Source of the DNA: Selenomonadaceae bacterium
Lineage (GTDB): Bacteria; Bacillota; Negativicutes; Selenomonadales; Selenomonadaceae
Assembly (NCBI GenBank): GCA_022786545.1
Contig: JALFXV010000018.1
Span: forward strand, 1 to 36,799
Direction: 5' to 3'
Length of the DNA stretch: 36,799 bases
Shown one piece after another: positions 1 to 36,799 of this stretch; the stretch's first letter is position 1; every line of letters starts with the position of its first letter. The position numbers were made by a program, and so were the translations under genes. Below the pieces are notes generated by a model, which saw only the letters and a program-made list of their open reading frames with translations, did no database searches and was not told where the DNA came from.

Positions 1-186
1 TGGGCCATATTTGGAGTAATAATTTCGCATTATGTCATCAATGTATGATAAATCAGGATAAGTAATCATATTGATGGCCTTGCGGATTCTATTTGGAATG
101 ATTTTTAAATTAGGATAAGACTTTTGTAAAAATATGCGGCAGCGTTGCTTATAATAGCGATGATTTGTCGTGTAGGTTGGTATCAT
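1..186 (-). CDS. N-terminal part of an unidentified protein, possibly a transposase (cut by window edge)
   Basis: An open frame of 62 codons starts at an ATG (complement of 184-186) and runs off the left edge. A strong ribosome binding site, AAGGGGG, lies just upstream on the minus strand. The peptide is basic (IPNRIRKAINM near the middle) and ends in IDDIMRNYYSKYGP. This loosely resembles the N-terminal region of IS1182/IS5-type transposases, which often carry a Y-x-x-x-GRP-like segment before the catalytic domain. No catalytic DDE residue lies in the visible part, so the family cannot be fixed. It points away from the polysaccharide genes on its right. An ordinary hypothetical protein remains possible. 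Confidence 0.5.
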   Translation of the reverse strand, partial: MIPTYTTNHRYYKQRCRIFLQKSYPNLKIIPNRIRKAINMITYPDLSYIDDIMRNYYSKYGP

Positions 187-398
187 GTTAAGTATCCCCC
201 TTCTTGAAGTGTAGACTTGAAACATCTCTTCTAAGAAGGCGCAATGCGCCGCAAATTTTTTGAAATTTGTCAAGCACTTTTTGTACAAATTTTGAAAAAA
301 TTGTGGGGGATATAAATATAAAAAGAACCTTGAACTCTAGATTTTATCTATTGTTCAAGATTCCGAGAGGATATCGCAGAATATTTTGAGGTGTAGTT
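187..398. other. AT-rich intergenic leader with small palindromes
   Basis: No gene is visible here. It holds a near-perfect palindrome GGCGCAATGCGCC at 238-250 and a separate inverted repeat CTTGAAC (329-335) / GTTCAAG (353-359). Two TATAAA-like hexamers sit at 311-322. Their role is unknown: they could be the promoter and operator of the downstream polysaccharide genes, or the edge of a mobile element if the gene at 1-186 is a transposase. I could not find a well-spaced -35/-10 pair. Confidence 0.3.
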
Positions 399-1616
399 AT
401 GAAGATTTTGATATTAGGCGGAGGCCCGGCAGGATTAACTTTAGCGAACAAAATTTCTATAGGGGGGGTACATGATTTTTTATTGCTTGAAGGAGAAGCA
501 CAGGCAGGTGGTTTATGCAGGTCTTTGGATGTTGATGGCTCTCCATTGGATATTGGTGGAGGACATTTTTTAGATGTCAGGAATCAAGATGTGGTAGAGT
601 TTTTGTTTTCATTTATGCCAGCTAGTGAATGGAATCAATATGACAGAAAAAGTTTGATTCATATACATGACCAATATATTGCACATCCATTTGAAGCTAA
701 TATTTGGCAGTTGAGCATAAATATGCAGGTGGATTATTTGGAGTCTATCGCGTGTGCAGGTGTCAATTCCTCAGAAAAGCAGCCTTTTGAATTTGTAGAT
801 TGGATTTATTGGAAGCTTGGGAAGAAGATTGCAGAAAATTATATGCTTCCATACAATCAAAAAATGTTTGGGAATAATCTTTCTGAGTTAGGAACGTATT
901 GGTTAAATAAATTGCCTAGTGTTAGCTTCAGGGAAACTTTGCAGTCATGCTTGGAACATAAACCTTATGGCAAGCTGCCAGGACATGCTAAGTTTTATTA
1001 TCCAAAGCAATTTGGATATGGAGAACTGTGGAACCGCATGGCAAATAATTTAGGTGAAAAGATTAAGTTTAATCAAAAGGTGAAAGGTATTGATTTTAAT
1101 ACAAGATCTGTTTGTACTGATGATGGAAAAAAATATGATGCGGACTTAATTGTTTCTACAATACCGTGGACATCGTTTGAAAAAATTATAGGAATGCCAT
1201 CAAACATTGTTGATGATATTAGAAAATTAAAACATACATCGGTAAAAGTTGAGTATTATGATAAGAATTTAGATACAGATGCTCATTGGATTTATTATCC
1301 AGAGTTATCTTTATCATATCACCGTATCTTGGCTAGACATAATTTTGTTCCCAATGGCAGAGGGTATTGGACAGAAACTAATATGGATCGTGATGAGATG
1401 AGGGAAAAAGGTGGGGTGTTCAGTTATGTAAATGAATATGCATACCCTCTTAATACTTTGCAAAAACCAAAAATTATGGACAGATTATTGTCATGGTCTA
1501 AAGATCATGGCGTAATTGGCTTAGGACGATGGGGTGAACATTCTCATTACAATTCAGATGTAACTGTAGAGCGAGCTATGGCATTAGCTGAAAGGATAAA
1601 TAATAATGAGTTGTAG
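399..1616 (+). CDS. FAD-dependent oxidoreductase, UDP-galactopyranose mutase / protoporphyrinogen oxidase-like
   Basis: The 405-residue protein opens with a textbook dinucleotide-binding fold: GGGPAG at residues 7-12, then an acidic residue in FLLLEGE at the end of the second strand. GGLCRS and DIGGGHFLD follow, typical of the flavin site of the UDP-galactopyranose mutase and protoporphyrinogen-oxidase-like amine oxidase group. A C-terminal FAD-binding segment (GLGRWGEHSHYNSDVTVERA) closes the fold. In polysaccharide clusters such proteins usually act on nucleotide sugars or lipid-linked sugars in the cytosol; the actual substrate is not visible. Its last 11 bases overlap the next gene, a glycosyltransferase, so the two are probably translated together. 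A run of seven G (462-468) lies inside the coding sequence. Codon use is AT-rich like the rest of the cluster. Confidence 0.75.
   Translation: MKILILGGGPAGLTLANKISIGGVHDFLLLEGEAQAGGLCRSLDVDGSPLDIGGGHFLDVRNQDVVEFLFSFMPASEWNQYDRKSLIHIHDQYIAHPFEANIWQLSINMQVDYLESIACAGVNSSEKQPFEFVDWIYWKLGKKIAENYMLPYNQKMFGNNLSELGTYWLNKLPSVSFRETLQSCLEHKPYGKLPGHAKFYYPKQFGYGELWNRMANNLGEKIKFNQKVKGIDFNTRSVCTDDGKKYDADLIVSTIPWTSFEKIIGMPSNIVDDIRKLKHTSVKVEYYDKNLDTDAHWIYYPELSLSYHRILARHNFVPNGRGYWTETNMDRDEMREKGGVFSYVNEYAYPLNTLQKPKIMDRLLSWSKDHGVIGLGRWGEHSHYNSDVTVERAMALAERINNNEL
462..468 (+). repeat. G7 homopolymer inside a polysaccharide gene
   Basis: Seven consecutive G occur near the 5' end of the flavoprotein gene, encoding part of the Gly-Gly-Val segment at about residues 22-24. 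The gene is in frame as read. In an AT-rich locus such a run stands out as a possible slippage site. Confidence 0.5.
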
Positions 1617-2583
1617 TATTATAACCAAACGAAAATATGAAACTTGGCCATCTTGGTATGTAGTTTATGAATGGGAAGATATTTTGTCTAAAAAACTTGG
1701 CATGGATTTGGAATTTTCAGATGGCAGGTCGTTAGAGTATAGAATTCAGCGCAAGTGGAAACGCATAGTTTTTAAGTATTTTCATAGAATCTCTTTTGGA
1801 AAAGTAGATGTGCAAAATATGCGATTGGCATTTATTATGAATGCTAATGATTACTATTTATATGTTGATAGGAACGTAATTCCTATTTTTCTTGATTTTC
1901 CAGAGAAAATGATTTCTGTTATTGCAGAAAAAACTAAAAATCTTCCTTTCTTTTTTGTAACGGCTTTAGAGATATGTGATTTATTAAAAGCTCATGGCAG
2001 TAAAAATGTTATATATATGCCAATATCTATATCTGATATGTATTTCAGTGAAGTTATTCCTAAGAAAACAATTGACGTTATTCAATTTGGACGAAAAAAC
2101 CCTGTTTTACATGAATGGATGATGGAATATGTAGCTGAACATCCTGATGTGGAATATGTTTATCAAAGCAATGATGGTTCTCTGACATATATATCTACAA
2201 CTAGAGGGAATTTAGGAAAATTTGACAAAAGAAATGAATATGTAGAATTACTCAAGTCGTGTCGAATTAGTCTTGTATCTACTCCTGGGATGGATAAGAG
2301 CCGTACTGATTTTGGAAATGTAGATTTTTTTACACCACGTTTTTTTGAAAGTGCTGCTTTTTATTGTCACATGCTAGGTAGATATATTGAAAATCAAGAA
2401 GCTGATTTTCTTAATATTTATGATATTTGTCCTAATGTAAAAACAAAGCAGGAGTTTTTTGACAATGTGGATAAACTGCTAAAAATTTCTAACGATGTTA
2501 ATGTGGACAAATATAAGGCATTTTTGCATTCTAATTTAACTAGCAAAAGAGCAGACTTAATCAAAGGCGCTTTGCAAATATAA
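1606..2583 (+). CDS. Glycosyltransferase, GT-B fold, CgeB-like
   Basis: This 325-residue cytosolic protein resembles the CgeB-like / family 1 glycosyltransferases of cell-surface polysaccharide clusters. The first half (PIFLDFPEKMI, YMPISISDMYF) matches the acceptor domain. The second half holds IDVIQFGRKNP and then STPGMDKSRTDFGNVDFFTPRFFE, the type of region where these enzymes bind the nucleotide sugar, with an invariant-looking R-F-F-E. There is no signal peptide or membrane span. It starts 11 bases inside the preceding flavoprotein gene, which implies translational coupling. Donor and acceptor sugars cannot be told from sequence. The family call is fairly safe, the specific role is open. 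Confidence 0.7.
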   Translation: MSCSIITKRKYETWPSWYVVYEWEDILSKKLGMDLEFSDGRSLEYRIQRKWKRIVFKYFHRISFGKVDVQNMRLAFIMNANDYYLYVDRNVIPIFLDFPEKMISVIAEKTKNLPFFFVTALEICDLLKAHGSKNVIYMPISISDMYFSEVIPKKTIDVIQFGRKNPVLHEWMMEYVAEHPDVEYVYQSNDGSLTYISTTRGNLGKFDKRNEYVELLKSCRISLVSTPGMDKSRTDFGNVDFFTPRFFESAAFYCHMLGRYIENQEADFLNIYDICPNVKTKQEFFDNVDKLLKISNDVNVDKYKAFLHSNLTSKRADLIKGALQI

Positions 2584-2590
2584 ATAAAAA

Positions 2591-2618
2591 ATCACGGAGC
2601 AATAATATACTCCGTGAT
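2591..2618 (-). terminator. Intrinsic terminator between convergent genes
   Basis: A 9-bp perfect stem, ATCACGGAG / CTCCGTGAT, encloses a 10-base AT loop. On the minus strand it is followed by a run of six T, so it best ends the leftward gene at 2639. On the plus strand the T-run is weak, though it may still help end the glycosyltransferase transcript. Confidence 0.75.
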
Positions 2619-2638
2619 TGATATATTGTATTCAGCAA

Positions 2639-3157
2639 TTAAAGCAAAGCTAAATAATTTTGATATTCAGATTTTTCGATGCCCATGAAAGTTAAAGCTT
2701 TCTCAGGTGGCCAGTTTTGTGCGGACATGATGTTTTTCAAAGTTTTCAAATTAGCTTTGATAATGCCATGCTTTTCGCCACGCTTTTCCCCAAGGGCGAT
2801 GCCACGCTCCTCGCCGAGTTCGATGAGGGCTTTTCTTTCGTCTTCTGAGTTCCATTCAAAACCAAACATGTTAATAACCTCGCTTTCGTTGTCAGTAAGA
2901 TAGTCAGTCATAATGTCATTATTCAGGCAGTAGTCGATGGCCATACGGACTGAATCGTTTATGGAATTGTTCTGGTGGCGGTATTCCTTGAATTTATTGG
3001 AAAAATCGCTGTAGTCAGCCAGGGGCTTGCAGCTGGATTTCAGCTGCTGGCTCTTGCCGGGATTCAGGTTGTGGCAGTGGACGATGAGCTCCAGGTTGCT
3101 GTTGGGCACCATGAAGGCATCACTTAGCCGGAGTGTTTTCTGGTCAAAGTTGGTGTC
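2639..3157 (-). pseudogene. Rpn / PD-(D/E)XK family transposase, C-terminal remnant
   Basis: The reading frame encodes only the C-terminal part of the Rpn (recombination-promoting nuclease, PD-(D/E)XK transposase) family. Seen in it: LSDAFMVPNSNLELIVHC, a central helical region, and the family's charged repeat of the GEERG / GEKRG type before the end. A 157-residue product could start at the ATG whose complement ends at 3112, but family-like sequence (DTNFDQKTLRLSDAF) continues upstream in frame to a TAG at 3158-3160. The nuclease domain that should precede it is absent. It is therefore most likely a decayed insertion in the polysaccharide locus. Alternatively the leftover C-terminal domain is still translated; short C-terminal forms of Rpn proteins have been reported to act as inhibitors of the full-length nuclease. 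Confidence 0.75.
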
Positions 3158-3280
3158 CTAGCTTCGTATGCTAATTTTATAACACTTCAGGACAAAAAGA
3201 TAGATATTATGCTTCATAAATGAAAAATTTGGCATTTATATAAAAATTTTTTACTATAAAGTACAGGAGAAGTGATAGTT

Positions 3281-3883
3281 ATGTTCTTCATGAATGTTCT
3301 TCGAAAGATAAATCATGGTTTTGATAAAACATATAATTTTTCCTTATTAAAGTGGAAGAAATGCAAAATTGGCAAGAATGTCAGAGTGAATGGTCGATTA
3401 AAAGTATACGGAAATAAAGGCGGCTTATCTATTGGAGATGGCGTAATCATCAATTCCAATATAGATTACAATCCAATTGGTGGCTGGTCTGGATGTTCTT
3501 TTTTGTGCATAGATAATGGTTCGATAACAATCTGTGAAGGAGCTGGAATATCTAACAGTGCATTTTGCTCTGCTTCAAGTATTGTTATAGAAAAACAAGT
3601 GTATATCGGGGGGGGATGCCGCATTTATGATACGGATTTTCACTCAATAGATTTTAAGCAAAGAATGCAATCTCCTGATGTACACATAAAAAGCAAACCT
3701 GTAGTGATTAAGCGCGGAGCATGGATTGGTGGCGGAAGCATTATCCTAAAAGGCGTAGTGATTGGCGAATATTCTGTCATAGGCGCTGGCTCTGTTGTGA
3801 CTAGAAGCGTGCCAGCAGGAGAAATATGGGCAGGAAATCCTGCCAGATTTATTCGTAAGTTTGATGAAATAAAAGAAGGATAG
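3281..3883 (+). CDS. Hexapeptide-repeat acyltransferase (WcaF/LbH type)
   Basis: The 200-residue product is a left-handed beta-helix acetyltransferase as used to decorate O-antigens and capsules from acetyl-CoA. Hexapeptide turns are visible from GGLSIGDGVII through VIGEYSVIGAGSVVTRSVPAGEIWAGNPARFIRKF, the classic C-terminal signature. The catalytic His is probably the one in IYDTDFHS. I chose ATG 3281 because AGGAGA (3265-3270) lies 10 bases before it; a GTG at 3272 is in frame but too close to that site. The flippase gene begins 4 bases after the stop, so the two form one unit. A G8 run (3608-3615) lies in frame just before the catalytic His. Confidence 0.85.
   Translation: MFFMNVLRKINHGFDKTYNFSLLKWKKCKIGKNVRVNGRLKVYGNKGGLSIGDGVIINSNIDYNPIGGWSGCSFLCIDNGSITICEGAGISNSAFCSASSIVIEKQVYIGGGCRIYDTDFHSIDFKQRMQSPDVHIKSKPVVIKRGAWIGGGSIILKGVVIGEYSVIGAGSVVTRSVPAGEIWAGNPARFIRKFDEIKEG
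3608..3615 (+). repeat. G8 homopolymer inside the acetyltransferase gene
   Basis: Eight consecutive G encode Gly-Gly-Gly in VYIGGGCRIYD. The gene is in frame with eight; gain or loss of one would truncate the protein in the catalytic region. Confidence 0.5.
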
Positions 3884-3887
3884 CAAA

Positions 3888-5189
3888 ATGACACTTCGTA
3901 GCAAACAATTAAGAAAAAATATCGGGCTGGCATTTGTGTTGAAAGCCATTGGCGTAGGAATAAGCTTTTTGCAGCTTCCTTTGACGATTAGTTATCTTAC
4001 AGAGGTTGAGTATGGCATCTGGGTGACTGTGTTTTCTACGATGAACTGGATAAATGTATTGGATATGGGGATAGGGTTAGGGGTGCGCAATAAGCTGGCA
4101 ATATCTGTAAGCAGCAATGATATTGCCAGTGCAAAAGCATATATATCCACTGGTATTTTTTCCATGTGCTGTATTGCAGCTTTATTATTGGTTGTATTGA
4201 TTTGTGGCCTGCAGTTTGTTGAACCGCAGGCGTTGTTTAATACTCAGGATATTGCCCGGGAAGATCTGTATAGCATAGTTTTTTGGACGGGGATATTTGT
4301 GATAATGACTTTTGCTCTATCAATAGTCAATCAATTTTACTATGCCTATCAGGATGCTGCTAAAACTGGCATGATAAGTGTGTTTGGTTCTGTCATGATG
4401 CTAGGAATGGTGTATTGGCTAACCTTGCAGGAATCACATAATTTATTATATTTTGTTTTTGCATTTGGAATTTCTTCTGTGGTTTCAAAGGCGGTATATA
4501 TTGCATACTTCTTTGTTAAAAACTCTGATGTATTTCCCAGCATTTCGACAATATCCATCAGGAAAATGTATGAGATTTCCGGTATAGGTATAAAATTTTT
4601 CATCATCCAGATATGTACGATTTTCTGTTTTTCGATGATGAATATCTTGATTACCCAAATATTGGGGCCACAGTATGTGCGGACTTATGATGTTATTTTT
4701 AAGTTGCTGAATTTTTTCCTTATGTTGCAGACATTGATGCTGACACCGCTATGGTCGGCATATACAGATGCTTATGTTAAGCAGGATTATGTTTGGATAC
4801 GCAAGGCATTTCATAAAACAAATCTTTCCTTAGTGGTTTTGACTGTTCTTATGGTATTGGTTGCCTGGAAAATAGATTTTTTCATTTTGTTATGGTTGCA
4901 TATACATGTTGATTATAGTTATTCCTTACTGTTTTTGATGGTCACATATCAGTTTTTAATGCTTCTGCTTGGAAATAATTGCTATCTGTTAAATGGCATA
5001 GGAGAAATTGATTGGCAGCTTTGGGCTTTTATCGTGGCAGCGCCCTTGATGGTGCCGATGGCATATTGCTTTTCGGTTTATCTGAATATGGGGCTGGTGG
5101 GTATAGTTTTAGCTAATGACATATCTATGTTGATAGTTGTGGCAACAGTTATGTTAAATGTTCAAATGCTATTTAAGAAATGGAAGTAA
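3888..5189 (+). CDS. Polysaccharide flippase, PST/Wzx family
   Basis: A 433-residue integral membrane protein with about a dozen hydrophobic segments spread along its whole length, as in polysaccharide transporters of the MOP superfamily. The opening, with a basic patch (RSKQLRKNIG) then LPLTISYLTEVEYGIWVTVFS, is the familiar N-terminus of these flippases. They move undecaprenyl-linked repeat units from the inner to the outer face of the cytoplasmic membrane. It lies between an acetyltransferase (4 bases upstream) and a membrane acyltransferase (25 bases downstream), fitting a role in O-antigen or capsule export. The ribosome binding site AAGGAT overlaps the end of the preceding gene. Specificity cannot be read from sequence. 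Confidence 0.85.
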   Translation: MTLRSKQLRKNIGLAFVLKAIGVGISFLQLPLTISYLTEVEYGIWVTVFSTMNWINVLDMGIGLGVRNKLAISVSSNDIASAKAYISTGIFSMCCIAALLLVVLICGLQFVEPQALFNTQDIAREDLYSIVFWTGIFVIMTFALSIVNQFYYAYQDAAKTGMISVFGSVMMLGMVYWLTLQESHNLLYFVFAFGISSVVSKAVYIAYFFVKNSDVFPSISTISIRKMYEISGIGIKFFIIQICTIFCFSMMNILITQILGPQYVRTYDVIFKLLNFFLMLQTLMLTPLWSAYTDAYVKQDYVWIRKAFHKTNLSLVVLTVLMVLVAWKIDFFILLWLHIHVDYSYSLLFLMVTYQFLMLLLGNNCYLLNGIGEIDWQLWAFIVAAPLMVPMAYCFSVYLNMGLVGIVLANDISMLIVVATVMLNVQMLFKKWK

Positions 5190-5214
5190 TTTTTTGCGGA
5201 AGGTTGACTTTATA

Positions 5215-6349
5215 ATGGAAATGATTAAGCTGTTCACAGCACAGCACAGCACAGCACAGCACAGCACAGCACAGCACAGCACAGCACAGCACAGCACAGC
5301 ACAGCACAGCACAGCACAGGAATGTTTATCTGGATGTAGTTAAAGGTATAGCGATTATTTCTGTTGTGCTCGGGCATTGCATCCAGTTTGGCAGTGGCAG
5401 GGAATTTTTGCAGTCGGAAGCTTTTTTTGCTGATGCTGTTTTCAAGGCTATATATGGCTGCCACATGGCGTTATTTATGCTGGTCAGCGGATATTTATTT
5501 GGGATGAGCCTGAAGAGACATACGTGGCGTCAGGTGTTTGCAAGCAGGTTTACATCATTACTGCTTCCTTTGATGTCGTGGGGACTGATAGGTGTTGTGG
5601 TAGCTGTTATGCATTATCAGAGTATTGTTCCACTAATCAAAGAAATAGTGTGGCGGTATTTGCACAGCATGTGGTTCATCTGGGCAATTTTTTACAATTC
5701 TTTGTTTGTTCTGATGCTAAGGCGTTTTTGCAAGGATAGTGCATTGATTTATTTTATTGCCTGGCTGCTGCTTTTTGTGATACCTGATGCCTTTAATTTG
5801 TCCTTGTATAAATACATGTATCCTTATTTTTTGTGTGGATATCTGACATGCAAATTTGATTTGCTGGCAAGGCTACAAGATAGAATTTGTAGTAATTGGG
5901 GATTGCTGATGGCTTGTGCGGTAAGTTATGTACTGCTGATGCAGTTTTTTGTGTATGAAAGCTATATTTATACATCGCATTATAGTATTGTCAATTTCAA
6001 AACGGGGGCATTTGACTGGTGGAAGCTGGGGAATGATATATACAGAATGGTAACTGCTTTTGCTGGCTCGAGCCTGGTGCTATTGTCTGTATATGCTCTC
6101 TGGAAGAAAACAAGCCAGTTATCTATATGGAAGACTGTTGCTAAGCTGGGGAAAGCTTCGCTGGTAATTTATCTCTTCTCGGGTGAGGTTATTTTTTCTC
6201 ATATTTTACCTAAAATTACCCAAAGTATTGCACCAAGCTGTTTTATAAATTTATTGGAAACTGTAATTATTTTGTTTGTATGCTATTTAGTTTATATGAT
6301 AATGAGAAATGTGACTGTTTTAAATAAATTATTTTTAGGTGGCAGGTAG
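5215..6349 (+). CDS. Phase-variable membrane acyltransferase (acyltransferase 3 family), OFF as read
   Basis: The body of the protein, from RNVYLDVVKG at 5318 to the stop at 6349 (343 codons), is an acyltransferase-3 / OafA-type membrane enzyme. It has about ten hydrophobic segments and the catalytic His in VVLGHCIQFG, and would O-acylate surface sugars. Upstream in this frame there is no start codon before a TGA at 5222. The plausible start, ATG 5215 (with GGAAGG at 5198-5203), lies in another frame, separated from the body by 17 copies of CACAG. With 17 copies translation ends at 5343 after 42 residues. With 18 or 15 copies the frames join; 18 would give 379 residues with a (Thr-Ala-Gln-His-Ser)n linker. 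A GTG at 5366 could only start a protein lacking part of the first membrane span. Slipped-strand mispairing is the natural explanation. Confidence 0.85.
5235..5319 (+). repeat. Pentanucleotide tract (CACAG)17
   Basis: Seventeen perfect tandem copies of CACAG, 85 bases without interruption, lie 20 bases after the acyltransferase ATG at 5215. A 5-base unit shifts frame with each copy gained or lost, and the perfection of the array suggests it is actively changing. In frame with the ATG it encodes repeated TAQHS. Confidence 0.98.
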
Positions 6350-6410
6350 TAGTTGTACTTATACTTATACATAGTATGTAGTATGTAATGTTTGGAAGGG
6401 GGGAGTAGGT

Positions 6411-7268
6411 ATGCCAGAGGATATGTCAGCTTTTTCAACTGTCAGCTCATCCAGGATATTGTATACTCCTTCTTCTTTTGCGCGGTTTTCTCTGCTGCAT
6501 TTGCAGGAAGCCGGTTCCTTGCAGGCTGTGCAGCCACATACCAGCAGGCGCGAAAAATTGCAGTCGTATTTGTGCTTTGTGGTGTGTCAGGGGAGTGGCA
6601 GGCTGTTTTATGAAAATACGGAGTATTGCTTGTCTGCTGGGGATGTGGTGTTTATTGATTGCCGCAAGGGATATAGCCATGTGACTGAGGATGATTTGTG
6701 GTCCCTGCGGTGGTGCCATTTTTATGGCCTTTCGATGCCGGATATTTACGCGAAATACAGGGAGCGTGGGGGCAAGGCTGTTTTTCATCCTGATGATGCC
6801 GGGGCTATTGAGGGCATTTTGTCCGGTTTATATGACCTGGCTTCCTCGTCTGATTATGTTCGTGATATGCGCATCAATGAGAAGCTGAATGAGCTTTTGA
6901 CTATTCTGATGGAGCAGTCATGGCATCAGGAAGTGGCTGCCGCCTCCAAGAAGCGCATGGAGCTGAACGAGATAAAAAGGTATCTGGACGAAAACTATGG
7001 CAGGAAAGTATCACTGGAAGACCTGGCCAATAAGTTTTTTGTGAGCAAGTGCTATTTGTCCAGAATTTTTAAGGACAGCTATGGCTTCACCATAAACAAA
7101 TACATTTTATTTAAGCGGATTACGGAAGCAAAGCGGCTTTTGCGGTTTTCGGCTAAAAATGTGGATGAGATTGCAGATTCCGTGGGGATGAATGATGCAA
7201 ATTATTTTAGCCGGATGTTTCGCAAGGTAGAAGGCATGAGCCCCAGTGAGTATCGGAAAAGATGGTAA
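6411..7268 (+). CDS. AraC family transcriptional regulator
   Basis: A 285-residue regulator. The first half is a cupin-like sensory domain (VVCQGSGRLFYENTEYCLSAGDVVFIDC is the characteristic effector-binding beta strand pair). The C-terminal ~100 residues are the double helix-turn-helix: YLDENYGRKVSLEDLANKFF, then VSKCYLSRIFKDSYGFT, then the second HTH ending GMNDANYFSRMFRKVEGMSPSEYRKRW, the AraC signature. Start ATG 6411 has an excellent ribosome binding site (AAGGGGGGAG, 6 bases upstream). It follows the acyltransferase gene by 61 bases and no terminator is evident between them. No target gene is obvious; the bases are less AT-rich here, marking the right edge of the polysaccharide island. 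Confidence 0.88.
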   Translation: MPEDMSAFSTVSSSRILYTPSSFARFSLLHLQEAGSLQAVQPHTSRREKLQSYLCFVVCQGSGRLFYENTEYCLSAGDVVFIDCRKGYSHVTEDDLWSLRWCHFYGLSMPDIYAKYRERGGKAVFHPDDAGAIEGILSGLYDLASSSDYVRDMRINEKLNELLTILMEQSWHQEVAAASKKRMELNEIKRYLDENYGRKVSLEDLANKFFVSKCYLSRIFKDSYGFTINKYILFKRITEAKRLLRFSAKNVDEIADSVGMNDANYFSRMFRKVEGMSPSEYRKRW

Positions 7269-7285
7269 TTGTTATATAGCGTAAA

Positions 7286-7330
7286 AAATGGCTGCGGATT
7301 GATGAATAAATCACCAATTCGCAGCCATTT
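7286..7330. terminator. Long hairpin after the AraC gene
   Basis: AAATGGCTGCG (7286-7296) pairs with CGCAGCCATTT (7320-7330), with further partial pairing inside. On the minus strand the stem runs into six T, on the plus strand only three. It lies 17 bases after the AraC stop, so it may end that transcript despite the weak T-run. Confidence 0.55.
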
Positions 7331-7444
7331 GCTACCGTTATAACGACTTGGCAAAAGCATCGATTCGGTTCCAGATAAATCTTGAAAAGCTCAGCCACAT
7401 AGTTCAGCAATCTGACGGGCATGTTGGGGCTGAGGGGGGGCTAA
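7331..7444. other. Short intergenic stretch, nothing identified
   Basis: Between two hairpins. Short open frames exist on both strands (for example RYNDLAKASIRFQ on the plus strand) but none has a good start or a family I recognise. A G7 run lies at 7434-7440. It may be the worn tail of a lost gene. Confidence 0.2.
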
Positions 7445-7494
7445 AAAAAATCCTGTTTCAAATTGATATGTTATCATCTGAAACAGGATTTTTT
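7445..7494. terminator. Bidirectional intrinsic terminator downstream of tatC
   Basis: A perfect 16-bp stem (7445-7460 with 7479-7494) whose core is TCCTGTTTCA / TGAAACAGGA, flanked by A-run on one side and T-run on the other, so it works in both directions. It ends the leftward tatA-tatC transcript. Confidence 0.85.
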
Positions 7495-7546
7495 ATTGGT
7501 GTAATCCCTCCGCATAACCGGTTTTTGCAATCCGTAGCCATGCAGA

Positions 7547-8350
7547 TTACTTGTGCAATATATACTTTACTGCCAGATAGCCCACTCCGTAGAGCAGGAC
7601 CATCGGAATTGCCATCATGCTCTGGCTGATAACATCCGGCGGCGTGAACAGCGCACCAATCACGAAGCACACCACGATCACAACCCGGAATTTCGCCGCC
7701 AGCATGTCAGATGTCACAATGCCCATCCATGCCAGCACCAGCATGACCAGCGGCATCTCAAACAGCATGCCAAAGGGAAGCACAAAGGTAAGGATAAAAT
7801 CAAAATAGCTGCCAGCCGATAAAAACGGCTGAAAATCACTGTTGCCCATCCCCAGGAAGAAGCTCATGGCCACCGGCAGCACCAGCTTGAAGGAAAACAG
7901 CATGCCTGCCGCAAAGAGCACCACGGACACCGGCACCAGTACAGACATCATCAGCCGCTCCCGCATGGTTAGGGCCGGGAGCAGAAATGCCCATGCCTGA
8001 TAAAAAATAATCGGCAGGGAGATGATGAAGCCGGAAAACATGGTCACCTTGATGTAGACAAAAAATGCCTCCGCCGGCTGCATATAGTAGAGCTTTCCTG
8101 CCGGTTCCACCAGCCACGCCATAATCCTGTCCAGAAAGCCATAGGCAATAGCTGAACCTATCGCCACGCCCAGCAGGCTGTACAGGATGCGCCGCCGCAG
8201 CTCCGTCAGGTGCGCCAGGATGGACATATTGTCAGCCTGTTCATCAGGCTCAGTCTCTTGCTTTTGCACAGCTTCATGCTCCTGCACAACTTTCTCTTGT
8301 TGTACCGTCAGATCATCCGGTACACTTGATAATTCTGAAGTATTTGCCAT
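7547..8350 (-). CDS. tatC: Twin-arginine translocase subunit TatC
   Basis: TatC is the receptor of the Tat pathway, binding twin-arginine signal peptides and moving folded proteins across the cytoplasmic membrane. This 267-residue copy has a charged, Glu/Gln-rich N-terminal extension of about 45 residues, then the conserved HLTELRRRIL, six membrane spans, FYQAWAFLLPALTMRERL after the second span, and the family signatures FGMLFEMPL and ALFTPPDVISQ. It is 27 bases downstream of tatA in the same orientation, and the pair is divergent from the hydrogenase genes. No tatB is present. The nearest recognisable Tat substrate is the hydrogenase at 12730, which suggests a partner, possibly dedicated, export role. 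Confidence 0.95.
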   Translation of the reverse strand: MANTSELSSVPDDLTVQQEKVVQEHEAVQKQETEPDEQADNMSILAHLTELRRRILYSLLGVAIGSAIAYGFLDRIMAWLVEPAGKLYYMQPAEAFFVYIKVTMFSGFIISLPIIFYQAWAFLLPALTMRERLMMSVLVPVSVVLFAAGMLFSFKLVLPVAMSFFLGMGNSDFQPFLSAGSYFDFILTFVLPFGMLFEMPLVMLVLAWMGIVTSDMLAAKFRVVIVVCFVIGALFTPPDVISQSMMAIPMVLLYGVGYLAVKYILHK

Positions 8351-8377
8351 ATCACTATGCCTTATACGCCATGGGGC

Positions 8378-8575
8378 TTACGCCTTGGTGCCGGTAGACT
8401 TCTTATCCTCGTCTACAACGGTAACATCCTCAATGATGTTTTTCTCAGCATTCTTGAACTCCCTGATGCTCTTGCCCAAAGCCTTGCCTACGTCAGGCAG
8501 CTTGCCAGGCCCGAAAACCACCAAGGCAATAACCAGTATCAAGACAAGCTCTGTAACACCAATGCCACTGAACAT
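8378..8575 (-). CDS. tatA: Twin-arginine translocase subunit TatA/E
   Basis: A 65-residue TatA-type protein: one N-terminal membrane helix (TELVLILVIALVVFGPGKLP, containing the hallmark F-G-P-x-K-L-P hinge), then an amphipathic helix (VGKALGKSIREFKNAEKN) and a short acidic tail. TatA oligomers form the passage for folded substrates recruited by TatC. Ribosome binding site AAGGTGAG precedes the ATG. With no TatB nearby it probably acts as a bifunctional TatA, as in minimal Firmicutes Tat systems. It is the first gene of a leftward tatA-tatC unit. Confidence 0.95.
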   Translation of the reverse strand: MFSGIGVTELVLILVIALVVFGPGKLPDVGKALGKSIREFKNAEKNIIEDVTVVDEDKKSTGTKA

Positions 8576-8607
8576 AAAATCTCACCTTTCAAAAACAATT
8601 TCACCGC

Positions 8608-8613
8608 ATTATA
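8608..8613 (-). promoter_or_regulatory. Possible -10 element of tatA-tatC
   Basis: A perfect TATAAT on the minus strand, about 33 bases before the tatA start. The -35 region at the right distance is poor (AGTTTA), so the promoter is tentative. The rest of the 296-base divergent gap up to hydE is AT-rich; I see no clear promoter or operator for hydE there. Confidence 0.4.
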
Positions 8614-8858
8614 TAGCTAAAATATGAAAATAAACTGTAGCCAAAGGCTCCCTACATTTTACGCTCATTTCTCAAAAAAAGCAAGCATGGTATCAGGCAT
8701 AATATTATTAGTGGGAAAATATGTTATTGAACATTGGTCAACTACCTGCTGCACATGAAGCTTTTTGCGATTTTTGTAGAAATTTTCTGTTAATAATGTT
8801 GCTTTAAATTAGCAAAAGTAATATCATTGATTTGTAAGCATAAATAATAGCTATTTTT

Positions 8859-8874
8859 AGGAGATGATAGTATT
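8859..8874 (+). promoter_or_regulatory. Ribosome binding site and AUU start of hydE
   Basis: AGGAG at 8859-8863 is followed after 8 bases by ATT 8872, in frame with HydE. The only nearby ATG (8864) touches the binding site, is in another frame and meets a stop after 37 codons. No ATG, GTG or TTG lies in the HydE frame between the upstream TAG (8848) and 9169. Confidence 0.6.
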
Positions 8875-9915
8875 TCTGTTGTTGACGATATTGAAGCAAA
8901 ACAGGATATCACAAGGGACGAGCTTCAGTATCTGCTGGAGGGCAACGAAGGAGAATACCTGCGTCAGCGGGCTGTAGCCGTCAGGGAAGCCGTCTATGGG
9001 CAGGAGGTCTTTATCCGGGGACTTATCGAGTTCACCAATTTCTGCAAGAACAATTGCTACTACTGCGGCATCAGGCGTGATAACAGGCAGGCTTCCAGAT
9101 ACCGGCTGACCGCTGAGGAAATCCTGGACTGCTGCCAAAACGGCTATGAGCTGGGCTTTCGGACCTTTGTGCTTCAGGGAGGCGAGGATGAGTATTTTAC
9201 AGATGACAGGATGTGCCGGATTATCAGCAGCATCAAGTCAAACCATCCTGACTGCGCCATCACCCTGTCCATAGGCGAAAAGGAAAGGGCAAGCTATCAG
9301 CGTTTTTGGGAGGCAGGTGCCGAAAGATACCTGCTGCGCCATGAAACGGCTGACGAGGCGCACTACAGAAAGCTCCATCCGAAAGAAATGTCCCTGCAGC
9401 ATCGCAAGGAGTGCCTGTATGCACTAAAGGAAATAGGCTATCAGGTGGGAGCAGGCTTCATGACAGGCTCCCCGGGGCAAACCGTTGCTACCTTGCATGA
9501 GGATTTGCAGTTCCTGCGGGAGCTGAAACCTCACATGGTGGGCATCGGCCCTTTTATACCGCAGCACGATACGCCCTTTGGCAATGCGCCGGGGGGAACG
9601 GCTGCCATGACGCTTACCCTGCTGTCCATCATCAGGCTGCTGCTGCCTAATGTACTGCTGCCAGCTACCACGGCACTGGGCACCATTGACCCGGTGGGCA
9701 GGGAAAAGGGGCTCAGGGCAGGTGCCAACGTAGTCATGCCGAACCTTTCGCCCAAGGCGGTGCGCAAGAAGTATGCCCTGTACGATGCCAAAATCTGCAC
9801 AGGCGAGGAAGCGGCAGAGTGTATTGTGTGCTTGAAAAATCGTGTTAGAAATGCCGGTTACAACATAGTCTGTGACCGGGGAGATTATAGAAACAGGGGG
9901 ATAGAAAATGTATGA
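8872..9915 (+). CDS. hydE: [FeFe] hydrogenase H-cluster radical SAM maturase HydE
   Basis: HydE is a radical SAM enzyme that, with HydG and HydF, builds the 2Fe subcluster of the [FeFe] hydrogenase active site. Starting from ATT 8872 the protein has 347 residues, the usual length. The cluster motif C58-x3-C62-x2-C65 (FCKNNCYYCGIR) is intact, followed by FVLQGGEDEY, YLLRHETA, GAGFMTGSPGQT and the C-terminal NVVMPNLSP typical of HydE. No standard start codon exists upstream of the radical SAM motif; a GTG at 9169 would delete it. So either AUU is the true initiator or a base is missing near 8867, which would join ATG 8864 to the frame. The gene overlaps hydG by 8 bases. Confidence 0.92.
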   Translation: MSVVDDIEAKQDITRDELQYLLEGNEGEYLRQRAVAVREAVYGQEVFIRGLIEFTNFCKNNCYYCGIRRDNRQASRYRLTAEEILDCCQNGYELGFRTFVLQGGEDEYFTDDRMCRIISSIKSNHPDCAITLSIGEKERASYQRFWEAGAERYLLRHETADEAHYRKLHPKEMSLQHRKECLYALKEIGYQVGAGFMTGSPGQTVATLHEDLQFLRELKPHMVGIGPFIPQHDTPFGNAPGGTAAMTLTLLSIIRLLLPNVLLPATTALGTIDPVGREKGLRAGANVVMPNLSPKAVRKKYALYDAKICTGEEAAECIVCLKNRVRNAGYNIVCDRGDYRNRGIENV

Positions 9916-11326
9916 TGTAAAATCAATGAAGGCAGAGGAATTTATCTCCGACGAGGAAATAAAGGCAACCCTGCAGTATGCCGATGAGAACAAGGACAAT
10001 ATGGAGGTAGTTGATGCCATTATTGCCAAGGCAAAGCTGGGCAAGGGGCTTACCCATCGGGAGGCCTCGGTGCTCCTGGCATGTGACAACGAGGAAAAGC
10101 TACAGGAGATTTATGACCTGGCAAGGCAGATCAAGGAAGACTACTACGGCAACCGCATAGTGCTGTTTGCGCCGCTGTACCTTTCCAACTACTGCGTCAA
10201 CGGCTGCCTGTACTGCCCGTATCATCTGAAAAACAAGCATATCAGCCGCAAGAAGCTGACGCAGGACGAAATCCGCAAGGAAGTAATCGCCTTGCAGGAT
10301 ATGGGACACAAGCGCCTTGCCATCGAGCTGGGTGAGGATCCGGTCAACAATCCTATTGAGTATGTGCTGGAATCCATCAACACAATCTACAACATCAAGC
10401 ACAAGAATGGCGCCATCCGCCGGGTAAATGTCAATATTGCAGCCACTACGGTGGAGAATTACAAGAAGCTTCATGATGCCGGTATCGGCACTTATATCCT
10501 GTTCCAGGAGACATATAATAAGGAAGCCTATGAAACGCTGCATCCGACCGGGCCAAAGCATGATTATGCCTACCATACGGAGGCTATGGACAGGGCTCAG
10601 GCAGGCGGCATTGATGATGTGGGGCTGGGCGTGCTTTTCGGGCTGGAAATGTACCGCTATGAATTTGCCGGCCTCCTGATGCATGCAGAGCACCTGGAGG
10701 CTGTCCATGGCGTGGGCCCTCATACCATCAGCGTGCCTCGTGTCAAGAAGGCTGATGATATTGATCCAGAGGCCTTTGACAACGGCATCAGCGATGAAAT
10801 CTTCGAGAAGATTATCGCCCTCATCAGGGTAGCTGTGCCGTACACCGGCATGATTATCTCCACCCGTGAGGGCAAGGCCGTCAGGGAGAAGGCTCTTGAG
10901 CTGGGCATTTCCCAGATCAGCGGCGCTTCCCGTACCAGCGTAGGCGGCTATGCCGAGGAGGAATCTGAGGATGACAACTCTGCCCAGTTCGATGTCAGCG
11001 ACCAGCGCACCCTGGACGAGGTAATCAGCTGGCTCATCAATCTGGGCTATGTGCCAAGCTTCTGCACGGCATGCTATAGGGAAGGCCGCACCGGCGACAG
11101 GTTCATGTCCCTCTGCAAGAGCAAGCAGATTCTGAACTGCTGCCATCCGAATGCCCTGATGACCCTGAAGGAATATCTGGAGGACTATGCCAGTGAAGAA
11201 ACCAGAGCAAAGGGCATGGCCATGATAGCCGAGGAGCTGAAAAAGATTCCTAACGAAAAGGTCAGGAGGATTGCCGCAGAGCATATTGCCGATATTAGCA
11301 AGGGTAAAAGGGATTTCAGGTTTTAA
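9908..11326 (+). CDS. hydG: [FeFe] hydrogenase H-cluster radical SAM maturase HydG (tyrosine lyase)
   Basis: HydG cleaves tyrosine to supply the CO and CN ligands of the H-cluster. The 472-residue protein has the radical SAM motif C96-x3-C100-x2-C103 (YCVNGCLYCPY) inside a TIM barrel. Near the C-terminus it has the HydG-specific auxiliary cluster site FCTACYREGRTGDRFM (C386, C389) with a further C403, which separates it from the related thiamine enzyme ThiH. ETYNKEAYETLHPTGPK lies in the substrate region. It overlaps hydE by 8 bases, and hydF starts 2 bases after its stop, so the three maturases are one translationally linked unit. Confidence 0.97.
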   Translation: MYDVKSMKAEEFISDEEIKATLQYADENKDNMEVVDAIIAKAKLGKGLTHREASVLLACDNEEKLQEIYDLARQIKEDYYGNRIVLFAPLYLSNYCVNGCLYCPYHLKNKHISRKKLTQDEIRKEVIALQDMGHKRLAIELGEDPVNNPIEYVLESINTIYNIKHKNGAIRRVNVNIAATTVENYKKLHDAGIGTYILFQETYNKEAYETLHPTGPKHDYAYHTEAMDRAQAGGIDDVGLGVLFGLEMYRYEFAGLLMHAEHLEAVHGVGPHTISVPRVKKADDIDPEAFDNGISDEIFEKIIALIRVAVPYTGMIISTREGKAVREKALELGISQISGASRTSVGGYAEEESEDDNSAQFDVSDQRTLDEVISWLINLGYVPSFCTACYREGRTGDRFMSLCKSKQILNCCHPNALMTLKEYLEDYASEETRAKGMAMIAEELKKIPNEKVRRIAAEHIADISKGKRDFRF

Positions 11327-11328
11327 TT

Positions 11329-12543
11329 ATGGCAGAGTTAATTTCAACACCAAACGCAAACAGGCTGCACATCGGTATTTTTGGCAGGACCAACAGCGGC
11401 AAGTCAACTCTCTTGAATGTCCTGACAGGTCAGATCACCTCCATCGTATCCGAGGTGGCCGGAACAACTACGGACATTGTCTACAAGGCCATGGAAATCA
11501 ATCCCCTGGGCCCCTGCCTGCTGATGGACACGGCAGGCCTTGAGGATACCACGGTATTGGGGGCTCAGCGGCTGGAAAAGACAAAGCTGGCTATGGACAA
11601 GGCGGAGATAGCCATCATCGTCTTTCCGGCTGATGGCAGGGCGGATTTTGCCGCGGAGCTGGGGCTTTTGGATTCCTTCCGCCAGAAGGATATTCCTGTG
11701 CTGTGCCTCATCAACATCTTCGGTGACAACGAGGCTGCGGCAGCTGATCTAAAGGCACAGCTCAAGGGCAGGCTGAAGGACAGCAAGGTAGAAGCAATGC
11801 TGCTGGATTGCAGCCGGACAAAGGATGTAGGCAGCCTGCGCCTGGCTCTTGCCAAGCTGATGCCGGAGGATTATGATAATGAGTTCATCACAGGCAGGCT
11901 GGTCAAGGAGGACGATGTGGTGCTGCTGGTAATGCCCCAGGACATCCAGGCACCTAAGCGCCGCCTGATTCTGCCCCAGGTGCAGACCATCCGGGAGCTT
12001 TTGGACAGGAAATGCACTGTGGTCAGCACCACGGCAGAAAAGCTGGAGCTGGCCCTGTCCCGGCTGAGTGCTCCGCCACAGCTGATTATCACGGATTCCC
12101 AGGTGTTCAAGCATGTCTATGAGCACAAGCCGGCTGAAAGCAGGCTGACCTCCTTCTCCGTGCTGTTCGCAGCTTACAAGGGAGACCTTTCATATTATAT
12201 TGAAGGGGCACAGCAGATAGACAGCCTCACGGAGAAATCCCGGGTGCTCATCGCTGAGTGCTGCACCCATGCCCCTCTGAAGGAAGACATCGGACGGGAG
12301 AAGATTCCGCGCCTCTTCAGAAAACGCTTTGGGGAGGCCATGCAGATTGATGTGGTCAGCGGCACTGATTTTCCTGCGGAGCTGTCCGGGTATGACCTGA
12401 TTATCCAGTGTGGCGGCTGCATGTTCAACCGCAAGTTTGTCATGGCGCGCATCCAGAAGGCAAAGGATGCAGCCGTGCCTATGACCAATTATGGCATTAC
12501 CATCGCATATCTGACGGGCATCCTTGATAAAATATCCTTTTAA
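11329..12543 (+). CDS. hydF: [FeFe] hydrogenase H-cluster maturation GTPase HydF
   Basis: HydF is the scaffold on which the 2Fe precursor is assembled before transfer to the hydrogenase. The 404-residue protein has an N-terminal GTPase domain with P-loop GRTNSGKS (residues 19-26), the T of switch I in AGTTTD and DTAGLED. A middle dimerisation domain follows. The C-terminal cluster-binding domain has Cys311/Cys312 and His314 (ECCTHAP) and C361-G-G-C364 (QCGGCMFN), the conserved H...CxxC ligand set. Start ATG 11329 is 2 bases after hydG. An AT-rich inverted repeat follows the stop. Confidence 0.96.
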   Translation: MAELISTPNANRLHIGIFGRTNSGKSTLLNVLTGQITSIVSEVAGTTTDIVYKAMEINPLGPCLLMDTAGLEDTTVLGAQRLEKTKLAMDKAEIAIIVFPADGRADFAAELGLLDSFRQKDIPVLCLINIFGDNEAAAADLKAQLKGRLKDSKVEAMLLDCSRTKDVGSLRLALAKLMPEDYDNEFITGRLVKEDDVVLLVMPQDIQAPKRRLILPQVQTIRELLDRKCTVVSTTAEKLELALSRLSAPPQLIITDSQVFKHVYEHKPAESRLTSFSVLFAAYKGDLSYYIEGAQQIDSLTEKSRVLIAECCTHAPLKEDIGREKIPRLFRKRFGEAMQIDVVSGTDFPAELSGYDLIIQCGGCMFNRKFVMARIQKAKDAAVPMTNYGITIAYLTGILDKISF

Positions 12544-12545
12544 GC

Positions 12546-12595
12546 GTTAATTAATTGACTATTAAGTGTTAAAAACAATTAATTAACTGTTTTTT
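12546..12595 (+). terminator. AT-rich inverted repeat after hydF; weak terminator or operator
   Basis: GTTAATTAATTG (12546-12557) and CAATTAATTAAC (12576-12587) form a perfect 12-bp inverted repeat with an 18-base loop, followed by TGTTTTTT. The T-run favours a terminator between hydF and hydA, but the almost G/C-free stem is weak, and a regulator binding site is equally possible. A TAAAAT hexamer at 12665-12670 may be the -10 of a separate hydA promoter. Confidence 0.5.
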
Positions 12596-12729
12596 GGTGC
12601 CTATTATAGGTGAGCTTAATTGTTCCATAAATATAAAATATTTCTTATCCTTATTTTTAAGTGATAAAATAATAATTGGGAATTTTTGTTTTTTTGTTGG
12701 GGAGTTATGTTTTTATAAGGAGAGTTTGT

Positions 12730-14226
12730 ATGAGTAGCAAAATTTCTCGGCGCAAATTTTTAAAGCTTGTAGCTGGGTCCGGAGCCGTGGGCTTCGGCGT
12801 CATGGCCGCAGGCTGCAAGGGAAAGCCATCGGGAGCCGAGGGCTGGATTCCTGACCAGTATCAGGGCAAGGGAGATTTCCCGGTAAACCTCAAGGGCCGC
12901 GTAGCCATCAGCGATGCCAATCCGTCCATTGAACGTGATGATGAAAAGTGCATCCTGTGCGGCCAGTGCGTGGAGGCCTGCAAGAATGTCATGGGCGTAT
13001 ACGGCAATTATCCTTTGCCGCTGAAAAGTGAAATCGCCTGTGTAAATTGCGGCCAGTGCGTTATGTGGTGCCCGTCCGGTGCCATCACGGAAAAGCGCAA
13101 TATCAAGGAAGTGCTGGCAGCTATTGATGACGATACCAAGCATGTGGTAGTGCAGACCGCACCGGCCACCAAGGTATCCCTTGGTGAGGAATTTGGCATG
13201 GAGCCTGGCACCAGCGTTGGCAACAAGATGGCTGGCGCCTTGAAGGAAGCCGGTTTTGATGCAGTATTTGATACCTGCTTCTCAGCCGACCTGACCATCA
13301 TGGAGGAAGCATCTGAGTTTGTTCACAGGCTGACTGCGGCAAAGGATGAGATTCCGCATCTGACCTCCTGCTGTCCTGGCTGGGTAAAATACTGCGAGTA
13401 TTTCTATCCTGAGCTGATGCACAACCTGTCCACCTGCAAGTCACCGCAGAACATGATGGGCGCTACCATCAAGTCCTTCTATGCTGACAAGATGGGCATC
13501 AAGCCGGAAAACATCGTCAATGTTTCCATTATGCCTTGCACCGCAAAGAAGTTCGAGGTAGCCCGGGATGAGCTGGAGGTAGACGGCAACCGGGATATGG
13601 ATTACGTTCTGACCACCAGGGAGCTGGCTGTACTGCTGAAAGCCAAGGGCATTGACCTGAATACCGTACCTGAGCGGGAGTATGATTCCGTGCTGGGCGA
13701 GTCCACAGGTGCCGGCAAGATTTTCGGTGCTACCGGCGGTGTTACCGAGGCAGCAGTCCGTTCCGCCTATTTCTTTGCCACCGGTTCCAATCCGCCTGCT
13801 GACCTTCTGTCCTGGCAGCCTGTCCGCGGCATGACTGCGGTCAAGGAAGCAACTGCCTCCATTCCAGGCGTAGGCACGGTGAATATCGCGGTTTGCCATG
13901 GCCTGGAAAATGCCAGAAAGCTTCTGGACGGCATCAAGGCCAGCGGCAGCAGCAAGTGGCAGTTTATTGAATTCATGGCCTGCCCGGGCGGCTGCATCGG
14001 TGGCGGCGGACAGCCGAAATCCACCGTAGCTGCTCAGAACAGCGCCAAGCTGAAGCGCATCGAAGCCATTTACAAGGAAGACACCGGCTCCGCCAAGCGC
14101 TGCAGCCATGATAATACCGAAATTCAGTCCGTTTACAAGGAATTTTTCGGCAAGCCTCTTAGCGAGAAGGCTGAAAAGTACCTGCATACAACCTTTGTAA
14201 ACCGTCATGACCGGTTATTTAGTTAA
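12730..14226 (+). CDS. hydA: Tat-exported [FeFe] hydrogenase catalytic subunit with fused small-subunit domain
   Basis: ATG 12730 has a good binding site (AAGGAG, 7 bases upstream), giving 498 residues; an in-frame upstream start at 12676 lacks support. The N-terminus is a twin-arginine signal (SRRKFLK, R7/R8), a hydrophobic stretch and AAGC ending at Cys29, a lipobox-like site. Two 4Fe-4S ferredoxin motifs follow (C74-x2-C77-x2-C80-x3-C84 and C104-x2-C107-x2-C110-x3-C114). All three H-cluster signatures are present: TSCCPGW (212-218), MPCTAKKFE (268-276) and FMACPGGCIGGGGQP. The C-terminal ~55 residues match the iron-hydrogenase small-subunit domain, usually a separate chain in periplasmic enzymes. 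It should therefore be matured in the cytosol by HydEFG, then exported folded through Tat and probably lipid-anchored. HybA- and HybB-like genes follow directly. Confidence 0.95.
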   Translation: MSSKISRRKFLKLVAGSGAVGFGVMAAGCKGKPSGAEGWIPDQYQGKGDFPVNLKGRVAISDANPSIERDDEKCILCGQCVEACKNVMGVYGNYPLPLKSEIACVNCGQCVMWCPSGAITEKRNIKEVLAAIDDDTKHVVVQTAPATKVSLGEEFGMEPGTSVGNKMAGALKEAGFDAVFDTCFSADLTIMEEASEFVHRLTAAKDEIPHLTSCCPGWVKYCEYFYPELMHNLSTCKSPQNMMGATIKSFYADKMGIKPENIVNVSIMPCTAKKFEVARDELEVDGNRDMDYVLTTRELAVLLKAKGIDLNTVPEREYDSVLGESTGAGKIFGATGGVTEAAVRSAYFFATGSNPPADLLSWQPVRGMTAVKEATASIPGVGTVNIAVCHGLENARKLLDGIKASGSSKWQFIEFMACPGGCIGGGGQPKSTVAAQNSAKLKRIEAIYKEDTGSAKRCSHDNTEIQSVYKEFFGKPLSEKAEKYLHTTFVNRHDRLFS

Positions 14227-14241
14227 GGAGGGTTGAAATAA

Positions 14242-15015
14242 ATGGCTGTATTAGTAGATATTACAAAATGTATTGGCTGCGAGGGCTGCAGCGTTGCCTG
14301 CAAGATGTACAATGGCCTTGATTTCAAGGCGAAGCCTCGCAATATAAAGGATGGCCATGTGGAGCTGGATGACAACCGCTGGACGGTGATTCAGGAGTTC
14401 CACCCGGATGACAAGCTGAGATTTGTCAAGAAGCAGTGCCTGCACTGTCTGGAGCCTGCCTGTGCCTCTGCCTGCTTCTCCAAGGCAATTCAGAAGGACG
14501 AAAAGACAGGTGCCGTTGTTTATTATCCTGACCTGTGCGTAGGATGCCGCTACTGCCTGGTGGCATGCCCGTACTCCATTCCTAAGTATCAGTGGAATGA
14601 GCAGTTCCCGCAGGTGGCAAAATGCCAGATGTGCGAGGCCCGGGTTGAGAAGGGCGATGCTCCTGCATGCGTATCCGCCTGCACCACCGGCGCATTGATT
14701 TCCGGTGACAGGGACGAGCTCATCAAGAAAGCTCATGAAATCATCAATTCCGACAGCCGCTATGTGAACCATGTCTATGGCGAGCATGAGGTAGGCGGTT
14801 CCCAGTGGCTCTACATCTCCGATGTGCCTTTTGAGGAGCTGGGCTTCAAGCAGGTCAGCGAGACACCTGTTACCAGCTACACCAAGAGCTACATGTCCAA
14901 GGTTCCTGGCTTTGCCGCTGCCTGGGCATTGTTCCTGGCAGGCCTTTCATTCTACAATCATCGTGTGGAAAAGAACAAGAAGCAGGATGATAACAAGCAG
15001 GATAAGGAGGGCTGA
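14242..15015 (+). CDS. hybA: HybA/DmsB-like four-cluster ferredoxin subunit, C-terminally membrane-anchored
   Basis: A 257-residue electron-transfer subunit with four Cys clusters: CIGCEGCSVAC near the N-terminus, CLHCLEPACASAC, CVGCRYCLVACPY and CQMCEARVEKGDAPACVSAC. This is the DmsB/HybA 4x[4Fe-4S] arrangement that links a catalytic subunit to a quinone-reactive membrane protein. One hydrophobic segment near the C-terminus (GFAAAWALFLAGLSFY) precedes a Lys/Asp-rich tail, matching the tail anchor of HybA. Unlike E. coli HybA it has no Tat signal, beginning straight at MAVLVDITKC. If it works outside, it must be carried across with the Tat-tagged hydrogenase. The gene lies 15 bases after the hydrogenase stop with AAGGAGG between them. 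The symbol is by homology. Confidence 0.85.
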   Translation: MAVLVDITKCIGCEGCSVACKMYNGLDFKAKPRNIKDGHVELDDNRWTVIQEFHPDDKLRFVKKQCLHCLEPACASACFSKAIQKDEKTGAVVYYPDLCVGCRYCLVACPYSIPKYQWNEQFPQVAKCQMCEARVEKGDAPACVSACTTGALISGDRDELIKKAHEIINSDSRYVNHVYGEHEVGGSQWLYISDVPFEELGFKQVSETPVTSYTKSYMSKVPGFAAAWALFLAGLSFYNHRVEKNKKQDDNKQDKEG

Positions 15016-15017
15016 GC

Positions 15018-16223
15018 ATGAAGGTATATAAGTGTTTTAGAATTTTGGGATGGGACTTTACCGTCACCCCTACTCGTTTTGTCCTGACAGGCCTTGTGCT
15101 TCTAATGGCAGCCACCGTGCTGTTCCGTCTTTTGACAGGCTTCCAGTATGTTACTAACCTGACCGATGAAACTCCGTGGGGCATGTGGATTGCATTTGAC
15201 GTAATGTGCGGCGTTGCCCTGGCTGGCGGCGGTTATTCCACGGCACTGCTTGTGCACATGTTCCGCTATGAGCAGTATGAGATTGTGGCCCGTGGTGCCC
15301 TGCTGACATCCCTGCTGGGCTATGTGCTGGTAATGGCAGGATTGTTCCTGGATATCGGCCAGTGGTTCAACTTCTGGCGTCCATTCGTGTCCTGGGGACA
15401 CACCTCGGTACTCTTTGAGGTATTCTGGTGTATTTCCCTGTACACCACCATCCAGAGCCTGGAGTTCTTCGAGATTATTACCGAGCGTATCCTGGTGAAG
15501 AAGCTGCACAGATATGTAGTCAAGATACTGCCTGTGCTGGTGGTAATCGGCCTTATCTTCCCGGTACTGCATCAGTCCTCCCTGGGCGGCCTGTTCCTGA
15601 TTATGAAGGAGAGGATGTTCCCACTGTGGTGGAGCGAGTTCCTGCCGATTTACTTCCTGCTTTCTTCCTTCTTCGTTGGCTCCGCCATGGTTACGATTGA
15701 GACTACTCTCGCCAAGACAGCTTATGGCCACGAGATTCCGCATGAGATTATGCTGAAGCTTACCCGTGTGGGTACCCGTATCATGGGCGTATATCTCCTG
15801 ATGAAGCTCTATGACCTGTTCTCCATGGACCTGTGGGGTTATGTGTTCCAGGGTTCTCTCCAGAGCAATATGTATTGCGTGGAGATGCTCTTTGGTATCA
15901 TCATTCCTATCCTGATTATGTTCAGCCCTCTGAGGAAGACAAGAGGCGGTCTTCTGACCTATGCCTGGCTGACAGTGCTGGGTGTTATCGTAAACCGCCT
16001 GAACTGCGTATTCACTTCCATGTATGAGAGCGGTGCTTACTTCCCTGGCATCGGCGAAATTATCGTCAGCGTGGGACTGGTTGCCCTGGGCATCCTGATT
16101 TACTGCTTCCTGGTTGAGAACTTCAATATCATCGGCAATGAGCGTGCCGTACAGGTCAAGATTGACAAGGATAAGGACATCAAGAACCTTATCTGGGCAT
16201 TGCTCCGCACCAAGAGGCATTAA
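15018..16223 (+). CDS. hybB: HybB/NrfD-type quinone-reactive membrane subunit
   Basis: A 401-residue polytopic protein of the NrfD/PsrC family, closest in layout to HybB of [NiFe] hydrogenase-2. It has about ten hydrophobic segments, TPWGMWIAFDVMCGVALAGGG early on (the family's conserved W-G-x-W-I-x-F region), DIGQWFNFWRPFVSWGHTS, and RLNCVFTSMYESGAYFPGIGEI near the end. Such subunits have no heme and exchange electrons between an iron-sulfur partner and menaquinone. It starts 2 bases after the HybA-like gene and is followed by a strong terminator, so hydA-hybA-hybB is one transcript. It would anchor the complex and pass H2 electrons to the quinone pool. The symbol is by homology. Confidence 0.88.
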   Translation: MKVYKCFRILGWDFTVTPTRFVLTGLVLLMAATVLFRLLTGFQYVTNLTDETPWGMWIAFDVMCGVALAGGGYSTALLVHMFRYEQYEIVARGALLTSLLGYVLVMAGLFLDIGQWFNFWRPFVSWGHTSVLFEVFWCISLYTTIQSLEFFEIITERILVKKLHRYVVKILPVLVVIGLIFPVLHQSSLGGLFLIMKERMFPLWWSEFLPIYFLLSSFFVGSAMVTIETTLAKTAYGHEIPHEIMLKLTRVGTRIMGVYLLMKLYDLFSMDLWGYVFQGSLQSNMYCVEMLFGIIIPILIMFSPLRKTRGGLLTYAWLTVLGVIVNRLNCVFTSMYESGAYFPGIGEIIVSVGLVALGILIYCFLVENFNIIGNERAVQVKIDKDKDIKNLIWALLRTKRH

Positions 16224-16259
16224 TCTCAAAGGTTTTTATACGGTATAAGTATTTTGTAT

Positions 16260-16305
16260 CGCCCCCGTGAGGCAGGCTTCGGCCCGCCCTGCGGGGGCGG
16301 TTTTT
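16260..16305 (+). terminator. Intrinsic terminator of the hydrogenase operon
   Basis: GC-rich stem CGCCCCCG (16260-16267) / CGGGGGCG (16292-16299), with secondary pairing in the loop, followed by five T. Confidence 0.9.
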
Positions 16306-16377
16306 CCTTGTGATGCTTTCACGGGGGATGATATAAATAAATCTCTGAAAAATCTTTTTTTGTGTTCGTTTTCATGG

Positions 16378-16383
16378 TATAAT
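16378..16383 (+). promoter_or_regulatory. -10 element before the small secreted peptide gene
   Basis: A perfect TATAAT about 56 bases before the start codon; the -35 region is a T-rich stretch without a clear match to TTGACA. Confidence 0.45.
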
Positions 16384-16438
16384 TATAGCAAGAAGAAAAA
16401 TGAAAGCTGTGTTTTTTTATTTGGAGGAGGCGATGCGC

Positions 16439-16657
16439 ATGAAAAAGTTTTTGGGAATCATGGCTGTCCTGGGGGCACTCCTGGTGGGGGGCGCAGCAGC
16501 CGGGCTGCCACAGGCTCAGGCTGCCTATGGGTGTGATTGGTGTAATGAGCGTGGCGTATGCCACGAGCGCAATACGGACTGCCCGTATTGGCAGGATGGC
16601 AGGCCGGGGCAGGGCAGGCATCAGGGGCATCACCGCGCTTCCCGCTGCCCGTGGTAA
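16439..16657 (+). CDS. Small secreted Cys/His-rich peptide, unknown function
   Basis: A 72-residue precursor. The first ~28 residues are a clear signal peptide: MKK, a hydrophobic core (FLGIMAVLGALLVGGAAA), and cleavage likely after AQA. The mature part, about 44 residues, has five Cys (CDWC, then three single Cys), several His and Arg in RHQGHHRASR, and ends CPW. The pattern suggests metal binding or disulfides, but I recognise no family. ATG 16439 is preferred because GGAGGAGG (16423-16430) lies 8 bases before it; ATG 16433 is in frame but only 2 bases from it. It is a single-gene unit between the hydrogenase operon and the tRNA genes. Confidence 0.7.
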   Translation: MKKFLGIMAVLGALLVGGAAAGLPQAQAAYGCDWCNERGVCHERNTDCPYWQDGRPGQGRHQGHHRASRCPW

Positions 16658-16710
16658 GGCAGCCGGTGCGGCTTAGGCAGGGCTATCTGGCACGTGTGTG
16701 ATGAAGCTTG

Positions 16711-16748
16711 GTAAGGTGATAATTTGCTAGTAAGGTGATAATTTGCTA
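16711..16748 (+). repeat. Tandem 19-base direct repeat upstream of the tRNA promoter
   Basis: Two exact adjacent copies of a 19-base unit beginning GTAAGGTGAT (16711-16729 and 16730-16748) lie 17 bases before the -35 box of the tRNA operon. Confidence 0.9.
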
Positions 16749-16764
16749 ATTGTTAAAATTTTAT

Positions 16765-16793
16765 TTGACAAATACTTATCAGGCTGATATAAT
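16765..16793 (+). promoter_or_regulatory. Consensus vegetative promoter of the tRNA operon
   Basis: TTGACA (16765-16770), a 17-base spacer, TATAAT (16788-16793): both hexamers match the housekeeping sigma consensus exactly. The tRNA-fMet starts 45 bases after the -10. Confidence 0.93.
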
Positions 16794-16837
16794 ACCAAAT
16801 TGTGTGGTGCTTATGAGAGCGTAGGCGTCACTTATAT

Positions 16838-16913
<76 letters not shown>

Positions 16914-16943
16914 AATGGTGTTTGCCATTTTTGCTGTGCGTGT

Positions 16944-17019
<76 letters not shown>

Positions 17020-17023
17020 TATT

Positions 17024-17100
17024 GGCTGCGTAGCTCAGCTGGCTAGAGCATTCGGTTCATACCCGGAGTGTCAGGAGTTCAAGTCTCTTCGCAGCCACCA
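17024..17100 (+). tRNA. Elongator tRNA-Met (anticodon CAT)
   Basis: A 77-base cloverleaf with acceptor GGCTGCG / CGCAGCC and encoded CCA. The anticodon loop is TTCATAC with CAT at 17058-17060. The paired first base and GGCTGCGTAGCTCAG body match elongator Met rather than initiator or the lysidine Ile tRNA. Confidence 0.93.
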
Positions 17101-17112
17101 TTTGATGATATT

Positions 17113-17138
17113 GCCTCGGCGAAATGCCGGGGCTTTTT
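17113..17138 (+). terminator. Terminator of the tRNA operon
   Basis: Stem GCCTCGGC (17113-17120) / GCCGGGGC (17126-17133) with loop GAAAT and five T. Confidence 0.92.
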
Positions 17139-17217
17139 GCTGTGCAGTTTTTTAGCCTTGTATCTGCTGCATTTTTTCAGCGGGGGCGTGATTTTAAACA
17201 AATTTTCGTGTTCCCTA

Positions 17218-17246
17218 TTGGCGTGAAGGGGATTTTGGTGTAAAAT
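17218..17246 (+). promoter_or_regulatory. Likely ilvD promoter
   Basis: TTGGCG (17218-17223), 17-base spacer, TAAAAT (17241-17246), about 70 bases before the ilvD start. I see no leader peptide or T-box in the remaining leader. Confidence 0.6.
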
Positions 17247-17315
17247 AATATGAAACTGAAGTATACAAAATATAGAAGCTGACTTTGGCTAATTTTGTTT
17301 TAGGAGAGTTGTGTA

Positions 17316-18980
17316 ATGAAATCTGATGTTGTTAAGAAGGGCGCAACAAGGTGCGCTCATCGTTCTTTGTTTAATGCTATGGGCTTTGGGCCGGAGGATT
17401 TGCAGAAGCCGTTGATTGGTATCTGCAATTCCTTCAACGAGGTTATTCCGGGGCATATTCATCTGCGGGAGATAACTGAGGCTGCCAAGCTGGGGGTTGC
17501 TGCTGCCGGCGGTACGCCGATGGAGTTCCCGGCTATTGGCGTGTGCGATGGTATCGCTATGGGCCATACCGGCATGAAGTTCTCCCTGGCCAGCCGCGAG
17601 CTGATTGCCGATTCCATCGAGGCTGTGGCTACTGCTACCGGCTTTGACGGCCTGGTGCTGATTCCTAACTGTGACAAGGTTGTGCCTGGCATGCTGATGG
17701 CAGCTGCCCGCCTGAACATTCCTTGCGTGGTTGTCAGCGGCGGCCCGATGCTGCCTGGCCGCTACAATGGCCGTGACATCAGCGTAAGCCAGTCCTTTGA
17801 GGCTGCCGGTGAGTTTGCTGCAGGCAAGATTTCCGAGGCAGACATGACTGCCATCGAGGCTGCTGCCTGCCCTGGCTGTGGTTCCTGTGCAGGCCTCTTT
17901 ACTGCTAATACCATGAACTGCCTGACTGAGGCCCTTGGCATGGGCTTGCCTGGCAACGGTACCATTCCTGCTGCCTACACCGGTGCACGCCGCCAGCTGG
18001 CAAAGCGTGCCGGTCAGGTTATCATGAAGCTGATTGAGAAGGATATTAAGCCACGGGATATTCTGACGGAAAAGGCCTTTGAAAATGCCATTACTGTTGA
18101 TATGGGTATCGGCGGTTCCACTAATACGGTACTGCATTTGACGGCTATTGCTCATGAGGCAGGCATTGAGCTGCCGGCAGCCAAGTTTGATGAAATTAGC
18201 CGCCGCACTCCTTATATTGCCAAGCTGAGCCCGGCAGGCGCCCATCACATGATTGATTTGAACGAGGCTGGCGGCATCAATGCCGTTATGAAGGAGCTGT
18301 CCAAGAAGGGTGTCATCCATACTGATGCCATGACTGTTGTGGGCACTGTGGAGGAGAAGATTGCCAATGCCAGGACGCTCCGCCCGGATGTCATCAGGAC
18401 TGTGGATGAGCCGTACCGCAAGGAGGGCGGCCTGGCCATCCTGTCCGGCAATCTCTGCCCTGAGAATGCTGTCGTAAAGGCGTCTGCCGTGGCAGAGGAT
18501 ATGCTGGTTTACTCCGGCAAGGCCAAGTGCTTCAGCTCTGAGGAGTCTGCTGTCAATGCCATTATGGAGGGGCAGATTGTGGAGGGTGATGTAGTTGTTA
18601 TCCGCTACGAAGGCCCTAAGGGCGGCCCGGGCATGCAGGAGATGCTGAATCCGACTGCCGTTATCTCAGGCCGTGGCCTGAAGGTGGGCCTGATTACTGA
18701 TGGCCGTTTCTCCGGCGCCAGCCGCGGTGCCTGCATCGGCCATGTTTCCCCTGAGGCGATGGCTGGCGGCCCGATTGCCCTGATTGAGGATGGGGACATC
18801 ATCGATATCGATATCCCGAACCGCAAGCTGGAGCTGCGTGTCAGCGATGAGGAACTGGCCCAGCGCAAGGCTGCCTGGGTGAAGCCTGAGCCTAAGATTA
18901 AGACCGGCTACCTGTCCCGCTACGCCAAACTGACCACCTCCGCTTCCAAGGGTGCGGTAGTGACTGCTGACTGCGATTGA
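17316..18980 (+). CDS. ilvD: Dihydroxy-acid dehydratase
   Basis: IlvD removes water from 2,3-dihydroxy acids in valine, leucine and isoleucine synthesis, using an iron-sulfur cluster. The 554-residue protein is full length. The cluster-binding cysteines are visible as NCDKVVPGM (C119) and CPGCGSC (C185-C191), and the C-terminal half has the conserved [10 protein letters not shown] and [19 protein letters not shown]. The ATG follows AGGAGAG. No other branched-chain amino acid gene is nearby. trmL starts 19 bases after the stop, so the two probably share a transcript. Confidence 0.97.
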
Positions 18981-18999
18981 TGGCTGCAGGTGACAGGAA

Positions 19000-19482
19000 A
19001 TGCACATCGTACTGATTGAGCCGGAAATACCCGGCAATACCGGCAATATTGCCCGCCTGTGCGCTGCTACGGGCATCGAGCTGCATCTGGTGAAGCCCCT
19101 GGGCTTTTCCATTGATGACAAGCATCTGAAGCGGGCCGGGCTGGATTATTGGCACCTTGTCAAGGTGCATGTCCATGAATGTTTTGCCGAGGTAAAGGCC
19201 ATGTACCCGGGGCATAAATTCCATTACTGCTCCACCAAGGCGCCCAGGGCCCATTCTGAGGCGCAGTTTGGCAGGGATGATATGCTGGTATTCGGCAAGG
19301 AAACAGCCGGTATCCCGGAGGATATCCTGAAGGCGAACTGGGAGCACTGCATCCGTATTCCCATGATTGAGGGAGCCCGTTCCCTGAACCTGTCCAATGC
19401 GGCGGCGATTGTGGCCTATGAGGCGATGCGGCAGCTGGATTATGCCAATCTCTTGCAGGAGGGGCCAGGCACCAGAAGCTGA
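19000..19482 (+). CDS. trmL: tRNA (cytidine(34)-2'-O)-methyltransferase
   Basis: A 160-residue SPOUT-fold methyltransferase of the TrmL/YibK type, which 2'-O-methylates the wobble base of tRNA-Leu isoacceptors. Motifs: IEPEIPGNTGNIARLC (motif 1), then LVFGKETAGIPEDIL (motif 2) and IPMIEGARSLNLSNAAAIVAYEAMRQ (motif 3, the knot that binds S-adenosylmethionine). It lacks the extra N-terminal domain of larger SpoU enzymes. It lies 19 bases after ilvD. Confidence 0.95.
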   Translation: MHIVLIEPEIPGNTGNIARLCAATGIELHLVKPLGFSIDDKHLKRAGLDYWHLVKVHVHECFAEVKAMYPGHKFHYCSTKAPRAHSEAQFGRDDMLVFGKETAGIPEDILKANWEHCIRIPMIEGARSLNLSNAAAIVAYEAMRQLDYANLLQEGPGTRS

Positions 19483-19594
19483 TGCTTGGTAAATCCGCTG
19501 TTAATGCCGCTGCTGATTGGCGCAGGCGATTATGGCAAATTTAGATGATTGATGAATTATGATAAATAATGCACATTTTTAGGAGGAAATTGTT

Positions 19595-20524
19595 TTGAGT
19601 AAAGTATTTGTTACCGGTCATAAAAATCCTGATACTGATTCTATCTGCTCTGCACTGGGTTATGCTGCCCTGAAGCGGGGCCTGGGGGTGGATGCTGTGG
19701 CAATCCGTGCCGGTGAGGTGAACAAGGAGACTCAGTATGCCCTGGATTACTTCAAGGTGGAGGCACCGGAGCTGGTGCAGTCCGTAGAGGAAAAGCAGCC
19801 TATTATTTTGGTTGACCACAATGAGGAAGGTCAGGCAGTGGACGGCATGGCAGCTGCTGAACTGCAGGAGATTGTTGACCATCACCGCCTGGGCGGCATC
19901 AATACTGCCAACCCGATTTTCGTGCACATTGAGCCTGTTGGCTGTACTGCCACCATCGTTACCAAGATGTTTGCCTGCCAGGGCGTGGAAATGCCGAAGG
20001 AGATTGCAGGCTTGCTGCTGTCCGCTATTGTTTCTGATACTGTTCTCTTTAAGTCTCCGACCTGCACACAGCAGGACAAGGATGCCGCTGAAAAGCTGGC
20101 AGGTATTGCCGGTGTTGATTTGAAGGAGTACGGCATGGCTATGCTGAAGGCAGGTGCCGACCTGGGTGACCTGACTCCTGCCCAGATTGCTAAAACTGAC
20201 TCCAAGCCGTTCTCATTTGGCAGCTACAAGGCTATCGTCAGCCAGATTTCCGTAATGGACACCGCCGATATCCTGGCAAAGAAGGCAGAGCTGACTGCTG
20301 CCATGAATGAGCTGTGCAAGGCAGAGGGCTATGACCTGGCTCTGCTGATGGTTACTGATATCATGGAGGAGTCCACGGAGCTGGTATTTGTGGGCGAGCC
20401 GAAGCAGCTGATTGCTGACGCCTTTGGCAAGGAGCTTAATGGTGATTCTGTTTATCTGCCAGGGGTTATGTCCCGCAAGAAGCAGATTGTACCGCAGCTG
20501 ACTGAGGCTGCTGCAAAGCTGTAA
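19595..20524 (+). CDS. ppaC: Manganese-dependent inorganic pyrophosphatase
   Basis: A 309-residue family II (DHH) pyrophosphatase, a cytosolic enzyme typical of Firmicutes that hydrolyses pyrophosphate using Mn. Visible: VTGHKNPDTDS with the metal ligands at the N-terminus, the DHN of LVDHNEEGQ, the DHH motif in EIVDHHRLGG, and the C-terminal PGVMSRKKQIVPQL substrate-binding segment. The start is TTG 19595, with AGGAGG (19581-19586) 8 bases before it. It stands alone, followed by a terminator at 20612. Confidence 0.96.
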   Translation: MSKVFVTGHKNPDTDSICSALGYAALKRGLGVDAVAIRAGEVNKETQYALDYFKVEAPELVQSVEEKQPIILVDHNEEGQAVDGMAAAELQEIVDHHRLGGINTANPIFVHIEPVGCTATIVTKMFACQGVEMPKEIAGLLLSAIVSDTVLFKSPTCTQQDKDAAEKLAGIAGVDLKEYGMAMLKAGADLGDLTPAQIAKTDSKPFSFGSYKAIVSQISVMDTADILAKKAELTAAMNELCKAEGYDLALLMVTDIMEESTELVFVGEPKQLIADAFGKELNGDSVYLPGVMSRKKQIVPQLTEAAAKL

Positions 20525-20611
20525 TAGGTCTGTAATAAGTCAGAGCTTGGATGTTAAAGCTTAGATGTTAGAGCTTAAAGTTTAGAGCTGTAAGAGTTTA
20601 GTTGTGATAAT

Positions 20612-20651
20612 GGGCTGGCAGAGGTTGCTTATGGCTAATGCCAGCCCTTTT
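20612..20651 (+). terminator. Terminator after ppaC
   Basis: Perfect stem GGGCTGGCA (20612-20620) / TGCCAGCCC (20639-20647), then TTTT. Between ppaC and this stem is a stretch of loosely repeated AGCTTAGATGTTA-like sequence (20545-20600) with no gene. Confidence 0.85.
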
Positions 20652-20739
20652 GTGTTAGTTATGCCACAGGGCAATCATAAGCTGAATGGTTTGTATTGAG
20701 GCGGTCAGGGAGTGACCGAGAGCGGGAGGATGAAGCGGC

Positions 20740-25342
<4,603 letters not shown>

Positions 25343-25393
25343 GGTGCTGATGAAATCATGAGGGCGCAGATAGCTGGTTAACTAAAAAGAAAA

Positions 25394-25436
25394 GCCTCAG
25401 TATTGCCAAATGCTGATAAATTGGCAATACTGAGGC
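25394..25436. terminator. Bidirectional terminator between ligA and the toxin gene
   Basis: A perfect 16-bp stem (25394-25409 with 25421-25436; core CAGTATTGCCAA / TTGGCAATACTG). The minus-strand side runs into TTTTCTTTTT, so it ends the toxin-antitoxin transcript and probably also ligA. Confidence 0.88.
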
Positions 25437-25445
25437 AGCTGTGCT

Positions 25446-25724
25446 TTATTTGAATAACTCGCTGTGGGAGCCCAGGCGGGCGAGGAACAGCGTATCACCC
25501 TCAATGCGGTAGATGAGCAGCCAGTCCGGCTGTATGTGACATTCACGGAAATACTTGTAGTTGCTGCTTAATTTATGGTCGTGGTATTGCAGGGGGAGCT
25601 TTTGGCGGTTGAGGAGAAGAATTAATACTTTTTCCAGCAGCTCAAGCTTTTTACCTTGACGGATGGCACGTTCAAAATCTTTTTTGTATTGGCTGGATTC
25701 TTTGACATACAGCATCATAATCAC
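25446..25724 (-). CDS. yafQ: YafQ-type mRNA interferase toxin (RelE superfamily)
   Basis: A 92-residue RelE-fold toxin of the YafQ branch, a ribosome-dependent mRNA endonuclease. The catalytic His/Asp set is present: His in YHDHKLSSNYKYFRECHIQPDWLLIYR (His-Asp-His, then His and Asp) and the C-terminal His in RLGSHSELF. The longest frame begins at GTG (complement of 25722-25724), overlapping the antitoxin stop. In-frame ATGs at the complement of 25716-25718 and 25713-25715 are equally credible. The overlap with the antitoxin gene keeps the two proteins in balance through coupled translation. Confidence 0.9.
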   Translation of the reverse strand: MIMMLYVKESSQYKKDFERAIRQGKKLELLEKVLILLLNRQKLPLQYHDHKLSSNYKYFRECHIQPDWLLIYRIEGDTLFLARLGSHSELFK

Positions 25725-25999
25725 CGCTGAAAACGTTTGGCAAGATATTCGGCTCCCGGTTCTGCAACCATTTTTGCATCATAAAATTCTTCCATAGCTG
25801 CTTTGGTGGCATAGTTGGGAATTTCTTCGGGCAGACTGATTTCAAATGGTATTTTGCGGTGGTTTACTACCGATTGGGCGAAAATTGTAAATGCCGAGGT
25901 CATTGTTAAACCAAGCTTTTTAAAAATTTCCTCGCTTTGTTCCTTCAGGTTAGTGTCCATGCGGAATTGCACCATGCTGGTAGCTGCTTTGGCTGGCAT
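25721..25999 (-). CDS. dinJ: RelB/DinJ-type antitoxin
   Basis: A 92-residue antitoxin. The N-terminal half is the ribbon-helix-helix DNA-binding domain of RelB/DinJ: VQFRMDTNLKEQSEEIFKKLGLTMTSAFTIFAQSVV. The C-terminal part (EEFYDAKMVAEPGAEYLAKRF) should wrap the toxin. An AGGAGG ribosome binding site precedes the ATG. It leads a two-gene leftward operon. A palindrome over its promoter suggests autorepression, as known for the family. Confidence 0.92.
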   Translation of the reverse strand: MPAKAATSMVQFRMDTNLKEQSEEIFKKLGLTMTSAFTIFAQSVVNHRKIPFEISLPEEIPNYATKAAMEEFYDAKMVAEPGAEYLAKRFQR

Positions 26000-26021
26000 A
26001 ATAATTTACCTCCTAAAAATA

Positions 26022-26061
26022 TGTTTGTAAATATTATATTGCAAACAAAGTTAGATGTCAA
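26022..26061 (-). promoter_or_regulatory. Promoter of the toxin-antitoxin operon with overlapping operator
   Basis: On the minus strand: TTGACA (26061 to 26056), 17-base spacer, TATAAT (26038 to 26033), both perfect. An inverted repeat, TGTTTGTAA (26022-26030) / TTGCAAACA (26039-26047), matching at 8 of 9 positions, is centred exactly on the -10. An antitoxin dimer bound there would block RNA polymerase. Confidence 0.85.
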
Positions 26062-26113
26062 TCAAATGTAATACAATTATTATGGTTATATATCAGGAGA
26101 AAAGGGAGAGCTT

Positions 26114-26647
26114 ATGGCGAAACTGACATACAATATACCAAAGGATTATACGGTTATAGACCTGGAAACAACCGGGACAAGTCCCGCAAAAAATGAAATC
26201 ATTGAGATTGCCTGCCTGAAATACCGGCAGGGGGAGCAGGTGGAGGCTATTCAGCAGCTGGTGCGGCCTAGGAGAAGGATTTCGTATTTTATTCAGAATT
26301 TTACTGGCATCACCAATGAGATGGTGGCGGATGCCCCGATGATTGAGGAAGTCCTGCCTGCAATCAGTGCCTTTTTGCAGGGGGAGACCATCGTAGGGCA
26401 CAATGTGAATTTCGATATGAATTTCCTCAAGGCTCAGGGGGTGAACTTTGATGGCTGGTACTTGGACACGCTGTATCTTTCCAGGAAGCTGCTGAAAAAT
26501 GTGTCCTGCCACAAGCTGGAATATCTCTGTGATTATTTCGGCATTGTTGATACCCACCACCGGGCGGCCTCTGACTGCCTGATGACCAATGAGCTGATGT
26601 ACAGGCTTTCCAGCCTGCCGGAGTATCAGAAGCTATCTGCCATGTGA
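26114..26647 (+). CDS. DEDDh 3'-5' exonuclease, DnaQ/PolC-epsilon type
   Basis: A 177-residue stand-alone exonuclease domain. The four acidic residues and catalytic His are visible: VIDLETTG (Asp, Glu), GHNVNFDMNFL (Asp) and HHRAASDC (His, Asp). NFTGITNEMVADAP is the conserved segment after the first motif. It resembles the proofreading domains of DNA polymerase III but is short and not fused to a polymerase, so a repair or RNA/DNA end-trimming role is also possible. It diverges from the toxin-antitoxin operon. Confidence 0.88.
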   Translation: MAKLTYNIPKDYTVIDLETTGTSPAKNEIIEIACLKYRQGEQVEAIQQLVRPRRRISYFIQNFTGITNEMVADAPMIEEVLPAISAFLQGETIVGHNVNFDMNFLKAQGVNFDGWYLDTLYLSRKLLKNVSCHKLEYLCDYFGIVDTHHRAASDCLMTNELMYRLSSLPEYQKLSAM

Positions 26648-26714
26648 GGGAATTGCCCTTGGCTGATGATAGCTAGAAAGAAAGTTTTTTGTATTCTGAG
26701 TGAGAAAATATGTC

Positions 26715-26743
26715 TTGACAGAATTTGTTTTTTGATGTAGCAT
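26715..26743 (+). promoter_or_regulatory. Promoter of the cobalamin uptake operon
   Basis: TTGACA (26715-26720), 17-base spacer, TAGCAT (26738-26743). Transcription would start just before the riboswitch. Confidence 0.65.
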
Positions 26744-26770
26744 GAAAAAAGGTTGTACAAATTGAATATG

Positions 26771-27013
26771 GTTGTGTCAGGTACCTTGGCATGGCGTTTT
26801 GCTATGCCGGGTTTAAAAGGGAATACCGGTGCAAAGCCGGAGCGGTCCCGCCACTGTAAGGGGAGTGCTGTGCATAAGTTATGTCACTGGAGCAAGGGCT
26901 CTGGGAAGGCGCACAGGCATGATGAACCTGAGCCAGGAGAACTGCCTGTCATGAATCACCGTTAAGGCAGGCAACGATGCTTTGCCGCACCCACGAGCGA
27001 TGGGGAGGAGATT
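26771..27013 (+). ncRNA. Cobalamin riboswitch 1 (upstream of btuB)
   Basis: The conserved cobalamin aptamer core is clear: TTAAAAGGGAATACCGGT, the B12 box GTCCCGCCACTGT at 26845-26857, GGGAAGGCG, and the 3' strand AGCCAGGAGAACTGCCTG (26931-26948). Beyond the core a second block (CACCGTTA ... CGAGCGATGGG to ~27013) is shared with riboswitch 2 and may be a peripheral kissing-loop domain. The terminator at 27023-27060 follows directly, so cobalamin binding should stop transcription before the receptor operon. Confidence 0.93.
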
Positions 27014-27022
27014 GACGATAAC

Positions 27023-27060
27023 AAGGGGAGTCTTTCTTTTTATGGAAGGGCTCCTTTTTT
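27023..27060 (+). terminator. Riboswitch-controlled terminator before btuB
   Basis: AAGGGGAGTCTTTC (27023-27036) pairs with GAAGGGCTCCTTTT (27045-27058) through a full 14-bp stem using several G-U pairs, ending in T6. It is the likely expression platform of the first cobalamin riboswitch. Confidence 0.85.
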
Positions 27061-27197
27061 GGTATGATTTTATGCATGATTTCCAGTTTTAGGATTTGCT
27101 GCATGATTTCATCCATAGGTATTTGCCGGTCAAAGCTTTTCAGGCTTGTGGCCGGTTTATTTTTTTACAGCCAGAATCAGAAAAGGAGAGAAATTGT

Positions 27198-29174
27198 ATG
27201 AAGCAAATGGGAAATTGGGAAAAGAAACTGACTATGCAGGTAATGGCTGCGCTTTTGGCAAGTGCCGCTATGGGAACCACGGCTTTTGCAGCAGAGGCAG
27301 TACATGGCGAATCTGCCGATGTGGCAGCAGATGTGTATGAGCTGGAGGATACTGTAGTTACAGCGGAACGCAGGCCTACTAAGAAAATGGAGACACCTGC
27401 CAATACTACTGTTATTACTGCCCGGGAGATTGAGGATAATCACTACCAGAGCGTGGATGAGGCAATCGGCCATGTAAATGGCGTGTCTATTGTGCGCATG
27501 GGAGGCGGTCTGCGCAGCTATGTGCGCATCAATGGCGATGACAGGGTTGTTATTATGATTGACGGGCAGAAGCTGAACGATGACCAGGGCTCTGCAAGCG
27601 GCAGGTTTAGTGCTGACTTGAATATGATACCGTCTATGGACAATATCCAGCGCATTGAAATTGTCAAGGGCGGCAGCAGTGCCTTGTATGGCAGTGATGC
27701 AGTTGGCGGTGTTATCAATATTATCACCAAAAATGCAGTAAAGAACGAGACTAAGGTGGATATCAATACAGGCTCCTGGGGCAGCCATAATTATACCCTC
27801 AGCACCCAGGGCAAGGAAAATGATTTCAGCTGGTTTATAACTGGCGGCTTGCAGAAGCGCGGTCATTTTGACTACAAGTTTGATGGCAACAGCCCTACTA
27901 TGGAAAATAGCGATTATAATAATAACAGCTTTTCCATGAAGCTGAAAAATCGTTTTTCAGATGCCAATTCACTGGTAGTGTCTTACAATCATAAGTCTGT
28001 GGACAGCGGTTTGTACGATTGCTTTGGGGCTACTTCCAGTTTGCCTTCCAGTTATGGCAATCGGTTGCAGGAGAATTTTAATAATTATGCTGTTACCTGG
28101 AACTACAATGAAGATAAGGATGTACCAGCTTACATAAAATTTTTCTATAATGAAAAAACTATTAACATGGGTGGGCAGGATCCTATTACATATGCAGTTC
28201 TGCAACATGCACCAATGTATAATCGTGTGATGGGCATTGATACCCAGCGAGGCTGGAAGCTCAGTAATAAGCATGCTTTGGTGACCGGTTCGGAGTGGCA
28301 TCAGAGTAATTCCAGCAATAGCCTGAGCGGTTATGAGGATAGAAAGCTGACCAATATTAGCCTGTTCGTGCAGGATACCTGGAAATTTGCAGATAAATGG
28401 ACATTGGTGCCGGGACTGCGTATGGATAGCCATAGTGCCTTTGGAACCCATTGGTCTCCAAAGGTTGCTATTAATTACTTAGCGGATGCGGATACTCAGG
28501 TATATGCTTCCTGGGGTCGGGTGTTTAAGGCACCGACTGCTGATGATTTATATTACAATGCAGGTGGTATGTACGGCAACCCTGATTTGCAGGCAGAGAC
28601 AGGCTATACAGCTACCATAGGTATGAACCATAATTTCAATGAAAAGACCAGCGTAGGCATTTCTTTCTTTCAGAGCAGGCTCAATGATGCTATTGCCTGG
28701 TTGAACATACCTGGAACATGGGATTACAGGGCAACTAATTTGGAGGAAGAAAAGCGGCAGGGCATGGAGCTGTCCTTCAATCAGGAGCTTAGTCCGATGT
28801 GGAGCTATGATATCGGTTATTCCTACATTAGGCGTGAAGCCACAAAAAAGGCAAACGGAATAGCGATGGGGGTTGATCCATCTAACCTCCAGCCGAATGG
28901 CTATCGCATAGGGGTTCATTATAAGAGCGGTGCCTGGAAGGCAAATCTGCTGGGCACAATCGGCAGCGGTCTGGATGCTCAGTATTATAACAACAACAGC
29001 AGCTATAATGTCTGGGATTTTAACCTCAGCTATGATATTAAGAAAAATCTTACTACTTACTTCAAGGTAAATAATCTCACCAATCAGGAGCATTTTGAGC
29101 AGAAGACATCTTGGGGCAACTATTACCCTTGCACAGGGCGCTTCTATCAGGTAGGCCTTACCTGCACTTTCTAA
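27198..29174 (+). CDS. btuB: TonB-dependent outer-membrane cobalamin receptor (BtuB-like)
   Basis: A 658-residue precursor. A signal peptide (about 1-31, ending TAFA) is followed by the TonB box in DTVVTAERR (51-59). The plug domain follows (ITAREIEDNHYQSVDEAIGHVNGVSI, then IQRIEIVKGGSSALYGSDAVGGVINIITK) and then a beta barrel ending in aromatic Phe (GLTCTF), the insertase signal. It would import corrinoids across the outer membrane, drawing energy from the ExbB-ExbD-TonB complex encoded downstream. ATG 27198 is chosen because AAAAGGAGAG precedes it and gives a clean signal peptide; an in-frame upstream start at 27096 does not. The cobalamin riboswitch in the leader supports the substrate call. 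Confidence 0.93.
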   Translation: MKQMGNWEKKLTMQVMAALLASAAMGTTAFAAEAVHGESADVAADVYELEDTVVTAERRPTKKMETPANTTVITAREIEDNHYQSVDEAIGHVNGVSIVRMGGGLRSYVRINGDDRVVIMIDGQKLNDDQGSASGRFSADLNMIPSMDNIQRIEIVKGGSSALYGSDAVGGVINIITKNAVKNETKVDINTGSWGSHNYTLSTQGKENDFSWFITGGLQKRGHFDYKFDGNSPTMENSDYNNNSFSMKLKNRFSDANSLVVSYNHKSVDSGLYDCFGATSSLPSSYGNRLQENFNNYAVTWNYNEDKDVPAYIKFFYNEKTINMGGQDPITYAVLQHAPMYNRVMGIDTQRGWKLSNKHALVTGSEWHQSNSSNSLSGYEDRKLTNISLFVQDTWKFADKWTLVPGLRMDSHSAFGTHWSPKVAINYLADADTQVYASWGRVFKAPTADDLYYNAGGMYGNPDLQAETGYTATIGMNHNFNEKTSVGISFFQSRLNDAIAWLNIPGTWDYRATNLEEEKRQGMELSFNQELSPMWSYDIGYSYIRREATKKANGIAMGVDPSNLQPNGYRIGVHYKSGAWKANLLGTIGSGLDAQYYNNNSSYNVWDFNLSYDIKKNLTTYFKVNNLTNQEHFEQKTSWGNYYPCTGRFYQVGLTCTF

Positions 29175-29199
29175 TAATCGATTGCAAAGGAGGCAGTTT

Positions 29200-30165
29200 A
29201 TGCTGGAATTAGTCAACCTCTCCAATGATATTACGGATACGGAAGGCCTGCTGGGAGGCAATTCGGCAAAGCTTGCCTCTTTTTTGCAAAGGCATCATCT
29301 TGACGGCATAGAGTTTATGTGCTGTGCCCCTTGGGATAAAAGCTTTCATCAGCCTGATATTATCAAGGGCTTTCATCTTTGGTTCTGGCCCAGCTGGCTG
29401 GATTTCTGGCTGGAAAATGAACAGGCACTGCTGCGGGAATTTGGTTCCTGGGAGAAGGTTGAAAGCTGCTTTGGTGCTTCCCGTGAGGCATGGCTGGACA
29501 GGTGGGCAGCCAATTTTCAGCAGGCAGCAGACTGCGGTGCAGAATATGCCGTTTTTCATGTGGCGCAGGCAAGAAGCAGCGAAATCCGCTGCCGCAGCTT
29601 TGCCTACAGTTCAGCACAGGTCATAGAAGCTGTGCTGGATATAATCAATCAGCTTACAGCCCGGCTGCCATCGGAGATGGCCCTCCTATATGAAAATCTC
29701 TGGTGGCCCGGGTTGGATTTAACTTTGCCAGCCTTAGTGCATGAGCTGCTGGCTGGTACAAAGCACAAGTGCGGCATCATGCTGGATACAGGGCATTTGA
29801 TGAATACAAACACGAGGCTGTGCTGTGAGTCGCAGGCGGCGGACTATATTTTGCGGATAGTGGACAGCCTTGGTTCAGCTGCTGGCAGTATCCAGGGGGT
29901 TCATCTGCATACCTCTTTTTCCGGGGAATATGTGGAAAAGGAGAGGCAGCGGCATAACCAGCCTGAGTATAATCTGCCTGCCGGGGAAATCATGGATTAT
30001 GTATTGAAGGTTGACCGGCATCAGCCTTTCAGGACGGCTGCCGCCAGACGGATTGTGGATGCAGTTCAGCCACGGTATCTGGTGCATGAGTTTGTGCCTG
30101 AAAATTATGAGGACTGGGAAAACAAGCTGGTACAGCAGCAAAAGGTATTGTACAGGAGATTATAG
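29200..30165 (+). CDS. cbiR: TIM-barrel (AP endonuclease 2 superfamily) protein, probable cobamide-remodelling hydrolase CbiR
   Basis: A 321-residue protein of the xylose-isomerase-like / AP-endonuclase-2 TIM-barrel superfamily. Strand-end metal-binding segments are visible: YAVFHVAQ, LLYENLWWPG, IMLDTGHLMN, GVHLHTS and LVHEFVPEN. Proteins of this superfamily named CbiR (described in Akkermansia) hydrolyse cobamides so that the lower base can be replaced. The gene sits between the cobalamin receptor and exbB under a cobalamin riboswitch, which makes that role the best guess. A sugar-phosphate isomerase is the main alternative. ATG 29200 follows AAAGGAGG; an in-frame upstream TTG at 29182 is less likely. 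Confidence 0.65.
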   Translation: MLELVNLSNDITDTEGLLGGNSAKLASFLQRHHLDGIEFMCCAPWDKSFHQPDIIKGFHLWFWPSWLDFWLENEQALLREFGSWEKVESCFGASREAWLDRWAANFQQAADCGAEYAVFHVAQARSSEIRCRSFAYSSAQVIEAVLDIINQLTARLPSEMALLYENLWWPGLDLTLPALVHELLAGTKHKCGIMLDTGHLMNTNTRLCCESQAADYILRIVDSLGSAAGSIQGVHLHTSFSGEYVEKERQRHNQPEYNLPAGEIMDYVLKVDRHQPFRTAAARRIVDAVQPRYLVHEFVPENYEDWENKLVQQQKVLYRRL

Positions 30166-30168
30166 TTT

Positions 30169-30831
30169 ATGGATTTGATTGTTAATGGCGTAGAGTTTTT
30201 TCACAAGGGCGGCTCCATTATGTATGTATTGCTGCTATGTTCATTTCTGGTGGTAAGCATAGCTATCGAAAGATGGCGGTATTTTGCCCGTCGTGACAGT
30301 GGGCGCGGCTTTACCAGGCAGTTTGCGGAGGCAATGTCAGCCGGGGATTTTGGCAAGGCAATTGGTATTGCTAAAGATGGCAGTGGTGATCTGGCAGGTT
30401 TATTGACAGGGGCGTTTAAGATACTTGCCGAGGGGGCAGAGCATGGGCAGCTGACAGGCTATATGGAGGTGCAGTCAGGCGTGGCATTGTCCAGATTGCG
30501 CCAAAGATTGTATTATCTCAGCGTTATCGTGACCATGGCACCCCTCTTGGGACTCCTGGGAACTATCAGCGGCATGATTTCCGCATTTAGTGTATTTAAT
30601 GTGGAATCAGGACAGGCAACTGCCATTACAGGCGGTGTCGGCGAGGCCTTGATTGCCACAGCAATGGGGCTGTGCGTGGCGATTATCGCCCTGGCAGTGC
30701 ATTCTTATTTTACCCAGCGGCTGGAGAATATAATTACGGATATGGAGCAGTGCTTCTCCCTGGTGGAAGCCAGCAGGAAGGCTCTGTCAGGGAAATCAGG
30801 TGAGCTGTATAAAGCAGGTGAGGCGGTATGA
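30169..30831 (+). CDS. exbB: ExbB/TolQ-type proton channel subunit
   Basis: A 220-residue inner-membrane protein with three hydrophobic spans (near 20-37, about 115-145 and about 155-185) and the MotA/TolQ/ExbB signature TMAPLLGLLGTISGMISAF, then GVGEALIATAMGLCVAI. With ExbD it uses the proton gradient to drive TonB. It starts 3 bases after the CbiR-like gene, and its stop overlaps the exbD start (ATGA), so expression is tightly coupled to the receptor operon. Confidence 0.95.
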   Translation: MDLIVNGVEFFHKGGSIMYVLLLCSFLVVSIAIERWRYFARRDSGRGFTRQFAEAMSAGDFGKAIGIAKDGSGDLAGLLTGAFKILAEGAEHGQLTGYMEVQSGVALSRLRQRLYYLSVIVTMAPLLGLLGTISGMISAFSVFNVESGQATAITGGVGEALIATAMGLCVAIIALAVHSYFTQRLENIITDMEQCFSLVEASRKALSGKSGELYKAGEAV

Positions 30832-31238
30832 GATTGAGGGACAGGCGCGCTGCCTGCAAGCCGGAAGTAAATATTATCCCTATGATAGATATCATGTTTT
30901 TCCTGCTGGTATTTTTTATGATGAGTACCTTGTACATGGTGAATATCAAGACCGTGGATGTAAATCTGCCACAGGCGCAGCATGCGGAAACGCAGATGAA
31001 GGTGACTTATCTTGTGACCATGAAGGCGGATGGCTCTTTGTGGCTGGAGGACAAGCCTATTGCCGAGGGGGAGCTTCTTCGCCGGGCGGCAGCAGAGCAA
31101 CGGCGAAATCCACGTTTTGCGGTGGTAGTGCGTGCCGACCAGGGCATGGATTACGGCATGGTTATCGGCTTTCTGGACAAGATGAAGGGGGCTGGCGTTA
31201 CACGCTTTGCTTTGGCGGCGGAGAGCGGGAGGTCCTGA
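30828..31238 (+). CDS. exbD: ExbD-type subunit
   Basis: A 136-residue protein with a single N-terminal membrane helix containing the essential Asp (NIIPMIDIMFFLLVFFMM) and a periplasmic domain (EGELLRRAAAEQRRNPRFAVVVRADQG), as in ExbD/TolR. It shares an ATGA overlap with exbB, and tonB starts one base after its stop. It partners ExbB to energise TonB. Confidence 0.95.
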   Translation: MRLRDRRAACKPEVNIIPMIDIMFFLLVFFMMSTLYMVNIKTVDVNLPQAQHAETQMKVTYLVTMKADGSLWLEDKPIAEGELLRRAAAEQRRNPRFAVVVRADQGMDYGMVIGFLDKMKGAGVTRFALAAESGRS

Positions 31239-31239
31239 C

Positions 31240-32061
31240 ATGACACAGGAGCAGAAGGATAAATATCATGCCTATGGCATTTCTGCCATATTTCATATTA
31301 TTGTATTTATGCTGGTAGCATTAACGGGGATTTTTGCCCAGGCGGCACAGGAAAAGAAGCCTGCTGTGGATGTGACGGTATATGATATGGCTGCCGATAA
31401 TGGCGGTGGCGGCGGTGGGGGAAGTCCTGCCCCGGCACCTGCGGCAGAATTGCCCCAGGCTATTGATGCAGTAGCTTTGCCTGCTGAAACAGCTAAGCTG
31501 CCTGAGATTGCCGAGGAGTATACAAAGGAGCCGGAAAAGCAGCAGGAATACAGGGAAATCCATAGAACGGCAGAGACACCACGGCAGGTATTTGGTACAG
31601 TAGCTGCCAGCCCTGCTGCAAGTGGAGCTGCTTCCAGTATCGGCCATGGCAATGGCAGTGGTACAGGGAATGGCAGTGGCAATGGAACCGGGACAGGCTC
31701 GGGGGATGGCTCCGGCAGCGGTAATGGCAGCGGAGAGGGAAACGGCGATGGCAGCGGTTCCGGCAGGGATGAAGCTGCGGCAAAGAGGCCAAAGACTCCG
31801 CCAAAGTTTCTTGGCGGCAATGAGCCACGTTACCCTCGTGACTTGCAGGAGCAGGGAATTGGCGGCACTGTACTGCTCCGGCTGACGGTGACTGCCGAGG
31901 GCAGCGTGGCAGCTGTAGAGGTGGCAGGCTCATCCGGCTACAGCGACCTGGATAATGCCGCGGTAAAGGCAGCTTACACTTATAGCTTTGCTGCTGCCAG
32001 GAATGTTTATGATGAGCCGGTAACGTGCATTATCAGCAAAAGGGTTGTTTTCAACCCGTAA
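31240..32061 (+). CDS. tonB: TonB with Gly-rich periplasmic linker
   Basis: A 273-residue TonB: short cytoplasmic N-terminus, one membrane anchor (AIFHIIVFMLVALTGIF), a long periplasmic spacer and the C-terminal TonB domain (PRYPRDLQEQGIGGTVLLRL to FNP). Instead of the usual Pro-Lys/Pro-Glu repeats, the spacer carries about 45 residues of Gly alternating with Ser, Asn, Thr or Asp (GNGSGTGNGSG type), then KRPKTPPKF. ATG 31240 lies 7 bases after GGGAGG; the in-frame start at 31207 lies inside exbD and is unlikely. It is the last intact gene of the cobalamin transport operon. Confidence 0.93.
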   Translation: MTQEQKDKYHAYGISAIFHIIVFMLVALTGIFAQAAQEKKPAVDVTVYDMAADNGGGGGGGSPAPAPAAELPQAIDAVALPAETAKLPEIAEEYTKEPEKQQEYREIHRTAETPRQVFGTVAASPAASGAASSIGHGNGSGTGNGSGNGTGTGSGDGSGSGNGSGEGNGDGSGSGRDEAAAKRPKTPPKFLGGNEPRYPRDLQEQGIGGTVLLRLTVTAEGSVAAVEVAGSSGYSDLDNAAVKAAYTYSFAAARNVYDEPVTCIISKRVVFNP

Positions 32062-32111
32062 TATATAATTTTGTGCGCAGTATTATTGCAGCACGGTGGG
32101 AGGTTATTTAG

Positions 32112-32776
32112 ATGAAGAAAAAGAGATGGCTGACAGCAGGTATTATTCTTGCTTTAAGCGCACATGCGCCGTTGGCTTTGGCTGCTGAAGATGGTGCATC
32201 AGGAGGGAATGATAGTACAAGTACAGTGGATGTGTACGAGATGGATGATACTATCGTAATTGGCGGTTGGCAATTTTCCATACGGATATAACAGACAATA
32301 TTACCGCCAAGTGGAAAAGTTCAAAAAGTTCTTATACCTATACCAATGAAGATTTCCGCAACACGGGGATAGAGCTGTCCTGCGATATTAGCGGTACCAA
32401 TGGCTGGTCGTATCAGTATGGTGTTACCTGGCAGAATCCTGAGGTGAAAAGTGAGACGAAGAAGCTGGGATGGGAACGTACTCAGGGCAAGCTGCAGCTT
32501 ACCGGCGGCATTACCTATAAAAAAGATAAGTGGACATCGTCACTTTCCGGCTCATATCTGTGCAGCCGTGTAATGAATCCTTCCACTGCTCCTGCCTATG
32601 CTACCAAGCCGTATTTCCTGACTTCCTGGCGTACCAGCTACGCTCCTGACAAGAATACCGAGGTGGCGCTTTCTGTAGATAACATTTTGGATCGCAAGGA
32701 TAATTTGAGCCATAGCTCGTCCTATTATTATTCTGCGCCGGTGAATTATCTGCTGAGTTTCAGTTACAAGTTCTAA
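32112..32776 (+). pseudogene. TonB-dependent receptor with large internal deletion and frameshift
   Basis: The gene starts well: GGGAGG binding site, ATG 32112, a signal peptide (MKKKRWLTAGIILALSAHAPLALA) and a TonB box like that of BtuB (YEMDDTIVIGG). After about 50 codons, near 32262-32275, the sequence jumps to the end of a beta barrel in another frame (AIFHTDITDNITAKWKS ... LLSFSYKF, frame of 32267-32776). The plug and most of the barrel, about 1.3 kb in relatives, are gone, and the first frame stops at TAA 32288-32290. The remaining barrel end has the normal terminal Phe. It is a deleted paralogue of the receptor at 27198. Confidence 0.88.
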
Positions 32777-32808
32777 TATAATTTCTAGATATCTCCTAAT
32801 TGTATGAG

Positions 32809-32852
32809 GCACCTGTATGTCAATGCACTAGTGGCAGCAGGTGCTTTATTTT
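32809..32852 (+). terminator. Terminator after the cobalamin uptake operon
   Basis: GCACCTG (32809-32815) / CAGGTGC (32838-32844), followed by TTTATTTTT. Confidence 0.7.
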
Positions 32853-33000
32853 TAGCATTATTTATTTATCTTTATTGTTGTGCTTTGATAGATATTGGTA
32901 GTATAATATAGGCAGAGGGGGCAGGCAACATTGTCCGGGCAGTTGATTCATAATTCATAGGAAATATAAAAAAATAATATCGTAAGATATATCAAATTAA

Positions 33001-33029
33001 TTGACAACAATAAAATTTAGCTGTACAAT
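33001..33029 (+). promoter_or_regulatory. Promoter of the second riboswitch / mutAB transcript
   Basis: TTGACA (33001-33006), 17-base spacer, TACAAT (33024-33029). The 145 bases before it, back to the preceding terminator, are AT-rich and hold no gene; a TATAAT at 32902 is a weaker alternative. Confidence 0.7.
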
Positions 33030-33052
33030 ATAATTAATTTAATAGAGTAAGG

Positions 33053-33315
33053 ACAGGTGTCTGTATATCAGACTTAATAGAGAATCCGGTATAAGCCGGA
33101 ACGGTCCCGCCACTGTAAGGCAGAGGGCGGCACATTTATGTCACTGGGGCAGCACATTGCGGCGTAAAGGCGTGATGGCTCTGGGAAGGCGTGCCAACCG
33201 ATGAAGCCGAGTCAGGAGAACTGCCTGTTCAATCGTCACCGTTAGCGGCTGCATCCACAGCAGGGGAGTTTTGGATGCATCTGCTTGTACCTGCGAGCGA
33301 TGGGTAGGGGATGGA
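33053..33315 (+). ncRNA. Cobalamin riboswitch 2 (upstream of mutA)
   Basis: It contains GAGAATCCGGT, the B12 box GTCCCGCCACTGT (33104-33116), TTATGTCACTGG and GGGAAGGCG, the 3' core strand GTCAGGAGAACTGCCTG, and the same downstream block as riboswitch 1 (CACCGTTA ... CGAGCGATGGG, ending near 33315). A hairpin GCATCC / GGATGC is inserted between those last two parts. It is the same riboswitch class as the copy before btuB but precedes an enzyme that uses B12. Confidence 0.92.
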
Positions 33316-33360
33316 GCTATGAAACGACAGCTTTTGCTTTGGGCGTGAAATCGGTCTTCT

Positions 33361-33420
33361 ACCAGCTTTGGGGTTGCTGCGGCTTTGCCGCGGCGTCCCC
33401 GGGGCTGGTTTTGTTTTTTT
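33361..33420 (+). terminator. Strong terminator downstream of riboswitch 2
   Basis: A long GC-rich stem from ACCAGC (33361-33366) to GCTGGT (33404-33409), with inner GGGG/CCCC and GCGGC/GCCGC pairs, followed by TTTGTTTTTTT. It is the expected cobalamin-controlled terminator, though it is ~170 bases before mutA. Confidence 0.88.
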
Positions 33421-33452
33421 AGGCAGCCGGTTTCCGTTGCCTTTCTGGCGTT

Positions 33453-33486
33453 GGCTATAGAACAGGCATTGAGTGCCGCTATAGCC
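33453..33486 (+). other. Leader hairpin between two terminators
   Basis: GGCTATAG (33453-33460) pairs with CTATAGCC (33479-33486), with inner GGCA / TGCC. There is no T-run. It may be an antiterminator or processing site in the mutA leader. Confidence 0.55.
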
Positions 33487-33538
33487 TTTGTCATGGTATA
33501 TGAGCCTGTGGCAGGTTGCCGCATGCTATCGTAGCAAG

Positions 33539-33570
33539 TCCATCTGCATGCTCTGGCAGATGGATTTTTT
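33539..33570 (+). terminator. Second terminator immediately before mutA
   Basis: Perfect stem TCCATCTGC (33539-33547) / GCAGATGGA (33556-33564), then six T, only 6 bases before the AAGGAGG of mutA. GCATGC at 33521-33526 and again at 33545-33550 could pair as an alternative that opens this stem, a possible antiterminator. Confidence 0.82.
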
Positions 33571-33589
33571 AGTTGAAGGAGGTTGTTGT

Positions 33590-35791
33590 ATGAGTGAGGA
33601 GAAGGACCTGGACCTTCAGGCGATTTTGAAAAGGGCGGAGCAGGAAAGCGTTTTTCCTGATGTGCCTTTGGATGAATTTGCCCCGCCCGGCTATGATGAA
33701 TGGAAGGAAGCCTGTATAGCTCTTTTGAAGGGTGCGCCCTTTGAAAAGAAGATGTATACGGACACCTACGAGGGGATTACCTTTTCGCCTATGTATTTCC
33801 GCAGGGACACGGAGGATATCCTGCCGAAGGATTCCTATCCCGGCATGGATGATTTTCTGCGGGGAGCTACCCCTAACGGCTACATCAGGGCGCCTTGGGG
33901 CATTGCCCAGGCATGTGACCTGACCATGCCCCAGGCGAATAACCAGTTGCTCCGCCACGAGCAGGACAAGGGCTCTACTATCTACAATGTGCGCCTGGAT
34001 GCTGCCACCCTTGACTGCCGGAGCAGTGACAAGGTAGAAAGGCCCGGTGACGGAGGCTGCAGCATCAGCACATTGGATGACATGAGCACTTTGCTTTCGG
34101 ATTTGAAGCTCGACAAGTACCCCCTGTACATCTACGCAGGTGCTTCTGCCGTGCCTGTGCTGGCACTGACGGCAGCGGCTGTGCGGTCAGGGGGCGGCAG
34201 CCTGGGGAATTTAAAGGGCATTGTGGGCGCCAATCCTGTCGGTGAGCTGGCTGCCAGGGGCAGGAACAGCCAGTCCCTGGCCAAGCTGTACGATGAGGCC
34301 TATCTGGCGGCAAAGTGGGCGATTAAAAATGCGCCAGGCCTGAAGACCTTTATGGCTGGCAGCGATGTGTTCAGCCGGGGCGGCGCCAACGATGTGCAGG
34401 AAATCGCCTATACCCTGTCCATAGCGGCGGACTATATGCGTGCCATGCTGGAGAGGGGACTGACGGCGGACGAGGCTGCCGGGCAGATAATGTTCGGCTT
34501 CTCTATGGGCGCCAATTTCTTTATGCAGATTGCCAAGCTGAGGGCGGTGCGGCCTGTCTGGGCGCAGATTGCCGAGGCCTTTGGCTGCAGCAGCGAGGCC
34601 CAGCGGATACATATCCACGGCAAGCCGGCGCTGTTTTTCAAGACTAAGTATGACCCTTATGTGAATATGCTCCGCAATACCTCGGAGATGTTCTCCGGGG
34701 TGGTGGGAGGTATTGAGTCCTTCGAGAACGGCACCTTTGATGAGGCGGTGCGGAAGGGGGATGAATTTTCACGCCGTATTGCCAGGAACGTGCAGGTTAT
34801 GCTACAGGAGGAGTTCGGGCTGCTGCAGCCTATTGACCCGGCAGGTGGCTCCTGGGCGGTGGAAAGCCTGACCAAAGAGATTAAGGAAAAAATCTGGGCG
34901 GAGTTTCAGACTGTGGAAGGCATGGGCGGCATAGCAGCAGCCCTGCTGGAGGGATATCCTCAGGCGCAGGTGGGGGCAGTGCTTGCCAGCCGCTTCAAGA
35001 AGCTGGAATTCAGGCGTGACCGCATCGTAGGCAGCAACATGTACCCGAATATGACGGAAAAGCTGCTGGATGAGAGGCTGGAGGATTTTGAGGCTAACCG
35101 CAGGGCACGGAGCGAGGCCATCGCAGCCTACCAGTCAGATATGGACGAGGTGTTCAAGGCGGAAAAGCTGGCGGAGCTGGGCAAAATCAGCCAGGAAGGC
35201 GGCGATATTGTGCAGGCTGCCATTGAGGCTGCCAGGGCAGGTGCCGATATCGGCGAACTGAGGGCGGCCATTGATTGCAGCCGGTCTGCTGAGGCCGCGG
35301 CAAAGGAAGCGGTACAGGCGATTTTGCCCCACCGCTGGAGCGAGCGGTATGAGGAGCTGCGCATGACTACGGAGAAGTATCAGGCAGAGCATGATGACAA
35401 CGTAAAGATTTTCCTGGCCAACATGGGGCCGATACCGCAGCACAAGGCAAGGGCGGACTTCACCACGGGCTTTTTGCAGGTGGGAGCCTTCCAGGTGCTG
35501 GGCAACAACGGCTTCCAGACTGTGGAGGAAGCTGCGGAGGCGGCAGGCAGGTCCGGGGCGGATGCGGTGGTTATCTGCTCTACGGATGCCACTTACCCGG
35601 AGATTGTGCCGGCGCTTGCGCCGAAGCTTCATGAGGCACTGCCGGAGGCAATGGTATTCCTGGCAGGTGCCGCGCCGAAGGAGCTGGCAGATACCTACAG
35701 GGAGGCAGGGATTGACGAGTATATCAATGTCCGTGCCAACTGCTACGCTATCCTGCAGCTTTTGCAAAAGAGGAAGGGGATGATTGAGTAA
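33590..35791 (+). CDS. mutA: Methylmalonyl-CoA mutase small subunit
   Basis: A 733-residue small (beta) subunit of heterodimeric methylmalonyl-CoA mutase, which interconverts succinyl-CoA and methylmalonyl-CoA in the propionate pathway. ATG 33590 has AAGGAGG 7 bases upstream; the same frame is open back to 33488, but that part is leader with a terminator. The N-terminal two-thirds form the mutase barrel ([39 protein letters not shown]). The C-terminal B12-like domain ([26 protein letters not shown]) lacks the Asp-x-His-x-x-Gly cobalt-ligand motif, as expected for the non-catalytic subunit. Its TAA overlaps the mutB ATG by one base. Confidence 0.95.
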
Positions 35792-36799
35792 TGGCTGCTT
35801 TTCCTGATTTTACCAATATGAAGTTGAAGGAAGCTCCGGCAGGCAGCGGGGCGGAGTGGCAGAGGCTGTTTGAGTCGGCTGCCGGTGCTGATTTTGCCGC
35901 CCTGACCGGCAAGACCATGGAGCATATTCCTATCAAGCCTATATATAACCACGATGAATACGATCACATGAACCATCTGGATTTTGCCAGCGGCATACCG
36001 CCCTGCCTGAGAGGTCCGTACTCCACCATGTATGTGTTCCGTCCCTGGACAGTAAGGCAGTATGCAGGCTTTTCCACGGCGGAGGAATCCAATGCCTTTT
36101 ACCGCCGCAACCTGGCTGCCGGTCAGAAGGGCTTGTCCATCGCCTTTGACCTGCCTACCCACAGGGGCTATGACTCGGATAATCCCCGGGTGCTGGGCGA
36201 TGTAGGCAAGGCAGGGGTTGCCATTGACTCCATCCTGGACATGCGCATCCTGTTCAGCGGCATACCTCTTGACCAGATGTCCGTATCCATGACCATGAAC
36301 GGTGCGGTGCTGCCGATTCTGGCCTTTTACATCCTGTCCGGCGAGGAGCAGGGCGTGGATAAGAAGGTCATGGCAGGCACCATCCAGAACGATATCCTGA
36401 AGGAATTTATGGTGCGCAATACCTACATCTATCCGCCGGAAATGTCCATGCGCATCATCGGCGATATTTTCGAGTATACCACCAAGTACATGCCTAAGTT
36501 CAACAGCATTTCCATCTCCGGCTACCACATGCAGGAGGCTGGCGCAACGGCTGATATTGAGCTGGGCTATACCCTGGCCGACGGCTTGGAATACATCCGT
36601 ACAGGTATCAAAGCGGGATTGCCTGTGGATGCTTTTGCCAAGAGATTGTCCTTCTTCTGGGCGATCGGTAAGAATTATTTTATGGAAGTGGCAAAAATGC
36701 GTGCAGCCCGTGTGCTGTGGGCGAAGATTGTCAAGTCCTTCGGTGCAAAGGACAGCAAGTCTATGGCACTACGAACCCACTGCCAGACCTCCGGCTGGT
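35791..36799 (+). CDS. mutB: Methylmalonyl-CoA mutase large subunit (cut by window edge)
   Basis: The first 336 codons of the catalytic (alpha) subunit. Visible: [18 protein letters not shown] with the substrate-pocket Tyr, [74 protein letters not shown] and the end RTHCQTSGW, all typical of the barrel that binds the CoA ester. The C-terminal cobalamin-binding domain with the cobalt-ligand His lies beyond the window. It starts at ATG 35791 within TAATG, directly coupled to mutA, giving equal amounts of both subunits. Confidence 0.96.

Follow-up and report, generated by a model that had tools for sequence, protein, structure and literature searches.

The putative polysaccharide cluster and its last gene

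The window, meaning the whole 36,799-nt stretch of Selenomonadaceae DNA that was analysed, carries a cluster of genes on the forward strand whose last member encodes an acyltransferase, with a long pentanucleotide repeat between its start codon and its body (Table 1). The genes of the cluster have a GC content of 0.31-0.38, as against 0.52-0.57 in the downstream core genes, and the acyltransferase gene was found in none of the 15 other genomes of the genus. Judged by its gene content, this low-GC accessory cluster looks like one for synthesis of a surface polysaccharide. The flippase-like gene ends 25 nt before ATG 5215, and it is likely that these two genes are co-transcribed. A generic promoter scan of the cluster was uninformative, with 28 promoters found and 28.0 expected. 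Opposite the cluster genes a 157-residue open reading frame (2639-3112, minus strand) gave no Pfam match; its C-terminus appears Rpn-type-like by eye.

Table 1. Features of the acyltransferase locus, in window coordinates
Feature	Position	Strand	Remarks	Basis
Flavin amine-oxidase-like protein with NAD-binding domain	399-1616	+		PF01593
Glycosyltransferase-like protein	1606-2583	+	no Pfam match	by eye
Hexapeptide acyltransferase	3272-3883	+		PF00132
Polytopic, flippase-like protein	3888-5189	+	no Pfam match	by eye
Likely ribosome-binding site GGAAGG	5198-5203	+	for ATG 5215; 11 nt spacing, somewhat long	predicted from sequence
TTGACT box	5204-5209	+	25 nt before tract; weak -10 match follows	putative function
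Start codon ATG	5215-5217	+	second in-frame ATG at 5221-5223	sequence, translation
OFF reading frame	5215-5343	+	42 codons then stop, 17-copy state	translation
(CACAG)17	5235-5319	+	encodes TAQHS repeats; stop-free in all frames	TRF, translation
Acyltransferase-3 body	5321-6349	+	342 residues and stop; not in frame with ATG 5215 in the 17-copy state	PF01757
First in-frame GTG of body	5366-5368	+	residue 16, within first membrane segment and Pfam domain	sequence
AraC-type regulator	6411-7268	+	downstream, outside the switch	PF12833

The repeat consists of 17.0 perfect CACAG units according to TRF, and its first base lies 20 nt after the A of ATG 5215; in shuffled windows the expected number of runs of even three consecutive units is 0. 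Translation from this ATG gives MEMIKLF(TAQHS)n...ECLSGCS, ending after 42 residues as stated by the initial annotation, which had also placed the start and the acyltransferase body in different frames. Both statements were borne out, the body frame being open from 5321 to the stop codon at 6347-6349. Recomputing the frames for 12 to 21 copies gave full-length proteins of 369, 374, 379 and 384 residues at 12, 15, 18 and 21 copies, which reproduces the lengths previously given for 15 and 18 copies and adds two further open states, while the remaining copy numbers within 13-20 yield products of only 34-47 residues. The locus thus has, close to the 5' end of a gene, a long and perfect repeat whose unit length is not divisible by three, and the copy number of this stop-free tract sets whether start and body agree in frame, as in translational contingency genes. 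The 17-copy OFF state is that of a single draft assembly (117 contigs) and not of a population. A search of the same genome revealed no second CACAG tract and no ACAG or AGCA tetramers in six copies, and a 294-kb sample of it contained no further 4-6-nt repeat with at least four copies.

The body matches PF01757 over its residues 1-326 (profile positions 1-322 of 326; E 4.3e-26), with 92.2 bits against a curated cut-off of 31. The sole NCBIfam match, NolL (NF042426), spans the full body, but its 96.3 bits are far from the equivalog cut-off of 425, and the protein is not an equivalog of this fucose acetyltransferase. Between the body and five relatives 38 alignment columns are invariant. Reading of the body frame found no in-frame start ahead of GTG 5366, in agreement with the earlier description of a body lacking a start of its own before a membrane-internal GTG; this codon lies in the first hydrophobic segment, and a functional protein is unlikely to result from initiation there.

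Repeats at the same site in relatives

Relatives of the body were sought in 189 genomes of the family, and the nearest were found in G184 (47% identical), G152 (43%) and G150. In G184 the contig opens inside an (ACAG)20 tract that abuts the RNxYLD start of the acyltransferase body, and in G017 it opens inside (AGCA)14, directly adjoining the same start; these genomes represent two genera other than that of the window. In G319, a genome that belongs to another family of this class, (GACA)6 and degenerate units lie directly before RNxYLD/RNxFLD, and a second acyltransferase-3 gene of G152 has an (ACAG)n tract with an assembly gap inside it. The contig of G119 begins 5 nt ahead of the body (L183:1-60), as if the assembly had broken at a repeat, and this copy of the gene looks internally shortened. 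The G150 relative has no N-terminal repeat; a G9 run is situated at its frame break (L272:1792-1800), possibly another repeat type for the same acyltransferase gene. The orthologue in G152 and the gene in G142 have ordinary N termini, and 30 core acyltransferase-3 genes from the family all lack a 4-6-mer repeat nearby. The presence of different repeat units at one position in the same gene subfamily suggests that the switch arose repeatedly at this site. CACAG counts in related genomes had been put forward earlier as a check on switching; they were looked for, the gene being absent from the genus outside this genome (0/15), while farther relatives do have repeats at the site, built from other units.

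Tetranucleotide tracts of this kind extend to other genes. Twelve of the 189 family genomes contain (ACAG)6 or longer, and we read 16 (ACAG)n stretches of the family, with Pfam run on representatives. Many are N-terminal, either in acyltransferase-3 genes (L242, L251, L252) or in family-2 glycosyltransferase genes (L244-L246, L248-L250). The reading frame agrees with the ATG in L242 (25 copies, in a complete genome), in the second tract of L246 (20 copies) and in the first tract of L249 (7 copies), and it is out of frame in L245, the second tract of L249 and L250; such a mixture of ON and OFF frames is expected of independent switches. The leader of the (ACAG)n glycosyltransferase genes (L244-L250) resembles that of the (ACAG)n acyltransferase genes. 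Beyond the class, the order ATG, (CACAG)12 and acyltransferase-3 is seen in a Candidatus Riflebacteria sequence.

We conclude that the locus is very probably a phase-variable acyltransferase gene, translationally switched by its repeat and assembled in the OFF state. The initial annotation had proposed such a switch, and the reading is now supported by the different repeats at the same point in relatives, the mixed frames in the family and the repeat-free core paralogues. In the proposed mechanism, the gene would be transcribed from upstream, and slipped-strand mispairing during replication would make the CACAG array between ATG and body gain or lose units. Counts that are multiples of three would then give the full-length enzyme with an N-terminal (TAQHS)n linker, and all others a stop after 34-47 residues (13-20 copies), the 17 copies of the assembly being OFF. 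ON cells would probably add an acyl group to the surface glycan made by the cluster, and OFF cells would not; this role in glycan modification is suggested by the cluster neighbours, and the acyl group, its acceptor and the benefit to the cell are putative. As the initial annotation inferred, O-acylation of the surface polysaccharide may be switched, for example in evasion of phage.

A TTGACA-like box ahead of repeat tracts

The tract of the window begins 25 nt after a TTGACT box, and a similar spacing recurs elsewhere. In a set of 113 CACAG/ACAG tracts drawn from many phyla, 36 have TTGAC 25-32 nt upstream, with only about a dozen boxes elsewhere in the scanned 80 nt. A sigma-70-like score of at least 9 whose -10 element is no more than 8 nt away from the tract is seen in 45 of the 113, and shifted offsets give 2-7. 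Since the threshold and the distance band for this set were picked after some loci had been inspected, an independent set of viral contigs was used, in which (ACAG)n tracts have a box at 24-33 nt in 61 of 101 cases and 4 boxes elsewhere. With similar flanks removed, the preferred distance was seen for several units: 31 boxes at 25-28 nt versus 4 elsewhere for ACAG, 24 at 23-29 nt versus 16 for ACAGC, 9 at 20-34 nt versus 5 for AAGC and 7 at 24-27 nt versus 4 for AGAGC. For AATC, ATTG, AGTC and ACTG there was little or no enrichment of the box after the same removal of similar flanks; control units were scanned in the viral contigs. Many of the viral tracts share gene families (for instance those with a recurrent ARKYLT motif), a redundancy which the flank filter reduces and may not remove. 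The match to TATAAT is also better behind tract-associated boxes than behind other TTGACA sites, with values of 4.48 versus 2.60 in genomes and 3.51 versus 2.61 in viral contigs. Overall, ACAGC, ACAG, AAGC and AGAGC tracts in several phyla and in phage contigs tend to begin 23-29 nt downstream of a TTGACA box, and in most cases a -10-like hexamer follows that box. Example loci for the spacing are L080:5127-5281, L294 and L246:2300-2420.

The position of the ATG relative to the box is less easily accommodated. Of 31 bacterial cases, 24 have an ATG between the box and the tract, where shuffling gives 13; in the group of the window all 12 have one, against 5.9 after shuffling. Many of the tracts in viral contigs appear intragenic, and there the frequency of the ATG is not above that obtained by shuffling. 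An ATG between the -35 and -10 elements would be missing from a transcript initiated at the tract. As the tract of the window begins where TTGACT would place transcription starts, some of its transcripts may lack the start codon.

We offer the spacing as an observation together with a hypothesis, and not as a mechanism. The hypothesis, which we regard as rather doubtful, is that repeat tracts of several units form or stay unstable where transcription initiates, after a TTGACA-N16-18-TATAAT-like element, even inside genes and in both bacteria and phages; the window tract would be one weak case of such promoter anchoring. If true, initiation would drive slippage, and a promoter-dependent mutator module could precede unrelated genes; if the spacing holds, the origin and instability of such switches become directly testable. 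We found no report of short-repeat tracts beginning 23-29 nt after TTGACA.

The same spacing bears on how the window locus itself should be read. Were the CACAG tract to act mainly at transcription initiation, it would sit where a TTGACT-N16-18-(-10) promoter is predicted to start transcription, and its copy number would tune the leader RNA or the use of start sites. This is in line with the strong preference of such tracts for a distance of 23-29 nt after TTGACA, with the better -10 matches behind tract-associated boxes, and with the Firmicutes and Veillonella tracts that sit between a -10 element and a gene and have no long reading frame. However, a transcript initiated within the tract could not make the enzyme, because downstream of the repeat the acyltransferase body offers no start codon that could be used; the repeat unit is not a multiple of three, and the -10 match at the window locus is only 3/6. 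We find an action of the tract mainly at initiation improbable. Still less probable is a gene that is decaying or OFF for good, or a wrongly assembled copy number, without any switching: the single draft assembly, the lack of the gene in the rest of the genus (0/15) and the truncated or frameshifted appearance of the relatives in G119 and G150 would fit, but the body frame is open throughout and its conserved residues are present, decay is unlikely to form or preserve a pentamer array of this length and perfection, and other repeats occupy the site in relatives.

Leader tracts outside the acyltransferase genes were seen at two kinds of loci. In a genus of the class whose radC locus matches that of Veillonella parvula SKV38, the pentamer of the window recurs, as CTGTG, in a conserved (CTGTG)11-15 tract between TATAAT and radC (L090:4000-4074 and L575-L581). 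Its copy number differs by four units between L090 (15 copies) and L578 (11 copies), the flanks of which are near-identical, and thus changes faster than the sequence around it. Instability of this unit within the class speaks for the contingency reading of the window locus. In a second group (L155, L067, L085, L095, L022 and L099) the leaders consist of a promoter, (CACAG)n, a common AACTGCGCTCTTTT-like stretch and a larger terminator-like hairpin, followed by a gene for a secreted protein. Of these, the CACAG tract of G164 (L155) was considered as a second coding switch and rejected, as it is leader-like and no long reading frame follows it. Scans of L155, L067 and L085 gave no match to a known RNA family in Rfam at the gathering threshold. 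Control of attenuation by frame-dependent leader translation in the Firmicute leaders was set aside, since transcription from the box would begin downstream of the ATG.

Comparison with known switches

The closest functional parallel to the translational switch proposed here is oafA of H. influenzae, a phase-variable acyltransferase-3 gene with GCAA repeats, ON at 11 copies and OFF at 9-10, whose product O-acetylates a surface glycan with LOS heptose as acceptor (PMC9558356, PMC6479036). Like oafA, the window gene is an acyltransferase-3 gene with ON and OFF states set by repeat number; unlike this gammaproteobacterial gene it has CACAG units, a putative acceptor and a host in the Negativicutes. 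We propose that it may work like oafA, as a functional analogy and with no claim of orthology. The CACAG unit itself is shared with the type III mod gene of Mannheimia (Pasteurella) haemolytica, reported in PMC5149525, citing Ryan and Lo 1999, to be phase-variable by slipped-strand mispairing; the product of mod is a DNA methyltransferase, whereas that of the window gene is a predicted glycan-modifying enzyme. Salmonella oafB, a phase-variable acyltransferase-3 that acetylates O-antigen, alters recognition by phage and antibodies (PMC9558356), but it is switched epigenetically from upstream, in contrast to the coding repeat of the window. NolL, a fucose acetyltransferase, resembles the window protein along the full body, though with 96 bits versus 425.

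The caution on novelty in the initial annotation was apt, given CACAG in Mannheimia mod and the phase-variable acyltransferase-3 of H. influenzae. The principle is already known from pathogens, and what is new is the host, the unit and the variety of repeats that occur at a single site. A full-text literature search on phase variation and Negativicutes returned matches on other topics, as far as titles and the beginnings of abstracts indicate. The locus would add to this poorly studied class a repeat-switched glycan acyltransferase and, more widely, a group of acyltransferase and glycosyltransferase genes that bear repeats.

Three other features of the window may be mentioned. A YafQ-type toxin and RelB-type antitoxin pair (PF15738, PF04221) is encoded at 25446-25999 on the minus strand, and a C-terminal TonB-receptor barrel fragment (PF00593) at 32267-32776 is probably a gene remnant. 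At 23252-23340 the N terminus of a LigA-like DNA ligase is extended by low-complexity VNVNVNVN codons, forming in-frame hexamer-like repeats.
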